From positions 1-64,000 of the forward strand of contig JAOZHW010000022.1 in the NCBI GenBank assembly GCA_026014685.1: DNA of 64,000 bases. The letters are read 5' to 3'. The notes beneath the pieces were generated by a model. That model ran no database searches. It saw only the letters and a program-made list of their open reading frames with translations, and was not told the origin of the DNA. Position numbers and translations under genes: made by a program. This stretch comes from Candidatus Bathyarchaeota archaeon. Lineage in GTDB: Archaea > Thermoproteota > Bathyarchaeia > Bathyarchaeales > Bathycorpusculaceae. Shown piece by piece: positions 1 to 64,000 of this stretch (position 1 is the first letter of the stretch; every line of letters begins with the position of its first letter).

Positions 1-183
1 TGGAATATGAGTTTTGAGCGTCCACGTAAAGTCTACAGTTTAACCAGTGACGGTCAAAGCATGCTAAACTTTACTGAGGAGTCGTTGAATTTGATTTGTA
101 GAAAAATCAGCATCGCCACTCCCGAACCAGAAATCGGCATCATAACCCCCAAGAGCAAAACCCCATACATAGAATCCCATTAA
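1..183 (+). CDS. PadR-like transcriptional regulator, C-terminal end
   Basis: An open frame enters from the left edge and ends at TAA 181-183, leaving 60 residues. It contains the string RPRKVYSLTSDGQSML, which resembles the wing and following helix of PadR-family winged-helix repressors (R-x-Y-x-LT-x-x-G). The domain start lies outside the window. The assignment rests on this short motif only, so other winged-helix families are possible. Confidence 0.5.
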   Translation, partial: WNMSFERPRKVYSLTSDGQSMLNFTEESLNLICRKISIATPEPEIGIITPKSKTPYIESH

Positions 184-250
184 ATGGCAAGCTTTTTTGC
201 ACTTGCCAACCATTTCACTCAACATCCAAAAGCCAATTAGCGACGTAATA

Positions 251-272
251 GAATTCTTTTTAAATATTCCTA
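251..272 (+). promoter_or_regulatory. Archaeal TATA box upstream of the kinase-like gene
   Basis: The A/T-rich string TTTTTAAATATT lies about 15-25 bases before the TTG at 280. At that spacing, transcription would begin at or just after the start codon, so the message may be leaderless. Inferred from base composition and spacing only. Confidence 0.4.
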
Positions 273-279
273 TGCGCCA

Positions 280-1989
280 TTGCTATATCCAACAGGGTGC
301 ATAGCCATCAAACCTGCAAAAAACAGCCAAAACAGCGACTTTTCAAGCGAAGTTTCCGAGTTTTGCAGGCACATCGCTGGGCAACAAAAAATCGTGGCAA
401 CCGCACAGGTAGACTCCTACAACTTTAAACCCTCCAATGACCGTTCTATCTCTGAAATAATGGTCGTCATCCACAATTTTCAACCCCGCATCATGAGCTA
501 CCTAAAGCCCATCAAAAACAAAACAGTCTTTTTCTTCGCAGTAGACCAGTGGATTTTTGAACGCGACGTCGACAGGGGCATGTTGGGCGAAGCTCTAGCG
601 AGTAAACTAATCTTCCCCTACATAGCTTTTAACGGCGAGTCGTACCTTCGTCAGATGGAAGTTGAGTTAAAGCAGCGCTTGATTTCAGAGTCTCTCGAGA
701 ACTTGGTCATCAACTTCCCAGAACTTGTCTCACGTATCCGAATATTGCCCCAATACTTCCTCTATGAAGTAATTTCTAGTCGTCTTAGAATTTTCCCGCT
801 ATTGGCTTATGACTTGTCTGACTTGACAAGCTGCCTGTTTCAAAACGAAGAACACGCACTTGAAAGCTACAAAGAGGCGCTAAATCACCTAAAAACACAG
901 GGCTACCTAACAGAGCAAGACGGATACTACTACATAACCCAAAAGTTCATCGCTAAATCCCAAAACCCCAAACTACGCATAATCAACCTATCCAAAAACG
1001 CACCCCGAACACTATTCACCTCCCTCTTTGGCGTGTTACCGCAACTGATGAGCATCGTCACGCAGAATGCAGAAGCCTTTTTGCGGACCCAAAAAATAAA
1101 TTGGCTCCGTCAACCTAACCAAACCTGTCGATTCATAGACCCACAACGATACCTGTTTTTCCCCACCGCCGAAGGATACGTATCCCTTTCCGAAAAAATC
1201 GACATCAAAGGGTTCACTCAGCGTCTACTGTTAAAAGACCAAACCATCAACGTAGAAGTGGAACATGTCGGCGGCATGCTAAACGACGTATACCTCATCA
1301 ACGCTGGAGATCGAAAGGTGCTGGCTAAGCGGTTCAAGGATTGGTCAGGCTTCAAATGGTTCCCCTTAAGTCTTTGGTCGTTTGGCGCCCGGTCATTTGC
1401 GGTTTCTGGGCAAGCCCGCCTTGCCAAGGAATGCGCCATCAGCGAGCTTTTGTCAAATGCAGGTTTCAATGTTCCCAAAATTTTGCTCGTCAGCAACACT
1501 GAACGCCTAGTTTTTATGGAGTTCATAGAAGGCGCAAGCCTAAGCCAAGCTATCAAACAGTACGCATCTGATGAAGCAGGAGACGAGGTTTTAGCAACAG
1601 TAGCCAAAGTCGGAGAAACTCTTGCGAAAGTGCATGCAAAAGGCGTCTCGTTAGGAGACACTAAACCTGATAACGTTCTCGTAAAAGCAGATGGCACATT
1701 GTACCTGATTGATTTTGAGCAGGCTCAGCAGGGAGGCGACAAAGCTTGGGATATCGCGGTTTTCCTCTACTACTGCGGGCACTATCTGCAGCCCTTCGAC
1801 GGCAACATCAAGGCATCTTCGCTGGCTGTTGCCTTCATCGAAGGATACCTCAAAGCAGGAGGAAACGTTTCTGACATCCACAAAGCCGCTCGTCCGAAAT
1901 ATACGCGGGTTTTCAGCATCTTCACCATGCCGTCTATTATGCTTGCGATTAGTAATGTATGCAAACAAGCTCAAAATCAAACAAGCTAA
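280..1989 (+). CDS. Bud32/RIO/ABC1-like protein kinase with large N-terminal domain
   Basis: 569 residues. The C-terminal half is an atypical kinase of the Bud32/RIO/lipopolysaccharide-kinase superfamily. A candidate ATP-binding lysine sits in LAKRF (near residue 348), the catalytic loop reads GDTKPDNVLV (near residue 458) and the metal-binding loop is LIDFEQA (near residue 476). There is no protein-kinase-type glycine loop or activation segment, as expected for this group. The N-terminal 330 residues match no family I recognise; they look soluble, and residues 190-225 could be a winged helix. The TTG start is chosen because a TATA-like box lies just upstream, but a later start is possible. 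Substrate unknown; it could act on a small molecule or a protein. Confidence 0.7.
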   Translation: MLYPTGCIAIKPAKNSQNSDFSSEVSEFCRHIAGQQKIVATAQVDSYNFKPSNDRSISEIMVVIHNFQPRIMSYLKPIKNKTVFFFAVDQWIFERDVDRGMLGEALASKLIFPYIAFNGESYLRQMEVELKQRLISESLENLVINFPELVSRIRILPQYFLYEVISSRLRIFPLLAYDLSDLTSCLFQNEEHALESYKEALNHLKTQGYLTEQDGYYYITQKFIAKSQNPKLRIINLSKNAPRTLFTSLFGVLPQLMSIVTQNAEAFLRTQKINWLRQPNQTCRFIDPQRYLFFPTAEGYVSLSEKIDIKGFTQRLLLKDQTINVEVEHVGGMLNDVYLINAGDRKVLAKRFKDWSGFKWFPLSLWSFGARSFAVSGQARLAKECAISELLSNAGFNVPKILLVSNTERLVFMEFIEGASLSQAIKQYASDEAGDEVLATVAKVGETLAKVHAKGVSLGDTKPDNVLVKADGTLYLIDFEQAQQGGDKAWDIAVFLYYCGHYLQPFDGNIKASSLAVAFIEGYLKAGGNVSDIHKAARPKYTRVFSIFTMPSIMLAISNVCKQAQNQTS

Positions 1990-2043
1990 TCGTTTGGGAA
2001 AACATATTTACTCATAGAGTCATAGATAATGGGTGTGGATTTT

Positions 2044-2328
2044 ATGAGTGAACTCTACTTCTACAAAGGGTTACACAAAGTCAAAGTCATAACTAAAAGT
2101 GAAGGATACTGGATTGTTGAAGCGCTCGAAGACTTTGAGGACTACTCTGACGGATGTAAAGTCACCGTTAAAACTGGGGCCCAGCGAATAGTACCGCCTA
2201 AAACTTTGCATACAAAAAAGGTGCTTTCGCCACCGATACCCGAACACGTGTACGAACGGGAATTAGAAAAGAAAGTTAAACGTTTAGTTAAAAACTATGA
2301 GAAAACAAAAGAACGTACTGAAAAATAG
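2044..2328 (+). CDS. Small basic hypothetical protein
   Basis: A 94-residue soluble protein from ATG 2044. The first half is mixed beta/alpha (FYKGLHKVKVITKSEGYWIV). The C-terminal third is a charged Lys/Glu helix (residues 70-94). It has no cysteine cluster, membrane segment or signal peptide. An in-frame GTG at 2035 and an earlier start at 2029 are alternatives. It converges with the eL38 gene, with only 7 bases between the two stops. Family not recognised. Confidence 0.55.
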   Translation: MSELYFYKGLHKVKVITKSEGYWIVEALEDFEDYSDGCKVTVKTGAQRIVPPKTLHTKKVLSPPIPEHVYERELEKKVKRLVKNYEKTKERTEK

Positions 2329-2335
2329 TTGTTGT

Positions 2336-2539
2336 TTATTCTTTTTCTTCTTCTTTAATGGTGCATTGAAGTTTCTTTATGATTTCGTCAGCTCTCAACG
2401 TCTCGACTTTAAGCGTGTAAAGCTGGCGGGGAGTACGAAGCTTCAATTTTACGCCGTCTTTTAGCCTCTTAACTTGGCATTCCTTTGCTTTGGCGCTCAT
2501 TGACACAAATTTTTCTACATCAGTGATTTCAGATGGCAT
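2336..2539 (-). CDS. rpl38e: Large ribosomal subunit protein eL38
   Basis: 67 residues, the usual length of eL38. The N-terminus PSEITDVEKFVSM, the strand KLKLRTPRQLYTLKV near residues 30-45 and the closing helix match the eL38 pattern (P-x-E-I-x-D-x-x-x-F; K-x-K-x-R-x-x-x-x-LYTL). It is a peripheral protein of the large subunit. It occurs in eukaryotes and some TACK archaea and is generally absent from Euryarchaeota, so it is useful for placing the organism. ATG 2539 is preferred over the in-frame TTG at 2545 because GAGGAC lies about 8 bases upstream of it. It stands alone, not in a ribosomal operon. Confidence 0.85.
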   Translation of the reverse strand: MPSEITDVEKFVSMSAKAKECQVKRLKDGVKLKLRTPRQLYTLKVETLRADEIIKKLQCTIKEEEKE

Positions 2540-2694
2540 TTTCAAAGTCCTCTATTGATTCGTTGTGATGGATAGCATGCCGAGTTTTTATCTGTTTTGG
2601 TTTCAACACACCTTATATGCAATCACACCCATCATATTACCAAGGCAAGGTTGCACAGGCATGTGCTAACCTGAAATGGAGAACCAAGCCGAAA

Positions 2695-3930
2695 ATGAAG
2701 CGGACGCATATACTTTCAGTGGTTCTGGTTGTCATCATTTTTGCGGCGTCAGGTTCACTGCTGATCTCTTACACCCAAAGCAGCAACCAAACTGCATTAT
2801 CCGTTTATGCAGGCGTGGCTTTCGGCGGCACAACCGTTGAACAGGCAAAGTTGCTAATTGACCGCACAAAAACATACACTAACCTATTCATCTTAGACTG
2901 CGGCATAAACCCCATAAGCGCGAACGAATCAGCAGTGAAAGAAATCTGCGACTACGCCACAAACGCCGGGTTACACATAATCGTTAACCTCGGAACCCGA
3001 ACCCCCAACAACTGGGAGTGGCAGCTACGTTTTCTAAACGATTCTAAAGTGGTTTACGGCGATAAATACTTGGGTGCATACTATGACGATGAACCAATAG
3101 GGATACCTTTCGATTGGAACTGGACCGAGTATTGGCAAAATGACTTTTCAAAAACTAACTCAACCTACACGCGGTCAAGTTTGCTGCCTATTTACAATAA
3201 ACTTCAAGAAGCCACCCAGACCGGGATACAGCCTCAAAGCTACGCAGAAGAAGCCCAATGGTACAATGCACTCGTATCAAGAAATCGCGGATTATTAAGC
3301 CTCAAACAAAACAACATAACCACTTACACTTCTGATTACCTACTATACTGGTACAACTACCAAGCAGGCTACAACACAATGTTCACCCAAGTAGGCTGGA
3401 ACTTGAGCCTAACACAACAAATCGCCGAAATACGCGGCGCCGCAACCCTCCAAGACAAAGAGTGGGGCGCAATAATCACCTGGAAATACAATGAACCCCC
3501 ATACCTCGACAGCGGAACCAACATCTACAACCAAATGGTAACCGCCTACAACGGGGGCGCAAAATACATAACCATATTCAACTATCCCTACAACAACACC
3601 GAAAACCCATACGGAACCCTAACCGATGAACATTTCAGAGCGCTGGAACGATTCTGGAAACAAATCGCAACCAAAGACCCGCCAACTCAAGCCGAAGCGG
3701 AAGCGGTTTTAGTTTTGCCCAAAGATTACGGGTTTGGAATGCGTAGAGTTGACGATAAGATATGGGGGTTTTGGGGACCAGATGATAAATCTGCACTTAT
3801 CTGGAACAATACACAGACTTTGCTTGCCCGGTACGGATTGGGTTTGGATATAGTTTACGATCACCCACAATATCCACTAACAAAAGGTAACTACAGCAAA
3901 GTTTACTTCTGGAACCAAACAATCAACTAA
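2695..3930 (+). CDS. Secreted or membrane-anchored TIM-barrel-like protein (possible glycoside hydrolase)
   Basis: From ATG 2695 the protein opens with basic residues and a hydrophobic segment (HILSVVLVVIIFAASGSLLI), a signal peptide or anchor. The outside domain is rich in Asn and Trp with several N-glycosylation sequons. Alternating strand and helix blocks such as NLFILDCGI, LHIIVNLGT and YLGAYYDDEP suggest a beta/alpha barrel. The DDEP acidic pair resembles glycosidase active sites, but I cannot assign a family. A longer form from ATG 2617 (26 more residues) is open. The shorter one is chosen because GGAGA lies about 13 bases before it and the signal peptide starts there. Confidence 0.55.
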   Translation: MKRTHILSVVLVVIIFAASGSLLISYTQSSNQTALSVYAGVAFGGTTVEQAKLLIDRTKTYTNLFILDCGINPISANESAVKEICDYATNAGLHIIVNLGTRTPNNWEWQLRFLNDSKVVYGDKYLGAYYDDEPIGIPFDWNWTEYWQNDFSKTNSTYTRSSLLPIYNKLQEATQTGIQPQSYAEEAQWYNALVSRNRGLLSLKQNNITTYTSDYLLYWYNYQAGYNTMFTQVGWNLSLTQQIAEIRGAATLQDKEWGAIITWKYNEPPYLDSGTNIYNQMVTAYNGGAKYITIFNYPYNNTENPYGTLTDEHFRALERFWKQIATKDPPTQAEAEAVLVLPKDYGFGMRRVDDKIWGFWGPDDKSALIWNNTQTLLARYGLGLDIVYDHPQYPLTKGNYSKVYFWNQTIN

Positions 3931-3945
3931 AAATGCTGCTTGTGC

Positions 3946-4146
3946 TCAGGCTTTTTTGGATCGGATACCCAACTTAAGGTTCACTTCGACAGTGTACTCT
4001 TTATCAGCTTTCCCAACCGAGAAATTCCAGTTCTTAACTTCAACTTCCATATCCTTAAACTGCTTCATAATCGCCTCCTTATACTCCTGAGCGGTTTCCC
4101 CGATTTGCTGCAACCTTTCATTGATATTAATCGATGATTCTGGCAA
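3946..4146 (-). CDS. Small hypothetical protein
   Basis: 66 residues from a TTG start. A strong Shine-Dalgarno (TAGGAGGTGG) sits 4 bases upstream and decides the start. The sequence is an amphipathic helix (residues 10-34) followed by a strand pair, WNFSVGKADKEYTVEVNLKLGI, and a basic end. No membrane segment or metal site. It converges on the secreted protein gene to its left. Not recognised; the strong ribosome site makes it likely to be real. Confidence 0.6.
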   Translation of the reverse strand: MPESSININERLQQIGETAQEYKEAIMKQFKDMEVEVKNWNFSVGKADKEYTVEVNLKLGIRSKKA

Positions 4147-4330
4147 AATTCCACCTCCTACCAGGGCAGTTATGCATGAATCATCTGACTAAGAACCGCT
4201 ATTAACCCTATGTGACTGTACAAACACAACAGCAACCCCCCAATGACCACAGTTAAATTCAGAATGTTTGCTTCTTCCAACTGGAGAATTAGCCAAAAAC
4301 AACCCCTACTAACCGCATTCTTGTGGCACT

Positions 4331-4394
4331 ATTTGAAAGGGAGGGGAGGAGGCGACAGAGCAACAGCGTCTGCGGTTAAGGTTTCGTATGCGCC
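4331..4394 (+). repeat. Dispersed GGGAGGGG element, copy D
   Basis: A non-coding stretch between two genes contains AAGGGAGGGGAGG and, 43 bases on, GGTTTCGTATGCGCC. The same 15-mer follows a GGGAGGGG core in the minus-strand element at 47489-47565. The core also occurs at 42397-42443 and near 44804. This copy lacks the GAGACGTCGCGTGGTTCC half found in the island copies. Function unknown. Confidence 0.45.
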
Positions 4395-4434
4395 AAGCCC
4401 GTGTGGCCGAGACCAAAATACGGCAGTACCAAGA

Positions 4435-4989
4435 CTACGCTTTGTAGTTCTTTGGATCTAGTACCGCAAAATTGTTGCCGCCTGCATGGTACAGGTGATG
4501 AGTACGTTTTAGGTCATAACCTGTTTCAGTGAAAGCTCCAGCATCAGCGTAAGCCTCAAGAATTTTGCCCACAAAAATCGTGTGATCACCCGTCTGCATT
4601 TGACCGTCCACTTCGCACTCCAAATGGGCCACACATTCACGAATAGCCGGTGCCTTAACTCTTCTACCCGGCAACGGAGTTAGAGCGCATTTTTTGAATT
4701 TATCAAAACTTCTTCCCGAAAGACTTCCACAAGTGTAAACCGCCTGCAAAATCTCCAACGTGGGAACGTTAACTATGAATTCTCCTGATTCTTCGATTAA
4801 CGTGTGGCTGTAACGTCCAGGTGCCACGCTGACAGCAAGCAGAGGCGGATTAATGGATGTAGGCATCGCCCAAGCGAGAGTTGTGATGTTAGGTTTTGCA
4901 CTGTTACCCACACAGGATAACAGAACCGTATGCATGGGGTGAAGGAGGCGGTATGCTTGGTTGATGTTTATCTGGGGTTTAACTGACAT
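4435..4989 (-). CDS. Flavin reductase-like FMN-binding protein (flavoredoxin family)
   Basis: 184 residues, the normal size for the flavin reductase-like domain. Family features in order: start strand with HPMHTVLLSCVG, substrate-face segment ITTLAWAMPTSINPPLLAVS (residues 35-55), the RYSHTLI and FIVNVP motifs (60-77), then HLECEV and DHTIFVGKI (120-142). Members bind FMN and pass electrons from NAD(P)H or act in flavoredoxin electron transfer; the exact partner is not evident from the neighbours. It is transcribed away from the next gene, with about 150 bases of shared promoter space. Confidence 0.85.
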   Translation of the reverse strand: MSVKPQININQAYRLLHPMHTVLLSCVGNSAKPNITTLAWAMPTSINPPLLAVSVAPGRYSHTLIEESGEFIVNVPTLEILQAVYTCGSLSGRSFDKFKKCALTPLPGRRVKAPAIRECVAHLECEVDGQMQTGDHTIFVGKILEAYADAGAFTETGYDLKRTHHLYHAGGNNFAVLDPKNYKA

Positions 4990-5145
4990 TTTAACACCCT
5001 GCTATGAAAGTGTATTGATAGTTATTTCTTTTTTGCCAGCCTTCTCTTTTTGCAGTTGGTTTGATGTTGCAGTATGGAATTTTATATTGATTTTTCTAGA
5101 ATAAGGGTTAAATAAGACAATGAAGCCGCTAAGAGTGAGCGCACA

Positions 5146-5580
5146 ATGCAGACCACAAGTGACTCCCCAAAAAACCCATCAGAACAATCAAGCCAAAGTA
5201 GAGTCCAAGCCCAAAAACAACTAGTAGAACAACTAAAAACCCAGTGGAAACTCTTGTGGGAAGAACGCTTCGACGACAAACTCAAAGCAGAAGGCATCTC
5301 AACAAACGACTACACCCCGCTGTTCATAGAGCAAGGCACCGTTATCCACGCAACCAAGGACTTCAAACCCTTGAGCTTTAAAGAAATTCTTGAGCAGCAC
5401 ATGGTGGAGAATCCAGAACGCTACATCCCGCCTCCCGTGGAAGAAGGCGGTTGGCACAAGTTCATAAAAACAGAAGTTACGGGTAAAAAGACCAAAAAAG
5501 CCAATCCCCGCCCCAAAATTGAGAAACCTAAAGGTCAGAACAAAAAGAAAGGCGGACGCGGCTGGCTACACTCAGTTTAG
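5146..5580 (+). CDS. Hypothetical protein with basic C-terminal tail
   Basis: 144 residues. The Ser/Gln-rich N-terminus (1-20) is followed by a helical middle with WKLLWEERFDDKLKAEGI and YTPLFIEQGTVIHATKDFKP, then a tail (110-140) of Lys, Arg, Gly and Pro typical of nucleic-acid contact. TTAAATAA near 5108-5115 is a plausible TATA element. The tail suggests RNA or DNA binding, but no domain is recognised and this is only inference. Confidence 0.55.
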   Translation: MQTTSDSPKNPSEQSSQSRVQAQKQLVEQLKTQWKLLWEERFDDKLKAEGISTNDYTPLFIEQGTVIHATKDFKPLSFKEILEQHMVENPERYIPPPVEEGGWHKFIKTEVTGKKTKKANPRPKIEKPKGQNKKKGGRGWLHSV

Positions 5581-6054
5581 CAGCTAATGCTTTTTTAAAC
5601 AACGGCATCTCTCTTCTGTCGAACCGCTTTTTTCTAGAACCTCACATTTAGTTAGACAGAATTAGATCGAACTTTTTCTAGATATATTCCGTCTTAAGAA
5701 ATATCGTTTATAACCATTTTTTGATGATTTGTTGCTAGAGAACCAAATAGGAATCGGTAGCATGTCTGATTACACGCTGCCTCTTTCCTGTTTGCTCTCT
5801 GCTATCAGGAGACAATTGAATGTTCGCAAAAAACAGCGGTTGGAGACCAAACAGGCAAGCATCTGCATCTATAATCTTGCTTGAGAATAAAGAGTGTTTT
5901 GGCAAAACCCTTAAAAGAACATTCAATGAGAATGCTTGCAATAGGAGGGCTAGTTTAGTTAACGTTTAGTTAGGTGTACGCTTCTTATCCGCTTCCGTCA
6001 GGGAGGGATTTGGTAGTGATAGCTCCGATAGCACGTAGAAAACAAAATTGAAAG
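5581..6054. other. Intergenic region with three interleaved inverted repeats
   Basis: 474 bases without a convincing gene; a 68-codon minus-strand frame at 5735-5941 has no supporting features. It holds three inverted-repeat pairs: 5787-5794 with 5848-5855, 5815-5825 with 5917-5927 (11 bp), and 5855-5862 with 5932-5939. The pairs cross one another, as in a pseudoknot or an alternative-fold RNA. The region lies directly upstream of the glycan locus. Confidence 0.4.
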
Positions 6055-6414
6055 GTGAAACCATTGGGAAAAAACCGAAATCGACTAAGCATAATCGCCG
6101 CAGTCTTGGAAGCCTCACGTGCGGGCTCAAGCAAAACACACATAATGTTCAAGGCAAACCTAAGCTTCAAACTCTTAGAAAAATACCTAACTCTAGTAAC
6201 CGAAGCAGGATTTGTTAATCGTACCGACGCAAATTACAAATTAACCACCAGCGGCGAAGAATTCCTCGGCCGCTACAAAACACTCCAAAATGAATTCACA
6301 AAACTAAAACAATCCCTTGAAGCCCTAGTCAATGAACAAAGCATCCTCGAAAGTCAATGTCTAAAAAGTACACTCTGCTCAACCCAGTCAGTGTCGGAGG
6401 GTGCCTGCTTATGA
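6055..6414 (+). CDS. ArnR1-like winged-helix DNA-binding protein
   Basis: 119 residues from GTG 6055. Residues 8-80 form a compact winged helix: helix 1 LSIIAAVLEASRAG, SKTHIMFKANLSFKLLEKYL as the recognition region, then the wing ANYKLTTSGEEFL. This pattern (K-x-x-IM-x-x-x-x-LS-x-x-x-L-x-x-YL) is common in small archaeal regulators of the HTH_45/ArnR1-like type. A C-terminal helix may dimerise it. It overlaps the next gene by 4 bases (ATGA), so it is co-translated with the first glycosyltransferase and probably controls the glycan locus; that role is inferred from position. Confidence 0.75.
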   Translation: MKPLGKNRNRLSIIAAVLEASRAGSSKTHIMFKANLSFKLLEKYLTLVTEAGFVNRTDANYKLTTSGEEFLGRYKTLQNEFTKLKQSLEALVNEQSILESQCLKSTLCSTQSVSEGACL

Positions 6415-7190
6415 TAGAATACTCGCAATTAAAAATAAATTATAAAGACTTAAAAGATGCCCCATCATCTGGATTATCGACTTCACAGCGGTTGTCAATT
6501 CGGAGAGGAAACAATTTTAGACCAACTATACAAGTCATAATAGCCGCATTAAATGAAGAAGACGGTATAGCCTTAACTATAAACGAATTAATGGAAACTC
6601 TCAATAACCCAAACATTTTAGTCGTCGACGGTAACAGTACCGACCGAACAGTTGAAGTCGCCAAAGACTTAGGCGCACAAGTCGTATTCCAAGATGGTCA
6701 AGGAAAAGGAGACGCATTAGCCAAAGGAATAAAGAACTTACAATCCGTTGATTATGTAGTAATCACAGATGCAGATTACACCTACCCCGCAGAATACATA
6801 CATGAAATGATACAAATCCTAGACGAAAACCCTAAAGTCGGCATGGTCTGCGGCAACAGATTCACTGACAAAACTGACCCCAAAGCGATGCACAACATCT
6901 TCTACATCGGAAACCGCCTCATCGCATTCATGCATAACGCATTGAACGGTGTCGAATTAATCGATCCACTAACAGGTCTACGTGTAGTTCGAGCTGATAT
7001 CCTAAAAGATTGGAAAGTACAATCCAAGGGATTCGACATCGAAGTTGAATTAAACCACTACATCGAACGCAAAGGCTACGGAATAGTAGAAATCCCCATA
7101 TTATACCGCCAAAGAGTCGGAGAGAAAAAACTCAAAGTAAGACACGGCGTTGCCATCCTAAAACGCATCGTGCAAGAGACAACTTTCTAG
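6411..7190 (+). CDS. Family 2 glycosyltransferase, dolichyl-phosphate mannosyltransferase-like
   Basis: 259 residues from ATG 6411, which overlaps the regulator's stop as ATGA. The GT2 fold is clear: AALNEEDGIALTINEL near residue 45, VVDGNSTDRTVEVA near 70, the DxD-type DADYTYP near 120, and GLRVVRADIL before the acceptor-side KGFDIEVELNHYIERKGYG. There are no C-terminal membrane segments, as in soluble DPM1/AglD-type enzymes that load sugar from a nucleotide donor onto a lipid phosphate. It probably starts the lipid-linked glycan of this locus; donor unknown. Confidence 0.85.
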   Translation: MIEYSQLKINYKDLKDAPSSGLSTSQRLSIRRGNNFRPTIQVIIAALNEEDGIALTINELMETLNNPNILVVDGNSTDRTVEVAKDLGAQVVFQDGQGKGDALAKGIKNLQSVDYVVITDADYTYPAEYIHEMIQILDENPKVGMVCGNRFTDKTDPKAMHNIFYIGNRLIAFMHNALNGVELIDPLTGLRVVRADILKDWKVQSKGFDIEVELNHYIERKGYGIVEIPILYRQRVGEKKLKVRHGVAILKRIVQETTF

Positions 7191-7203
7191 GAGACAAACA
7201 CTT

Positions 7204-7842
7204 TTGGTTTATGCCTGCAAAACAATTCTCGCAGTAGGATCACACCCAGACGACATCGAACTAGGCTGCGGCGGAACACTCTATCAAGCTGCAAAACAAG
7301 GTACAAAAATCATAGCCGTCTTCATGACAAAAGGCGAATTAAGCGCATCACCACAGATAAGAATGCAAGAAAGCAAAAACGCTCTATCAATCCTCGGCGT
7401 CTCGGAAGTACACTTCGGCGATTTCACCGATTCTGAAGTACCTCACTCAAGAAAAGCCGTTGATTTCCTCGAATCGTTTGCTATTAAACATAAACCTGGA
7501 ATAGTACTCACACACTCCGTAAACGATGTCCATCAAGACCACAGACAAACAGGTTGGCTATCCATATCCGCATTCCGAAACATCCCGCGAATTTTGGCAT
7601 ACGAAACACCCCGAGTCACATCCACTTATGCCCCAAACTATTTCGTTGACATCTCAAAATCTACAGCGGCAAAATGGAAAGCGCTTCAATGCCACATCTC
7701 CCAGAAAACTAAACATTACATAGCATACGAATCAATGGTCAATTTAGCCTCATATAGAGGAAGCCAAGTAGGGCTTCATGCAGCCGAAGCGTACGAAGTA
7801 GTAAAATACGTAGAAACCATCGCTGGAACGGAGTTAGTGTAA
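7204..7842 (+). CDS. PIG-L/LmbE family N-acetylglucosamine deacetylase
   Basis: 212 residues from TTG 7204, with TAGGAGAC about 7 bases upstream. Zinc-site motifs are complete: SHPDDIELGCGGT (residues 12-24) and HSVNDVHQDHRQT near residue 110. The family removes the acetyl group from GlcNAc units bound to lipids or small molecules (GPI anchor, mycothiol, bacillithiol pathways). Beside glycosyltransferases it is likely to expose a free amino sugar, which the later ATP-grasp or acyltransferase genes could modify. That link is inference. Confidence 0.85.
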   Translation: MVYACKTILAVGSHPDDIELGCGGTLYQAAKQGTKIIAVFMTKGELSASPQIRMQESKNALSILGVSEVHFGDFTDSEVPHSRKAVDFLESFAIKHKPGIVLTHSVNDVHQDHRQTGWLSISAFRNIPRILAYETPRVTSTYAPNYFVDISKSTAAKWKALQCHISQKTKHYIAYESMVNLASYRGSQVGLHAAEAYEVVKYVETIAGTELV

Positions 7843-7849
7843 CCAAAGC

Positions 7850-8575
7850 ATGATCTTGGCTGGTCATCAACCCAACTATCTGCCTTGGTTAGGCTTTTTT
7901 GACAAAATACAACAAAGCGACGTTTTCGTCATCGCAGACAACGTTCAATTCGAAAATCAAGGCTTCACCAACAGAAACAGAATTAAAATAGCGAATGCGG
8001 CTAAGTGGCTAACAGTACCCATAGAGCACACACGCGAACCACAATTAATTAACCAAGTAAAAATCTCCAAAGTGAATGACTGGACCAGAAAACACTGGCT
8101 TAGCATAAAACAGAATTACTCCAAAGCACCTTACTGGGATAAATACAGTGCGCTCCTTGAGCAAACTTACCTCAAGGATTGGCCTCTATTGATTGACCTT
8201 AACATGCACATAATAAGAGGTGTCATGGATTCTCTTGAAATAAGTACTCCTCTGATAATGGCTTCTTCATTAAGGGCTAAGGGCAAAAACAGCGACTTAC
8301 TCTTGGCTTACTGCAAAGAACTAGGCGCCGATACCTATCTAGCTGGAAGGGGATCAAAAACTTATCTTGATGTTAAAAAATTCCATCAGAAAGGTGTAAA
8401 AGTAGTATTTCAAGACTTTGAATACCCCGTTTATCAGCAATGCAATGGTGGCGATTTTATCCCAAATCTCTCTATTGTAGACTACCTTTTCTGTACAGGA
8501 GGCGCACCATGGCAAACCAAAGAAGGTTCTTGTCTTCAAAATCAGACGCAAAATTTGCTCGCAATTAAAAGCTGA
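7850..8575 (+). CDS. WbqC-like family protein
   Basis: 241 residues. The N-terminus AGHQPNYLPWLGFFDKI and the following DVFVIADNVQFENQGFTNRN are the WbqC hallmark (H-Q-x-x-Y-x-P-W-x-G-x-F; D-x-x-Q). The C-terminal FIPNLSIVDYLFCTG is the usual family end. WbqC proteins sit in O-antigen and other polysaccharide clusters, and their chemistry is not settled to my knowledge. Seven bases separate it from the deacetylase, so the two are probably one transcript. Confidence 0.85.
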   Translation: MILAGHQPNYLPWLGFFDKIQQSDVFVIADNVQFENQGFTNRNRIKIANAAKWLTVPIEHTREPQLINQVKISKVNDWTRKHWLSIKQNYSKAPYWDKYSALLEQTYLKDWPLLIDLNMHIIRGVMDSLEISTPLIMASSLRAKGKNSDLLLAYCKELGADTYLAGRGSKTYLDVKKFHQKGVKVVFQDFEYPVYQQCNGGDFIPNLSIVDYLFCTGGAPWQTKEGSCLQNQTQNLLAIKS

Positions 8576-8641
8576 TATAATTCCTTAGCGAAAATAAAGT
8601 TCTGGGAAAATTGTTGTCCATAAAACGAGTGACGACTGTAT

Positions 8642-9694
8642 ATGGACTCCGTTAATGTTTTAATCACTTGCTCAGGTGGTGTAATAAGTCCAAGCCACAT
8701 CCATAGTTTACGCTTTAATCCAGACAACAGAGCACTAAAAATAATAGGCACAGACATAAACGCTCCCTGCATTGGGCAGTGCATAGCAGATAAATTCTAT
8801 CAGGTACCGCCAGGCGATTCTCCTATTTATGTAGAAAAAATGATGGAGATATGCTCAAAAGAGTCAGTTGATGTACTTTTTCCCGCTTCACATGAAGAAG
8901 CATTAGTGCTGTCTAAAAACAGTGATTCCTTTAAGAAAAATGGTACCATAGTTGCCATATCCAAATATGATGTTCTGGAAAAAGCATTCAATAAAGGTCG
9001 AGCTTACCAAACTTTAAAGCAGCATAATTTACCCTGTCCCGAATTTCGGATCGTGAAAAGCTTAAAGGAATTTGAAGATGCTTCACATAGACTTGGAATC
9101 GGCGAAAAAAAAATCGTGATGAAACCAGTCTTATCACGGGGTGGCAGAGGCGCAAGAATATTAACTACAGAAAATCTTACACATCACCTCTTGAATGATA
9201 AACCCGGTTATCTCGATACTAGCTATGATGAGGCCCTAAAAGCGCTCAGTGTTATTGATGAAAAAATTTTTCCCGAACTTGTTTTAATGGAGTATCTTCC
9301 GGGGACAATTTATAGCGTGGATTTTTTGGCTATAAACGGTGAAGCTTTGATGATTGTTCCTAAAGTACGTGTCTATGGTAACGCAAGCCAAACAATCGTG
9401 GGCAAAGTGAAAAGAGACCCGTTAATTGAGGCTACAATTAGAAATATAAGCCATGCTTTCGGCTTTGATTACACAATAAACATTGAATTAGGCTGTAACT
9501 CTGCTGGTGAGCCTTTGCCTTTCGATTTTAACCCGCGCGTTGCGGCGTCAGTTGCATTTTGCAGTGCCGCCGGAGCTAATATTTTGTACTATGCACTAAA
9601 AATGGCGTTAAATGAAGAATTGCCAAAAGTAACTGTCAAAGACAACATTCTGATGCTTCGTTACTTCAAGGAGCAATACCTGAACTTGGGATAG
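8642..9694 (+). CDS. ATP-grasp carboxylate-amine ligase-like protein
   Basis: 350 residues. A Rossmann-like pre-ATP domain with VNVLITCSGGVISPSHIHSL (carbamoyl-phosphate-synthase-large-chain type) is followed by the ATP-grasp fold. KIVMKPVLSRGGRGARIL (near residue 165) is the nucleotide loop, LVLMEYLPGTIYSVDFL (near 220) the next strand, and LPFDFNPRVAASV (near 300) carries metal-binding residues. Such enzymes join a carboxylate to an amine through an acyl phosphate. Between WbqC and a HAD phosphatase it may decorate an amino sugar or a small precursor; substrate unknown. Confidence 0.8.
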   Translation: MDSVNVLITCSGGVISPSHIHSLRFNPDNRALKIIGTDINAPCIGQCIADKFYQVPPGDSPIYVEKMMEICSKESVDVLFPASHEEALVLSKNSDSFKKNGTIVAISKYDVLEKAFNKGRAYQTLKQHNLPCPEFRIVKSLKEFEDASHRLGIGEKKIVMKPVLSRGGRGARILTTENLTHHLLNDKPGYLDTSYDEALKALSVIDEKIFPELVLMEYLPGTIYSVDFLAINGEALMIVPKVRVYGNASQTIVGKVKRDPLIEATIRNISHAFGFDYTINIELGCNSAGEPLPFDFNPRVAASVAFCSAAGANILYYALKMALNEELPKVTVKDNILMLRYFKEQYLNLG

Positions 9695-9697
9695 CAC

Positions 9698-10414
9698 ATG
9701 TCGCTTATCGATACTGTGATATTTGATCTAGACGGAGTGCTATACGACGAACGACAGTATTTTTATGCTGCTTTTGCTGAAATTGCTGATTTTCTTTCCA
9801 AAAAATCGAAATTTTCACAGCATCAAATCCGCGATAAACTCTGGGCTGATTTTCAAAAGAAATCAAGCATTTACCCTCATCTTTTCAATGACTTATTAAC
9901 TGACTACGACATTGATAAGAATTTGCTCACGAATATCTTAACTTTGTTTTCCACGGTGAAACCCAATCTAAAACTATATCATAGTGCAGAATTGCTGCTT
10001 AAAACATTGAGAAACGAAAATTTCAAGTTGGGTTTACTTACCAATGGAAACGTTGAAACCCAGCGTAATAAAGTAAGATTGCTGAAAATTGAAGATTACT
10101 TTAATGCAATTGTTTACGCACGTCAGTTAGGCGCTGCTTTTGAAAAGCCTAACACACAAGCTTTCGAAGCAGTGCTTTCCGCTTTATCTTCAAAACCTGA
10201 GAAAGCCATCTATCTCGGAGACAATCCATATACTGATTTTGTAGGTGCTAAACAACTCGGAATTAAAACAATTAGGCTATTGTCTGGAGAATTTAGAGGT
10301 GTTCATCTAGGTCTCGCTTATGAGGCAGACTTTGTTGCTGATAATCTCGATCATGCAAGCCGAATTATTCTAAAAATTCAAAAATCTGGGAAAGAAAGAG
10401 AACGTATCGTATAG
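9698..10414 (+). CDS. HAD-superfamily hydrolase (subfamily I phosphatase)
   Basis: 238 residues, starting 3 bases after the ATP-grasp gene. All four HAD motifs are present: DLDGVLYDE (residues 9-17, nucleophile Asp), LLTNGN (near 107), the lysine in FEKPNTQAF (near 148) and GDNPYTDF (near 170). The cap lies between motifs 1 and 2. It probably dephosphorylates a sugar phosphate made in this pathway, as in nucleotide-sugar routes. Confidence 0.85.
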   Translation: MSLIDTVIFDLDGVLYDERQYFYAAFAEIADFLSKKSKFSQHQIRDKLWADFQKKSSIYPHLFNDLLTDYDIDKNLLTNILTLFSTVKPNLKLYHSAELLLKTLRNENFKLGLLTNGNVETQRNKVRLLKIEDYFNAIVYARQLGAAFEKPNTQAFEAVLSALSSKPEKAIYLGDNPYTDFVGAKQLGIKTIRLLSGEFRGVHLGLAYEADFVADNLDHASRIILKIQKSGKERERIV

Positions 10415-10584
10415 GCGCTACATACCCAACTTTTTGTAAAGAAAGCAATAGAGGCTATACTATCTGAAATAAAGGCTACATTGAATAGTCACGTGCACAC
10501 AAACGGATACATAGAAACAATAGGGGCTTTTAATTCAAACTAGAAAATCTTGATTGATACAAATTGCCGGAAGACACGATATAT

Positions 10585-11565
10585 ATGAGCAAAAAGCAAA
10601 ACAAAAATTCTGAACTAGAAAAAAATCGAATACTTGTAACCGGCGGCGCTGGTTTTATAGGCTCGCATCTTGTGGATGAACTTCTTGCGCGAGGGCACTC
10701 TGTCACTGTGCTTGATAATCTATCGAGCGGTGTATTAGAAAATCTTAGAAGCCATAGTTCGTTAAAATTTATTAAAGGTGATATCTCCGACATAGACCTA
10801 GTTGACAGTATAGTCAAGCATTCTGATGTAGTTTTTCATTTAGCAGAGTATATCCCTATCACTAAAAATTTTGGTAGCGGCCATGTGGTCAAATTTTCAA
10901 TCGATGCCCCTTTGCAGGATTTTGATACAAGCGCAAGAGGAACTCTAATTGTTCTCAATTCAGCTAAAAAATATAGTAAAAAATTCATCTTTACTTCAAC
11001 TGCTGCAGTTTATGGCGAATCCGATCATCTTCTTAAAGAAAGCGATCAACCCTTGCCAATATCACCCTATGGCGCTTCAAAACTATGCGCCGAGGAATAC
11101 GTTAGACTTTATTATCGAATTTATAAAATGCCTGTTTCCATAGTTCGATTTTTTAATGTCTATGGACCCCGGCAGTTGAAATATATAATGTACGATTTAC
11201 TTTTGAAAGTAAAAGAAAACCCTAATCGTATTGAAATGCTTGGTACTGGAGAAGAAATGAGAGATTTCGTATATGTTGCAGATGCAATCAAAGCCTTGCT
11301 TTTGGTGTCGCAAGACGAATTTTCAGTAGGCGAAGTATACAACGTAGCTTCTGGCAGACAAACCACAATACGCGAAGTCGCCGCTGCCTTACTGAAAATC
11401 TATGGTGTTGACACACATATCGATTTTATAGGTTCAAGTTGGAAGGGCGATGTAAAGCATCTGGTAGCGGATACATCAAAGATTTCTACAATAGGCTATA
11501 AGCCTTCATACTGCTTAGAGGCTGGCCTGGAAAACTTTGTCAACTGGTTCAAATCGAGCTCATAG
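10585..11565 (+). CDS. NAD-dependent epimerase/dehydratase, UDP-glucose 4-epimerase-like
   Basis: 326 residues from ATG 10585; a TTG at 10564 would add 7. Extended short-chain dehydrogenase signatures: VTGGAGFIGSHLVDELLARG for NAD binding (residues 15-34), FTSTAAVYGES with the catalytic Ser/Thr region, and SPYGASKLCAEEY with the YxxxK pair (near 160). RFFNVYGPRQ and RDFVYVADAIKAL are typical of GalE-like enzymes. It makes or epimerises a nucleotide sugar for the surrounding transferases. A second paralogue lies at 27743-28681. Confidence 0.85.
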   Translation: MSKKQNKNSELEKNRILVTGGAGFIGSHLVDELLARGHSVTVLDNLSSGVLENLRSHSSLKFIKGDISDIDLVDSIVKHSDVVFHLAEYIPITKNFGSGHVVKFSIDAPLQDFDTSARGTLIVLNSAKKYSKKFIFTSTAAVYGESDHLLKESDQPLPISPYGASKLCAEEYVRLYYRIYKMPVSIVRFFNVYGPRQLKYIMYDLLLKVKENPNRIEMLGTGEEMRDFVYVADAIKALLLVSQDEFSVGEVYNVASGRQTTIREVAAALLKIYGVDTHIDFIGSSWKGDVKHLVADTSKISTIGYKPSYCLEAGLENFVNWFKSSS

Positions 11566-11610
11566 CTATATGAGCATAACCCACAGAAAAATTTCATTTT
11601 TGGTGAGAAA

Positions 11611-12843
11611 TTGAAGATAGGTCTAATAGCTCCGGAGTTTTTGCCAAATTGGGGTGGAGTAGGTACATACTGTGTTGAACTAGTCAAAAATTTGTGCAAA
11701 GATCCTAATCTCGAAATCCATGTAATTACCCTGCTTAGGAATATTAAACGAATAGACGGCTCTGATAGTTCATACACAGAAACAGACATTCTTAACTATT
11801 TCAATAATAAAATCCATCTGCATATAATTTCAGGCGCTAGCGAGACTTTCCTTTATAACAGCCAATTTCAGTATCAACTATTTAGACAGTTGCCCGAAAT
11901 CGTTAAAGAAAATGAAATCGAATTGCTTCATTCTCAGCATGCTCATATGTCTGACATTTTATCCAAGTTAAGGCTAAAAACTCCGACAGTAACGACAATC
12001 CATAGTACAGTAAAAAATCAAGTTGACGGAATCAAGATTACTAACCAGAAATGGTCTGAGATGGATTCATCTGAGCATTTTGAGCTTGCCTTGTATCCTA
12101 TGTTGCGACTGGCCGAAAGGTTTTACCTGAGAAAGAGCGCTCGTCAGATGAATATTTTTGTCTCAAAATGGACTAAAACACATATTAAACAAAATTATCA
12201 GTATGCCTATGTTGATGGGCCTGTTATTCATAACGGTGTCGATGCCCAGCAGTTTTCGCCATCAAAACACTCCGATTCTAACATACTTAGTGATATCTCT
12301 GATCCAGTAATACTTTATGCGTCAAGGCTAACGGTTGCACGCGGAGCACATATTTTAGCCCAGGCTATACCTGAAATTTTGAAGGTTAACAAAAATGTTC
12401 ATTTCGTTTTTGCGGGGTCTGGATACGTTAAATCTCTTCGCGATATTCTTGAGCAAAAAGGTGTTCCTAAAGATAAGGTAACCTTGTTGGGGTATGTGGA
12501 TTACAAAGACTTGCCATCGCTTTATGCAAAATCTTATGCTTATGCCATGCCTACCTCTTGGGAAAATCTTCCCTTTAAGCTTCTGGAGGCAATGAGTTCT
12601 GGCAGACCAGTTATAACCACCGCCGTTGGTGGAATACCGGAAGTAGTCAAAAATGGTTATAACGGTCTGTTTACTTTCAGAACGCCGCATGCTATCGCTG
12701 AAACCGTTATTCAGCTTTTAGATGATCCCAAACTAGCAAATAGGTTAGGCGAGAACGCACGTAAAACCGTTGTGGATAATTTCACATGGACAGAAACAGC
12801 GAGAAAAACCAAGCAGGTGTATGAAAAAATCTTAATTGCTTAA
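11611..12843 (+). CDS. Family 4 glycosyltransferase
   Basis: 410 residues with the two-Rossmann GT-B layout. The acceptor-side glycine-rich loop is FLPNWGGVGTYCVELVKNL (near residue 15). The donor side has ILYASRLTVARGAHILAQAI (near 235), VTLLGYVDYKDLPSLYAKS, and the E-x7-E-type motif around PFKLLEAMSSGRPVITT (near 325), followed by GGIPEVV. It is a retaining enzyme using a nucleotide-sugar donor at the cytoplasmic face. Start TTG at 11611. Confidence 0.85.
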   Translation: MKIGLIAPEFLPNWGGVGTYCVELVKNLCKDPNLEIHVITLLRNIKRIDGSDSSYTETDILNYFNNKIHLHIISGASETFLYNSQFQYQLFRQLPEIVKENEIELLHSQHAHMSDILSKLRLKTPTVTTIHSTVKNQVDGIKITNQKWSEMDSSEHFELALYPMLRLAERFYLRKSARQMNIFVSKWTKTHIKQNYQYAYVDGPVIHNGVDAQQFSPSKHSDSNILSDISDPVILYASRLTVARGAHILAQAIPEILKVNKNVHFVFAGSGYVKSLRDILEQKGVPKDKVTLLGYVDYKDLPSLYAKSYAYAMPTSWENLPFKLLEAMSSGRPVITTAVGGIPEVVKNGYNGLFTFRTPHAIAETVIQLLDDPKLANRLGENARKTVVDNFTWTETARKTKQVYEKILIA

Positions 12844-12871
12844 ATAGAAAACATATCAAATCGGTGAAAAA

Positions 12872-14311
12872 ATGAAGATTTTGCTTGTCAACCCCCCCAG
12901 ATTCAAGGGTATTCCTGTTATCCGAGAAGAAAGATGTGAAGTTACCGACAGATACTCGGTTCTTCCCCCTTATAGTCTTCTACAAATAGCCTCCTTACTA
13001 AAATCTAACTCTCATGAAGTATCCTTGATAGATGCAAACGGTTTGAACCTTTCTTGGGATCAAATCAAAAAAGGGATTGTGTGTTCAAATTATGACGCTT
13101 TGATTTTTAGGTTTACCCCAACCACTTTTGGTGAAGATATTAAAGTAGCCGCTATCTCAAAGACAAGTCATCGAAACGCATGGACTATTGGAATTTGTTG
13201 GACCCTTCAAACTCTTCCCGAAAGCGTGTTGCAAACCGCTAGCGAACTTGATATTTATATACGGCATGAATATGAAACAGTAACACCAAGCCTCGTATCA
13301 GCTTTAAGTCAAGGTAATGATCTATCTTCTGTTCGGGGCATAGCATACCGTGATGGGAGCAAAATTAACGTTAATGACCCTGCTGAGCCCTTATCAAATT
13401 GGGCAAATATGCCTTTACCCGATTATGATTTGCTTCCGTCACTCAAAAATTATTACATAAATACTCATCATGGTTCGCCATTTACGATTATGTATGCCGG
13501 TAAAGGTTGTCCTTTTTCCTGCATTTATTGCACAGAAAGACATACAAAATTAAAGAATCGATCTGCAGCGAGCATTATCGAGGAATTGCGTTTTCTTAAA
13601 CAGAAATACAATGTAAAAACACTTTCTTTCTTTGATGAGACTTTCACAATCGACAAAGAAAGAACAATAACAATTGCAAATGCTATTAAAAAAGAAAAAA
13701 TGAATATCGTCTGGTACTGCAATACACGTGTTAATCTTGTTGATGAATCTTTGTTGAAAATCATGTATGCTGGAGGTTGTAGAGGAATATCTTTTGGGAT
13801 AGAATCAGGTAGTCAAAAGATTCTTGATAATGCCGAGAAAGGTATTACTGTTCAGCAAGCTGAATATGCTATAAGACTTGTGAAAAAGGTTGGAATAAAG
13901 GTCTACTGTAGTTTCATTTTTGGTTTGCCTGGTGAAAACTGGGACACAGTTAAGGAAACTATAAAATTCGTAAAACGGACATTGCCAACAGGTGCCCAAT
14001 TTAATGTTGCTGTTCCATATCCTGGAACTGAACTTCAAAGAATCGCTACAGAAAAAGGTTGGATCGGCAAAGACATCAGTTGGCATGAATTATACCAGCA
14101 TGAATCTGTAATGAGAACAGACGAATTGACCAGTTTTGATTTGGATAAAGCTAGAAAAATGGCTTATCAAGCACTATACTTTAACAACCGATGGTGGATG
14201 AATAATATTTGGTATACTTTTAGACATATAGAGGACTTACCTCTTGCCGCTAGATATGCGATCAAAATAGTAAACAACTATATTTTCCATAAAATGGAGC
14301 ATGCACACTGA
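12872..14311 (+). CDS. B12-binding-domain radical SAM protein
   Basis: 479 residues. The N-terminal 140 residues form a cobalamin-binding-like Rossmann domain (KILLVNPPRF, then YSLLQIASLLKSNSHEVSLI). The radical SAM core carries CPFSCIYC (C-x3-C-x2-C, near residue 214). Later motifs SFFDETF, GGCRGISFGIESGSQ and YCSFIFGLPGE are typical of this class. There is no DXHXXG loop at the usual place, as in many members. It sits between GT4 genes, so it probably modifies a glycan, lipid carrier or lipid, for example by methylation or C-C chemistry; the reaction is not predictable from sequence. Confidence 0.85.
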   Translation: MKILLVNPPRFKGIPVIREERCEVTDRYSVLPPYSLLQIASLLKSNSHEVSLIDANGLNLSWDQIKKGIVCSNYDALIFRFTPTTFGEDIKVAAISKTSHRNAWTIGICWTLQTLPESVLQTASELDIYIRHEYETVTPSLVSALSQGNDLSSVRGIAYRDGSKINVNDPAEPLSNWANMPLPDYDLLPSLKNYYINTHHGSPFTIMYAGKGCPFSCIYCTERHTKLKNRSAASIIEELRFLKQKYNVKTLSFFDETFTIDKERTITIANAIKKEKMNIVWYCNTRVNLVDESLLKIMYAGGCRGISFGIESGSQKILDNAEKGITVQQAEYAIRLVKKVGIKVYCSFIFGLPGENWDTVKETIKFVKRTLPTGAQFNVAVPYPGTELQRIATEKGWIGKDISWHELYQHESVMRTDELTSFDLDKARKMAYQALYFNNRWWMNNIWYTFRHIEDLPLAARYAIKIVNNYIFHKMEHAH

Positions 14312-14363
14312 ATTCTTGTTCTTTATGAAATTGTAGTAATCATTTTTAATTAGCGGATACCAA

Positions 14364-15551
14364 ATGGAAACTCTGAAATTTTTGTTAACATCAACATTTT
14401 TCCCTCCTTATCATATTGGAGGCGATGCAATCCACGTTGGATGTTTAGCCCAAGAATTAACTAGACTCGGCCATAAAGTTAATGTTCTGCATAGTATAGA
14501 TGCATATGAGCTCAAACGAAAAAGTATACCTAAAGAAAGCGGAGATACTGGAATTTATGTTTACTCAATTAAATCACCTTTACATTACACTTCTTATTTA
14601 GCCTATTTGTTTGGTGGATCCCCTTTAGTGGAGCGGAAATTCAAGTTTTTGGTAAATGAAATCAAACCTGACATAGTCCATCATCATAATATCTCTCTGC
14701 TAAGTTACAGACTTTTAGGCAAACGTAGTAACTATTTTAATTTGTATACTGCTCATGATTTTTGGTTGGTCTGCCAGCAAAATAACCTATTGAAAAATGG
14801 CGAATTTTCCTGTGATGATTATTCATGTTTATCATGCTCAATAAGGCGTAGAAGATTTCCTCAAGTTTGGCGCTCGTTTAAAGGATTTAAGGAAGTAGTG
14901 GATGAGATTGATTGCATGATCGCACCAAGCGATTATTTGCGCAATAAGATTAGCGCACAGATACCTGTAAGAATTGAAACCATCCCTAATTTTGTTCCGA
15001 GACCTCCACTAAATATTGGTAAATCTGGTTTTTCCAATTTCTTCCTTTATGCTGGCGTTTTAGAAAAACATAAAGGAATATTAAATTTGATTAACCTATT
15101 TGCAGATCCTCATATTGAGTCAAATCTCTTGATTGCTGGACAAGGTAGCCTGATGCCGAGTATAAAAGCTTCTATAAACAAACTCGGTCTAGAAAAAAAG
15201 ATAATTTTACTTGGTTGGACGAATCACGATTTATTGTATCGTTTGTTAAATGACGCAAATGCACTCATAGTGCCCTCGATATGTCCTGAAAATAATCCTT
15301 TGATTATTTTGGAAGCTTTTTCTATGGGGTGTCCCGTTATAGCTTCTAGAATTGGTGGAATACCAGAAATAGTTCAAAAATTAAACAAGAATCTAGTTTA
15401 TGAAGATTTGAATACCCTTAGACAGCTAGTAATGAGTTTTTCTAAAAAAGAGTTTTCACCAGAACACATAAAATCGATTTATAGCCAAAACTATTCTCCA
15501 GAAGCGTATGTAAAAAAATATTTTGAAAAATTAAATCGCTGTGGGTCTTAA
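14364..15551 (+). CDS. Family 4 glycosyltransferase with Cys-rich insert
   Basis: 395 residues, GT-B fold. The acceptor-side start is FFPPYHIGGDAIHVGCLAQE. The donor domain has FFLYAGVLEKHKGILNLINL, IILLGWTNHDLLYRLL and NNPLIILEAFSMGCPVIASR with its Glu pair, ending GGIPEIV. A short insert with several cysteines (SCDDYSCLSCSIRRR, near 150-165) matches the Cys motif seen in one GT4 subgroup. It could bind zinc; that is inference. Confidence 0.82.
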   Translation: METLKFLLTSTFFPPYHIGGDAIHVGCLAQELTRLGHKVNVLHSIDAYELKRKSIPKESGDTGIYVYSIKSPLHYTSYLAYLFGGSPLVERKFKFLVNEIKPDIVHHHNISLLSYRLLGKRSNYFNLYTAHDFWLVCQQNNLLKNGEFSCDDYSCLSCSIRRRRFPQVWRSFKGFKEVVDEIDCMIAPSDYLRNKISAQIPVRIETIPNFVPRPPLNIGKSGFSNFFLYAGVLEKHKGILNLINLFADPHIESNLLIAGQGSLMPSIKASINKLGLEKKIILLGWTNHDLLYRLLNDANALIVPSICPENNPLIILEAFSMGCPVIASRIGGIPEIVQKLNKNLVYEDLNTLRQLVMSFSKKEFSPEHIKSIYSQNYSPEAYVKKYFEKLNRCGS

Positions 15552-15645
15552 AAGGATTGATATCCTTTTCACCAAATAAAAAAGAGTAGAAATCAAAATC
15601 GTTAACTACCTGTCAAATAGTAATCAATTCAAATGAGGCATTTTT

Positions 15646-16770
15646 TTGCGTATACTTTTTGTATCTTTCGAAAAATCATCGATGTCGAACGCCTATAACC
15701 ACCGCATATTTAACCTTGAGCGTCATTGCAGGCAGGCAGGCGCCGAAACAAGTAAACTTTTCCTTGGGGATCTTTTCTTCGGTTCTCCCGTACTAATTCA
15801 GCCTTTGAATATTCCTTTTATCTTAAAATACTTACGTAAATTTGATGTTATCCATGCTGGAGGATCTGGTGCGGCTTTTTTCTTTGCTTTAGTATCGCCC
15901 TTACTTGGTAATAACACTAAAGTCGTGTATGATGTGCATAGCGATGTATTGACTGAGGTCCATTTGACTCATAAGGGCCTATTTGACTTTGCAGGTTACT
16001 TCGCAGAATTCGAGATGATATTCACTGAGTATGTCGCAATTCGCTTTGTCAACTATTATGTTGCGTCGTCGTCGGAATTAAAACGAAGATTACTTAAACG
16101 AAAAAGTCGAATTAAACCTGAAAACATTGAGATCATTGTAAACGGTGTTGATTTGCAACAATTCAGGCCTCAAGAAGAAACTGTCTCTTCAAGTAGTGAT
16201 AGGCATTTTACTGTCACTTACGCTGGTTCATTTTACAAGGTTGAATCAGTTGATATTTTGGTGCGCGCTGCTGAAATTTTACGTGACGAGTGTATAACTT
16301 TCAAGTTTATTGGTTTTCGAACTGAAGATTCAAGTTATAAGTTGGAAATCCAAAAAAGGATAGGCGATAAAGCGGTATTGGTGGACTGGTTGTCAAGAAA
16401 TGAACTTGTGGTTGAACTTCAAAAGTCTGATGTCTTGGTAATTCCAGGCGACTCTACTTGCAGCAAACAATCCAAAAATAGGTCCGCTGTTTTTGTTACA
16501 AAATTTGCTGAATTTTTAGCAGTTGGAAAACCAGTTATAATAACTACGCTGGATTTGCCTTCTAAAATTGTTAAAACGTTTGATTGCGGCTTTGTCTCTG
16601 AACCTAACGCTGAATCATTGGCACTTTCTATATTGGAAGCAAAGCAAGCTCCCCGCGAGGTTCTATTAAAAAAAGGCCAAAATGGGCGGCGCTATGCTGA
16701 AAGTGAGCTTGATGTCAATATATTATGTAAACGATATTTGAGATTTTTGAACAAATTGTTTGAAAACTAA
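15646..16770 (+). CDS. Glycosyltransferase (GT4-like, GT-B fold)
   Basis: 374 residues from TTG 15646. The N-domain has DVIHAGGSGAAFFFALVSPL and VVYDVHSDVL. The C-domain opens with FTVTYAGSFYKVESVDILVR (near 185) and contains SDVLVIPGDST and the region KFAEFLAVGKPVIITT (near 300), which takes the place of the usual E-x7-E motif. Divergent from the two preceding GT4 genes but with the same architecture. Donor and acceptor unknown. Confidence 0.75.
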   Translation: MRILFVSFEKSSMSNAYNHRIFNLERHCRQAGAETSKLFLGDLFFGSPVLIQPLNIPFILKYLRKFDVIHAGGSGAAFFFALVSPLLGNNTKVVYDVHSDVLTEVHLTHKGLFDFAGYFAEFEMIFTEYVAIRFVNYYVASSSELKRRLLKRKSRIKPENIEIIVNGVDLQQFRPQEETVSSSSDRHFTVTYAGSFYKVESVDILVRAAEILRDECITFKFIGFRTEDSSYKLEIQKRIGDKAVLVDWLSRNELVVELQKSDVLVIPGDSTCSKQSKNRSAVFVTKFAEFLAVGKPVIITTLDLPSKIVKTFDCGFVSEPNAESLALSILEAKQAPREVLLKKGQNGRRYAESELDVNILCKRYLRFLNKLFEN

Positions 16771-16808
16771 AAAATTTTATTAATCTCGAAAATATTTGCA
16801 GAGTTGAT

Positions 16809-17894
16809 TTGTTTTTGAAAATTTTAATGCTAGTAAATTGGCCTGTCCATAGAGTTCAGAAATTTAATAGTGCTATTTTAAATCCTGATCAAGTAGTTTC
16901 TGGTGAGAGCTATTGGTTTTTTAAATACTGGCCTAGTAGCGTAACTGTAGATGTCATGGGGATTCAAAAAAGCGGTTTTCTTTATACTTTGGAAAAGCCT
17001 TCAAAAGTACATCTGCAATTTTTAAAAACCTTTAATAGGATTAAAAATTACGATTTAATTTTGTCTTTCGACTCTCCAAGTGCTTTTCTTTTTTCTTTGC
17101 TCAGATCAAAGATTGGTTTTCAAAAAGCAATTCCGCATATTTTGATTGATGTGGGTATGCCTATAGCGGTTGAGCGTTTTCTTAAAGATATTCCTCCAAA
17201 TTTAGTGTGCAGGCTTTTAAAGCAAGCTTTTAATCCGAATAGTGTTTCACATATTATTTTTCACTCATCTTGTCAAAGACCTTTTTATAGAGATGTTCTT
17301 GGTTTTTCCGATGATGCTCTTTCATTCGTTCCTTTTGGTGTCGAGACAGATTACTTTCGCCCTAAAAGAGTTAAAAATGAAGGTTACATATACACCGCTG
17401 GAGAATTTCGTGATTTTAATACTCTCATTGATGTTTATGAAAGATGGCATAAGGAGCTCCCAGAATTAAGGCTTCGAACTGCATTGCCTCCACCAAATTA
17501 TTTACCGCCAAAAGTCCATTGGTTGCCTAGGGCTTCAATAGCGACCTTTGTAGAAGAAGCTTTAAAATCCAAATTCGTAGTTGTTCCGCTGCATAATACC
17601 ATTAGGTCTGTGGGTCTTATGACTTGTCTTCAATCCATGGCTTTGGGGAAGGCTGTTCTTACGTCAAATGTCCCCCCAATAACTGATTATGTAATTAATG
17701 GGAAGACAGCTCTTTATTATGACCCTTATGACGTTGAAGACTTGTATAAGAAGATCATTACGCTTTTAAAAGATGCCGAGTTACTCCAAACTTTAGCTAG
17801 GACTGCAAGGGAAGAGGTAGTGGCTAATTTTACCATCGAGAAAATGGGGATTAATCTATGGGAATGTATTTCAGGTCTTTTAAAGAGGTTATAA
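16809..17894 (+). CDS. Glycosyltransferase (GT4-like, GT-B fold)
   Basis: 361 residues from TTG 16809. It has a short N-domain, a HIIFHSSCQRPFYRD segment, then VPFGVETDYFRPKR, the typical GT4 inter-domain stretch. The donor domain has SKFVVVPLHNTIRSVGLMTC and QSMALGKAVLTSNVPPITDY followed by GKTALYYDPYDVEDL. The acidic residue usually at the first E of E-x7-E is not obvious, so catalytic detail is uncertain. About 40 bases separate it from the previous transferase. Confidence 0.72.
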   Translation: MFLKILMLVNWPVHRVQKFNSAILNPDQVVSGESYWFFKYWPSSVTVDVMGIQKSGFLYTLEKPSKVHLQFLKTFNRIKNYDLILSFDSPSAFLFSLLRSKIGFQKAIPHILIDVGMPIAVERFLKDIPPNLVCRLLKQAFNPNSVSHIIFHSSCQRPFYRDVLGFSDDALSFVPFGVETDYFRPKRVKNEGYIYTAGEFRDFNTLIDVYERWHKELPELRLRTALPPPNYLPPKVHWLPRASIATFVEEALKSKFVVVPLHNTIRSVGLMTCLQSMALGKAVLTSNVPPITDYVINGKTALYYDPYDVEDLYKKIITLLKDAELLQTLARTAREEVVANFTIEKMGINLWECISGLLKRL

Positions 17895-18032
17895 CTTTTC
17901 TCGGTCACTTGTTGAACAGTATTTGTGTCGAACATGTTGCTATGAATGTTTAATTAATACGCTATATCCAGAATATAATAATAGGCGCAAGTGCTAATAT
18001 ATAATGAGCCGTAATGTGGGGATGAGATCAAA

Positions 18033-19646
18033 ATGAAAGAAACAATCTGTTATCTAATTGCTTCATTACTGGTTGTTTTCATTTTGGTTTCTACAATTTC
18101 CTCGTGTTCTATTATTTCCAATGTAATTATTTCAACGTCGGGATCAATTTACTGCGGGCCTTTGCATGGAAATCCTGCCTATGATTATACTATGGTTGCG
18201 AATTCAACTGCTTACTATATTGTAGCCAAAAACGGCTCTTTTATCTATAGCAACAATAGTCCAACAACTACGCTTTTACAGATAGCTACTAAAGCGAACA
18301 ATGGCGGTTCCGTTTACATTAATTGTTCATTTACAATAACAAAAAACCAACCTTTAAGTGGTCTAAATAATGTCACTTTCGTTTTTGACCCAAATAGTAC
18401 ATTAACAATGGGTGATAATGTTGGCAACACGGTGGCTTATACAGCCGTTTTAGATTTCTGGAATAGCAATAACATCAAAGTTATTAATGCCACAATTAAC
18501 GGAAATTCTGCCAATCAAGGCGGCAAGGGGTCTCATACTCAAGGGATTTCTTTCCATGATTGCAATAACTCGGTTGTTATTGGGGCTAAAATTACTGATG
18601 TGAGAATGTTCGGGTTTAATATCCACGACAGTTTAGCGCGTCATAATTCTAACAATGGAATTATTAACAGTACAATACTTCGAAGCGGCTGGAATGATAT
18701 AAACTTGGGAGAAGATAATAATACAATAGGGGCTTACGCGATAAATAATACGGTTGGGTATTGTAGTGATGTTGGGATTGCAACGTATGGTTGGAATTGT
18801 GAAATCTCTAACAATATCGTTTTAGGTGTTAATAATACTATAGGTGGCGGTGGTTCCGCTCACTATGGAATAGCTGTTGAAGATGGTGGGAATAACCTAA
18901 TCCAAAATAATACAGTAACTGGTTGTTCAGTTGGCATAATTCTCGGCACAGGCTCACCTACGCGATCAAACTTCGTGGTCTCCAATAATATTGCCAATTG
19001 TATTACCGGCATACACTCTTATCTTTCTTCTGGTGATGTTATTACTAAAAACAACATTGTAAACTGGGGAGCTGGCTACACTGGTTTAGCAATATACATA
19101 TTAAACGAAGACAACGACATCATCTCCTTTAATACGATGGTTTTTAACAATGCAAATGCGGGTGGAGCATGCTCACTTTCAAACGTAGCTAACGTTGCCT
19201 TTTGCAATAATACAATTATTATGCCAGTTTCTGCGCCTGACAGTTTAGGTGTTGCATTGGATAACGCTTACTCATGTCTAATTCAAGGAAATTCTGTTCA
19301 GGCGTTGGCTGGAATTCTGGTTTCAAGCTCATGCAATAACAATAAAATTAACAATAATAGCGTTAATAGTACATATCCCTTGATCAATAATGGTGTTGCT
19401 ACAATCATAAACCCCTTAACTTCTTCTACGTACAGGCTTATTTTTAATAATATCTACGATAGCAGCTCACGAGGAACTTATACATACTCTAAATCAATAC
19501 AAATTACAATTAGTTCAACAACATTAGATGGTTCGCTGAATGTTAATGGTGTAAATGTAACATTAACAAGTGGCTCTTATACACTTTTGATGAATGCGGA
19601 CTATTTTGTATATGCTTTATCCGGCACTGTAACAATTACACCTTAG
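18033..19646 (+). CDS. Secreted right-handed parallel beta-helix protein
   Basis: 537 residues. The N-terminal hydrophobic segment LIASLLVVFILVSTISSCSI is a signal peptide or anchor. From about residue 120 to 460 it is built of short Asn-rich rungs such as NNSVVIGAKITDV, NNLIQNNTVTGCSVGIILGT and NVAFCNNTI, the PbH1/NosD-like pattern of pectate-lyase folds. Numerous N-x-S/T sequons suggest heavy N-glycosylation. It could be a polysaccharide lyase or a structural surface protein; no catalytic set is evident. It lies inside the glycan locus after four GT4 genes. Confidence 0.75.
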   Translation: MKETICYLIASLLVVFILVSTISSCSIISNVIISTSGSIYCGPLHGNPAYDYTMVANSTAYYIVAKNGSFIYSNNSPTTTLLQIATKANNGGSVYINCSFTITKNQPLSGLNNVTFVFDPNSTLTMGDNVGNTVAYTAVLDFWNSNNIKVINATINGNSANQGGKGSHTQGISFHDCNNSVVIGAKITDVRMFGFNIHDSLARHNSNNGIINSTILRSGWNDINLGEDNNTIGAYAINNTVGYCSDVGIATYGWNCEISNNIVLGVNNTIGGGGSAHYGIAVEDGGNNLIQNNTVTGCSVGIILGTGSPTRSNFVVSNNIANCITGIHSYLSSGDVITKNNIVNWGAGYTGLAIYILNEDNDIISFNTMVFNNANAGGACSLSNVANVAFCNNTIIMPVSAPDSLGVALDNAYSCLIQGNSVQALAGILVSSSCNNNKINNNSVNSTYPLINNGVATIINPLTSSTYRLIFNNIYDSSSRGTYTYSKSIQITISSTTLDGSLNVNGVNVTLTSGSYTLLMNADYFVYALSGTVTITP

Positions 19647-19727
19647 GCAGTTGTTAATTTGTTCGGGTGTACTTATTAGTCCATGGGATTCATCTAACCT
19701 GGCTAAATTAATTATGGATTGGATTCA

Positions 19728-21911
19728 ATGAGAAAAAAAAATCTGTTTATTATACCTGTCTTCTTGACATTTATATTTTTATTAGTTCTTTTCCTGAACG
19801 TTCCTTTATTGCGGGATATTCTTGTATTTTTCTATTTATCATTTGTACCTGGCTTTGTCATTGTAAAAACTTTTATCAAAAAGGAAATCGGTCTTATATA
19901 TTTCTTTTTATTTTCTGTAGGGTTAAGTATATTTGCTTCCATGTTGCTCGGGCTTTTAGTCAATGCGATTTATGTTTTTGCCGGTATTTCTAAACCTTTA
20001 TCCGTTCTTCCTTTATCTGTAGTCATTTCAGTTTTTACTTTAATCTTTTCCGTGATCGGTTATTACCGTGATTTTTCATCAGATATTGCTTTTTCAATTG
20101 ATTTTAACGTAAAAAGGCACCTGCCTCTGGCTTTTGTCTTAACACTCATTCCTATACTTGGTATTGTTGGCGCATTATACATTAATGTTCTAATTATGAT
20201 AACTTTATGCATAATAATTTTCTTTTTATGTATTCTCTGTTTTACTTCTAACAAACTTGTTCCTATCAAACTTTATCCGTTTATAATTTTTTCTATATCG
20301 ATTTCAATTCTATTACTAAATTTACTCATGTCAAAATACGTTATAGGCGATGATGCGAATCTTGAGTTTTTTGTTTTCAGAATCAACCAGATTAGGGGTT
20401 ATTGGGGTCCTATTGATACTGGAGTAAATTCTTGGACTGCCATTAGCTATAACTCTATGTTATCTGTAACTTTGTTGCCAACTTTTTATTCCGTTTTGAT
20501 GACAATAAAAACTGAGGTTCTCTTTAAGATTTTATATTCTTTCATCTTTTCTTTAGTGCCAATAGCCCTTTACCAGCTTTTTAAAAGAGAGAGTAGTACC
20601 TCCATAGGATTATTGTCGGCACTATTTTTTGTTTTTACTTATAGTGCGTTTTTCGGAGAATTAATAAGTGTTAACAGACAGATTGTCTCTGAATTTTTTT
20701 TAGTTCTCTCTATTTTAATCTGGATTGATAAGGCATTGCCTATTAATGAAAAGAGACTTTTGCTCATCGTTTTTGGTGCTTGTATTGCAGTTTCGCACTA
20801 TTCACTTGCTATTATTTATTTAGTTTTTATCACGCTTGTTGTAATCATTTCAAGTATTAAATCAAAATTCGATGACACATTCAACGCTCCTACTGTTCTG
20901 TCTATTTTCGGCATTACATTTCTATGGTACATGTTTAGTGCCGGTTCAACTACGTATTCTACCTTAAATTTGATTGTAGACACGATTCGGCGGGCTTTTG
21001 CTCAATTGACCAACTTCCAACTGGCATCTATGACTGCTGGTAATGTTAGCTCTATTTATGGTCTTCCAGAAGTTTTCACAACGGCAAGTTGGATTAATTT
21101 AGTTGTGACTGGTTTAGTTACACTTTCATTAGCAGTCGGCGTTATTATCGTTATATTGCTATCGAGAAAGCTCGGTATTTCTGATAAGTACAATTTAGTG
21201 TGTGTTTTTTTTGCAGTCATGTTTATTGTTTCCTATTTTTTTCCTTCAATTGCTGCGACCTTAAATTTCACAAGATTTTACGCTATTACTTTCTTATTCT
21301 TGTCTATATGCATCCCTATTGGCGCTCTAAGCTTAATAAAATTCGGTCAAACGATATTAACGGGAAGAGGTAAGAACCTTAAAAATAATCTCTCATCTCT
21401 TAGCAATCATGGCCGAATTTCCATGTTTCTTGTCGCTATACTCTTGGGTGCTTACTTCCTCTCTCAGACAGGATTTGTAAATTATGTTACAAATGGCGCA
21501 ATTCATTCATCAACTTTTGATTATTATAAAATTAAAACATCGTCCCAGTCTTCGTATCAGATACAGTTCTACGAATCTTATACTCAAGACCAAGATGTTT
21601 CCAGTGCGATTTGGCTATCAAAATTTCTAAATTCTTCCTCTTCTCGCGTTTACTCTGATTCAATAGCAGGGCGACATGTATTAGTCAGCCAGGGCTTAAT
21701 AAATTGGAATCGAATTTTATATTTGACCAATACCACGGAGCCAGATCAAGGTAGCTTGGTGTATTTGAGTGGTTTAAATATTGTTAATGGTCTTGTCCCT
21801 TCAGATGATGCTGTATATAATTACTCTGAAGTATCTTCCGCTTTCAAAGAAAGCCATTTAATCTATTCAAATGGTAACAGCGAAATATGGTGTCCTCCAA
21901 AAAAGAATTAA
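19728..21911 (+). CDS. Large multi-pass membrane protein, DUF2206-like
   Basis: 727 residues from ATG 19728 (TTG 19719 is also open). The first 70 residues hold two hydrophobic helices and the phrase DILVFFYLSFVPGFVIVKTF, which recurs in archaeal DUF1616/DUF2206 membrane proteins. At least ten further helices follow to about residue 600, then an extracytoplasmic tail with SSSSRVYSDSIAGRH. Proteins of this type resemble GT-C or oligosaccharide-handling enzymes, with the long loop after helix pair 6-7 (GDDANLEFFVFRINQIRGYW) carrying acidic residues. A role as a lipid-linked sugar transferase or exporter is inferred from shape and position. Confidence 0.7.
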   Translation: MRKKNLFIIPVFLTFIFLLVLFLNVPLLRDILVFFYLSFVPGFVIVKTFIKKEIGLIYFFLFSVGLSIFASMLLGLLVNAIYVFAGISKPLSVLPLSVVISVFTLIFSVIGYYRDFSSDIAFSIDFNVKRHLPLAFVLTLIPILGIVGALYINVLIMITLCIIIFFLCILCFTSNKLVPIKLYPFIIFSISISILLLNLLMSKYVIGDDANLEFFVFRINQIRGYWGPIDTGVNSWTAISYNSMLSVTLLPTFYSVLMTIKTEVLFKILYSFIFSLVPIALYQLFKRESSTSIGLLSALFFVFTYSAFFGELISVNRQIVSEFFLVLSILIWIDKALPINEKRLLLIVFGACIAVSHYSLAIIYLVFITLVVIISSIKSKFDDTFNAPTVLSIFGITFLWYMFSAGSTTYSTLNLIVDTIRRAFAQLTNFQLASMTAGNVSSIYGLPEVFTTASWINLVVTGLVTLSLAVGVIIVILLSRKLGISDKYNLVCVFFAVMFIVSYFFPSIAATLNFTRFYAITFLFLSICIPIGALSLIKFGQTILTGRGKNLKNNLSSLSNHGRISMFLVAILLGAYFLSQTGFVNYVTNGAIHSSTFDYYKIKTSSQSSYQIQFYESYTQDQDVSSAIWLSKFLNSSSSRVYSDSIAGRHVLVSQGLINWNRILYLTNTTEPDQGSLVYLSGLNIVNGLVPSDDAVYNYSEVSSAFKESHLIYSNGNSEIWCPPKKN

Positions 21912-21953
21912 AACTATAGAACCATCTGATTTGTTAATTGAGTGTGATTCGAT

Positions 21954-22835
21954 TTGGAGAAAAAAGTTACATTGGGTTTATGTGTTAAGAATGGGTCTAG
22001 AGTTGTAAAAACAGCTTTTGAGAGCATTTCAATTCAAGATTACCCTCACAACTTAATGAAGTTGGTAATTGTCGATAACGGTAGTACCGACGACACTTTA
22101 TCGCTAATCTCTGATTTTGCGCAAAAGACCGATATACCAATATTAATCACTTCTAGCAAAGGAAAAGGACTTGCAGCTACAAGACAAATTGCGCTTGACT
22201 ATGCCGAAGGTGATTATATTTTATGGGTTGATGATGATCTTGTGCTCAATAAAGATTATGTTAGAAATCAAATTTGTTTTATGGAAAAAAATGACAAAGT
22301 AGGCGCAGCCCGAGGGTTTTATAATAATTTTTCAAATGAATCTGTATTAGACATTCTTGATTTCTTGTTTTTATTACAGCCAAAAAAAATAAATTATATT
22401 GGCACCGGTGGCTCAATTTTCCGTTTAAAGGCTTTAAAAAAAGTCGGTGGTTTTGATACAAAGATTAGGGGTGCGGGCGAAGATATTGATATTTCTCTAC
22501 GAATTATGAAATCAGGCTGGATATTGGCTACTAATACCTCTGCTAGATTGCATAATAGACAATTAAAAACATTGAAAGTATTATGGAAAAAAAATCTTGG
22601 ATATGGCTACGCAAATCATTTTCTTTACCAGAAACACAAAGACTTGCAAATAATACTTAGATTCTTTCCGCCATTTACTCTTTTAAGTGGAACAAAAATG
22701 GCTGGCAAAGTGTATAAACTTGTGGGTATGCGCAAGGTCTTTGTTATCCCAGTTATTAACTTTTTTATTATTTCCGCACAAGGCTTAGGTTTTATACGTG
22801 CTCAAATGGATGGCTATGGACCTTCGTTTACCTGA
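21954..22835 (+). CDS. Family 2 glycosyltransferase
   Basis: 293 residues from TTG 21954. The GT-A fold is clear: VTLGLCVKNGSRVVKTAFES, IVDNGSTDDTLSLI (near 42), and DYILWVDDDLVLNKDY with the D-x-D-type metal site (near 92). RGAGEDIDISLRIMKSGW (near 180) is the E-D acceptor-side motif. C-terminal hydrophobic patches may associate with the membrane. It adds a sugar to the growing surface glycan; donor unknown. Confidence 0.85.
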   Translation: MEKKVTLGLCVKNGSRVVKTAFESISIQDYPHNLMKLVIVDNGSTDDTLSLISDFAQKTDIPILITSSKGKGLAATRQIALDYAEGDYILWVDDDLVLNKDYVRNQICFMEKNDKVGAARGFYNNFSNESVLDILDFLFLLQPKKINYIGTGGSIFRLKALKKVGGFDTKIRGAGEDIDISLRIMKSGWILATNTSARLHNRQLKTLKVLWKKNLGYGYANHFLYQKHKDLQIILRFFPPFTLLSGTKMAGKVYKLVGMRKVFVIPVINFFIISAQGLGFIRAQMDGYGPSFT

Positions 22836-22978
22836 TGTCTAACTTTCGGCAGTGGTTTTTACCTTTTTTACGCTCTTATAATATAATGTTTAATTCGATT
22901 ATTAACCGTAAATTTCTTTTAGAAAACGTTGATTCTTAAATTCATTTCGAAAAGAAAATATTGATGCTTTAATAACGG

Positions 22979-23602
22979 GTGAGTACTTTGATTAAATCAA
23001 AAGCTGATTACGACTTTTTTTTGGAAGCGGATAGAATCGCTCTTAGCAAGGATTCCTGTAAACGACCTGCAATTTTTGGCGATGAAATTTGGAAATTTCA
23101 ACGTTTGCTAAGAAAAACAGAATATTATCAAAATTGTAAAAAAGATTTCTTATCACGAATTTATCTTGCTTATTTGATATTTAAACTTCACCGATTAAGT
23201 CTTACTCTGGGCTTTGACATTCCTAGAAATGTCTTCGGACCTGGTTTGTCTATTGCTCATCGTGGAACAATAATTGTCAGTGGCGCAGCTAAAGTAGGTG
23301 AAAACTGTCGAATAAGTGTCGGCGTTACTATTGGAACGAGTCCAACAAACGATGAACCTCTAGTTCCTAAAATTGGAAATAATGTATTCATTGGTCCAAA
23401 TGCTGTGTTGGTAGGTGCAATTGAAATTGCAGATGGTATTGCAATTGGTGCAAATTCGTATGTTGATAAGTCTTTCACCGAAAAAGACATTACAATTGCT
23501 GGATGTCCCGCTAAAAAAATATCTAATAAAGGCCAAAAGGCAGCGTTTGGGCGCGCTACAGAGATTTTGCGGGAAAGAATGTGCAAGTCTAGAAAACCTT
23601 AA
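22979..23602 (+). CDS. Serine O-acetyltransferase-like hexapeptide acyltransferase
   Basis: 207 residues from GTG 22979. A helical N-terminal region is followed by left-handed beta-helix repeats from about residue 88: FGPGLSIAHRGTIIVSGAAK, IGENV-like NNVFIGPNAVLVGA and IADGIAIGANSYV. The catalytic His is in the IAHRG rung. The layout matches CysE-like and polysaccharide O-acetyltransferases. In this neighbourhood acetylation of a sugar is more likely than cysteine synthesis. Confidence 0.82.
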   Translation: MSTLIKSKADYDFFLEADRIALSKDSCKRPAIFGDEIWKFQRLLRKTEYYQNCKKDFLSRIYLAYLIFKLHRLSLTLGFDIPRNVFGPGLSIAHRGTIIVSGAAKVGENCRISVGVTIGTSPTNDEPLVPKIGNNVFIGPNAVLVGAIEIADGIAIGANSYVDKSFTEKDITIAGCPAKKISNKGQKAAFGRATEILRERMCKSRKP

Positions 23603-23616
23603 GAAGGAAACATTGA

Positions 23617-24528
23617 ATGCAAACCGAATATCCAAAGGTTGCAATTGTAATACTTAATTGGAATGGTTTAGCTGATACTTTGGCATGTCTAGATTCTCTT
23701 CAAAAAATTGATTATCCCAATTATTCCGTTGTAGTCATTGACAATGGTTCAAGAAATAATGAAGCAAAGGTCATAAAAAACAAGTACAGTATATTTATTA
23801 AGTTGATAGAGGAAGAGACGAATCTTGGTTTCACTGGTGGATGCAATGAAGGGATTCGTTGGGCCCTTACCATTGGAGCTAAATACGTTCTCCTATTAAA
23901 TAACGATACAATCGTAGATTCAGGCTTTTTAACAGAATTGGTTAAGGTTGCAGATAGTGATGAACGTGTAGGGATAGCGGGTCCTAAGATTTTGATTTAT
24001 GAGAAACCTCATCTTATTTTTTCGACAGGTGGTCAAATAAATTTTAAAACAGGACTTACTCGCCTGAATGGAAAATATCAGATTGACGATGGCAAATTTG
24101 ATGTGCTTAAAGAGGTTGATTTTGTCGCAGGGACTGCTCTTCTTATAAAGGTAGATCTTATTAGAAAAATTGGTCTCCTCAGCGACCTATATTTTGCTTA
24201 TTACGAAGAAACTGAATGGTGCGTAAAAACAAAGAGAATAGGATTTAAAATTGTTTATGTACCGACAGCTAGAATTTGGCATAAACTTGATCCACACAAA
24301 CGGGCAGAAAGTGAACTAGAGATGTATTACATGACTCGAAATCGAATTATTTTTGTGAGGCGTAATTCCAGCAGTTTTCAATTTCTTGTTTTTTCCCTTT
24401 TCTTTTTTGCTACTGACTTGATTATTCAAATGAAAAATAAACTTTTTTTAAAACCTTTTTTGTTTATTGCCTATCTTAAAGGTATTCGAAATGCTTTATT
24501 TTTACTTCCTTATGTAAAAGATGTTTAG
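23617..24528 (+). CDS. Family 2 glycosyltransferase, rhamnosyltransferase-like
   Basis: 303 residues. The start VAIVILNWNGLADTLACLDS, VVIDNGSRNNEAKVI, NLGFTGGCNEGIRWA and VLLLNNDTIVDSGFL (near 95) are the classical WbbL/RfbF-type GT2 pattern. FAYYEETEWCVKTKRIGFKI carries the E-E/D-W acceptor motif (near 190). A hydrophobic C-terminus (LFFFATDLII) suggests membrane contact. It begins 14 bases after the acetyltransferase stop. Confidence 0.87.
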   Translation: MQTEYPKVAIVILNWNGLADTLACLDSLQKIDYPNYSVVVIDNGSRNNEAKVIKNKYSIFIKLIEEETNLGFTGGCNEGIRWALTIGAKYVLLLNNDTIVDSGFLTELVKVADSDERVGIAGPKILIYEKPHLIFSTGGQINFKTGLTRLNGKYQIDDGKFDVLKEVDFVAGTALLIKVDLIRKIGLLSDLYFAYYEETEWCVKTKRIGFKIVYVPTARIWHKLDPHKRAESELEMYYMTRNRIIFVRRNSSSFQFLVFSLFFFATDLIIQMKNKLFLKPFLFIAYLKGIRNALFLLPYVKDV

Positions 24529-24660
24529 GTTTGTTACTTTACCGATATGTAAAAGAGCCAGCTTTAGACTATTTAAATGAGAATAAATGAGTGGTTTGCT
24601 TTCAATTGTCTTTTCAAAAAATTGTTGTTCCTAAGATATTCGGTATATGGAGAGTCAAAA

Positions 24661-25146
24661 ATGCGGATTGAATGGTACAGGCAAACGATATTACTATTAA
24701 CTCTATGTTTCATTATAGTTCCTTCACTTGTCTCAGCATCAGTAATGGACGATGCAATATCAGCAATCTCAGTGGCCAAAATCCAACTTGTTAATGCCTA
24801 CGAATTGACTCTGCAATTGGAACAAACTGGGGGAAACATTACTGAATTAACTTTAACTCTAAATGAGGCTGGTTTATTACTTTCTAACGCAGAGCACGCC
24901 TACTCAATCGGCGATTTAGATGCTGCAAAAAACTTGGCAATTCAAAGCCAAAATTTACTCGAAGGTTTTGCCGATAAAGCAGGTGCTCTTAAAGAAGAGG
25001 CTTCTCAACAAGCAGCTAACGATTTTTGGTTTAAAATTATCTATCCAATTTTTGGTTCTTTTGCAGTAATCGCTGTAGGGTTCGCTGTTTGGTATCTCTT
25101 AAAAAGGAAGTACGATGCTTCTGGAGTGATTGAAAATGAACCTTAA
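24661..25146 (+). CDS. Secreted coiled-coil protein with C-terminal membrane anchor
   Basis: 161 residues from ATG 24661; an ATG at 24577 adds 28 residues ahead of the signal peptide and is less likely. The signal peptide is TILLLTLCFIIVPSLVSAS. The middle (35-110) is an Ala/Leu/Glu-rich helix pair predicted to form a coiled coil facing outside (LTLNEAGLLLSNAEHAYSIG). The C-terminus has a membrane helix near 125-148 followed by basic residues. It overlaps the next gene by 11 bases. Function unknown; the three-gene set with the next two looks like an envelope module. Confidence 0.6.
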   Translation: MRIEWYRQTILLLTLCFIIVPSLVSASVMDDAISAISVAKIQLVNAYELTLQLEQTGGNITELTLTLNEAGLLLSNAEHAYSIGDLDAAKNLAIQSQNLLEGFADKAGALKEEASQQAANDFWFKIIYPIFGSFAVIAVGFAVWYLLKRKYDASGVIENEP

Positions 25147-25738
25147 GAATTATAGAATTGTTTTTATCGTCGTTATTCTGTTAGCGGCGTTGTTTGTTGC
25201 TTCACCAGCGATACAAAAGGTCTTGGTTTACCCGCCTGCACAGTCTGCTTCTTTTAGTGAACTTTGGCTTTTGGGTCCAGAGAAAAAAGCAGAAAATTAT
25301 ACTTCTTCTATTTCTCGTAATGAAAATTATACGGTTTATTTAGGGGTCGCCAACCAATTGGGATCCTGCGCTTATTATCGTGTTGACGTAAAGTTATGTA
25401 ACGCCACTCAGCAGCCCCCGAGCAGTTTTAATCGTACCGCAAGCACTCAGCCGTCTCTTTACAGCATGAACCTTATTGTTCCAGACAAAGGAATCTTAGA
25501 GATGCCTCTTTCTTTTTCATTTAACTATACTTTCGATGAGATGTTATATCAGATAAATTTTGTTGATTTGACTCTAAATGGTTTGCCTCTGAATCTCGAG
25601 GGGTATACCGTTGCTTGGACTCCACAAAGCGCTTTCTCAGTTGATCTTATCTTTGAACTCTGGATATACAATAGTGCAACCAACGTTTTCGATTATCACG
25701 AACGATATGTAGGTTTACACCTAAATATTGGCGAGTAG
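25136..25738 (+). CDS. Secreted DUF1616-like extracytoplasmic domain protein
   Basis: 200 residues from ATG 25136, overlapping the previous stop. One N-terminal membrane helix (VFIVVILLAALFVASPAI) is followed by an outside beta domain. FSELWLLGPEKKAENYTSS and NYTVYLGVANQLGSCAYYRV resemble the outer domain of archaeal DUF1616 proteins, where E-x-x-LGP-x-x-x-A-x-x-Y is recurrent. In the usual DUF1616 protein this domain follows several membrane helices; here it stands alone. Probably a cell-surface component. Confidence 0.6.
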   Translation: MNLKNYRIVFIVVILLAALFVASPAIQKVLVYPPAQSASFSELWLLGPEKKAENYTSSISRNENYTVYLGVANQLGSCAYYRVDVKLCNATQQPPSSFNRTASTQPSLYSMNLIVPDKGILEMPLSFSFNYTFDEMLYQINFVDLTLNGLPLNLEGYTVAWTPQSAFSVDLIFELWIYNSATNVFDYHERYVGLHLNIGE

Positions 25739-25774
25739 TAACAATACTTGTTTCAGAAGGAGAGGGCTTCGAAA

Positions 25775-27700
25775 ATGAACAAAGATAGCTTTAGCTTTAA
25801 AGCTTTGCGCATAAAGTCCATCAGCCTAACGATAATACTCTTTACAGCTTTGTGTGCCGTCACAGCAATAGCTACTCCAACTATAACAAACAACAGCATC
25901 GCCCCTTTGGCTGATGTTTTGCCCCGATTCAACGTTTCCTTGTTCGAAGATACTTCCACACCGCTTATTGCAGGTGTATCTTTTAACCTAACCGTCAAAG
26001 CCATAGATGAATCCGGAGAAATAGACCCAAATTATAATGGTACCGTTAAATTTTCTTCAGATGACACCCTTGCCACCTTGCCTGAACCTACTAATCTCAC
26101 AGACGGAGTTGGATTTTTTAATGTTACTTTGAGATCTATGGGTTACCGAACACTTAATGTTGTAGACATAGATGACGAATCTGTGTTTGGTTCTTTGATT
26201 GTGGAAGTTACTCCTTCTGAAGTTGTCAGTATTACAATAAGCCCGCAGAATGCTACTATTTTTGTCGGTGATTCTCAAGTTTTCACTGCTGTTGCACGTG
26301 ATGAATTTGCGAACTATTGGGATGCAATCCCCGCTATATGGAGTATTGAAGATGGCGCTGGGGGATCTTGGAGCGGCGAACAGCTAAATAACTATACTTC
26401 AGCGTCTGTTGGTGAGTGGATAGTAAATTGTACCTATATGGATGTTTTTGGTCATGGGATTTCTAATACTACTACGTTGAATGTCGCTTTGAGGCCTCTT
26501 CACCATTTTGTTTTTGATTTTATTGGTTCTCAAAATGTAGGTCAACCTTTTAGTGTTACTATTACAGCCAAACACTCAAACAATGAAACGTTTTCAGCAT
26601 ATAACGGGGTAAACAATCTTAACGTTTCATCAGGAAACATAACTCCAATCCAAACTGGTCAATTCGAAAATGGAGTTTGGGTAGGTTCCGTAATACTTGA
26701 CACACCAGGTTCAGATATAACAATAACAACATTTGACATCGATAACACAGCTATAGGTACAAGTAACCCATTCACAGTTCAAGAAGCTCTTCCTACTCCA
26801 ACGCCTGAACCTTCAGTGACTCCTACACCCACGCCAACTCCCACTGTTACTCCAAGTCCCACTCCGACTGTAACTCCTACCTCGTCACCGACTCCGACAC
26901 CTACACTGTCACCAACCCCTACACCAACTCCTACACAAAGCCCAACCCCCTCGCCAACAGCAACCCCCACGCCTTCACCGACCCCAACCCCATCACCAAC
27001 GCCTACATCGACTCTTGTTCCAACTGTAACTCCAACACCTACACCCACTTCTACCCCTGTACCCACATCCGCTCCAACGGTAACTCCTACACCAAATCCA
27101 ACAATCGCTCCCACGGAAACTCCCACATCCACACCTATTCCCACTTCCACCCCTGCTCCAACACAAACACCAACCACAACCGCCACACCATTGCCTACTC
27201 CTTCCCCATCACCTAAGCCGTCTGTATTGCCTTCAATAGGCCCCACCTCAACAACGATACCCGTAACCACATACACTGGGCAAATTGTGGACGTACTAGT
27301 CAGTGGAAACATTACTGCCTCTCAAATATCCCGCATCACAATAACTACAGAATCTGACTCCAAAACTGTTGTCTCCTTCACTCTTACAGGGGAAAGTGGA
27401 ACTACAGGGTTTGCCAATTTTGTAATCCCAAAAACAGCTATACCATACGGGGCAAAACCTACCGTTTATATTGGTGGTCAACCTGCTCAGAATCAGGGTT
27501 ACACCCAAGATGCACAGAATTTCTATGTATGGTTCACAACTCACTTTAGCACGAATCAAGTTGAAATATCTTTTTCTGATGAAGAAAATGTTTTTATGGT
27601 GTACTCTTTGTGGTATGTGTTAGTGTTTGTGTTGATTTTGTCGGTTATCTCTGTGAGTTTGTTTGTGATTTTTAGGTCGAAGGGGCAAGACAAAATCTAA
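25775..27700 (+). CDS. Surface protein with Ig-like domains, Pro/Thr stalk and C-terminal membrane anchor
   Basis: 641 residues from ATG 25775, chosen because AAGGAGAGG ends 9 bases before it. A signal peptide ([20 protein letters not shown]) precedes two or three Ig/filamin-like domains; [20 protein letters not shown] and [20 protein letters not shown] are the starts of two. Residues about 340-500 are almost pure Pro/Thr/Ser in a period-two pattern, a wall-spanning stalk likely to be O-glycosylated. A beta domain and a final membrane helix ([19 protein letters not shown]) with a basic end follow. Likely anchored on the outer face of the cell. Confidence 0.75.
26794..27235 (+). repeat. Pro/Thr low-complexity coding repeat
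   Basis: About 440 bases of degenerate ACN-CCN hexanucleotide repeats encode the Pro/Thr/Ser stalk of the surface protein. The bias opens a 177-codon frame on the other strand (26779-27312), which is Gly/Val monotone and is not a gene. Such arrays tend to vary in length between strains. Confidence 0.7.
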
Positions 27701-27742
27701 AAAGGCAAGCAAGTTAAACATGTATTTTGTCAGGGTAAAATT

Positions 27743-28681
27743 ATGCGGAAACGTGTTCTGGTTACGGGCGGAGCTGGCTTCATAGGTTCCCATTTGGTTC
27801 CTGAACTTCTAAAAAGGGGCTACGCCGTTGTTGCGCTGGATAATCTCTGTTCGGGCAATATGGAGAATCTTGGAGGTGTCTTGGATAGCCCTGATTTCAC
27901 GTTTATTTTAGGAGATATTCGTGATTCTGAGGTACTCAAAAAAGCCTTTAGGGGCGTTAGCGGTGTTGTTCATTTAGCTGCACTGATAGATGTAGTTGCT
28001 TCGGTAACTGACCCAACCTCAACAAACGACGTTAACGTTGCTGGAACTTTAAATGTGTTGCAAGAGGCAGCTAACTGTAAGGTTGATCGGTTTGTTTTTG
28101 CTTCTTCTACAGCGGTTTATGGCGACGCTAAAGCTTTGCCAATTACTGAAGAGACAATGCTTGATCCGCTTTCACCTTATGCTGCGTCAAAAGCTGCTGG
28201 AGAAGCGTATTGCCGAGCTTTTATGCACAGCTATGGGTTGAGCACTGTGATTCTTCGCTTTTTTAATGTTTATGGTCCAAGGAACGAGAAAAGCCCCTAC
28301 AGCGGAGTAATCACGAAGTTTTTGCGTCAAGCGATCAAGGGTGCGACGTTAAATATATTTGGCGATGGAGAACAAACACGGGATTTTATCCATGTCAGCG
28401 ATATTGTAGAAGCCCTAATTTTAGCGCTTGAAACCCAAAAAGCAAGCGGGGAAACCTTCAATGTGTGCACCGGTATCCAGACAAGTATTAATGACCTTGC
28501 TGAAGCTATCTGCAATGTTACAGGGCGCACTTTAAAACTAATTCACGTGCCTGCGCGAGCTGGAGAAATCCGGTTTAGTCTCGGTGACCTTTCAAAAGCT
28601 GAGGAACAATTGCATTTTAAGCCTAAAGTGACTCTTCAAAAAGGGTTGGAATTGTTACTTAAAGCAGAAAAGAGCGAATAA
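27743..28681 (+). CDS. NAD-dependent epimerase/dehydratase, GalE-like
   Basis: 312 residues. VTGGAGFIGSHLVPELLKRG (residues 6-25) binds NAD, FASSTAVYGDA carries the catalytic Ser, and SPYAASKAAGEAY the YxxxK pair (near 148). RFFNVYGPRNEKSPYSGVIT, GDGEQTRDFIHVSDIVEAL and the C-terminal GEIRFSLGDLSKAEEQL are typical of UDP-glucose 4-epimerase-like enzymes. A second copy of this activity in the locus suggests two different nucleotide sugars. The next gene starts 2 bases after the stop. Confidence 0.87.
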   Translation: MRKRVLVTGGAGFIGSHLVPELLKRGYAVVALDNLCSGNMENLGGVLDSPDFTFILGDIRDSEVLKKAFRGVSGVVHLAALIDVVASVTDPTSTNDVNVAGTLNVLQEAANCKVDRFVFASSTAVYGDAKALPITEETMLDPLSPYAASKAAGEAYCRAFMHSYGLSTVILRFFNVYGPRNEKSPYSGVITKFLRQAIKGATLNIFGDGEQTRDFIHVSDIVEALILALETQKASGETFNVCTGIQTSINDLAEAICNVTGRTLKLIHVPARAGEIRFSLGDLSKAEEQLHFKPKVTLQKGLELLLKAEKSE

Positions 28682-28683
28682 AG

Positions 28684-29811
28684 ATGCGGTTAGCTGTCAC
28701 GGCTATCTCTGACCCTAAACAGCTTGATGCTTTAAGGGACAGTTTGGATGATTTTATGGAGAAGTGCTGTGAAAACCCGTTTTATTTGTCCTGTTTTCTC
28801 CAGCGGCAAATGAATCACCCTGCATTTGCCAATAATTCTACTCCGATGGTTTTGATTTCAAAGGTTGACGAGGTAATTGTTGGTGTTTTGCCACTGTTGC
28901 TTACTAAAAAAGCCGGTGTGCAATCTGCCGAGTTTCTTTTTAAATTCTATTTTTCTCCAGATTTCGTTTTCAACTCTAAACATCGCTCTGCTTCTTTGTC
29001 AGCTTTTCTTGATTACATATTCAATAAGTTGGGCTGCCGCCTTGTAACTTTTGACCTTCCCGCGGATTCACAGAACTTGGAAATTTTAACCCGAATATGT
29101 GACTTTTATTCGGTTCCTGTAAGTATAAAGAATGATACTTGCTTTGAGCATGCAGTACTTGAAGTTAGTTCCTCGTGGGATGAATTTCAAAAATCTAAAA
29201 GTTCCAATTTTAGACATAGGTTCAAAAGCATAGAAAAAAAGCTCTCCAAAGCCGGTCAGTGGAGTGTTTCTTGTTTTGAGGATGATGCTGATGAGTCAGC
29301 TGTGCTTTGCAGAATAATGAAAGTTGAGGAAGCCTGCTGGAAGCAAAATTGGCGACAAAACAATAATATGCACTTAGATGCGGATTTGTTGAACGTTTGG
29401 GGCGGTTCTAATACTGCAATCAAAACCTGTTCTGGTTTTAAGCGTTATGTCTGGTTTCTTGAATTAAATGGGCAACCTATAGCCTATAGTTTGGTTATTC
29501 AGTACAAGGGAACCGCCTACATCGCCAAGACTTCTTTCAATAATTCGTATAGACATTTGTACCCTGGGATTTATGTGGTCAATTCGGCGATCCGTGGCAT
29601 ATTCAATTCTGGTTCCGCGCAAACGATTGATTTTATGACTAATTTGCCTTTCTTAGAGATTTGGACTCATACCCGTTTGGTGCGAGTTAGACTTTTTTTA
29701 TCAAAAGGGTTTGTGTTGAACTTGTTTAGGTCTGTTACACAGAATACCGCTCTAAGGAAGTCGATGGCTCGTTTGGTGCCTTCGCGTCTGCTCTTTTTGA
29801 TTGTTTTATAA
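28684..29811 (+). CDS. GNAT-fold acyltransferase of the CelD/FemAB type
   Basis: 375 residues. The middle has SSSWDEFQKSKSSNFRHRFK with the F-R-x-x-x-x-K signature of BcsL/CelD/FemAB proteins. The C-terminal GNAT half has RYVWFLELNGQPIAYSLVIQ and TAYIAKTSFNNSYRHLYPGI, then DFMTNLPFLEIW. Such proteins attach acyl or aminoacyl groups to polysaccharide or peptidoglycan-like acceptors. Sitting 2 bases after an epimerase, it probably decorates the glycan and closes the locus. Confidence 0.75.
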   Translation: MRLAVTAISDPKQLDALRDSLDDFMEKCCENPFYLSCFLQRQMNHPAFANNSTPMVLISKVDEVIVGVLPLLLTKKAGVQSAEFLFKFYFSPDFVFNSKHRSASLSAFLDYIFNKLGCRLVTFDLPADSQNLEILTRICDFYSVPVSIKNDTCFEHAVLEVSSSWDEFQKSKSSNFRHRFKSIEKKLSKAGQWSVSCFEDDADESAVLCRIMKVEEACWKQNWRQNNNMHLDADLLNVWGGSNTAIKTCSGFKRYVWFLELNGQPIAYSLVIQYKGTAYIAKTSFNNSYRHLYPGIYVVNSAIRGIFNSGSAQTIDFMTNLPFLEIWTHTRLVRVRLFLSKGFVLNLFRSVTQNTALRKSMARLVPSRLLFLIVL

Positions 29812-29862
29812 AATTAAGTTTATAGTTGGATGTTTTTCCAACTATGACTATTTTTTGCCGTT

Positions 29863-30213
29863 TTAGTTTTTCATAGCTTCCAGTGGGTTTCTTCTAACAT
29901 TGCCTGACGTCATGGGGCGGAAGTGCACTGTTTTTGCGATTCGCCGCTTGTTTAGCCATCCCATGCGTGAGAGTTGATTTAGGTAGTTACTCTCTATGGC
30001 TCGGCATCTCCCCGTCTGGTTGGATACCGCTACGGCGTCGCATTCTCCTCTGGAGGCGACTACTACGTAGGTTTTTCTCAGGTGGTCTGGGAGGTTTATG
30101 AGTTCAGATTCTGCCACCTGTATTGGCTGTGGGGTCCAGTTGGCAAAGTTGTTCTCGATGTCATCGAGTCTTTTTCTCATGTACATCATTTCTTTGAATA
30201 TCTGTTCAAGCAC
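29863..30213 (-). CDS. Hypothetical protein with winged-helix-like C-terminal half
   Basis: 116 residues from GTG 30213. The N-terminal helix (FKEMMYMRKRLDDIENNF) looks like a coiled coil. From residue 50, LPDHLRKTYVVVASRGECDA with SRMGWLNKRR resembles a small helix-turn-helix with a basic recognition part. It may be a regulator. A possible ribosome site (AAAGGAGAGG) lies about 24 bases upstream, farther than usual, so the start is uncertain. It is divergent from the unassigned stretch to its right. Confidence 0.55.
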   Translation of the reverse strand: MLEQIFKEMMYMRKRLDDIENNFANWTPQPIQVAESELINLPDHLRKTYVVVASRGECDAVAVSNQTGRCRAIESNYLNQLSRMGWLNKRRIAKTVHFRPMTSGNVRRNPLEAMKN

Positions 30214-30651
30214 TGATCTTCTAACTATTTTTGTTCCTCTCCTTTCTCAGTTAAGCAAACAACGCCTAAATTGTCAGGATTTCTTTTAATGGTTTTTGAG
30301 AATTGGGTTTTAGTGTTTTGTTAAGTGTGCTTTGCACTATGCGAAGTGGAATTTGCCATTTTGCGAATGTAATTCTTTTGAGCGCTTGCTTGTCTGCTGG
30401 TTTTTTGGTTTTGGCTTTAGAGGTTTTTGTTGGCGGTTTGTGGGTCGTTTTCTGTTAGCAGTTAGGTTTGGTTGGGGTGTCTGTGCTTTTTTCTCTATAA
30501 TCATTATTTTAGGGCTGTATACGCACTTTTGTATCTGCAATCGCGGGGGGCACACTGTTTGGGTATGTAGGTTGCTGCTGGTAGGTGCTGGCGAGTGTTG
30601 CATGTTGAACAAAATTTTAGCTCTAAAAGAATCTGAAAAAATTGGGTTTTT
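30214..30651. other. Intergenic region, strongly G/T-biased
   Basis: 438 bases with overlapping open frames on both strands (30332-30655 and 30337-30612), neither with a ribosome site or recognisable domain. From about 30380 to 30600 the plus strand is G/T-rich and A-poor. The left end contains AAAGGAGAGG (minus strand) belonging to the gene on its left. I see no RNA gene in it. Confidence 0.35.
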
Positions 30652-31248
30652 TTAGCCTGTTGCAACCAGAATTATCTGGAAGCCAAACGAGGTTATCCCC
30701 TGTATGTTTGAGACCGCCATCAGGACCAGTGTGGCCTGTGTGGATTGGCCTGGCATAAGCACAGCTGACTGTTTATCCCATGTCAGTACCAGTGATGCGG
30801 CTGCTTCGGTTGGGTTCCAGTTGGCTGTCGTCATCCCTAACGTGAGGGGTGCGTTTCCGGTGTTTTTGATGTATATGACTTGGTTTGCTGTTCCTCCTGG
30901 AGGAATGGCGCCCCAACTGATGGCTGACAACGGTGTGGTGCATGCGCTGTCGGAGTAGACTTTTAGGCCTAAATCTGCTGAGGTTTGTGCGTTTGTGTTG
31001 GATGATTTTACGATGGTTACGATTGTTCCTGAGGTGTTTAGGGCTAGGTTTTGTTGGGTTGCACCGTAGGTTGTGACGGCTAGTGTTAGGGAAACTAGGC
31101 ATAGTGCGGTTACTAATGCGAATAGGCGTGTTTTTCGTTCTGCGCGTATTTTGCCTATTTTTGTTGTTTGCGTGATGGTGAATGTGATTGCGGTGATGAT
31201 TAGTCTGCGGGTTTTTTCTAGAAGTGCTTTAGGTGTTTTTAGATCCAT
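30652..31248 (-). CDS. Secreted or anchored Ig-like protein
   Basis: 198 residues. A basic leader of about 40 residues precedes a membrane helix (LFALVTALCLVSLTLAVTTY, near 42-61). A single beta-sandwich follows, with SADLGLKVYSDSACTTPLSA, AIPPGGTANQVIYIKNTGNA and LMPGQSTQATLVLMA. The pattern is that of small archaeal surface proteins with a conserved S-x-x-G-x-I-PPG-x-T core. Probably an envelope or fibre-like component; no enzymatic motif seen. Confidence 0.65.
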   Translation of the reverse strand: MDLKTPKALLEKTRRLIITAITFTITQTTKIGKIRAERKTRLFALVTALCLVSLTLAVTTYGATQQNLALNTSGTIVTIVKSSNTNAQTSADLGLKVYSDSACTTPLSAISWGAIPPGGTANQVIYIKNTGNAPLTLGMTTANWNPTEAAASLVLTWDKQSAVLMPGQSTQATLVLMAVSNIQGITSFGFQIILVATG

Positions 31249-31367
31249 ATTGATCGAATCAAAGATGACGGCTACAGACTAAGAGTTTTCATGTGTTTGT
31301 GGTTATCAAAAATACACTTGGCGCCCGTTTTGGGGCGTTGGGGTTTGCTTGGTGAAAGATGGTGGGG

Positions 31368-31574
31368 TTAGCGGCGTTTGCGTGATTTGTAGCCTAAGTA
31401 AATGACGGCGGAGATTAGGAAGGTGGCGTCGAGCATGTTTGGGAAGGAGGGGAAATAGACCCATTGGTTGAAGAATGTGATGAATTTTGCTGCGATGCCT
31501 ATGGTGCCGCAGACAAAGATGACTAGGATGCAGTCGTGGGCGAGTTGGCTCCAGTTTTCGTGTATCTGTTTCAT
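31368..31574 (-). CDS. Small membrane protein
   Basis: 68 residues with two hydrophobic segments (CILVIFVCGTIGIAAKFITF and MLDATFLISAVIYLGY) and a basic end (KSRKRR), so a two-helix hairpin with the C-terminus inside is likely. Function not recognised. It is in the same direction as its neighbours. Confidence 0.5.
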   Translation of the reverse strand: MKQIHENWSQLAHDCILVIFVCGTIGIAAKFITFFNQWVYFPSFPNMLDATFLISAVIYLGYKSRKRR

Positions 31575-31648
31575 GTTGCTTCGGTGATTAGGTTGGGTTT
31601 TTGGGGATAATAGAATTATGAAGGGTAACTCTGGATTAGCAATTCAGT

Positions 31649-32314
31649 TTAGGATATTCTTGTGGCTGTTTCTATGATGAATCCTCTTCTGCCCAACGTA
31701 TAGGTTAACCTGCGTGTGGGGATAATCGTTCCTGCCATCTTGCGGATAATCAACTGCCTACTCGTCGAGTCTGAGTTCCAGTTTAAGGCGAAGTTTATGG
31801 CGCCTTCGGCGAAGTGGTTGATGGTGGTTTCTTCCTGTGGGGTTTGCATGCCTTCGGTTAGGAGCAGGAGTTGGAAGGTTTGGCTTTTGCGGTTTTGATG
31901 GGTCATAGAGGTCAATAGGTTGACGATGTCTTGTATGTTGTGGCTGAGTAGCAGTTCTGAGACTGAGTCTATGGCTACTGCTCTTGATTGCCGCATTTCG
32001 GTTAAGATGGCTTCTGATAGGTCGCTTGTTTTGGTGTCTTTGAGGCTCTCGAAGCGCCATGCGCCGCTTTCTTCTGTGGGTGTGAGGTTCCAGCCGTATG
32101 CTGCCATGTCTTCTCGGACGCTTTCGGCTGTGGCGTTGACTGTGAAGTAGGTGACTGGGCAGGTTTTTACGCGGTAGAACAGGACTTGTCGTGCGAAGAC
32201 TTCGTTGCCTGAGCCTGGCGCGCCTGAGAGGAGTATGATTTTGGGTGGTAGGCCTCCAAGTAGGAATTCGTCGAAGCCCGCGATGCCAGTCTTCACAGGT
32301 ATCATAATAGTCAA
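31649..32314 (-). CDS. KaiC/ArlH-like RecA-superfamily protein with degenerate P-loop
   Basis: 221 residues, a single KaiC domain. The start VKTGIAGFDEFLLGGLPPKI is the family hallmark, and AVAIDSVSELLLSH is the Walker B strand (near 115). The Walker A reads GAPGSGNE (near residues 31-38), with Asn-Glu where Lys-Ser/Thr is expected, so ATP hydrolysis is probably lost although binding may remain. It is divergent from the pilin operon. ArlH-type proteins of this fold regulate archaellum and pilus motors, so a role beside the ArlI-like ATPase is plausible; that is inference from context. Confidence 0.75.
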   Translation of the reverse strand: MTIMIPVKTGIAGFDEFLLGGLPPKIILLSGAPGSGNEVFARQVLFYRVKTCPVTYFTVNATAESVREDMAAYGWNLTPTEESGAWRFESLKDTKTSDLSEAILTEMRQSRAVAIDSVSELLLSHNIQDIVNLLTSMTHQNRKSQTFQLLLLTEGMQTPQEETTINHFAEGAINFALNWNSDSTSRQLIIRKMAGTIIPTRRLTYTLGRRGFIIETATRIS

Positions 32315-32500
32315 ACCATAAGATAACGGGTGGTATGTAATAACTTTTCTAAGTTTTCAATCCAGATTAGGCGTTCAGGAATCGAATATAAAACTTTTTA
32401 GCGTTAACCTGTTGCTGAAATATTATGGTTCCAGATAGAATATTAATCCATCATACTTATTAAGCGAGTTTTCGGTACATGAACAACAAATAACCAACCA

Positions 32501-32512
32501 GAAAGGGAGAAA
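32501..32512 (+). promoter_or_regulatory. Ribosome binding site of first pilin gene
   Basis: The run GAAAGGGAGA lies about 10 bases before ATG 32522 and fixes the start. A similar GAGAAGGGAA precedes the giant pilin's TTG at 39828, so the two pilin genes share leader style. Confidence 0.5.
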
Positions 32513-32521
32513 AAACAAAAA

Positions 32522-33040
32522 ATGAACTTCATGAAAAATGTAAGAAAGTTCCGTAAAAACGCGCGTGCAATCTCACCAGTAATCGCCACACTTTTAATGA
32601 TCGCCATAGCAGTCGTAGCCTCACTCGTAACCTACGCATGGGTCATGGGATACATGAGCTTCCAGACCGAGAAAACAGGCAAAGCAATACTAATCCAAAG
32701 CGTAACCTATGATGGAAAGGCGACTGGCGGTGTTAATGATGTCTTTACTGTTTACCTCCAGAATGTAGGCGACTCAGATGTTCAAATGATAAGCCCCGCA
32801 GGAGTTAAGAGCACAATATACATCGAAGGGAAACCAGCAACCGTTGGCGAAATCAAAGTTGGTACAACTTCAAACCCAGCAGCATTAGCCACTGAAGCGA
32901 CAGCCTCAATAAAACTCACAACAGATGGAGCATTACCCGCTGGTGTTCAATCAATCACAATCAAGGTTACAACTATTGACGGAACTCAAACCGAAATAAC
33001 AAAACAATTCACAATTAATCCAACTCCAACTCCAACTTGA
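32522..33040 (+). CDS. Type IV pilin (archaellin-like class III signal peptide)
   Basis: 172 residues. The basic leader ends RKNARA, then the hydrophobic pilin helix ISPVIATLLMIAIAVVASLV with cleavage expected before I by a PibD-like prepilin peptidase. The mature domain is a beta sandwich with FTVYLQNVGDSDVQ and SIKLTTDGALPAGVQ, ending in a short Pro/Thr tail. It is the first gene of the plus-strand pilus operon and probably the main pilus subunit. A poly-T terminator follows. Confidence 0.88.
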   Translation: MNFMKNVRKFRKNARAISPVIATLLMIAIAVVASLVTYAWVMGYMSFQTEKTGKAILIQSVTYDGKATGGVNDVFTVYLQNVGDSDVQMISPAGVKSTIYIEGKPATVGEIKVGTTSNPAALATEATASIKLTTDGALPAGVQSITIKVTTIDGTQTEITKQFTINPTPTPT

Positions 33041-33049
33041 GAGTGAATT

Positions 33050-33090
33050 GTTTCTGTTCTATTTTCCTTTTTTTAAATTTTTATTAATGA
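33050..33090 (+). terminator. Poly-T archaeal terminator after pilin
   Basis: Runs of T (TTTTCCTTTTTTT and AATTTTTATT) follow the pilin stop within 50 bases without a strong hairpin, as in archaeal termination. It would let the pilin be made in excess over the assembly genes downstream. Confidence 0.45.
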
Positions 33091-33131
33091 TTACTAAGAC
33101 ATAATATTGATAAGAGAGGGGAACCGTTCAG

Positions 33132-34814
33132 TTGAAAGCAGACAAAGAGGGCTTCAAGAAAGTGTTTTCGCGCAAAAAACCAGCCGAAACTCTACAACAA
33201 CCAGTAACCATACCACCCATCGTTGTGGAAGAAAAAAAGAGTAAACCCCGCCTTTCTCTGCGTAAAAAACCCAAAACCGAAGCCCCCGCACCCGTAGCTG
33301 CCGCTGAAGAAGCGGAGCCCCAATCGGCTGAACCCTCTAACATCAAAGTCCTCGAATCTTACCCGCTCATTGAGCCGTTTGCTTATGCCAAATTGGTTAA
33401 AGACCTTGACCGAGGAACCATCCAGTACATAGTCGAGGAACCCACCCTGACCAGCAGCGACAAAGTTCACCTCAAGCGGCTCAAAGATATCCTTAACCAA
33501 GTCATAACCATGAAGCCCGCGGACTTAAAATCTAAAGAAACCGCGACAAGGTACTTGGTTGCCAAGAGTAAAGAAATCTTTGAAGATTACGACTTTAAAA
33601 TCGACAAAGCTACCCAAGATAAACTCCTCTACTGCATTGTGCGGGACAATTTGGGTTTTGGCAAAATCGACGCTTTAATGCATGATCAACTCATCGAAGA
33701 CCTCTCATGCGACGGCGTCAACGTCCCCTTGTTTGTTTGGCACCGCAAATCTGAATCCATCCCCACAAACGTCAAATTCGAAACTGCAGAAGAACTTGAC
33801 TCTTTTGCGCTCCGATTGGCTTACATGTGCGGCGCCCACGTTTCCATCGCGCAGCCGTTGCTTGATGCGAGTTTACCTGACGGAAGCAGAATTAACCTGA
33901 CTTTTGGCAGCGAAGTCACCCGCAAAGGCTCCACTTTCACCATACGCAAATTCAAAATTGACCCCTTCACAGTCACCGACTTGGTTACTTTTAACACGAT
34001 TTCGGCGGAGATGGCAGCGTTCTTCTGGTACGCAGTCGAAAACCGAGTTTCGATTCTCGTGGCTGGAGGCATCGCAGCGGGCAAAACCACCTTGCTAAAC
34101 TGCCTCAGCATGTTCATCAAACCCGACCTAAAAGTCGTCTCCATCGAAGACACCCCTGAAATCAATTTGCCCCATGAGAACTGGATTCCTGCAACCACCA
34201 GAAGCCACTTTGGCGTCGCCACAGATTCAGCCGACGTAACCCTCTTTGATTTGCTAAAGGCTTCGTTGCGGCAGAGACCTGACTACATCATCGTGGGCGA
34301 AATCAGGGGCGCAGAAGCCTACACGCTGTTCCAAGCGGTCAGCACAGGCCACCTCGGCATGTCCACCGTGCACGCAGAATCAGTCGAATCCGCAGTTTAC
34401 CGCCTAGAATCCGCACCCATGAACATCCCAAGAACACTCATCGCGGGAATAGACCTCATTTTGGTGCAGAAACGCATCGAAATTAAGGGCAAACCCGCCA
34501 GAAAAACCGTTGCCGCCTCAGAAATCGTCGGCTTAGATCCCCGTTCAGGCGAAATCTTAACCAACGAGGTTTACCGCTGGAATTCTGGCAGCGAAACCTT
34601 CGATTACACTGGCAGAAGCTACATCCTCGAAAAAATCGCAGAGAAAACAGGCTTAAGCATCGAGCAAGCTGAGCAGGAACTGAAGAACCGCACCAAAATC
34701 ATAAAATGGATGACTAAAAAAGGCATACGAAACTACAAAGACGTCTCAAACATCATCCGCTCCTACCTAGAGAACCCTGCCCGCGTACTCTCGGAGGCTT
34801 CAAAAGACGAATAA
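33132..34814 (+). CDS. Type IV pilus assembly ATPase (ArlI/TadA/GspE family)
   Basis: 560 residues from TTG 33132 with GAGAGGGGAA about 8 bases upstream. Residues 1-75 are a disordered Lys/Pro/Ala linker. The N2 domain follows, then the ATPase core: VAGGIAAGKTTLLNCL (Walker A, near 316), the Asp box SIEDTPEINLP, Walker B YIIVGEIRGAEA (near 388), and the His box GHLGMSTVHAESVESAV. It powers pilin polymerisation at the membrane with the F proteins downstream. Length and linker resemble archaeal pilus rather than archaellum ATPases. Confidence 0.92.
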   Translation: MKADKEGFKKVFSRKKPAETLQQPVTIPPIVVEEKKSKPRLSLRKKPKTEAPAPVAAAEEAEPQSAEPSNIKVLESYPLIEPFAYAKLVKDLDRGTIQYIVEEPTLTSSDKVHLKRLKDILNQVITMKPADLKSKETATRYLVAKSKEIFEDYDFKIDKATQDKLLYCIVRDNLGFGKIDALMHDQLIEDLSCDGVNVPLFVWHRKSESIPTNVKFETAEELDSFALRLAYMCGAHVSIAQPLLDASLPDGSRINLTFGSEVTRKGSTFTIRKFKIDPFTVTDLVTFNTISAEMAAFFWYAVENRVSILVAGGIAAGKTTLLNCLSMFIKPDLKVVSIEDTPEINLPHENWIPATTRSHFGVATDSADVTLFDLLKASLRQRPDYIIVGEIRGAEAYTLFQAVSTGHLGMSTVHAESVESAVYRLESAPMNIPRTLIAGIDLILVQKRIEIKGKPARKTVAASEIVGLDPRSGEILTNEVYRWNSGSETFDYTGRSYILEKIAEKTGLSIEQAEQELKNRTKIIKWMTKKGIRNYKDVSNIIRSYLENPARVLSEASKDE

Positions 34815-35688
34815 GACCCTGCTTTCCCTCTTTCTTAGAGTCTCAACGTACGTTCCCAAATCCTTAACTAACGAACTCAAAAGCCTACAGGACAACCTTG
34901 AGAAGGCTGGCGTGAAAATCACTTTTGACGCCTACATGGGCTTAACCGCGTTTGCCACGTTACTCGCCACGGTTTTGGGGTTTGTGATTTCACTGGCAGT
35001 ATTAGCGGCAAGAGGCCCCATAGTTCCCGCATTAATCTTCTCCATAATCGCAGCCATGATGGCGGCACTCATCTCTTTCGGCGCCTGCTATGCTTACCCG
35101 ATTCTGCAGATATCCTCCAAAGTCAGAAAAATCGAGGCCAACCTCCCCATGACCGCCAACTTTATGTCCGTCTTAGCCAGCTCAGGCATGCCCCCAGAAC
35201 GCATATTCCGCTCCTTAGCCAACGTCGGAGACGAATTCGGCGTGGGCGACGAAGTACGCCGCGCAGTAGCCGACACCGAAATCATGGGCTTAGACTTAAA
35301 CGATGCCTTGAGGCGGGCCTCGGTGCGGTCTGCTTCCCGCAAGTTCGGCGCGATGCTGGACGGTATCGTGGCGACTTCGCACATGGGCGGCGACTTGGCT
35401 TCGTATCTGCGTGACGAGGCGGATAAATTCAAGAAAGCCCGCACAACCGCCATGAAAAGTTTCCTTGATAGTTTAGCGGGTATGGCAGAGATGTATGTTA
35501 GCTTCATGATTGCACTGCCACTGGTGCTCGTAGTTATGCTCTCAGTTATGTCGTTTTTGGGGGGTAGCATCTCATTGTTCGGCGGCTTAGACCCCTCTGC
35601 CGTTATGATACTGATGACCTTCGTTGTTACCCCCGCGGGCGTAATGATTATGCTCCTGCTGGTCGATTCACTGACTCCACCGAGGTAG
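34807..35688 (+). CDS. Pilus assembly membrane protein, F domain (first of two)
   Basis: From GTG 34912 this is 258 residues with the F-domain core: FMSVLASSGMPPERIFRSLA (near 85), RKFGAMLDGIVATSHMGGDL and several membrane helices. The frame continues upstream with credible coding sequence: STYVPKSLTNELKSLQDNLE, the usual lead-in of this family. It reaches back to at least 34807 without any ATG, GTG or TTG. GGAGG at 34793-34797 lies 9 bases before ACG 34807; CTG 34819 is another candidate. The true start is therefore probably non-canonical, and the interval given is the extended one. Confidence 0.75.
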   Translation, partial: TNKTLLSLFLRVSTYVPKSLTNELKSLQDNLEKAGVKITFDAYMGLTAFATLLATVLGFVISLAVLAARGPIVPALIFSIIAAMMAALISFGACYAYPILQISSKVRKIEANLPMTANFMSVLASSGMPPERIFRSLANVGDEFGVGDEVRRAVADTEIMGLDLNDALRRASVRSASRKFGAMLDGIVATSHMGGDLASYLRDEADKFKKARTTAMKSFLDSLAGMAEMYVSFMIALPLVLVVMLSVMSFLGGSISLFGGLDPSAVMILMTFVVTPAGVMIMLLLVDSLTPPR

Positions 35689-35693
35689 ACTCC

Positions 35694-36545
35694 ATGGGAA
35701 AAGTAACCGTACAAACAAAGCAACGCGTGCTCGCAGCATCATTGATCGCCGTCATGATACTGGTGGTTTCAGTCGCAGCCATATCCATGCGGGCCCTGGC
35801 AACCTACATAAACGAAATCTTCTTTGTCAGCTGCCTCATCGTCTTGGTGCCCTCTGCCATTCTGGACTTTAAACATCAAAGATGGATATCAGCCATCGAA
35901 GACCAAATGCCCCTGCTCGTTAGGGGTGTGGCTGAGTCGCAGGAGACAGGCATGACCTTGGTGCGTGCGTTTGAGAAAGTGGTGGATAACAACATGGTCA
36001 GCGGACCACTGGCTAAGGAGGTTAAGCAGATGGTTGTGCAGATGTCTTGGGGCACCTCCTTTGAAGACGCCTTAACAAACTTCAAGAATAACATAAACTC
36101 GCCGATAGTCAACCGATTCTGCGTCCTCGTCTTGGAGGCGAGCCACTCAGGCGGCACCATCAAAAAAGTTTTCACCGCCACCTCCGGTTTCATGGAGGAA
36201 ATGAAGGAAATCGACCGCGACACCAGCGCCCAGATGAAGCCCTACATCATCGTCATCTACGCAGCGTTCGCCGTGTTCTTGGTTACTGCGATTTTGCTGG
36301 TCAGCAGCTTCTTTGCCCCCTTGGAGGGCTCAAAAGATGTGCTTAGCAGTTTAACCAGCGGCGGCGGCACGAGCAACTTCAAAGAATTCTTCTACCAGAA
36401 CATGATGGTTTCGGCGTTGACTGGCGGTTTGATGGCTGGCAAAATCGGGGAACGCCGAGTGGCAGGCGGCTTGAAACACAGCATCTTGTTGCTGGTTGCG
36501 GGGTACGCGATTTTCTTGGCTGCTATACCGCCAAGTTGGATGTGA
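35694..36545 (+). CDS. Pilus assembly membrane protein, F domain (second of two)
   Basis: 283 residues from ATG 35694, 5 bases after the first F gene. QMPLLVRGVAESQETGMTLV and SPIVNRFCVLVLEASHSGGT (near 130-150) are the F-domain core. Membrane helices lie near 15-50, 185-215 and 255-280. In archaella the two F domains are one protein (ArlJ). Here they are separate, as in TadB/TadC. The pair forms the inner-membrane platform for the ATPase. Confidence 0.88.
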   Translation: MGKVTVQTKQRVLAASLIAVMILVVSVAAISMRALATYINEIFFVSCLIVLVPSAILDFKHQRWISAIEDQMPLLVRGVAESQETGMTLVRAFEKVVDNNMVSGPLAKEVKQMVVQMSWGTSFEDALTNFKNNINSPIVNRFCVLVLEASHSGGTIKKVFTATSGFMEEMKEIDRDTSAQMKPYIIVIYAAFAVFLVTAILLVSSFFAPLEGSKDVLSSLTSGGGTSNFKEFFYQNMMVSALTGGLMAGKIGERRVAGGLKHSILLLVAGYAIFLAAIPPSWM

Positions 36546-36553
36546 AACATGAA

Positions 36554-37027
36554 ATGAAGCGACTACTAAAATCCAAAAGTGGGGTTTCACCCGTCATCGC
36601 AACGGTACTGATGATTCTGGTTACGATGGTTGGGATGACGCTGCTGTTCGGTTTTGTCACGTACTACGCAGATACCTACCAATCGGGCATAGGCAGCCAA
36701 GTCAGAGAATTGCTAGTCGTAGAAGACATATGGATAAACCCCCCAGGTTCAGATTTAAACCATGTCCCTGTCAAGATATCCATCTATAACGCTGGCAAAA
36801 TAGATTCAATTATCACATCGGTTTATGTGAATGGCTTGTCTTTGACAGAAAAATCTCCAGATGATGATTCCTATAACAACTTTAATTTAAACATAAAAGT
36901 ACCCCAAGGAGGTCACATAAGCGTTACACTCTACAGAAATGTAGGGGTTTGGTCTCCAGGTGAATACACTTTCACAGTTGGAACTAAAACGGGTTCAACC
37001 TTCGACACAAACTATAGAATACCATAG
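36554..37027 (+). CDS. Type IV pilin, minor subunit
   Basis: 157 residues from ATG 36554. The leader KSKSG precedes VSPVIATVLMILVTMVGMTL, a class III signal and pilin helix. The mature domain (from about 45) has beta strands and a Tyr/Asn-rich end. It follows the F genes within 10 bases, so it is probably a minor or initiating pilin made with the assembly machine. Confidence 0.85.
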   Translation: MKRLLKSKSGVSPVIATVLMILVTMVGMTLLFGFVTYYADTYQSGIGSQVRELLVVEDIWINPPGSDLNHVPVKISIYNAGKIDSIITSVYVNGLSLTEKSPDDDSYNNFNLNIKVPQGGHISVTLYRNVGVWSPGEYTFTVGTKTGSTFDTNYRIP

Positions 37028-37036
37028 TGAGGAAAA

Positions 37037-37480
37037 ATGATGTTCAAAAGACTGTTGAACGACAAAAAAGGCGCGGCGGAAGTAGTTGGCACAGTGATGT
37101 TCATAGTCATCTTGATGTTCTTCTTCACAAACGTGTACCTCTGGCATGATGCGGCAGTCAAAGAAATGAACGACCTATACGCAGAAAAACTAAATTCACA
37201 AATATCAATAGAAGACAAAAACACCGACGGATTCGTACATGGCTACAACCCCACCACTCATGTTCTATTGGTGAAAAACAATGGTGGGGTGGATGCAATA
37301 ATAGAATGTTACTGGATAAACCACGATATGACTGAAATCCCTGACGATGCACCCGATAGCGTTAAGTTGGTTCGTGCAGGCACTGGCGCGATGGAACTCC
37401 GTTTGGAAAACGTTCCTGCCAATATTGAGGTTATCAAAGTTATTACCACTACAGGCAACATCGCTAAGTGGGTACCCTAA
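37037..37480 (+). CDS. Pseudopilin-like protein
   Basis: 147 residues. The leader LLNDKKGA is followed by AEVVGTVMFIVILMFFFTNV, a pilin-type helix lacking the ISPVI start but with the Glu near position 5 of the mature chain typical of pilins. The outside domain is small and acidic. It is the last gene of the pilus operon, 9 bases after the minor pilin, and is probably a tip or priming subunit. Confidence 0.75.
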   Translation: MMFKRLLNDKKGAAEVVGTVMFIVILMFFFTNVYLWHDAAVKEMNDLYAEKLNSQISIEDKNTDGFVHGYNPTTHVLLVKNNGGVDAIIECYWINHDMTEIPDDAPDSVKLVRAGTGAMELRLENVPANIEVIKVITTTGNIAKWVP

Positions 37481-37527
37481 GAATCAACTGACTGAAGACT
37501 CAAAAAGAAGGAAGAAAATTTTTTGTT

Positions 37528-37944
37528 TTAGTTTGTCCAGTCTAGCGTTGGTTGACTATACGCGGTGAGCGCTTCGCCCGTGTAGCTAAACGTCAAATTC
37601 ACCGTCTGCGTTTGGCCTGCCGCGATGTCTGGCAGCAACTTGCTGGTGTCGATGGCGGTGGCGTTGCCGCTTTGCAAGGCATAAACGTGCAGAGTCACGC
37701 TTTTGGCGGTGCCGTTGCCGACGTTTTCGATTGTGCCTTTTACTTGGAGGTAGGGGTTGTGGCTGTTGGTGCGGTTGTCCACCACTTGCAGGTTGGCTTC
37801 GAGTTTGGGCACGAAGGTGTCTTGGGGTGGAGGGGTTTGGCTGCCGGGGAACATTACAATCGCTACGTAAGTAACTGCTGCGATGACTAAAACGGCGACT
37901 ACGCCTAGGACTATTAGTTTTCTTTTCTTGGCTGTTTGAGCCAT
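37528..37944 (-). CDS. Anchored FxLYD/CARDB-like surface protein
   Basis: 138 residues. A basic start and one membrane helix (LIVLGVVAVLVIAAVTYVAI) precede a short Pro linker and one beta-sandwich domain with LQVKGTIENVGNGTAKSVTL and LLPDIAAGQTQTVNLTFSY, the FxLYD-type pattern. Its end converges on the pilus operon. A similar gene lies at 52775-53176. Role unknown; probably structural at the cell surface. Confidence 0.65.
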   Translation of the reverse strand: MAQTAKKRKLIVLGVVAVLVIAAVTYVAIVMFPGSQTPPPQDTFVPKLEANLQVVDNRTNSHNPYLQVKGTIENVGNGTAKSVTLHVYALQSGNATAIDTSKLLPDIAAGQTQTVNLTFSYTGEALTAYSQPTLDWTN

Positions 37945-38303
37945 AAATATTCGCCTGTTATGCTCTACGGTTGTTTTGGGATAAGTATCTTTCGCCTGTT
38001 TGGTTGTTGAGGAGGCGGTTTATGGGAGGGGTTTTTGGAGGAGGCGTTCTATGGCTTTTTTGCGTGCCCGTGTGATTGTTTCCATCATGTTCACCTTTCT
38101 GGTTTTGTGTTGGATAACTGCATAGTTTAATATAAAGATTATTATGAAATGTTCACATAAAGCGGAAAACACTAAATAGATGTAAGCCCAAAACTAATAA
38201 TCCCTGAACAAACAAACCTTCACCGACCACAAAACACCAAAAAAGCCAACAACAATTCCCCCTCAAACAAAGACCAACCAAAAACTAGCTGGCATTTCTA
38301 CTG
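37945..38303. other. Intergenic region with one possible micro-gene
   Basis: 359 bases between two minus-strand genes. The only coding candidate is the 22-residue frame at 38020-38088. The right half is A/C-rich and carries GTTTAATATAAAG (near 38125-38137), which could be a TATA element on either strand. Nothing else seen. Confidence 0.3.
38020..38088 (-). CDS. Possible 22-residue micro-protein
   Basis: ATG ATG at 38088/38085 opens a 22-codon frame, MMETITRARKKAIERLLQKP plus two residues, with GAAAGGTGAAC just before it as a ribosome site. The product would be one basic amphipathic helix. Very short frames arise by chance often, so support is the ribosome site only. Confidence 0.25.
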   Translation of the reverse strand: MMETITRARKKAIERLLQKPLP

Positions 38304-39389
38304 CTACGCAACATTCACTTTCAAGGCGCGCGACAAGTTAACTCCACTAAGCACCCACTCCCCCGCCGACAACCCCGCCGCCGCCTCCGGAAGCACCTCC
38401 AAATCCACATTCTGACTGGTTTTGCCTGCGAGTTGCGTGGCGACTTGGCTGAGGATTTCGCTGCCCAACGCGGACGGTGACGATGTGATCATGCAGAGCG
38501 CTAAGCCGACTTTGCGTCCTTTCGAGAGTGCCTCGGCGAGCTCAAACCCAACGAGGTTCTCCGCCTCCTCCACCACGACAAGCGTGGGGCCAATTTTGTC
38601 TTCTAAGCGCAACTTCAAAAGCCTCACTAAAGCTTCCGAATAGGCTGCCTGCTTCTCAGTAAGCGACAACTTTACCGCAGAAACCCCGACCACACGCGGC
38701 TTACCCAACTCTTTCTGCAACCCCTCCACAGCCCCAACATCCAGATTCACCTGCACCACATCCCCATACTCGCCGTATGGGTCGAAGATGACGATGCGTG
38801 TGGCTGCGGCGGCTTGGGTGGCGCGGATGAGTTTTTTGGCTGTGACGGTTTTGCCTGCGCCTGCATCCGCGGAGATGAGGCTGTGTTGGCCGGTGAAGTC
38901 CTCGGCGTCTATGAATGCTTTGACGGGTCCGCTGCTGGCTTCCTCTAAGGCTGCGCCTTCGTAGGTGCCGATTTCGATGGGCGCTTTGAAGGGTTGCCCT
39001 TTCTGGTTACGGTTCAAAATATCCTGCAAGAAGCCCTTAAGCGGGATGTAGACGCGGCTGCCCGGCGTCGGCGGCACCAACACCCTCCGCAAAGGCTTGG
39101 CTTCAGCGGATAGGTCGATGCAGCCCAAAACGTGCGCGATGGCCAGCATCTTGCCTTTGCGTTCGTTTATGGTGGAGCCCGCGATCTCTTCGTAGCTGGA
39201 GATGTCTTTGATGACTGCCAAAATCTGGGTTTGGTCGCCCAGCAAGGGGTGGTCGACGATTACGTAGTCGCCCTTCTGCACGCCCACGCGGCTCTTAGGG
39301 GGACTGACTAGAAACGTGAATTGTTCGATGTGGCTGTCGTTTGAGATGAGTCCAAAATGTTCTCTGACGCGGACGGAAGTGTGGTCCAA
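38304..39389 (-). CDS. HerA-like ATPase
   Basis: 361 residues from TTG 39389. The HAS-barrel-like N-terminus carries GDYVIVDHPLLGDQTQILAV. The P-loop is ISADAGAGKTVTAKKLI (near 175), the strand VIFDPYGEYGDV follows, and Walker B is TLVVVEEAENLVG (near 280). HerA proteins are hexameric DNA translocases; the classical one works with NurA, which is not nearby. This is shorter than HerA (about 500 residues), so it may be a paralogue with another role, perhaps linked to the pilus genes or to plasmid-type functions. Confidence 0.8.
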   Translation of the reverse strand: MDHTSVRVREHFGLISNDSHIEQFTFLVSPPKSRVGVQKGDYVIVDHPLLGDQTQILAVIKDISSYEEIAGSTINERKGKMLAIAHVLGCIDLSAEAKPLRRVLVPPTPGSRVYIPLKGFLQDILNRNQKGQPFKAPIEIGTYEGAALEEASSGPVKAFIDAEDFTGQHSLISADAGAGKTVTAKKLIRATQAAAATRIVIFDPYGEYGDVVQVNLDVGAVEGLQKELGKPRVVGVSAVKLSLTEKQAAYSEALVRLLKLRLEDKIGPTLVVVEEAENLVGFELAEALSKGRKVGLALCMITSSPSALGSEILSQVATQLAGKTSQNVDLEVLPEAAAGLSAGEWVLSGVNLSRALKVNVA

Positions 39390-39539
39390 ATCTGTTGCCT
39401 CTTGGTTGCTTGTCTATTGGGGGGTTGGGCTTTTGAATTTATCGTATTTTGGATTCATGTAGCGGCTGGTTTGGGCAATATTTTAAATAATAAATGTACC
39501 CCCACCATTTACGCGGAGTAATCTCACAGAGGATTGGGT

Positions 39540-39659
39540 ATGGTCAAAAACGTAGAACCCCCACTTAGACCCGAATTCGTAAAAGCAGTGAAGCGCGCCG
39601 CTAAATGTGGCAGGTTTGTTGTGGTGGAAGATTTCGCGGCTGAGTATGGTTTGAAATAG
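39540..39659 (+). CDS. 39-residue hypothetical protein
   Basis: ATG 39540 with GAGGATTGGGT just upstream opens a 39-codon frame: RPEFVKAVKRAAKCGRFVVV (from residue 10), then EDFAAEYGLK. TTTTAAATAA at 39481-39490 is a TATA element at suitable distance. The helix-strand-helix profile and promoter favour a real gene. Two longer minus-strand frames across it (39483-39689, 39524-39709) lack such signals. Function unknown. Confidence 0.5.
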   Translation: MVKNVEPPLRPEFVKAVKRAAKCGRFVVVEDFAAEYGLK

Positions 39660-39749
39660 GGGGTTCGGTTTCCGAATAAAAAGCGCCAAAGCGGGGTTTT
39701 AGCAGCCATTTTTCCTGTATTTTATGGGCGTAAATAGAGGATTATTACA

Positions 39750-39764
39750 TGACTTTTTATATAC
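39750..39764 (+). promoter_or_regulatory. TATA box of the giant pilin gene
   Basis: TTTTTATATA lies about 65-75 bases before the TTG at 39828, predicting a leader of roughly 40 bases that contains GAGAAGGGAA as ribosome site. One of the best promoter matches in the window. Confidence 0.55.
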
Positions 39765-39827
39765 GCCCAACCGAGTAACTACCGCTAACTAAAAACTAGT
39801 TATAATACGTGAGAAGGGAAAAAACAA

Positions 39828-41987
39828 TTGAAAAGAGCAATTAACGTAAGAAACATCACCAAACTCAAACGAAACGTAAAAGCAATCTCACCCGTAATCG
39901 CAACCCTACTGATGATAGCCATAGCCGTCGTAGCCTCACTAGTAGTCTACGCATGGATAAACGGCTACATGAACTTCCAAACAGAAAAAGCAGGACAAGC
40001 CATAGCCATACCAAGCTTCGCCGTAGCTGACGATAAAAGAATGGTCATCTACGTCCAAAACGTTGGACAAGGAACCGTCGAAGTCGGCTCAGTCTACATA
40101 GACGGCGAACTGAAAAATTTTGAAACTGATAACAGTGTAATTCCTGAAGGCGGCACAATCGCACTAATCGTAAGCGGAGAATACAATTCAAACACACGCT
40201 ACGACATCAAAGTAACCACCACCGGCGGCACATCCATGACCGCCACAGGCAAACCAGGCACAGGCACCAGCGGACCCGTAACTCCAGGTAACAATGCACC
40301 CACTGCACAGTTCACTTACACAGCAAACTACCTCACCGTCCAATTCACCGATACCTCAACCGACAGCGACGGTACAATAGCCTCCCGCACATGGGACTTC
40401 GGCGACACCCAAACAAGCACAGACACCAACCCGTCCCACACTTACGCTTCAGAGGGAACTTATACCGTAACTTTAACCGTCACCGACAACGGCGGCAAAA
40501 CAGACACTTACTCACAAGATATTCAAGTCTCCGACTCGCTATCCGTAAGCATCAGCCCAGTGGGTCCATTAACTATGACTGCTGGCAATAAACAGACCTT
40601 CACTGCCTCCGTTACTGGCGGTGTCGGCGCAAAGTCCTATCAATGGTACTTGGATGGCACCATAGTTTCTGGTCAGACCAGCTCCACCTACGAATATACT
40701 GCTTCAGTTACCGGTTCACCCCATACCGTTTACGTAAAAGTAACCGACAGTGCAACCCCACCAGTTTCACTTGACTCAAACTCAGTAACTATAACTGTGA
40801 ATGCTGCGACAGTTGCCATACAATTTAGACAAAACGGAGCAGGCAGCGATGCAACCCAAGCCATAGTTACCATCGACTCAGTAACATACACTTACGCACA
40901 ACTACAAACATTATCCTTCAACTGGGTACCCGGAACCACCCACTCAATCAGCGCATCCACAACAGTAGCGGCAGGAACAGGAAAACAATATGCATGGACA
41001 AGCTGGAGCATCGGCGGCTCAGCCTCCCAAACATACACAACCCCCAACTCAGCAGCAACCGTGACAGCCAACTACAAGACCCAATATCAATGTTCTTTCG
41101 GTGCAGGTAACATAGGCACAGGTTATACAGGCACAGTGCTCACAGTAGGCTCAACAACTTACACAAGCCTTCCACAAAACAACCTCTGGGTTGACAGCGG
41201 CACCACATATTCCTACACAGGCACAGTTCCAGCAGGCACTGGCAAACAATACGTCTTAACAGGCACAACAGGTTTAGCTACCCCAATAATAACCTCAGGT
41301 ACAGCCACACCAACATACAAAACACAATACTATGTTACTTTCGAAGTTAGTCCATCTGGTTCAGGTACCACTACCGCATCTGGTTGGTTTGACGGTGGTG
41401 TATCAGGCCAAGCAATATCTGCAAGCCCAAATAGCGGATATACTTTCTCAGCGTGGTCTAACCCATCTGGTTCAGTAACATTCGCTAGCTCAGGTTCAGC
41501 ATCAACAACTATGACCGTCAATTCTGCAAGCACCGTTAGAGCAACTTTCACAGTTCAAGACCATTATATTGATACATCCACTCAAGGCCTTCATAATACA
41601 GCGCAACGCGGAACGATAACTAATTTCAACAACATGCAAGATGGCGATAGTGACTTTGGTACAATTACCGAAAGTAGCAGTACCGATGGTAGACGTGCTG
41701 ACATCCAAATGCAATTTACCAGCGTAAGTAACTATGCATCATATACTGCTTTAGAAATAAAAACTGGCACCGGTTCATATGGTTCTCCAGGTGAAAACTT
41801 AAACGTTTACTACTGGAGCGGCTCGCAATGGGTCTCATTGGGTACAATGTCTCAATCTAGCTATACATACACTTTTACAGTTGCTCTAAGCAGTTCATCG
41901 TTCGACATTAGATTCGTTGACTCAAATACTGGCTCTGATAGCAATACCAGCAGTTGGAATATCGAATTCGTTAGACTATCTGCATAA
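39828..41987 (+). CDS. Giant pilin-adhesin: type IV pilin fused to PKD and repeat domains
   Basis: 719 residues from TTG 39828. Residues 1-50 are a class III signal and pilin helix (AISPVIATLLMIAIAVVASL). A normal-looking small pilin head follows to about 130, then a Thr/Gly linker. A PKD domain spans about 155-235 with FTDTSTDSDGTIASRTWDFG and YTVTLTVTDNGGK. An Ig-like unit (240-325), InlB-like repeats with GKQYAWTSWSI and PNSGYTFSAWS, and a terminal beta domain (580-719, jelly-roll-like) complete it. It could be a pilus-tip adhesin processed by prepilin peptidase. TTG is used with GAGAAGGGAA upstream. Confidence 0.85.
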   Translation: MKRAINVRNITKLKRNVKAISPVIATLLMIAIAVVASLVVYAWINGYMNFQTEKAGQAIAIPSFAVADDKRMVIYVQNVGQGTVEVGSVYIDGELKNFETDNSVIPEGGTIALIVSGEYNSNTRYDIKVTTTGGTSMTATGKPGTGTSGPVTPGNNAPTAQFTYTANYLTVQFTDTSTDSDGTIASRTWDFGDTQTSTDTNPSHTYASEGTYTVTLTVTDNGGKTDTYSQDIQVSDSLSVSISPVGPLTMTAGNKQTFTASVTGGVGAKSYQWYLDGTIVSGQTSSTYEYTASVTGSPHTVYVKVTDSATPPVSLDSNSVTITVNAATVAIQFRQNGAGSDATQAIVTIDSVTYTYAQLQTLSFNWVPGTTHSISASTTVAAGTGKQYAWTSWSIGGSASQTYTTPNSAATVTANYKTQYQCSFGAGNIGTGYTGTVLTVGSTTYTSLPQNNLWVDSGTTYSYTGTVPAGTGKQYVLTGTTGLATPIITSGTATPTYKTQYYVTFEVSPSGSGTTTASGWFDGGVSGQAISASPNSGYTFSAWSNPSGSVTFASSGSASTTMTVNSASTVRATFTVQDHYIDTSTQGLHNTAQRGTITNFNNMQDGDSDFGTITESSSTDGRRADIQMQFTSVSNYASYTALEIKTGTGSYGSPGENLNVYYWSGSQWVSLGTMSQSSYTYTFTVALSSSSFDIRFVDSNTGSDSNTSSWNIEFVRLSA

Positions 41988-41989
41988 GA

Positions 41990-42030
41990 AAAATATTTTC
42001 TTCTTTTTTCTTTTGTTATTTTTTCGATTT
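41990..42030 (+). terminator. Poly-T terminator after the giant pilin
   Basis: AAAAATATTTTCTTCTTTTTTC and TTATTTTTTC follow the stop within 40 bases with no strong hairpin, fitting archaeal termination. Confidence 0.5.
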
Positions 42031-42396
42031 AGAAAAACTTCAATGTTAGTTTGAGCTTTCAAATTGTTAGACCTTGGTGATTCTTTGCTCTAAGTACAGG
42101 TAGGGCGGCGGTTGAGAGATGGCGTGGTTCTCAACATAGAAAAACAGTTATTTTAGAATTTTATTTGTTCTATTTTCTGTTTGTTTTTTTTTACTTTTCG
42201 GATTGGGTGGCGTGGCTTCGGGTTGTTATTGTGTTGTTTTGGTGTTTGGGGTTGTGTTGGTCTCTTTTTTGTTCTTTTGTTGTTTGGTAGGGTTTGCCTG
42301 TTTTGTCTTTGGGTGGGTGTGTGGGTTGGTGGTGGCGGTGTGCTTCGGCTACTTCGAGCGCCTCTGGACAGCCTTGAAATAACTGGGGTTTAGCTG
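42031..42396. other. Non-coding left flank of the accessory island
   Basis: Holds a partial repeat element at 42098-42138 (AGGTAGGGCGGCGG then GAGAGATGGCGTGGTTCT) and a G/T-rich stretch 42180-42350. Overlapping frames 42181-42393 (+) and 42191-42499 (-) are composed of biased residues and carry no signals, so they are not called. Confidence 0.4.
42098..42138 (+). repeat. Partial dispersed element, copy E
   Basis: AGGTAGGGCGGCGGTTGAGA followed by GATGGCGTGGTTCT resembles the second half of the 47-bp repeat (GAGACGTCGCGTGGTTCC) and the GAGAGATGGCGTGATTTT at about 44825-44842. The GGGAGGGG core is weak here. Assigned by similarity of short words, so moderate confidence only. Confidence 0.4.
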
Positions 42397-42443
42397 CTTT
42401 AAATAAGGGAGGGGGCCTCTGCTTTGAGACGTCGCGTGGTTCC
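42397..42443 (+). repeat. 47-bp inverted repeat, left copy (A)
   Basis: Reads CTTTAAATAAGGGAGGGGGC then CTCTGCTTTGAGACGTCGCG and TGGTTCC. The reverse complement of 47519-47565 is identical except for one base (TTTAAATA against TTTATATA). Together the two copies bound 5.17 kb. Internal features are a TATA-like start, a G-rich core and the palindrome GACGTC. Confidence 0.85.
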
Positions 42444-42502
42444 CTACATGGCAACAAGGGTTTAGAACTTTTTATTGATTGTTTTATTTTGAAGCACATT
42501 AA

Positions 42503-42512
42503 TTTTATATAC
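42503..42512 (+). promoter_or_regulatory. TATA box of the vapBC pair
   Basis: TTTTATATA lies about 25 bases before ATG 42535, so the antitoxin message is probably leaderless. Confidence 0.5.
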
Positions 42513-42534
42513 GTAAGTAGTATTACATTTTTGT

Positions 42535-42759
42535 ATGACAGAAATCGTTACCGTCAGAGTCAAAAAAACCCTCAAAGAAAAAACACGAAAATACAAAATA
42601 GACATAAGCAAAACCGTCAGGGCAGCTCTTGAAGCAGAAATCAAAAAACACGAACAAGAAGAACTATCACAAGCCCTCAGCGACATAAAAATTATCTTGC
42701 AAAAAATTCCTGACGAAGAAATCGCGAAAGCCATAAGGGAATCAAGAGACCAAAGATGA
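42535..42759 (+). CDS. vapB: VapB-type antitoxin (ribbon-helix-helix)
   Basis: 74 residues. A short strand (IVTVRVKKTLKEKTRKYKID) is followed by two helices, the ribbon-helix-helix plan, then a Glu/Ile-rich tail likely to wrap the toxin. It overlaps the PIN toxin by 4 bases (ATGA). It would bind its own promoter and neutralise the nuclease. Confidence 0.78.
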   Translation: MTEIVTVRVKKTLKEKTRKYKIDISKTVRAALEAEIKKHEQEELSQALSDIKIILQKIPDEEIAKAIRESRDQR

Positions 42760-43190
42760 AGCGCTACCTCCTAGATGCCAGCTCCTTTATGCTTTTAATG
42801 AAAACAGCAGACCCACAAACAACACTGACTTATCTAGAAGCATCCTGCATACTTGACTTAACATTTTACGAAGTTGGAAACGCAATCTTCAAAGAAACCT
42901 ACATAACCAACTTTTTAACAAAACAAGAATCAGAAACCCTAAAAAACAGAATGCAAAAAATATTCTCAGCAACCCAAAAACTATCCCCAACACCAGACCA
43001 ATTCCAACAGATACTCGACATTTCAGAAAGCGAAAAACTCACCTTCTACGATGCAAGCTACCTTTTTGCAGCAAAAGAAAACGGACTAATTTTAGTCACA
43101 GAAGACAAACAATTAAAAAATAAAGCCCAAAAACACATCCAAACAACAAATGCGGTAACCCTAAACGCTACAAAACCAAAAGAAGAATAA
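42756..43190 (+). CDS. vapC: VapC-type PIN-domain ribonuclease toxin
   Basis: 144 residues. The four acidic positions of PIN nucleases are visible: LLDASSF (Asp, residue 6), the Glu in FYEVGNAIF (near 40), TFYDASYLFAA (Asp, near 98) and VTEDKQL (near 117). These cut tRNA or rRNA at specific sites in the known cases; the target here is unknown. Coupled to the antitoxin by a 4-base overlap. Confidence 0.85.
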   Translation: MKRYLLDASSFMLLMKTADPQTTLTYLEASCILDLTFYEVGNAIFKETYITNFLTKQESETLKNRMQKIFSATQKLSPTPDQFQQILDISESEKLTFYDASYLFAAKENGLILVTEDKQLKNKAQKHIQTTNAVTLNATKPKEE

Positions 43191-43204
43191 CAACCCCCAA
43201 AAAT

Positions 43205-43260
43205 AATTGAAGCGTGTTAGGTAGGGTGGGGAAGGGTCCACTGAGGTAGGTCCTAAATGC
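43205..43260 (+). repeat. Possible degenerate element, copy F
   Basis: GTTAGGTAGGGTGGGGAAGG and CTGAGGTAGGTCC between the two toxin-antitoxin pairs share AGGTAGGG-type words with copy E. The similarity is short and could be chance in a G-rich spacer. Confidence 0.25.
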
Positions 43261-43416
43261 ACACTTTACTGCGCGTGTTGAAGGGTGGGCTGGAACCTAT
43301 GCGGTATTGTCGGCATAGGGCACGTTATATGTCTATGACGCTCTTTCGCTAAAGCCTATTATTACCCGAAAATTAATTAAGTAAGAATTTTAATACTGTA
43401 ATACCTGGAATTAAAG

Positions 43417-43668
43417 TTGGAAATTGAATTCGAAGTAGCAGAAAAAGAGGTTGTAGTGACAAAGAAGGGTCAAACAACCATTCCCGTGAGCCTGCGCAAG
43501 AAGTACAAAATCCAAGAGGGAACAAAACTTGCGGTGCTCGATACAGAGGACGGCATTTTGCTTAAGCCTAAAAAGTCAATTTGGGACAGCGTAGGCGCAT
43601 ACTCGCAGTATGGGTCTCCCGAGGAAATGAAGAAACTACTCGATAAACTCAGGGAAGAAGATGAATAA
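43417..43668 (+). CDS. AbrB/MazE-type antitoxin (swapped-hairpin)
   Basis: 83 residues from TTG 43417. VVVTKKGQTTIPVSLRKKYK and GTKLAVLDTEDGILLKPKKS are the SpoVT/AbrB swapped-hairpin pattern, followed by a toxin-binding tail (DSVGAYSQYGSPEEMKKLLD). It overlaps the next gene by 8 bases. This pairing with a PIN toxin is common in archaea. Confidence 0.87.
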   Translation: MEIEFEVAEKEVVVTKKGQTTIPVSLRKKYKIQEGTKLAVLDTEDGILLKPKKSIWDSVGAYSQYGSPEEMKKLLDKLREEDE

Positions 43669-44044
43669 AGCAGTTTATGATACCCGTTTTTTTATGGAGT
43701 TATACTATTCAAGCGATAGTGAAGTAATAAAAAAGATTAAGCAGGAGCAAAATCGGAAAGAGCGATTCATTTCAGCAGCTGTTATTTATGAAGTTTACAA
43801 GTTGGCGATAGTTAGGGAAGGACGGGAAATAGCGAAAATAAAAGTCACTGAAATACGAAACAGTTTTCAAATAATCCCCGTTAGTGACCAAATTGCAGAG
43901 TTTGCCGCCCAACTAAGCCATAAATACCAACTCTCAATGGGTGACAGTATAATTGCGGCGACAGCAGCCCTGTTAGATGCTGTTTGTTTCTCCGACGATG
44001 TGCACTTTGGGAAAATCAGAGAAATCAAAACCGCATGGATATAA
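43661..44044 (+). CDS. vapC: PIN-domain ribonuclease toxin (VapC family)
   Basis: 127 residues from ATG 43661. Acidic positions: VYDTRFFMELYY (Asp, residue 6), AVIYEVYKLA (Glu, near 41), MGDSIIAATAALL (Asp, near 94) and FSDDVHFG (near 112). Partner of the AbrB-type antitoxin just upstream. Sequence differs clearly from the first VapC, so the two pairs are independent modules. Confidence 0.87.
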   Translation: MNKAVYDTRFFMELYYSSDSEVIKKIKQEQNRKERFISAAVIYEVYKLAIVREGREIAKIKVTEIRNSFQIIPVSDQIAEFAAQLSHKYQLSMGDSIIAATAALLDAVCFSDDVHFGKIREIKTAWI

Positions 44045-44094
44045 AGCAATCATCTTCTTTTTTAATCAAAGACGTGACAGCACTTGCTTACTCT

Positions 44095-44316
44095 TTAGGC
44101 GCATTTTTGTATGGTTGCTTGTACTTCTTGGGATATGTCTTTGGATAGGGGTTGTATGGCGTTTGTGGATGCTTTCCAGATTTCTATGCCTACAAAGTTT
44201 TGGTCTTTATCTATATCGGCGTAGACATCTTCGCTTAGCATGCGGGTGTCGTTGATTTTGGCGTCTTTGAGTTTGATGTATAGTATGTCGGCTTTGCGGT
44301 CGTATTCTATCTTCAT
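44095..44316 (-). CDS. DUF2283 family protein, possible antitoxin
   Basis: 73 residues from ATG 44316, with GGGAG about 9 bases upstream. MKIEYDRKADILYIKLKDAK then VYADIDKDQNFVGIEIWKAS is the DUF2283 signature. The start overlaps the stop of the DUF4258 frame as ATGA, so the two were translationally coupled. DUF2283 and DUF4258 genes often sit together and are suspected to be a toxin-antitoxin pair; that is not proven here. Confidence 0.82.
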   Translation of the reverse strand: MKIEYDRKADILYIKLKDAKINDTRMLSEDVYADIDKDQNFVGIEIWKASTNAIQPLSKDISQEVQATIQKCA

Positions 44317-44585
44317 TTGATTTTCTCCCATACGTTGGCTTTCAGCTTGGTATCGATTATGTCTTGGGCGGATGATGAAATAAAAGTTGTTATAACCTTT
44401 ACCTATCGCCTTCGGATGCGTAAACAACCAGGCGCTGTTGCCCCGTCGAGTTTTTTGAAGGCAACGTAGGCTGCAGATGAGAGATCATAGAAGACGCTGG
44501 TGGGTTCGAGGATTGCTTGCATGATGGCTTTTTCGGTTATGCCTCGTTCTTTGGCACGGTATTTTCCATGAGAGGTAAACTTCAT
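44313..44585 (-). pseudogene. DUF4258 family gene broken by paired indels
   Basis: The first 48 codons (FTSHGKYRAKERGITEKAIM and on to VAFKKLDGATA) are a DUF4258 start. The frame then runs into TAG at 44403-44405. A one-base shift near 44429-44434 opens LVVYASEGDR. A second shift near 44402-44407 returns to VKVITTFISSSAQDIIDTKL, ending at TGA 44313-44315. The joined product is a normal DUF4258 protein of about 90 residues. Either two compensating indels inactivated it or the assembly has errors here. The presumed partner DUF2283 is intact. Confidence 0.7.
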
Positions 44586-44839
44586 GTTAGCTGGTGTCTG
44601 TGGAGTGCGATTATTAATTTTTCCATCTGAGAATAACAGGGACCTTAAAATGCGAACCCCATCCTACTACATCCGTACCCACACATGCGGGCATCATTGT
44701 GTCAAAGGAATAATCAATGCATACATTTTGATAAAAGGGGCAGTTCAGTTGCTCGCACAAGTAGCTTGCCGATGACTTGGGCTCAGTCTTTAGCCTTTAA
44801 ATAAGGGAGGGGAGGTCACGCAAGAGAGATGGCGTGATT
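44586..44839. other. Intergenic region with copy B of the dispersed element
   Basis: 254 bases. An ATG-led frame at 44584-44775 has no ribosome site and is not called. The right end (44793-44842) is a repeat copy. Confidence 0.35.
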
Positions 44840-44842
44840 TTA
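44793..44842 (+). repeat. Dispersed element, copy B
   Basis: GCCTTTAAATAAGGGAGGGG is identical to the core of the 47-bp repeat over TTTAAATAAGGGAGGGG. AGGTCACGCAAGAGAGATGG then CGTGATTT follows, a diverged version of its second half. It runs into the 3' end of the triple RHH gene. Same orientation as copy A. Confidence 0.6.
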
Positions 44843-45292
44843 AAAGGAGCCTGTTTTGATGCGCTTCTTCTGTTCGTAAGCTTCTTTTTGCTTGATGTAG
44901 TCTTGATGCTTTGAGATTAAGTTGCGGATTTGGTGATTGATGAAGTCATCTACGCTTAGGAACTCGGTGTCTAGGTCTTGGAGGGCTTGCTGGGTTTTTT
45001 CGTATTCGTCTTTGGTGATTTCTATGCATACGTATTGGTCTTTTTGGGCGCGGAGTTGTTTTCGGATGGCGTCGCGGATGAATTCTTCGCGGCTGGTGTA
45101 GCCGAGGTTGCGGTTGGTTTCGATGAAGGTTTGGGTTTCGTTTAGGAGTTCGGGGGGGAGTGAGATGCTGGTGGAGAGGAGGTTTTCGATGGCGTCGGTG
45201 TAGGTTTGCATTTTCATGGTTTGGGCGGTGATTTCGCCTAGCATGGCGGTTAGTTTTTGGTGGGCGTCGTCGGATATGCGGAGGGTTTTCAT
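44840..45292 (-). CDS. Protein with three ribbon-helix-helix-like units
   Basis: 150 residues. Three segments each look like strand-helix-helix DNA-binding units. Unit 1 (1-40) starts KTLRISDDAHQKLTAMLG. Unit 2 (43-88) is SISLPPELLNETQTFIETNR followed by SREEFIRDAIRKQL and is the clearest CopG/NikR-type match. Unit 3 (92-133) is VCIEITKDEYEKTQQALQDL followed by VDDFINHQIRNLIS. A basic helix ends it. It is divergent from a second small RHH gene across an operator-like tandem repeat. It may be a multi-site repressor. Confidence 0.65.
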   Translation of the reverse strand: MKTLRISDDAHQKLTAMLGEITAQTMKMQTYTDAIENLLSTSISLPPELLNETQTFIETNRNLGYTSREEFIRDAIRKQLRAQKDQYVCIEITKDEYEKTQQALQDLDTEFLSVDDFINHQIRNLISKHQDYIKQKEAYEQKKRIKTGSF

Positions 45293-45339
45293 GTACTTTG
45301 CCTGTTAATATTTGGTATAGGAAAGCTAATAAAGCTTTT

Positions 45340-45364
45340 CAGTATACACAGTATACACAGTGTA
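45340..45364 (+). promoter_or_regulatory. Tandem AGTATACAC operator-like repeat
   Basis: CAGTATACACAGTATACACA then GTGTA holds two exact 9-base units (AGTATACAC) and a third partial one, each centred on the palindrome GTATAC. It lies between divergent RHH genes, just before the ribosome site AAGGAGA of the right-hand one. Tandem short palindromes are the usual operators of RHH proteins. Confidence 0.6.
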
Positions 45365-45378
45365 AGGAGACTACAAAG

Positions 45379-45579
45379 TTGAGGCACAACATAAGCATAA
45401 CCATGGACCAAAAACTCTTCCGACAACTCGAAACCATACGCGGAAGAGAAAAAAGAAGCACATTCATCGAACACCTAATAGTTCTAGGCTTACAAGATTA
45501 TGCTAACAAAAAAGAAAAGAAAAACGGGGACAACCTCTTCCCCGCATACATAGCAGATTTTAAACCTAAATCCGCTTAA
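45379..45579 (+). CDS. Small ribbon-helix-helix protein
   Basis: 66 residues from TTG 45379, with AAGGAGA 11 bases before. HNISITMDQKLFRQLETIRG and KRSTFIEHLIVLGLQDYANK are the strand and two helices of an RHH domain, followed by a Lys-rich linker and an end with AYIADFKPK. It is a likely autoregulated repressor of this divergent promoter; no toxin follows it. Confidence 0.7.
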   Translation: MRHNISITMDQKLFRQLETIRGREKRSTFIEHLIVLGLQDYANKKEKKNGDNLFPAYIADFKPKSA

Positions 45580-45581
45580 CC

Positions 45582-45962
45582 CTACTCAATCTTCCATTTC
45601 TTAGCAACTTTCACCACAATAAACGCAATGAAAGCCACGATAATGAAAGTAATCAACGCAGATATGAAGGCACCATAGGCGAATATTTGGTTGTTGACTT
45701 CGAAAGTTGCATCAGCTAGATTGCCAAGGCCCGGCAAAGCTAAGCCGATTAGAGGCATAATGAAGCCTGTGACAAGCGACTGAACCAACGTGCCCAAGTA
45801 CAAACCTAACACGAAAGCAATGGCTAAGCCAAGAATTTTATATTTTGATAGGAAGTCTTTGAATTCATTCCAAAGCCCCTTTGGTGGAGCGGGTGCGGGT
45901 GCTTTTTCTACTGCTTCACGGATTTTCTTTAATTCTGCTAACATTTCATCCTCTTTAGTCAA
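45582..45962 (-). CDS. mscL: Large-conductance mechanosensitive channel, MscL family
   Basis: 126 residues. After a charged helix and Pro/Ala linker, WNEFKDFLSKYKILGLAIAF and the first membrane helix with VLGLYLGTLVQSLVTGFIMP carry the MscL pore signature. The second helix is GAFISALITFIIVAFIAFIV, ending in basic VAKKWKIE. In MscL the amphipathic N-terminal helix normally begins the protein; here an extra 25-residue acidic lead precedes it. It opens under membrane tension to release solutes. Confidence 0.85.
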   Translation of the reverse strand: MTKEDEMLAELKKIREAVEKAPAPAPPKGLWNEFKDFLSKYKILGLAIAFVLGLYLGTLVQSLVTGFIMPLIGLALPGLGNLADATFEVNNQIFAYGAFISALITFIIVAFIAFIVVKVAKKWKIE

Positions 45963-46124
45963 GTTATTCAGCCTCTGAATACTATTCGGAGTGTTAGCTT
46001 TAAATAACTATTGCCCGTCTGCTCAAACACAAACACACCCCACCATGCTCACCCGACCAAAACCCATATAGCCCCGCTTAAAGCTCAAACCATCAACCTA
46101 AGTCATCATTCTAAAGGGCACCCC

Positions 46125-47105
46125 ATGAACCGACAAGAAGTATACCGAATGTTCAAAACCGCATTCACCGCTTGGCTACACCACAACTCCACCCTCCACG
46201 CGGCCGCACTCACTTTCTTCATAATCCTGCCCCTGCCGACACTGCTACTGATCGTGACAGCGATTTTTGAGCAGTTCTTAGGCCAAACCCAAGCCATCCA
46301 ACTCCTAGTCCAACAAATAACCGCCGTCGTTGGCCCTGCCGTGGCGGAACTGTTCAGTCAACTAATCGTGAGCACTGGTTCACCCTTTACTTCGGTTTGG
46401 ACCACTGTGGTGGTTGTTGGTTTCTCAGTCGGTGGCGCCATCGGCGCGTTTTCTGTGTTGCGGGATACGATGGATATCATTTGGGAGGTTAAGGTGCCAA
46501 AGGGTCAGCCGCTTTGGAAGCGGATTCGGCAAAAGATTGTGCCGTTTGCGTTGGTTTCGGCGTTGGGTTTGATTGTGATTGCTTGGACGGGTATAGCGGG
46601 CAGGTTGTTTAGTGTCATTGTTTTTCTTTCAGTTGATGAAGGGTTAACTTTGGTTGCTCTTCAAGCGGCGCAGGTTCTGCTTTCGTTTGCGGTGGCAACG
46701 TTGCTGTTGGCGATTGTGTACAAGATGATTCCCCAAACCAAAGTACACTGGCAAGACGTAGCGTTAGCCTCAACCGTGACAGGCATAGTTTTCACGGCAA
46801 CCAACTACCTATTCGGAGCCTACATCCAAACCTTCCCAGTCACCACCGTTGCAGGCGCAGCGGGAGCTTTGCTTATTATTTTGCTGTGGATTTTTGTGCT
46901 CAACCAAATCGTGCTCTTCGGCGCGGAACTCTCAAAAACCTACGCCACAACCGTGGGCACCCATGCCAAGCAGCATCTGCCCCCGTCGATTCAAAAGTTC
47001 ATTGAACCCCTGCAGAAGGTTGGCGAAAAGATTGAGGATGCACTAAAAGAAAACTCCGCTCAACCGCCTAAAGAAGCAGAGGCCCCTGCACAGAAAGAGC
47101 CGTGA
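46125..47105 (+). CDS. YihY/BrkB family membrane protein
   Basis: 326 residues from ATG 46125; an ATG at 46011 adds 38 residues of doubtful sequence. Family features: HNSTLHAAALTFFIILPLPT near 20, the GGAIGAFSVLRDTMDIIWEV region (near 105) and GAAGALLIILLWIFVLNQIV with FGAELSKTYA (near 245-265). Six membrane helices are likely, then a Lys/Glu tail. Function of the family is unsettled (often misnamed ribonuclease BN). It probably works in the envelope. Confidence 0.87.
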   Translation: MNRQEVYRMFKTAFTAWLHHNSTLHAAALTFFIILPLPTLLLIVTAIFEQFLGQTQAIQLLVQQITAVVGPAVAELFSQLIVSTGSPFTSVWTTVVVVGFSVGGAIGAFSVLRDTMDIIWEVKVPKGQPLWKRIRQKIVPFALVSALGLIVIAWTGIAGRLFSVIVFLSVDEGLTLVALQAAQVLLSFAVATLLLAIVYKMIPQTKVHWQDVALASTVTGIVFTATNYLFGAYIQTFPVTTVAGAAGALLIILLWIFVLNQIVLFGAELSKTYATTVGTHAKQHLPPSIQKFIEPLQKVGEKIEDALKENSAQPPKEAEAPAQKEP

Positions 47106-47124
47106 AAACATAGAGTTATTGGGA

Positions 47125-47202
47125 TGGTGGGCCGAGGCGGATTTGAACTGCCGACCTTTCGATTATCAGTCGAACGCTCCAGCCGTGCTGAGCTACCGGC
47201 CC
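47125..47202 (-). tRNA. tRNA-Ile (anticodon GAT)
   Basis: The minus strand folds as a tRNA: acceptor GGGCCGG with TCGGCCC (one G-U), D arm GCTC...GAGC, anticodon stem TTCGA/TCGAA with loop CTGATAA giving GAT, and T loop TTCAAAT. The T stem has one A-C mismatch (GGCAG/CCGCC). CCA is encoded at 47125-47127. No intron seen. It lies inside the inverted-repeat island near its right end. Confidence 0.93.
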
Positions 47203-47488
47203 CCAATTGACGTGTCAGAAGTAAATACTAGCGTGGGTTTATAAGAATAACGGATAAGGGCGCCATCACAAGCCATAACATCTCACGATAGCACTTTTGT
47301 TAGATTGGATGTTGCAGAAAAACGCCTAAACAAAACAACAAGCTGTGGGCGTGGCTTTGGCGTCTGATTTGGTTTCCGCTGGAGTTGGCGGCTGTAGGTT
47401 GGTTGTGGCTTTTTTCACAAGCAGTTCCGCTTAGAGAGACGGCTTGAGCGGAGGTCAACTGCCCTTTTTTATAGGCCTCTTATTTAGG
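47203..47488. other. Intergenic region, no gene seen
   Basis: About 286 bases between tRNA-Ile and the right-hand repeat. No convincing frame, ribosome site or RNA fold. A T run at 47464-47470 precedes ATAGGCCTCTTATTT. Confidence 0.3.
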
Positions 47489-47565
47489 GGCGCATACGAA
47501 ACCGTATCCAAAAAGGTTGGAACCACGCGACGTCTCAAAGCAGAGGCCCCCTCCCTTATATAAAG
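47489..47565 (-). repeat. 47-bp inverted repeat, right copy (C), with extension
   Basis: 47519-47565 is the reverse complement of the left copy with one base changed. Beyond it (47489-47503) the minus strand reads GGTTTCGTATGCGCC, shared with copy D near 4380. The minus-strand order is TATA-like start, GGGAGGGGG, GAGACGTCGCGTGGTTCC, then this 15-mer, which may be the full-length element. Confidence 0.8.
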
Positions 47566-47589
47566 GCGCAACAGCAAGGCTTTGCTGAC

Positions 47590-47611
47590 AAGTTGCTGCT
47601 TCAAGCAACTC
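47590..47611 (+). other. Short hairpin
   Basis: AGTTGCTGCTTCAAGCAACT forms a 7-bp stem with a 6-base loop between copy C and tRNA-Arg. No T run follows, so a terminator is not supported. Confidence 0.3.
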
Positions 47612-47705
47612 CCGTACCTTCTCTATGTGTGCCCCGCAAGGTGGGTTTAAAAGGGTTTGCCATAAATCTTTATGTGCATCTCCTTTATTGTTTTGTGAGA
47701 AGCGT

Positions 47706-47781
47706 GGGCTCGTAGCCTAGCACGGATTAAGGTGTCGGCCTTCGGAGCCGGAGATCGTGGGTTCAAATCCCACCGGGCCCG
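47706..47781 (+). tRNA. tRNA-Arg (anticodon TCG)
   Basis: Acceptor GGGCTCG with CGGGCCC (one U-G), D arm GCCT...AGGT, anticodon stem TCGGC/GCCGG with loop CTTCGGA giving TCG, T arm GTGGG TTCAAAT CCCAC, discriminator G. CCA is not encoded, unlike the other two tRNAs of the window. It lies just outside the island. Confidence 0.93.
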
Positions 47782-47834
47782 CTTCCTTTACAATTCAGAA
47801 CCCTAAAAAATGGTTGGGATGTGGCAGAAGTTTT

Positions 47835-48503
47835 TTAGGTTCGGTTTTGTCCTTCGCTTTTTGCGAAGTCTTCTTTGAATTTCTTGATTCCAATATCAGT
47901 CAGGGGGTGATTCCACATCTTTGCTAAAACATCAGCCGGTATGGTTGCTATGTGCGCCCCTGCTTTTGCTGCCTCCAAAACGTGAATAGGATGGCGGATG
48001 CTGGCAACGATAATCTTTGTTTTAAACCCGTAGTTTTTGTAAATCTGGATAATATCCCTAATCAAGTTCATGCCGTCTTCGGAAATATCATCTAGTCTTC
48101 CAATAAACGGCGACACATAGCTTGCCCCCGCCTTCGCCGCAATCAACGCTTGACCTGCACTAAAGACTAAGGTGATGTTTGTTTTAATTCCTCTGCTTTC
48201 AAGAATCTTGGCGGCTTTGATTCCTTCCTGAGTAAACGCAATCTTAACAACTATGTTTTTTGCCCATTTTGAATATGCTTCGCCCTCGCGAACAATCTCA
48301 TCGCAGGTATCTGCGTTGCCTTCAACGGATATTGGTCCGTTTACTACTTTTGCAATCTCGGCAATTATCGCTTGTTGGCTTTTGCCGCCTTCTTTTGCGA
48401 TAAGTGTGGGGTTAGTTGTTACTCCGTCGACCACTCCGAGAGCAACTGCTTTTTTTATCTGTTCAACATTTGCGGTATCTAGGAAGAATTCCATATTTTT
48501 CAT
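47835..48503 (-). CDS. tal: Transaldolase / fructose-6-phosphate aldolase family
   Basis: 222 residues, the length of the short transaldolase class. EFFLDTANVEQIKKAVALGV with GVTTNPTLIAKEG (near 28), the Schiff-base lysine in NIVVKIAFTQEG (near 87), NITLVFSAGQALIAAKAGAS and VSPFIGRLDDI (near 133) are all present. It interconverts sugar phosphates of the non-oxidative pentose phosphate pathway. It is the last gene of a minus-strand run with split transketolase, and uses their products. Confidence 0.93.
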   Translation of the reverse strand: MKNMEFFLDTANVEQIKKAVALGVVDGVTTNPTLIAKEGGKSQQAIIAEIAKVVNGPISVEGNADTCDEIVREGEAYSKWAKNIVVKIAFTQEGIKAAKILESRGIKTNITLVFSAGQALIAAKAGASYVSPFIGRLDDISEDGMNLIRDIIQIYKNYGFKTKIIVASIRHPIHVLEAAKAGAHIATIPADVLAKMWNHPLTDIGIKKFKEDFAKSEGQNRT

Positions 48504-48550
48504 CTCAGATTATTAGACATTATAATGGGAGTCAATTAAAACTTGCCCCA

Positions 48551-49561
48551 TTACTCGGTTGTAGCTCGGTAGTTTTCTCGAACGAATTCTGCAATGCCCT
48601 CGCAGTCAAGTTTATATTTCTTCAAAAGTTCAAGAGGCTCTCCCGATTCACAGAACATGTTCTTGATGCCGTGCCGCCTTAACACACAAGGGGTCGACTT
48701 TCCTGATTCACTTAAAACCTCTGCGATTGCGCCGCCGAGTCCCCCTGTTATTTGGTGATCTTCAACACTGACGATGAAGCCTGTTCTTTTCGCCCAAAAC
48801 CTGATTGCTTCGGTGTCTATTGGTTTAATTGTGTGGCAGTCGATTACGGCACACGAGATTCCTTCGGATTCAAGTTTCTCTGCTGCAAGTATTGATTCAT
48901 ACACTTGTGGTCCACACGCAAAGATCGCTACATCTTTTCCATCGCGGTAAGTGTTTGCCTTTCCAATTACGAAGGGTGTTAGATGTGTGGTGAATACGGG
49001 CATTTTTTCTCGGCAGGATCTGATGTAGACAGGATTTTTTGTTTTACTTGCTTCGATGGTTGCTTTTCTTGCTTCTTCAACATCTGCTGGAACGATAACG
49101 GTCATGTTGGGGAGAACTCGGGTGATTGCGATGTCTTCTAGGGCTTGGTGGGATGCGCCGTCGGGTCCAACTGTAACTCCAGTGTGGGAACCGTGCAATT
49201 TTACTGGTAGATTATTGTAACAGATTGAAACACGGACCTGATCCCAGTTGCGTCCAGGTGAAAAAACTCCGTACGCTGAGATGAAGACTGTTTTTCCACA
49301 AGAAGCAATACCTGCGGCTACACCTGCCAGGTTCTGTTCAGATACTCCAACTTGGACAAATCTGTCAGGATATTTTTCTGCGAACCAGTGTGTTCGGGTG
49401 CTTTCAGAGACGTCAGCAGTCATTACCCAAAGGTTGGGGTTTTCGGCTCCGATTTCAACTAATGCTTTTCCAAATCCGTCTCGACTTGGTTTTTTGCTTT
49501 GCGGCGTGTCAATGTTATCTATTAGGCCCATTTGTTTGTTGATTTTTGATGAATTCGTCAT
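48551..49561 (-). CDS. Transketolase, C-terminal subunit
   Basis: 336 residues: pyrimidine-binding and C-terminal domains. DVSESTRTHWFAEKYPDRFV, the catalytic Glu in VGVSEQNLAGVAAG (near 80), and the C-domain VSVEDHQITGGLGGAIAEVL are classical. Together with the N-terminal chain it forms one active TPP enzyme, a split form usual in archaea. 47 bases separate it from tal and 33 from the fusion gene. Confidence 0.93.
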   Translation of the reverse strand: MTNSSKINKQMGLIDNIDTPQSKKPSRDGFGKALVEIGAENPNLWVMTADVSESTRTHWFAEKYPDRFVQVGVSEQNLAGVAAGIASCGKTVFISAYGVFSPGRNWDQVRVSICYNNLPVKLHGSHTGVTVGPDGASHQALEDIAITRVLPNMTVIVPADVEEARKATIEASKTKNPVYIRSCREKMPVFTTHLTPFVIGKANTYRDGKDVAIFACGPQVYESILAAEKLESEGISCAVIDCHTIKPIDTEAIRFWAKRTGFIVSVEDHQITGGLGGAIAEVLSESGKSTPCVLRRHGIKNMFCESGEPLELLKKYKLDCEGIAEFVRENYRATTE

Positions 49562-49594
49562 GTTAACACCACAGTCATTTCAGGTAAACCTGGA

Positions 49595-51202
49595 CTACTC
49601 CTTTTGTTGATTGCGATAGAATTTTCGCTCCTGTTCAAGATCTTCTAAGGCTGTTGTTGCTTCTTTGTCACCTGGAGATTTGCCGTGCCACTCGGTGATA
49701 AATTCCATAAATGAGATATCTTTTCCAGGTATAGTGTGTGCGATTATCATCGTTGGTTTATCGATTATGGTTTTGGCTTCGTTGCAAGCGGAAATTATTT
49801 GTTGAATGTTGTGGCCGTCGATGTTGATTACGTGCCATCCGAAGGCTTTGTATTTTTCTTCGAGTGATTCGAGTGGAAGGACATCTTCAGTAAACCCGTC
49901 GATTTGGATGTTGTTGCGGTCCATTATTGCAACTAAATTGCCCAGTTTAAATTTGTTCGCTAAGAGGACTGCTTCCCATATTTGTCCCTCATTATGTTCC
50001 CCGTCTGAGCAAACACAGTAAACGCTCCAGCTCTTTTTTTCTCGTTTTGCAACAAGTGCCATTCCAACTGCAATCGAGAGTCCCTGACCGAGAGGACCTG
50101 AACTGTTCTCTATTCCAGGTAATGTTTCTCTGTGAGGATGCCCCTGTAATCTTGAACCCAGTTTTCTTAGGGTCATTAACTCTTCTTTGGGGAAGTATCC
50201 CGCTTCTGCCATTGTAGCGTATAATCCCGGACAGACGTGACCGTTAGATAAGACAAATCGGTCTCTGCCTTCCCAATTTGGGTTCTTGGGATCGTGGTTT
50301 AGAACATTGAAGTAAAGTGCTGTAAATATATCAGCTAAACCCATCGAGCCTGCAGGGTGACCCGATTTTGCTGCATGAAGCATCTTTACAATGCTTTGTC
50401 TAATGTTGTTCGATAACAGATAGAGTTTCTGTATATCCGTAACTTTGGTTGCGCCAATCGATGAATTGAGTTCAAGAAGCGTTTGCTTTGGACGTTCAGT
50501 GATCAATTTTGGAGGATTTACGTCTTCTGTCATTGGTTCCCACACACAGGTCTGCGATTTATCTCTACCTCGAATGCCTGAGTCGTAGATATTCTTAACT
50601 GCTTCAGGGATGTTTTTTGCCATAAAAATTGAGCTGGATGCGGCGAGGACATTGGCTCCTGCGGCACTTGCTCTCTCGGAGGTTTCGGGGTTTATTCCGC
50701 CGTCAACTTCGATTTCGAGTTCGGAGAATTTTGCTCGAAGAACCCTCATTTTAGATTCGACTTCAGCGATGTACTTTTGTCCACTGAAACCAGGATTGAC
50801 TGTCATTAAGAGAACTTTTTTGACCTCTTTGTCGTTGAGGTAGGGATAAAGTTTTTCGACGGGGGTCGGTGGATTGATGGCGAGGCCTATTTTTCCGCCA
50901 CCATTGAGTGCTTTCTCTATTTCGCTCCAATCAGAAATAGTTTCAACATGAACTAGATGCATGTGGTTGCCAGGGACTTTTGAAATCCAGTTGTGTGGGT
51001 CTTTTACCATCCAGTGGAATTCATACGAGATTCCCGAGGGAAGATCTGTTAAACTCTCAAGTCCAATCGTCTTGTTGGGGACAAAAATGTTGTCCATAAT
51101 GTCGATATGGACGGCTGTAACGCTTGTTTTAACTTTGTCGATGTGGGCAAGCAAGTCTTCTCGACTTTTCACCAAGATTGCAGGGATTACTTCAACTTCC
51201 AT
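49595..51202 (-). CDS. Fusion: ribulose-phosphate 3-epimerase + transketolase N-terminal subunit
   Basis: 535 residues from ATG 51202 (TTG 51211 also open). Residues about 1-215 are an Rpe beta/alpha barrel: VHIDIMDNIFVPNKTIG, FHWMVKDP, LLMTVNPGFSGQKYI and IEVDGGINPET with its metal ligands. After a 25-residue linker the transketolase TPP-binding half starts: SGHPAGSMGLADIFTALYF, SNGHVCPGLYATMA, GPLGQGLSIAVGMAL and SDGEHNEGQIWEAV with the D-G-E...N motif. The two activities handle consecutive steps (ribulose-5-P to xylulose-5-P to transketolase), so the fusion may pass substrate. No stop or frame change separates them in the sequence. Confidence 0.92.
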   Translation of the reverse strand: MEVEVIPAILVKSREDLLAHIDKVKTSVTAVHIDIMDNIFVPNKTIGLESLTDLPSGISYEFHWMVKDPHNWISKVPGNHMHLVHVETISDWSEIEKALNGGGKIGLAINPPTPVEKLYPYLNDKEVKKVLLMTVNPGFSGQKYIAEVESKMRVLRAKFSELEIEVDGGINPETSERASAAGANVLAASSSIFMAKNIPEAVKNIYDSGIRGRDKSQTCVWEPMTEDVNPPKLITERPKQTLLELNSSIGATKVTDIQKLYLLSNNIRQSIVKMLHAAKSGHPAGSMGLADIFTALYFNVLNHDPKNPNWEGRDRFVLSNGHVCPGLYATMAEAGYFPKEELMTLRKLGSRLQGHPHRETLPGIENSSGPLGQGLSIAVGMALVAKREKKSWSVYCVCSDGEHNEGQIWEAVLLANKFKLGNLVAIMDRNNIQIDGFTEDVLPLESLEEKYKAFGWHVINIDGHNIQQIISACNEAKTIIDKPTMIIAHTIPGKDISFMEFITEWHGKSPGDKEATTALEDLEQERKFYRNQQKE

Positions 51203-51263
51203 CTGAATCAACTGTCAAGCGGTTTCTGATGTTTGTTTGTTTAACTCTCTGATTATTTTTAAA

Positions 51264-51297
51264 TCTGTCTCGACAGAATCTCGAGAATATATAAACA
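51264..51297 (-). promoter_or_regulatory. Promoter and palindromic operator of the pentose phosphate genes
   Basis: On the minus strand, GTTTATATATT (51287-51297) is a TATA box. The palindromes TCTCGAGA (51279-51286) and TCTGTCTCGACAGA (51264-51277) lie immediately downstream, where transcription should start (about 51268). A repressor bound there would block the promoter. The regulator is unknown. Confidence 0.6.
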
Positions 51298-51447
51298 TTA
51301 TCACTTACTTGCCATATAAGGACAGCCGCTACCTTAACCAGTATTATTCAGATTATTAACAATTCTATCTCAATTTGGGAGTATATTATAATAAAATTTT
51401 GTTCAAAATTATCGATGAATGAATATGTTTGGTAAGAACTGATCTTT

Positions 51448-51579
51448 TTAAAGCCAAGGTAATTTGAATCGAACAACCTTGCATTTTGGGCAAATTGCCA
51501 AAACTGCTTCGCCTTTAACGATTATTTCAGGCTCGTCTTTACTGCTACAATTTGGACAACCCTCTACTGTTGGCTCCAT
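51448..51579 (-). CDS. Small zinc-ribbon protein
   Basis: 43 residues from ATG 51579, too short for usual gene finding. Two CxxC pairs (GCPNCSS at 7-13 and ICPKCKV at 29-35) with 18 residues between form a zinc ribbon, then a basic-hydrophobic end (RFKLPWL). GAGG lies about 15 bases upstream. It lies between prs and the Rpe-transketolase gene, same strand. Role unknown; could be a small regulator or RNA-binding protein. Confidence 0.65.
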   Translation of the reverse strand: MEPTVEGCPNCSSKDEPEIIVKGEAVLAICPKCKVVRFKLPWL

Positions 51580-51767
51580 ATTTTTCCCTGTTCCTCTTTT
51601 CTCAGATGGATAACTTTTTTTCTTTATGTAACGACTGCGTCCAAGTTAATACCCAAAGTATATTAAATTTTGTTGATAACCGCTAAAAATTCTCTGCTGA
51701 GCAGGTTAGCGCCTGCTCGATTATCCGTCGGGGATTCTTGGCAGACAAGGGTATGTGCTGTTAATCA

Positions 51768-52622
51768 TTATAGAAAGTCTTTTAGCTGCTTCTTTATGCT
51801 TACAACCGCTGCAGGGCTTGGCACACTATCACTAACTACGATTTCTTTTGCACCCGCAGCCCTAATCCTATCAAACGCACAACCCACCAATAACCCATGA
51901 ACTGAAGCGCAAACGATTCTTTTAGCTCCACCCTTTTTGCATACCTGCACAGCCTTAATCATCGTCTCTCCGCTAATGATCATGTCATCGATCAAAATAA
52001 CGTCTCTACCTGCAATGTCTGCATCGAGTTTTTCAGAGGTTATTTGTCTAAAGGCAATTGGTCCATGGATGTAAGCGCCCATGGTTTTTTCCATGCTAAT
52101 CCCGCCTAGTTTTTCAACAAAATGTGCGGAACCTTGATCGGGTGCAATAAAAACTGGGTTTGTTACTCGAGGACTAACATAATTTAGTAAGTCTGTCGCA
52201 ATTGATCTGTTCTCTATAGATAATCCCGCGACATCCTTTTTGGCTTCACCTGATTCTATAAAGTGGCAATTAAAAGTTACGAGTTCATCAAGCCCCGCGC
52301 TGGCGAGTAATTTGATAATCATTCTTGCAGAATCAGTTTCGCCAGGTCTAGAAATCTCGTCTTGCCTAGAGTAGGGCAGATAGGGGATGATTGCAGTTAC
52401 TTTTGCTGCAACGGGTTTTACTGCGCTTAAAATTTGGAAAAACTGTAGAAGACGTGAGTCTTGGTCTGGGTAACATCTGTGTAGGATTGTAACGTGTTTG
52501 CCTGTTAGTTTTTCAATCTGTGGAATGTATATGTAATTCTCGCAGTCATGGAATTTCTTTATCTGGATGTTTGGTTCTGCGAGGTCGGAACAGTTCGGAC
52601 CAACTAATAGAAATTTTTCCAT
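51768..52622 (-). CDS. prs: Ribose-phosphate pyrophosphokinase (PRPP synthase)
   Basis: 284 residues, the archaeal length. The start LLVGPNCSDLAEPNIQIKKF, ATP-loop ILHRCYPDQDSRLLQFFQIL, PYLPYSRQDE (near 82), VFIAPDQGSAHFVEKLGGI and the PRPP loop DVILIDDMIISGETMIKAVQ (near 205) are complete. It makes PRPP from ribose-5-phosphate and ATP for nucleotide, His and Trp synthesis. A TATA element (TTTTTATAC on minus, 52643-52651) lies about 20 bases before ATG, so the mRNA is probably leaderless. It sits next to the ribose-5-P-producing genes. Confidence 0.95.
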   Translation of the reverse strand: MEKFLLVGPNCSDLAEPNIQIKKFHDCENYIYIPQIEKLTGKHVTILHRCYPDQDSRLLQFFQILSAVKPVAAKVTAIIPYLPYSRQDEISRPGETDSARMIIKLLASAGLDELVTFNCHFIESGEAKKDVAGLSIENRSIATDLLNYVSPRVTNPVFIAPDQGSAHFVEKLGGISMEKTMGAYIHGPIAFRQITSEKLDADIAGRDVILIDDMIISGETMIKAVQVCKKGGAKRIVCASVHGLLVGCAFDRIRAAGAKEIVVSDSVPSPAAVVSIKKQLKDFL

Positions 52623-52774
52623 ACCCCTAAATCGCCAGAACAGTATAAAAAGCCTACCTTATTTGATTAGCAAAAATAATCGTTTCCGAGGTTTATTTTC
52701 CCAAGAGCCTTGCTATGTAGCCAAACAGGCGTTTATGGGCAAGCTTAAGTCTAAGAAAATTTTGGGAGGGACGT

Positions 52775-53176
52775 TTATTCCCATACCGGATCTGTGGTGG
52801 TAAAAGTGACCTGTATTGAATCGCTTGGGAATTCAATGTGGCGGTTGATGTTTTTTGTGCTCTCTGCTGCAATGTCACCAAGAGAGATGGTTTGTGTCTT
52901 TAATTCCTGTTGAGTATCGGCGTTAAAGAAGCTAATGTCTACAGTGACGTTTTTTGCGTCTTTTTGTCCAAGGTTCTGAGCTGTGCCTTCCAGTATGTAT
53001 GCTCCTACGTCTAGGTCGTATCCTCCCCCAAAGCTTGTGGCAATTGAGGCTTCTTGGATTTGAGGAGGTTCTGCAAAGATTGACCCTAGCATGCCTGAAA
53101 ATAGCGTGACGCCAACAACGGAAACAGCAATGACTACAGTGAGAAGCGCCAATAGAATTATCTTAGATTTTTTCAT
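52775..53176 (-). CDS. Anchored FxLYD-like surface protein
   Basis: 133 residues. A membrane helix (IILLALLTVVIAVSVVGVTL) precedes one beta sandwich with YILEGTAQNLGQKDAKNVTV and SLGDIAAESTKNINRHIEF. It has the same architecture as 37528-37944. Probably extracellular and structural. Confidence 0.65.
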   Translation of the reverse strand: MKKSKIILLALLTVVIAVSVVGVTLFSGMLGSIFAEPPQIQEASIATSFGGGYDLDVGAYILEGTAQNLGQKDAKNVTVDISFFNADTQQELKTQTISLGDIAAESTKNINRHIEFPSDSIQVTFTTTDPVWE

Positions 53177-53274
53177 GTTTGACTAACTCTTTAAAATCTA
53201 ATAAAAGTTACCAAACGAAAACGATTGTTTCTTCATGCAATTTTGTTTTGTCTTTTTTCTGTTAACTCTAAATA

Positions 53275-53844
53275 TCACTGGGTGATATGGGGGATAACGG
53301 AAATGATTCCGGTTATAACAAATTGTACTGCAATCGCAAGCACGATTATTGCCATCAGCGCGGTTACCACGCGTATACCGTCTTTCCCTAAAAGCTTGAA
53401 CAATCTGTGCGCATGCACCATTCCCAAGTAGGATAACAGAACCCCAACGGCTATTCCTACAAATACGAAAACTGCCTCAAAAACACTGATTGCCTGCGAA
53501 AACAACAAGATGACTGTAGTTATGGTTCCTGGACCTGCGGTAAGAGGAAAAGTCAATGGAATAATTGAAATTTCTTCATGATTTTCTTCAGTTGAAAACC
53601 CGTTTTTTTCAGAAAGCATCCTCAACGCGATTGAAACCAGAAGAATACCGCCTGCTATCTGGAATGCGTATACTTCAAGGCTAAATATTTGAAAAAGAAG
53701 TGTGCCTGTAAGAGCGAAAAAAGCCAAAATAACGAAGCCTAATTTTGTGGCTTTAGCAGCTATTTTGCGGTTTTTCTCAGGGTTATTTCCCTTCGTGAGC
53801 GCGATGAATACAGCGGTGGTGCTGAGGGGATTCATCACTGCCAC
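53275..53844 (-). CDS. MarC/UPF0056 family membrane protein
   Basis: 189 residues from GTG 53844. MNPLSTTAVFIALTKGNNPE (family NP motif), a helix pair, IIPLTFPLTAGPGTITTVIL (near 95, second NP-like PLTFP...GPG motif) and four further helices are typical. The family is of unknown transport function. The first membrane helix is incomplete at this start: the frame continues upstream with TVDFAIVAISSIV-type hydrophobic sequence but without ATG, GTG or TTG. Start uncertain. Confidence 0.8.
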   Translation of the reverse strand: MAVMNPLSTTAVFIALTKGNNPEKNRKIAAKATKLGFVILAFFALTGTLLFQIFSLEVYAFQIAGGILLVSIALRMLSEKNGFSTEENHEEISIIPLTFPLTAGPGTITTVILLFSQAISVFEAVFVFVGIAVGVLLSYLGMVHAHRLFKLLGKDGIRVVTALMAIIVLAIAVQFVITGIISVIPHITQ

Positions 53845-54055
53845 GATAGATGAAATTGCTACTATCGCAAAGTCAACTGTTGAGAAAGCTGCGCACCTCT
53901 TTAGGTGCAGAAAGTAGCTGTTGGATATAAATATTTCATGAGGGTTTCATTTCGTATTCATCGTTTTTTTCTGCGATGGTATGTTGTTGTAATAACAAAT
54001 TTTAAATCTCTGCTACGACGCAATAACAAAAGAACAAAAAGAGAGGGAGAACGTA

Positions 54056-55003
54056 ATGGTTGACATTATTCAAATTTTAGCGATAGTTGTACCGATAATT
54101 TTTATCGTGTACGTTTTGCTCTCGTCACTTCGTATTGTTAGACCCATAGAGCGAGGGCTAGTTGAACGTCTGGGCAAGTATCACCGATTTGTGCAGCCAG
54201 GCATCACGCTGCTTGTGCCCTTCGTTGACCGCATCATAAAAGTCAACATCACCGAACGCATGACCCCCGTGCAACGTCAAGACGTCATCACAAGAGACAA
54301 AGTATTCATGGGTGTAGACGCAGTCGTCTTCTACAAAGTGAAGACCGACGAAACCTCAGTCAAAGCATCCCAGTACTTTGTAAACAACTACGAATCCCAA
54401 ATCGACACCCTAGCACGAACAGTGCTTCGCGACATCATCGGCGGCATGGACATGACCGTAGCAAACACCAGCCGCCCCACCATCAACGCAAAACTCAAAG
54501 AAGCACTCGACGAACAAACCAAAGACTGGGGTATAGAAATCGTCCGGGCAGAAATCAAAGACCTCGAACCCCCACGCGGCTTAATGAGCAGCATGGAATC
54601 CGTGCTTAAAGCCGACAACGAACGCCAAGCCGCAGAAAAAACCGCCATCGCACAGGCCACATTGGCAAGTGGTGAAAAGAACGCGGCGATTCAACGGGCG
54701 GAAGGTATGAAGCAAGCAGCCATATTGCAGGCGGAAGGTCAAAAAACAGCCACCATCGCCATCGCAGAGGGTGACGCGCAAGCTACGAAACTGCGCAACG
54801 AAGCCTTAACCACCTACTTCAAGGACTCCGCCATAACCTTCAAGCAGCTTGAAACAATCATGATGTCGCTGCAGAATAATACAAAAATCATAGTGCCAGA
54901 AGGCAAAGCCATCTCGCTGATACTAAACGAGCAGGAAAACCTAAACAAAGCCACGATTCTGCCGATACCCCCGCCGCCAGCACAGAAGAAAACCACCCAA
55001 TAA
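54056..55003 (+). CDS. Stomatin/prohibitin-like SPFH (band 7) protein
   Basis: 315 residues. An N-terminal membrane helix (IIQILAIVVPIIFIVYVLL) is followed by the SPFH domain: RPIERGLVERLGKYHRFVQP, then GITLLVPFVDRIIKVNITER (30-75) and LRDIIGGMDMTVANTSRPT. A long coiled coil with Ala/Glu repeats (LKADNERQAAEKTAIAQATL, 185-245) and a Pro-rich end complete it. SPFH proteins scaffold membrane microdomains. GAGAGGGAGA precedes the ATG. An NfeD partner is not adjacent. Confidence 0.92.
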   Translation: MVDIIQILAIVVPIIFIVYVLLSSLRIVRPIERGLVERLGKYHRFVQPGITLLVPFVDRIIKVNITERMTPVQRQDVITRDKVFMGVDAVVFYKVKTDETSVKASQYFVNNYESQIDTLARTVLRDIIGGMDMTVANTSRPTINAKLKEALDEQTKDWGIEIVRAEIKDLEPPRGLMSSMESVLKADNERQAAEKTAIAQATLASGEKNAAIQRAEGMKQAAILQAEGQKTATIAIAEGDAQATKLRNEALTTYFKDSAITFKQLETIMMSLQNNTKIIVPEGKAISLILNEQENLNKATILPIPPPPAQKKTTQ

Positions 55004-55008
55004 CAAAG

Positions 55009-55437
55009 TTAGGGTTTCACGCCGTTTTTTAGGTGTGAAACATAATCCTCTATCATTTTTTCGTGCTCAAACGCCAAAGGCAAAGGCAACGCGTCTAAGC
55101 TGAAAAGTTGCATCTGCTGGATTTCGCTGTCTTGCTTTTTTAGCTCTCCACCCACAGGCTTAACCACAAAGCAGGTGGGGTAGTACTCGTATTCTACGTC
55201 ATCTTTGACGCCTACTTCAACATATTCGCCCAATACCTCTACTATCGCTACGTCGAGCCCTGTTTCCTCTTTGACTTCCCGAACCACAGTTTGCTCTATG
55301 GTTTCCCCAGGGTCCATTCTGCCGCCAGGCAGCGCCCAGTAACCCACAAACGGGCGCGTGTTGCGTTTTATAAGCAAAATCTTACCATCAGGGTAAGGGA
55401 TTATCGCGGTCGATGTTTTGCCAGTGTATTTTTTCAT
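55009..55437 (-). CDS. NUDIX hydrolase
   Basis: 142 residues. The NUDIX box is complete: GGRMDPGETIEQTVVREVKE then ETGL (G-x5-E-x7-REUxEExGU). It cleaves a nucleoside diphosphate linked to another group; substrate unknown, possibly an oxidised or damaged nucleotide. Transcribed together with the ABC permease just upstream (9-base gap) and convergent with the stomatin gene. Confidence 0.88.
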   Translation of the reverse strand: MKKYTGKTSTAIIPYPDGKILLIKRNTRPFVGYWALPGGRMDPGETIEQTVVREVKEETGLDVAIVEVLGEYVEVGVKDDVEYEYYPTCFVVKPVGGELKKQDSEIQQMQLFSLDALPLPLAFEHEKMIEDYVSHLKNGVKP

Positions 55438-55446
55438 ATTGTTGCC

Positions 55447-56235
55447 TCAGGTTGTGTACTTCTTTCGCCAGTTAATAAGCACAGTGACCGCAAAGATGGT
55501 TATTCCAGTGAAAACCACCACGGGACCAGGATGCTGCCCAAAATAGTTCGCCAAAAGCACACCCGAAACGGCCGCAACTAACCCGAAAACCGCGCTAAAC
55601 ATCACGTACCTGTGCATGTTAGTGCTCAAGTTTCTGGCCGCAATCGCAGGCACTATTACGAGAAAACCAACTAGCAGGGTGCCGACGATTTGGATGCCGA
55701 TAGCTACAACCAACGAAACCAAAAGCAGATACATCAGGTTTGTCCTAGCCACGTTGATGCCTTTTGAAACAGCTAGATCCTCGGAGATCATTGCTAAGAC
55801 GACTTTTTTGTAGAGCACCCGTGTGAGGAGGATGGCGCCGATTGAGATTATAACTGCAGCTCCAACATGCATGGCGGTGATTTTGGTTATGTCTCCAAAA
55901 AGTGCTTCTTCTAACGCTTCTAAATCGTCCCCCATTAACAGGATACCTGCTGCTAACGCAAAAGTAAACATTGCACCAACGAGTGCCTCAAAAGAAATCT
56001 TGGTTACCCGCTGCAGATGCCAAATTATGACGGCTGAAATAAACAGGAAAGCAAACGCACCGACCAAGGGATCAAAATTGAAAAGGATCCCAATCGCCAA
56101 GCCGGGTAATGCAACGTGGGAGAGAGCATCGCCGACGAGCGCCATCTTTTCCAAAACCATCAAGGAACCAAGGTAACCTGCAGATATACCGACGAAGACG
56201 GCAGTTATGACGCTGTAGAGCAGGGCCTCTGACAT
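55447..56235 (-). CDS. Metal ABC transporter permease (ZnuB/MntB family)
   Basis: 262 residues with seven or eight membrane helices. GYLGSLMVLEKMALVGDALS then HVALPGLAIG is the ABC-3 permease signature near 20-50, and LVGFLVIVPAIAARNLST near 200 the closing part. It moves zinc, manganese or iron across the membrane with the ATPase gene upstream, which overlaps it by one base. No substrate-binding (ZnuA-like) gene lies in the window. Confidence 0.92.
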   Translation of the reverse strand: MSEALLYSVITAVFVGISAGYLGSLMVLEKMALVGDALSHVALPGLAIGILFNFDPLVGAFAFLFISAVIIWHLQRVTKISFEALVGAMFTFALAAGILLMGDDLEALEEALFGDITKITAMHVGAAVIISIGAILLTRVLYKKVVLAMISEDLAVSKGINVARTNLMYLLLVSLVVAIGIQIVGTLLVGFLVIVPAIAARNLSTNMHRYVMFSAVFGLVAAVSGVLLANYFGQHPGPVVVFTGITIFAVTVLINWRKKYTT

Positions 56236-56927
56236 TATGGTTCTCCTTTTTGGGTTTCAACACAGACTGTTTCGCCGTAGATCTGCTTTTGGATGTTTGG
56301 TTTGCCTATTTCGCTTGAGGGACCGCAGTATGTTACGCATTTGTTTAGGGCAAGTAAGTCGTCAGCGTATTCTTGGACGATATGTATGTTGTGGGTGATT
56401 AGGAGAATGGTTATTTTCTGAGTTTTTTTGATTTCGTTTAGCATCAAATAAATGGGTTCCTCGCTGTCCATATCCACACCTGTAGTGGGTTCATCGAGGA
56501 GCAGCACGTTTGGGTGGTCGATTAATGCCCAAGCAATAAGCACCCGCCGCAACTGTCCACCCGAGAGGACTCCGAGACGCTTGTTTAGGATGCTTTTGTC
56601 GGTTAACCGTACACTCTCTAGCGCCTCTATGTAGTTTCCTTTTCCGATGGAGAGAAACTCCTTCACAGACATCGGCACATCGGAGACAGTTACGTACTGG
56701 GGAACATAGCCAATCTTGACCTTTTCAGTCCACTCAATTGACCCAGTATAAGGTAGAAGGTTTAGAAGAGTGCGCAGCAAAACCGTTTTGCCTGCCCCGT
56801 TAGGTCCCAATATGGCTAAGGTTTTGCCTTTTTTAACGTTGAAGCTGACATGGTTTAGTAAGGTTTGGTTTTGCAGTTTAACTCCAAGGTTTGAAACCTT
56901 CAATATGTAACCGTTAGCATCCGCCAT
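56235..56927 (-). CDS. Metal ABC transporter ATP-binding protein (ZnuC-like)
   Basis: 230 residues. Walker A LGPNGAGKTVLLRTLLNLLP (near 36), Q-loop KIGYVPQYVTV, signature LSGGQLRRVLIAWALIDHP (near 120), Walker B VLLLDEPTTGVDM and His switch LLITHNIHIV are complete. Together with the permease it forms a metal importer. It is the first gene of the pair on the minus strand. Confidence 0.92.
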   Translation of the reverse strand: MADANGYILKVSNLGVKLQNQTLLNHVSFNVKKGKTLAILGPNGAGKTVLLRTLLNLLPYTGSIEWTEKVKIGYVPQYVTVSDVPMSVKEFLSIGKGNYIEALESVRLTDKSILNKRLGVLSGGQLRRVLIAWALIDHPNVLLLDEPTTGVDMDSEEPIYLMLNEIKKTQKITILLITHNIHIVQEYADDLLALNKCVTYCGPSSEIGKPNIQKQIYGETVCVETQKGEP

Positions 56928-57001
56928 AATTCTCGTCTACCATAAACAGCACATTAGTAACTGTATGACGAGTACAATAAGTTTTTTGAAGCCAAAGAGG
57001 G

Positions 57002-58612
57002 CTAACTCTTAACTAAACTACTTAAGTCAGTCTCTTCCCGCTCAGACAACCAACCAGCACCTTTAAGATAACTCAAACCCACGTTTATCCTGTTGACGAA
57101 GTCACTGTTTTTTAAAAGATTTTTTCCCTTTCCTGACCCCCAGAGTTCTCTCTCGAAAACGCTGTTATGCCACGTCAACGCTTCCACGTTGTCCATAAGT
57201 GTTGCCACTGTTTTGTAGCGGGGCGTTAGGAGATTTTTGGTTTTGGAGAAGCCTAATGCGCCTTTGAGCTTCGAAGAAAGGTCAACTTCATTAATCGTTG
57301 AAGGAGGGATACATAGGTAGCGTCTTGCTGAATTATACTCGTAGCAAGCAACGTAGAATGGAACATAAACCAAAGTTGGGGTTTTTATTTGTAAGTCACT
57401 GATACCTAAATCGTCAAAGCCCGAGGTGAGGGTTTCTTCAAGTTTTAGGTTTTGTTCAATGCCCTCAACGATGGGTTTCTCTAACGCGAGTAGCCTGTTA
57501 CTTTCTTGTTTGAGCGCAAACGTTTTTGCGTCCCGAGCTTCTTCCAACCTAATCAGAGGTTGCCTCGCCGCTTTTATTTGGCTCTCCAATTCGAAGTTGA
57601 GGTTTGACAGCATATCTGATTTCGATTTGACAATTCGTTTTATTGAATCTTCAGTATTTTTTAGCTCTTTTTTCAGTGCAGAGAGTTCTTTTTGGGCTTT
57701 CTTGCTTTTGTCTTTCCAACGTTTCTCATAAATTTTGTGACCCTGTTTACCATGCAGTTTAGCTTCCCTTTCGTATTGTCGAATCTTGATTTCAAGACGT
57801 TTTATGAGCCGCTCAATTTTAACACTATACTTCTGCTGCTCACTAAACTCTTTATCGAAACTGGTGGTTACTTGTTTGATTTTTTTAGAAAAAGCCTTTT
57901 TTATTGCCGCCACTTGTGGGTTTATGAATTCTGCTTGAGCTTTGATTTTCGCGTTAGCTTCTTCTGTGGCAGCAACGATTTCATATTCGATTTCAGTTAT
58001 GTATTGGCTACTGGTTTTTCTAAGCAAGCTGAGGCATTCGGCGAGTTTAGCTTGATTTTCTCTCAGCTGTGATTGCAGGTTATCTATCTCTGTTAAGGGT
58101 GCTGAAATTCTTGTTTCATCAAGAACAGGCGAAAGCAAAATCGCAGACTCACCTGTTTCGTTTGCTTCTTTTAGGTAACTTTTGAATTCGTTTTTGAAGT
58201 CGGGGTTCGTGATTAACCCTCTAAGTGTAAATGTTTTCTCATCGGGAACCTGCTTGAAGTATCCGCCATGCGCGGCGAGAAAAGAGAGGTAGTTTTCTCT
58301 GGGACGCTGATTTGCCTCTAAGGCAGCTAAAAATTCTTTTGCGGAAAGCGCTTCCGTAAACTGCAAATTGTGTGCAAAGCCGCCTAAACCATCAAACAAC
58401 AAGACCATTTTGTCTTTTGGAAACAACCACACGGGATACCCAGCTTTGGCGAGGAAGGCCAATTTCTCTTGGGGTTGCCTTGAAAGCAAACCGCCCCCCT
58501 TATTTCGCGCCATCTCTGCAACTGCAAAAACCGCTGCCGCCTCAGCCTCTGGTCGGCTACCTTTTTGACCTGAAAAGGAGAGAATAGAGGGGGTTGTTTG
58601 GGTGGTAACCAT
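57002..58612 (-). CDS. Large orphan coiled-coil protein
   Basis: 536 residues. The N-terminal domain (1-165) is globular with GYPVWLFPKDKMVLLFDGLG. Residues 175-410 are a long basic coiled coil rich in Lys/Glu/Gln with repeats such as SKKAQKELSALKKELKNTED. The C-terminal domain (420-536) has PTLVYVPFYVACYEYNSARR and ends with a helical piece. No family recognised. The plan (head, long coil, head) resembles cytoskeletal or chromosome-tethering proteins, but no ATPase motif exists. No operon partner is evident. Confidence 0.7.
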   Translation of the reverse strand: MVTTQTTPSILSFSGQKGSRPEAEAAAVFAVAEMARNKGGGLLSRQPQEKLAFLAKAGYPVWLFPKDKMVLLFDGLGGFAHNLQFTEALSAKEFLAALEANQRPRENYLSFLAAHGGYFKQVPDEKTFTLRGLITNPDFKNEFKSYLKEANETGESAILLSPVLDETRISAPLTEIDNLQSQLRENQAKLAECLSLLRKTSSQYITEIEYEIVAATEEANAKIKAQAEFINPQVAAIKKAFSKKIKQVTTSFDKEFSEQQKYSVKIERLIKRLEIKIRQYEREAKLHGKQGHKIYEKRWKDKSKKAQKELSALKKELKNTEDSIKRIVKSKSDMLSNLNFELESQIKAARQPLIRLEEARDAKTFALKQESNRLLALEKPIVEGIEQNLKLEETLTSGFDDLGISDLQIKTPTLVYVPFYVACYEYNSARRYLCIPPSTINEVDLSSKLKGALGFSKTKNLLTPRYKTVATLMDNVEALTWHNSVFERELWGSGKGKNLLKNSDFVNRINVGLSYLKGAGWLSEREETDLSSLVKS

Positions 58613-58658
58613 TAGGGTCTGTGATGGTATAGAGGGCTTGGTTTTTTTAAAAGTTGCC

Positions 58659-59138
58659 TCATTTATGGGGAGGTTGAGGGGTGAGTTCTTTTTCCATGGC
58701 TTTAGCTAAACGTTTCCAGAGGTCACAATCCGCTTTACACAAGCGGTCAGTCAGAACTTTTTGCTCCTGAGATGTCAGGTTTTCTTTTTGTTCAATGTGG
58801 TGAGCAGTAAACTCTAGACACGAGCCACCATCGCCTTCGGGTTTAATTTCGTAGATGAATTGTGAATGCTTGTTTGGACCTGAAATGTGTGTGGAAACCC
58901 ACATTAACTGGTCGGGGTAGAGATGCACGAGCTTTTGTTTCTCGATAACTCCGCTTTTTGTGTGGAAAGTTTCTTTCAAGAGAACTACGGTTTTGGCTAT
59001 CCACGTGACTTCTTGTTTAGCGTTGTCTTCACCCATCAATGATGGATCATCTGGCGAATAATCGACACACCAATGGTATGCCGCTTGGGCTTGAACTTTG
59101 AAAGACTGGCTGAAATGATAACAGAGTCTATGAGGCAT
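58659..59138 (-). CDS. SRPBCC/START-like protein
   Basis: 159 residues. FSQSFKVQAQAAYHWCVDYS at the start, then WIAKTVVLLKETFHTKSGV, QLMWVSTHISGPNKHSQFIY and CLEFTAHHIEQKE, with a long C-terminal helix, match the helix-grip fold used for hydrophobic ligands or polyketide-like steps. Ligand unknown. Confidence 0.65.
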   Translation of the reverse strand: MPHRLCYHFSQSFKVQAQAAYHWCVDYSPDDPSLMGEDNAKQEVTWIAKTVVLLKETFHTKSGVIEKQKLVHLYPDQLMWVSTHISGPNKHSQFIYEIKPEGDGGSCLEFTAHHIEQKENLTSQEQKVLTDRLCKADCDLWKRLAKAMEKELTPQPPHK

Positions 59139-59435
59139 ATTGATAGCGCAAACGGAAATGTGTTCGCATGATTTATATTACGCTTACGTCAAAGCTCCAA
59201 GAAAAAATTTATGGAGGTGATTCTAAAGAATCAGAAAGTAGAGATCGCCATTGCGTTCGATGCGTGCACAGAAATATAGTTCAATTTGATGTGTCCGATT
59301 CGCTTCTTGATTCAACAACTCAAAAAGCTGGAATACCAAGTAATAATCTATATTGTTGACCAGAAAAATTTATCTCTTGCAGGACAAAATAGCTGGCAAG
59401 CAAGATATCTCTAAAAGAAAAGTAGGGAACGCAGT
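59139..59435 (+). other. Degraded coding-like region
   Basis: All three plus frames carry short protein-like pieces broken by stops: 59168-59359 (NIVQFDVSDSLLDSTTQKAG), a piece with VEIAIAFDACTEI, and one with IIYIVDQKNLSLAGQNS, ending at the stop at about 59412. It looks like a gene remnant with several frame changes, running into the fragment that follows. Not assigned to a family. Confidence 0.35.
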
Positions 59436-59639
59436 TTGGAATGTATTTTTAGAATTCGCCGGGTCATTACGGAAAGCTATACTTGTTACGATCGCTGTGT
59501 TCCTTTGGAGAAACTCTTTTTATCTGCAGGATGCGAATTTCAAGAGGCAGTGGCTTGTTCTAAAAAAGTACGTAGAGCATTTACCCTTATTAATTTAGAA
59601 GACGAATTTAGGGACGAAAAATTTAGAAAAAAAAAATAA
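59436..59639 (+). pseudogene. Gene fragment ending at an A10 run
   Basis: A frame from TTG 59436 encodes 67 residues (ESYTCYDRCVPLEKLFLSAG near the start, LINLEDEFRDEKFRKKK at the end) and stops at TAA right after ten A residues (59627-59636). Re-reading one A leads into ATA ATT GCA AAA and 31 further codons that join in frame to the gene at 59729. The two parts probably formed one gene. Confidence 0.45.
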
Positions 59640-59728
59640 TTGCAAAAGTCTGGAGCATTCCATACCTGTTAAGCATCCCCCGCGATTTTAGAAGTAAACT
59701 CCGAAAAATCAACAACGAAGTAGCCAAA

Positions 59729-60112
59729 ATGGAAAACTCGGGCGCTGATCTTAGTACCTATGTTCACCGCTTATCTATGTTAGGCGGTTCATTATTTGAA
59801 ACTAAAAGTGGTTTAGAACAAACACAACAAAAGGTAAACTCGATTAGTTCGCTTTTAATAGAGACTACTTTACTTCAAGACATCATATTGGATCTTGATT
59901 CAGATATTAAAAATAGAAAATACAACCCATTGAAAGGATATACCTCTGTTCAAATTGCAAAGGTTTCAGAACAACTGGAAACAAAATTTAACAAACTAAC
60001 CGAACCGCTCATCAACATCAAGAACACAACGCAAGTTCCACCCAAGAAAAGAAATTTCTGGGAAGATTTCTTGAACATTTCCCTCCCTAAAATGAAAAGA
60101 TTACTTGGCTGA
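59729..60112 (+). CDS. Hypothetical helical protein (downstream part of frameshifted gene)
   Basis: 127 residues from ATG 59729, but the frame is open back to 59627 (IIAKVWSIPYLLSIPRDFRS and more). The body is helical with GGSLFETKSGLEQTQQKVNS and VSEQLETKFNKLTEPLINI, a likely coiled coil. The end is basic with KRNFWEDFLNISLPKMKRLL. No family recognised. It overlaps the end of nreA by 12 bases on the opposite strand. Confidence 0.5.
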   Translation: MENSGADLSTYVHRLSMLGGSLFETKSGLEQTQQKVNSISSLLIETTLLQDIILDLDSDIKNRKYNPLKGYTSVQIAKVSEQLETKFNKLTEPLINIKNTTQVPPKKRNFWEDFLNISLPKMKRLLG

Positions 60113-61444
60113 AAAGAAATCGCTTATGCGTCGCTGGAACAGCGCCTTCTGAAGCAGTTGACTCTGCAGTATCCAACGTTGCATTGGGATTTCAAACCTG
60201 CCCCCGATGAACTGCAGTGACTCCGCGAGGCTTTTGAACATGTAGGGCTTCTGGCGCATGGCGTTACGTACATTTTCGCGGACTTGCCACACGCCTATGG
60301 GCATGATGTAGCCTGGGCGGGCTTCTCGCAGCACGATGGCGGTTGCTTGGCGGCGTTCTTTTAGGAGCAACTCGCACACTGCGAGGCGGGCGCTGTAGTA
60401 GCAGCCGCCGATTGCGGCGTAGGTGCTGCGTCCACTGTTGCCTTCCCAATCAGAGTAGATAGCCACTGATGAGCCGCCGGGGTTCCAGACTGTGCCAGGG
60501 TACCATGCCTCCATGGATTCGTAGCTCCACTGTTGGGGAATCATCAAAATCTCAAACACGTTATCCAAATAGATGGATTCATACACGCGGTACTCGTTGA
60601 TTTCTGGGAAAGTCTTCACTTTCTCAACCAAACTTTTAGAGATGATGTCATCGACTGCAGTGATGCTCCAGCGTGTGGGCACAAGCCGCCGCTTCTTTTC
60701 AATACCAAAAGCGCCGACGCTAAACGCCTTCTGAATCTTAGTAACCATGACACCGCGATTGTAGAGTTCCACCACCGCATTGGTAGCCCGAAGGTCTGTG
60801 TCGTAGTAGGCTTTCTCAATTTTGTCGTTATAGCGGGCGCTGCCAACATGGAGGTCACGGATGGGGGCTGAGGGCCCAAACGGCTGCACGTCATCGTCGA
60901 GGTGTATGGAACCGCGGGGTTTTTTGGTTAGGTTAAGTTCAATGTCTACGCTGTTGTCGGCAAGGGCCAAATCGCGTGTCTGATCCAAAATCTTGTTTGA
61001 GTCGGTGGTTTTTTGCACGTTAACGCGATGTTTCCCCCTCACGAGGAGACTGCGGAAACCGACGATTTCATCCATGGATTTGCCGAACCACTGCTCAGGC
61101 AAGTCATAGATGCTTGTGTCCTCATGCACAGGCGGCACCAGCGGCCCAATGTAGACGTTGGGGTAGCCGATTCTGCCTATGAAAACGCTGGGCGGCGACA
61201 TGCCGTCGATGTCTTGGGTTTCCATCAAAGGGACGCTTTTGAGGAAGGTGTTGACTTTAACCATGATTGGGCAGCGGGTTTTGCCGCAGAGAAACCGTGC
61301 GCCTTTGCACAGGACGCAGAGGCTGCTGTTGCTGTGGGTGATGACTTGCTGGTCGAGGGCGTTTTTATTGACTTTTCGTATAACATCCACTAGCCAGTTG
61401 TTAGGGTTCTGCGTTGGTGCGGGTGGTTTTTGGGTTAAAGTCAT
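60101..61444 (-). CDS. nreA: NreA-family DNA repair protein with PIP motif
   Basis: 447 residues. The N-terminal zinc knuckle is CVLCKGARFLCGKTRCPIMV (near 43-62). The Nre core has SPPSVFIGRIGYPNVYIGPL (near 85), VGSARYNDKIEKAYYDTDLR and RLVPTRWSITAVDDIISKSL. The C-terminus LFQRRISDFFSAK carries QxxIxxFF, the PCNA-binding box. NreA/B proteins are archaeal factors for repair of mitomycin C damage together with PCNA, as known from Haloferax and Archaeoglobus. Confidence 0.92.
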   Translation of the reverse strand: MTLTQKPPAPTQNPNNWLVDVIRKVNKNALDQQVITHSNSSLCVLCKGARFLCGKTRCPIMVKVNTFLKSVPLMETQDIDGMSPPSVFIGRIGYPNVYIGPLVPPVHEDTSIYDLPEQWFGKSMDEIVGFRSLLVRGKHRVNVQKTTDSNKILDQTRDLALADNSVDIELNLTKKPRGSIHLDDDVQPFGPSAPIRDLHVGSARYNDKIEKAYYDTDLRATNAVVELYNRGVMVTKIQKAFSVGAFGIEKKRRLVPTRWSITAVDDIISKSLVEKVKTFPEINEYRVYESIYLDNVFEILMIPQQWSYESMEAWYPGTVWNPGGSSVAIYSDWEGNSGRSTYAAIGGCYYSARLAVCELLLKERRQATAIVLREARPGYIMPIGVWQVRENVRNAMRQKPYMFKSLAESLQFIGGRFEIPMQRWILQSQLLQKALFQRRISDFFSAK

Positions 61445-61547
61445 GTCTGTTTATAGTGGGCAAATGTTGGTTCATATCTTTTCTGCACAGGTTCATTTAA
61501 AAAAGCTCGAGCACTAAGCGATTTGTTAATCCTTTGAATTTTTTGGA

Positions 61548-62321
61548 TTATTTTATCAGCTTTAGTTCTTTCTTTAAGATGTTTAAGAAGCGTGTTGTAG
61601 ATAGGTAGTGATCGGCAAATATTTTTCCATCGTTGATTAGCGTAAAGGTTCCGTAAATTGAAGGCGCGTTTTGGGCTTCTTTGGCGGTTTTTAATTCAGT
61701 CACTTTGAGATCCAAACCCTTTTCGTTAGCCATTGCAGTTAAGTCTCGGATGGAACGAGCGACCCATGGGCACTGGTTGGAATAAACAACGTTAAGCCCC
61801 TTGTATTGCAGGAGCTGTTTTCTCCAATCCTTAAACTTGGGCAAAGCCGCTTTGCGCAGAGGTTTAACGAGCAATTCAAAACGGTCATCTTGGGCAACTA
61901 ATTCAAAGCCATTCTTGAGGAATAGGTTTTTAGCTGCCATGTGGGGTCCATCGCTTGTCACAACCGCAACACCTGCCTTATTCTGCTGCTCTGCGTCTTT
62001 GATTGCTTCTTGGAGTAGAAGTGAACCGTAGCCTTTTTGTTTGTACTTGTTGGGGTTCATCCAGATGCAGTGGATAAACAAGTAGTCTGCTGCATCCACA
62101 GCTCGCCATGCATACTCGCCAGGGGTGTATTCGATGAAGCCGTTGGGTTTCTTTTCGTTTTGAAGTAACAGGTGCTTTATGGTTAAGCCCTCGGATAATC
62201 GGTCTTTGAGCCATTCCAGCTTGATTTGGTGTCCTTCCTGTTTTGGGTTGAGAAAGCAGGGGCAACATAGTTCTGTATAGTTTTCGGGGGTTAAGGTGAC
62301 TACTTTGGGGGTGATGCTCAT
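61548..62321 (-). CDS. GNAT N-acetyltransferase with YoaP C-terminal domain
   Basis: 257 residues from ATG 62321 (GTG 62333 adds four). The GNAT fold is seen at YLFIHCIWMNPNKYKQKGYG (motif A, with K-G-Y-G for acetyl-CoA) and AAKNLFLKNGFELVAQDD. From about 185, NVVYSNQCPWVARSIRDLTA is the YoaP-like thioredoxin-related end with a single cysteine. Substrate unknown. Confidence 0.85.
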   Translation of the reverse strand: MSITPKVVTLTPENYTELCCPCFLNPKQEGHQIKLEWLKDRLSEGLTIKHLLLQNEKKPNGFIEYTPGEYAWRAVDAADYLFIHCIWMNPNKYKQKGYGSLLLQEAIKDAEQQNKAGVAVVTSDGPHMAAKNLFLKNGFELVAQDDRFELLVKPLRKAALPKFKDWRKQLLQYKGLNVVYSNQCPWVARSIRDLTAMANEKGLDLKVTELKTAKEAQNAPSIYGTFTLINDGKIFADHYLSTTRFLNILKKELKLIK

Positions 62322-62399
62322 CTTTGGGACCACTAAAAAATAAGTGATGCTGTGTTTAAATGATTTTTTGACAGAAAAATGTAGTGACGACCAATGTGA

Positions 62400-62588
62400 T
62401 TATACTACGTATTGGATTGCGATTTCTGGAACATGCGCTTGCATCTGGACGTTTCCCTTGTAGAGTTGGGGTGCATGCTTAAACAGCCATGCCGTGAGTT
62501 GTTTACAGCCATCTGGGTTGCAGGAAAACTTTTTCTGCTCTCTTTTCCATGACTGACAAGTCGCGCAGGGTATTTCGTCTTTTTGCAT
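62400..62588 (-). CDS. Small cysteine-containing hypothetical protein
   Basis: 62 residues from ATG 62588 (62600 also open). DEIPCATCQSWKREQKKFSC then NPDGCKQLTAWLFKHAPQL has four Cys, a likely zinc site, and a hydrophobic tail. The pattern C-x2-C...C-x4-C is seen in small archaeal proteins of unknown role. Confidence 0.55.
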   Translation of the reverse strand: MQKDEIPCATCQSWKREQKKFSCNPDGCKQLTAWLFKHAPQLYKGNVQMQAHVPEIAIQYVV

Positions 62589-62697
62589 GACAATCACCAT
62601 ATCGTTAATCTTGCGATACTATTATTGCTTGTGAAAACCCAATCTTTAGCGGCTATTTATATTCAAAATCACACAAACCGCCTGAAATGTGGAGAAG

Positions 62698-62775
62698 TGG
62701 CGCCCAGGCCGGGATTTGGACCCGGGTCCTGCGGGCGACAGCCGCATATACTGGGCCGAACTATACTACCTGGGC
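62698..62775 (-). tRNA. tRNA-Asp (anticodon GTC)
   Basis: Acceptor GCCCAGG/CCTGGGC, anticodon stem TGCGG/CCGCA with loop CTGTCGC giving GTC, T arm CCGGG TCCAAAT CCCGG, discriminator G, and CCA encoded at 62698-62700. The T loop has C where nearly all tRNAs have T at position 55. No intron seen. Confidence 0.92.
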
Positions 62776-62948
62776 AAACTAATGCGCCGCAACAATACAC
62801 ATTATTTTAGCTAATTAACCTTTCTCGGATTTGACGGTTAACGCTTTGTCTAAACATAACAAAGCATGCATCTATATCTATGGCGACTGTTTAGCGAGGG
62901 CTTTAATAGTGCATAGAAGCATTTACCTGTTCAACACAGTGACCGAAA
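62776..62948. other. Intergenic region before the right-edge gene
   Basis: 173 bases without a convincing gene. An ATG-led frame at 62831-63136 conflicts with the long hydrophobic frame that starts at 62949 and is not called. TTTAATAG near 62912-62919 may be the TATA element of that gene. Confidence 0.35.
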
Positions 62949-64000
62949 TTGACAAGGGTCAAAGCAAACACGGCTCAAGGGGCGGTTTTACAGAAATATT
63001 GGCTCTCGACAGTGCTGTTGCTCTTGGCTGCCGTCTCTTTTGTTCAAAGCTATGTAGCCGTTTTGTCGGCGTTGATTTTCACTTTTCTGGTTCCAGGCTT
63101 AATTGCCTACCGCTTCTTCCACTTGAAATCACATGAAGTCTGGGCTTTCATCCCCATCTTTAGCGTTTTAGTTTCGGTGCAACTGATCTATTATTTGTCG
63201 TTGGTTTTAGGATACTCCAACCTGACAATCGGGTTGTGCTTTTTTGTTTTAGCCGCAATTTACCTTTTGGTTGTTTACAAAAAAGGCGAACCCCTTAAAC
63301 CTCAAAGTCTGCTGAGAATTGGTCAACTCAAAAAAAGCAACCTGCTGCTTTTCACAATAATCTTTCTAATTTCGCTCTCAGTGCTCTGCCTAAGTGTCTG
63401 GCGGGGCAACCAATACGGCATTATCATTACAGGCTCTAACTGGCAAGACACCCCTTTCCACTACGACATAATAGAAAGCCTAAACAACGGCAACTTCCCA
63501 CCCCAAACCCCTAACTACATCGGTACACCCCTAACATACCACTACTTCGTCGATTTTCACACCGCCATAGTTGAGAAAGTCTACGGTTACTTGCCCACGG
63601 CATTACCCGTTTTGAACGCGTTGTTTATCGTCGTGTTCGCAGTTGCCATCTATGCTTTGGCGCGGCATTATGGGCGGCGCGCTGCGTTTGTCGCTACGGT
63701 TTTGGGGATTTTCGGTTGGGGTTTCAGCTATACTGGGCTCTTCTCAGCCTTATTCGACGGAACGTTTAGTCCATACCAGAATTACATCTACCAGTTTGGG
63801 CAGATGTTTGGGCTGCCTTCGATTTTCGATAACTTACTGCAGCAGCGACCCTTGCTGATGGGGTTGCCTGTGTTTGCACTGGTTCTCGCGTTGATGCGGG
63901 ATATGAGCGACAAAAACCGCCTCTTGCTCGCAGGTATACTCACAGGATTGGTTTTTCCTTTCCACAACGTAGCCTTCTTCTGTTGCTACGTTGCCTACGC
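62949..64000 (+). CDS. Multi-pass membrane protein, GT-C-like, truncated by window edge
   Basis: From TTG 62949 (the frame opens just after TGA 62940-62942) the frame stays open to the right edge, giving about 350 residues of an unfinished protein. Membrane helices start with YWLSTVLLLLAAVSFVQSYV and recur through LLLFTIIFLISLSVLCLSVW and VLNALFIVVFAVAIYALA. The outside loop after helix 5 has TGSNWQDTPFHYDIIESLNN and TPLTYHYFVDFHTAIVEKV, with Asp and His residues as in GT-C sugar transferases. A lipid-linked sugar transferase is plausible; the C-terminal part is not visible. Confidence 0.7.
   Translation, partial: MTRVKANTAQGAVLQKYWLSTVLLLLAAVSFVQSYVAVLSALIFTFLVPGLIAYRFFHLKSHEVWAFIPIFSVLVSVQLIYYLSLVLGYSNLTIGLCFFVLAAIYLLVVYKKGEPLKPQSLLRIGQLKKSNLLLFTIIFLISLSVLCLSVWRGNQYGIIITGSNWQDTPFHYDIIESLNNGNFPPQTPNYIGTPLTYHYFVDFHTAIVEKVYGYLPTALPVLNALFIVVFAVAIYALARHYGRRAAFVATVLGIFGWGFSYTGLFSALFDGTFSPYQNYIYQFGQMFGLPSIFDNLLQQRPLLMGLPVFALVLALMRDMSDKNRLLLAGILTGLVFPFHNVAFFCCYVAY

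Follow-up and report, generated by a model that had tools for sequence, protein, structure and literature searches.

A bathyarchaeal gene encodes a complete pilin fused to a long arm of beta domains. Specifically, in the window analyzed here (the 64,000 nucleotides at positions 1 to 64,000 of contig JAOZHW010000022.1, GenBank assembly GCA_026014685.1, Candidatus Bathyarchaeota archaeon), positions 39828-41987 of the forward strand form a single open frame that starts with TTG, contains no internal stop, and specifies 719 amino acids. The fusion is confirmed as real. A preliminary description, made from the sequence alone, had reported one frame of this length with a class III pilin start; the frame is intact, and its head matches the TIGR02537 pilin model at 41.2 bits. 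We consider it probable that the product, which we call the large pilin, is an archaeal modular pilin that is assembled together with a small pilin encoded at 32522 and that displays an exchangeable adhesive or recognition arm. Computation reveals the architecture of the protein, the pilin fold of its head, the conservation of its locus, a helix that tracks that of the small pilin, and a tail that diverges between near-identical flanks.

The first 143 residues constitute a signal followed by a complete pilin. Residues 17-47 match TIGR02537 (archaellin/pilin N-terminus; cut-off 20 bits), and Pfam Pilin_N falls under its cut-off (21.2 versus 25.2). The predicted class III (pilin-type) signal peptide spans residues 1-19 (39828..39884, + strand), with cleavage predicted at K18-A19|I20. 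We place the cut after A19 because the mature Iho670 chain (5kyh) starts at the residue aligned with I20, as does the mature 3j1r chain. The large pilin would therefore begin its mature life at I20 if, as we infer, it undergoes class III processing; a prepilin peptidase gene (Peptidase_A24, C22:96110-96460, E 4.4e-10) lies on the same contig of this genome. In the AlphaFold2 model, the mature helix (residues 20-56; 39885..39995, +) is helical over 21-56, a 36-residue stretch with pLDDT >80, and the beta domain (residues 57-143; 39996..40256, +) has strands over 59-141 with pLDDT >90 in most blocks. Overall, head pLDDT is mostly >80 over 21-140 and mostly >90 over 61-140. The head had been taken for only a pilin signal and helix, and on this point the preliminary description must be corrected. 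The head matches 8fk7, the archaeal type IV pilus of Pyrobaculum calidifontis (PMC12954529), both by sequence (E 3.7e-9 over 123 residues) and by fold (Z 10.8, 127 residues aligned, rmsd 4.2). The 8fk7 subunit resembles the whole head, helix plus beta domain, but has 144 residues and no arm. The head fold also matches the Sulfolobus acidocaldarius AAP filament (Z 9.0) and an archaellum (Z 9.5).

The arm begins with a Gly/Thr/Ser/Pro-rich linker at about residues 144-155 (40257..40292, +), where model confidence falls (pLDDT about 31-61 at 141-170). A PKD domain follows at residues 155-235 (40290..40532, +). As had been noticed initially, it is a clear PKD domain: PKD_4 covers 155-232 at E 4.2e-17, over the Pfam cut-off, and solved PKD domains of collagenases match as well. 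An Ig-like unit occupies about residues 236-327 (40533..40808, +); it is recognizable from similar units in relatives and from strands in the low-confidence model, and Pfam matches it only below threshold (Big_7, 18.7 versus a cut-off of 24.1 bits). Three InlB/beta-repeat-like units come next, at about residues 328-416, 417-500, and 501-578 (40809..41561, +). Flg_new_2, an InlB-type unit, matches the third over its cut-off (504-576, E 1.4e-7). The other two (about 328-415 and 417-500) have no Pfam match and are known by similarity to relatives only. Predicting the whole chain yields a confident head and a low-confidence stalk (mean pLDDT of the full AlphaFold2 model, 56), and we claim no fold for the stalk.

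Scanning the large pilin against Pfam to E 1 does not bring up N_methyl, a model that we take to belong to IPR012902, the bacterial pilin N-terminal signature. A pilin followed by a linker, a PKD domain, and further modules fits the architecture by which modular pilins are defined (PMC8179133), in which a linker connects the pilin to a module that is not particular to pili; under that definition, the arm would also contribute directly to a function of the pilus, such as adhesion. Since IPR012902 is absent, we say that the protein works like the bacterial modular pilins, and we do not file it among them.

The last 141 residues (579-719; 41562..41984, +) form a separate module that occurs in 51 of 256 genomes of the class. 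The 600-residue PKD/InlB-like region of the preliminary description exists, but its C-terminal part, this widespread module, had been missed. We aligned 35 further copies, and a 12-copy alignment reveals five invariant columns. Predicted alone from one sequence, the module adopts a jelly roll (pTM 0.64, mean pLDDT 59). A fold search with this pLDDT 59 model gives weak matches, with a best Z of 8.6, CBM29 and CBM86 at 8.1, and CBM6 at 7.7. Unrelated jelly rolls (Eph receptor ligand-binding domains, Elapor1, BcsB) score the same Z, and thus the fold search singles out no particular function. A profile search points weakly to a fucose-binding lectin (E 0.0017 over 56 columns), and a single-sequence search with the module alone finds no solved structure to E 1. 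We regard the module as possibly lectin-like and do not call it a lectin. The window's genus has the module at nine places, and at eight of them, the window included, a type IV pilus ATPase gene is no more than 10 kb away; the sole exception is G006 C3:30677. Judged by eye, the module stands behind several pilin-like start types and also behind ordinary-looking secretion signals.

The large pilin gene belongs to a pilus locus. The order begins with a KaiC-like ATPase gene (31649..32314, -; library match and synteny) that is divergent from the gene for the small pilin, likely the major pilin (32522..33040, +; 172 residues, TIGR02537 35.4 bits, synteny). There follow a type IV pilus assembly ATPase of the T2SSE family (33132..34814, +; PF00437 E 1.6e-40) and the two halves of a TadC/T2SSF membrane platform, TadC1 (34912..35688, +; PF00482 E 1.2e-15) and TadC2 (35694..36545, +; PF00482 E 3.2e-17). 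Minor pilin 1 (36536..37027, +) is barely over the Pilin_N cut-off. Minor pilin 2 (37037..37480, +) has no meaningful library match; its position is conserved in synteny, and its profile links to long forms in other families. On the reverse strand lie a small CARDB-domain protein (37528..37944, -; PF07705), present in four of eight loci, and a HerA-like ATPase (38304..39389, -; DUF87 E 1.4e-11), the divergent neighbor of the large pilin gene in all eight loci. The large pilin gene comes last.

This arrangement is conserved. In every locus with a pilus ATPase at least 69% identical (eight of eight), a pilin-headed protein of 357-1296 amino acids occupies the same place, in company with the assembly ATPase and the TadC platform; one more locus, L090, whose ATPase is at 63%, breaks off short of the large pilin position and is left out of the count. 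The initial proposal would have been undermined had the long form been absent from relatives, and seven further loci carry it. Orthologs of the ATPase exist in 5 of the 32 genomes of the genus (at least 74% identity; the next best ATPase reaches 51%), and the large pilins of these five loci measure 719 (window), 993 (G013), 1296 (bog_991), 405 (SRBZ_4), and 580 (palsa_986) amino acids. Large pilins near small ones were sought in related archaea, and these five genomes have both. In palsa_986, the small pilin gene lies on a separate contig (L082), adjoining the KaiC gene. A second group, composed of M17C-01, Bathyarchaeum tardum, and G105, has the same order, with large pilins of 357-359 amino acids, except that the KaiC gene is followed by the ATPase gene without an intervening small pilin. 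Because the identical arrangement recurs in eight genomes, we reject a chance or chimeric fusion; errors of MAG assembly are conceivable, but this recurrence makes chimerism less likely. The window's own genome also has a second large pilin gene, which is frame-shifted.

Pilins of this size are rare. Counted over all 123 TIGR02537 heads in 61 genomes, 14 stand on frames of at least 350 amino acids and 7 on open frames of at least 500. The latter come from five genomes, all in the window's genus.

The helix of the large pilin follows that of the small pilin encoded in the same locus. The preliminary description had likened the two starts, and in the window they are 82% identical over the 45-residue mature helix; identity to minor pilin 1 is 0.27. 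Therefore, the head resembles a major pilin and not a typical minor pilin. In the five genomes that possess both genes, the mean helix identity of large and small pilins from the same genome is 0.818, compared with 0.765 over all pairings, and the true pairing ranks best of 120 (n=5, in a test chosen after the identity matrix had been inspected). The three Bathyarchaeum-type genomes are left out of this test, as no small pilin gene separates their KaiC and ATPase genes. Large pilin helices are 0.727 identical to one another. The true pairing ranks 1 of 24 whichever genome is omitted and 1-2 of 120 in most windows along the helix; sub-window 25-45 ranks 10 of 120 by identity. Adding the signal peptide moves the rank to 40 of 120, and the signal peptide alone, a control, ranks 108 of 120. 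The beta domain does not track (0.300 for own pairs versus 0.299 for all, rank 59 of 120), and beta domains of large pilins are more alike among themselves (0.407) than large and small ones are. Minor pilin 1 as the partner likewise shows no tracking (ranks 41 and 37 of 120). Of four second large pilins encoded elsewhere in the genomes, just two, one of them by a tie, track the small pilin of the same genome; therefore, tracking may be a peculiarity of the copy in the locus.

We read helix tracking as a probable sign of co-evolution between surfaces packed in one filament. Recent gene conversion was considered as its source and rejected: identical in-register DNA runs extend only 8-20 nt, and synonymous codons (rank 13 of 120) display no clear or significant tracking. 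Older gene conversion is possible.

Helix tracking also bears on where the protein resides. It could instead be a cell-anchored surface protein that uses its class III signal and helix solely for membrane insertion or for an assembly outside the pilus, on the pattern of the sugar-binding bindosome proteins found in Sulfolobales. PibD-type peptidases do process substrate-binding proteins as well, according to the passages cited (PMC4858521, PMC4371748), and a bindosome ATPase model appears among the NCBIfam matches of the locus ATPase, far under its cut-off. However, the head is an entire pilin rather than a helix, that helix tracks its own small pilin, and the gene is tied to the pilus locus in eight of eight cases. 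Moreover, Pfam identifies no substrate-binding domain, and down to E 1 neither Pfam nor NCBIfam yields a solute-binding domain following the class III signal. We judge this alternative unlikely. The complete pilin fold, the fixed place in a pilus locus, helix tracking, and the peptidase gene in the genome make a decorated pilin or pilus adhesin the best-supported reading. The preliminary description, which had suggested a tip adhesin or a decorated minor pilin handled by the same peptidase, is thus partly supported: it was largely right but too narrow, and the major-pilin-like head does not suit its minor pilin.

In a special case of the modular pilin reading, the large pilin and the two minor pilins form a tip cap and nothing else, on a shaft made wholly of small pilin, on the model of PilABC in Streptococcus sanguinis. 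The bulky modular pilins of that species are placed at the tip in the passages cited (PMC10628169, PMC8179133), and the same locus supplies two minor pilins. Yet the helix resembles that of the small pilin (0.82) and not that of minor pilin 1 (0.27), and the flexible linker would equally permit a position along the shaft. We view the tip cap as a credible arrangement, short of one that we would favor.

Electron microscopy stands against the modular pilin reading as a whole, and against expression: no pili were observed on B. tardum, according to the passages cited (PMC10477458).

In contrast to the conserved head, the arm changes. The arms of the five genus genomes differ in length and domain content, in comparisons that included 17 large proteins hand-picked from the loci. 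The three Bathyarchaeum-type loci (n=3) show the change at close range: amino acid identity is 99-100% for the ATPase, 99-100% for TadC, 96-98% for HerA, and 92-95% for the head, and it is 41-62% for the tail. M17C-01 and B. tardum, otherwise mostly 95-100% identical in DNA, share just 50-62% over a stretch of about 0.9 kb that opens with the first tail codons and closes about 270 bp beyond the stop. In 150-base bins, the flanks on either side are mostly 94-100% identical, with bins over the head and just 3' of the divergent stretch at 0.88-0.97. The other two pairs of loci span 51 to 88% DNA identity across the stretch. The locus spans 21 kb and 22 frames, of which the large pilin alone is an outlier (62% and 74%), and the next lowest value, found in one comparison, is 86%. 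The tails of M17C-01 and B. tardum (n=201 codons) carry 57 synonymous and 110 nonsynonymous differences; their ATPases (n=568 codons) carry 6 and 1. Synonymous sites in the tail are heavily different, which argues for replacement by a diverged allele rather than for a burst of amino acid changes.

Could the divergence instead stem from misassembly, or from relaxed selection on a dispensable gene? Metagenome assemblies are among the three genomes, and the frame-shifted second copy in the window's genome suggests that such genes may decay. Nevertheless, all three frames are intact and of similar length, their tails can be aligned on a common framework, identity recovers on both sides of the stretch, and heavy synonymous change is unlike relaxed selection in a near-identical locus. 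We find this explanation quite improbable. Recombination is the more plausible cause, again as judged from the sequences. A search of the three genomes with the B. tardum tail returned one copy each, the locus itself; therefore, the donor of the tail was probably another strain. Antigenic switching from silent tail cassettes was dropped, given a single tail copy per genome searched. A full-protein search of the window's own genome at E 0.001 found no second tail.

With the head kept and the arm replaced between related genomes, the arm appears to be the part under pressure to change. We tentatively speculate that it is a strain-specific recognition arm, recombined via conserved flanks (the head and downstream DNA), that serves these Bathyarchaeia as a pilus-borne device for self/non-self discrimination or for virus evasion. 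Ups pili and Ced are tied to DNA exchange in Sulfolobales. By analogy, the divergent HerA-like ATPase could link the large pilin to DNA exchange.

A mechanism consistent with the modular pilin reading would proceed as follows. Following export, the cell's prepilin peptidase would cut the class III signal after A19. The mature pilin (residues 20-143) would enter the same filament as the small pilin through the shared type of helix, with assembly driven by the ATPase and the TadC proteins that the locus encodes. The flexible linker and the jointed PKD/Ig-like/InlB-like stalk would hold the lectin-like jelly roll off the filament, where it may bind a surface, a glycan, or another cell. Recombination between related genomes would swap the arm and keep the pilin head.

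Modular pilins have been described for bacteria, and the proteins presented here add an archaeal series that is well supported and shares one syntenic position. Because their helix keeps pace with the small pilin as the arm changes, these proteins lend themselves directly to testing how an adhesive subunit remains compatible with the filament around it. To our knowledge, Bathyarchaeia have almost no cultivated members. If the arm is a receptor for glycans or cells, it would show how these archaea choose surfaces or partners, and it would join VARTIG among archaeal surface proteins in which one end recombines. If the strain-specific exchange that we suggest is true, recombining surface recognition proteins extend beyond Thermococcales.

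Bacteria furnish the nearest architectural parallels. S. sanguinis PilB and PilC, like the window protein, join an N-terminal pilin module through a short linker to extra modules, in their case adhesive ones (vWA, ConA-like lectin), and bacterial modular pilins are reported in the passages cited to number >1,200 proteins in 264 architectures, the most extreme of 860 amino acids (PMC8179133, PMC10628169). That census is keyed on IPR012902 (PMC8179133), whereas the window head is an archaeal TIGR02537 pilin. Unlike the bacterial proteins as there described, the window protein strings together about six beta modules, and its head and arm follow separate evolutionary paths, probably through exchange. 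The KilLMN Tad pili of Myxococcus likewise use large pilins with added C-terminal modules to customize the pilus end. As described in the part cited, however, they have four paralogous tip sets per genome, not exchanged alleles of one gene (PMC12075869).

In the UpsA/UpsB pili of Sulfolobales, the species-specific recognition of S-layer N-glycans depends on a poorly conserved part of a pilin, and for the pilin UpsA such recognition has been demonstrated (PMC7064770, in the passages cited). A short stretch within a small pilin provides that specificity, whereas in the window's family a separate arm of about 200 to >1,000 residues would confer it. VARTIG of Thermococcales is a large surface protein of the Ig type, and recombination swaps its C-terminal part from strain to strain; the part of the report cited describes no pilin head or pilus locus, and its authors found no comparable Ig-domain variability outside Thermococcales (PMC8416519). 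VARTIG is defined by membership in arCOG07710 and by a position at the 5' end of its variable operon; the window large pilin stands after the pilus genes. A Haloferax pilus is predicted to include two relatively large pilins, according to the section cited (PMC4371748). A search of titles and abstract openings of open-licence PMC papers found no archaeal pilins with PKD, InlB, or lectin-like arms or with exchanged tails, which leaves absence from print unproven.

Finally, large class III or secreted proteins have been suggested as minor pilins or adhesins in other archaeal pilus loci. Specifically, arCOG02911 proteins (about 250-550 amino acids, FlaFind-positive, Ig-like) are proposed minor pilins of type IV pilus loci, and DUF2341 proteins are proposed PilY-like tip adhesins (PMC4858521). 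These differ from the large pilin in family and lineage, and the passages cited mention neither PKD, InlB, or jelly-roll arms for them nor any exchange of tails or test of helices. Neither DUF2341 nor a PilC/PilY beta-propeller is present in the Pfam scan of the window large pilin. DUF2341 occurs in the proteins of L092 and L093.

Minor pilin 2 of the pilus locus, encoded at window positions 37037-37480 (+), has enlarged counterparts in six more distant loci, where the protein spans 441-813 aa. Specifically, these are encoded at L092:13704-15047, L093:8769-10094, L094:13693-16134, L095:13658-15478, L096:13693-15534, and L097:13691-15511. A profile built from the short minor pilin 2 matches all six enlarged proteins (E = 1.9e-7 to 1.6e-4), against a best E of 0.54 among 200 shuffles used as the control. 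The match is split into two segments in four of the six, with the second segment weak alone, and two of the six carry DUF2341. It is as if DUF2341 (in those two proteins) or other modules had been inserted between the helix and the beta domain. A 356-aa pilin-headed protein in genome G155 (L239:1913-2983) looks by eye as though a LamG/ConA-type lectin domain lies within its pilin domain. This putative arrangement recalls that of PilC of Streptococcus sanguinis.

The genome that carries the window (G000) also possesses a second large pilin, which is split by a frame change on the - strand of contig C22, at about 145000-147545 (L080:7001-9545). The first frame, of 95 aa, encodes the pilin head; the second, of 768 aa, contains an InlB unit and terminates in a jelly-roll-like part. 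The frame change may reflect decay, sequencing error, or switching. On the same contig, C22:88000-96900 (L197:1-8893) holds a second pilus-type locus, containing TadC and several small pilin-like proteins. Its 1166-aa protein has a pilin-like start (KGQFSIIAALL) and the same C-terminal module as the large pilin; a prepilin peptidase gene adjoins it. Three tandem copies of this module occupy one 436-aa frame in genome G053 (L166:2-1312).

Other frames neighbor large pilin genes. In genome G006, further long frames with InlB-like repeats directly adjoin genes of this kind (L072:1-3825 and L076:10703-12673). Just downstream of the large pilin gene in the window, two small + strand frames (42756-43190 and 43661-44044) are, by eye, candidate PIN-type toxins of toxin-antitoxin pairs. 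The HerA-like ATPase gene (window 38304-39389, -) is divergent from the large pilin gene in all eight loci whose pilus ATPase is at least 69% identical to the window's. NCBIfam matches of this ATPase are weak and include CedD, which functions in DNA import, and HerA helicases; any connection with DNA exchange is purely conjectural.
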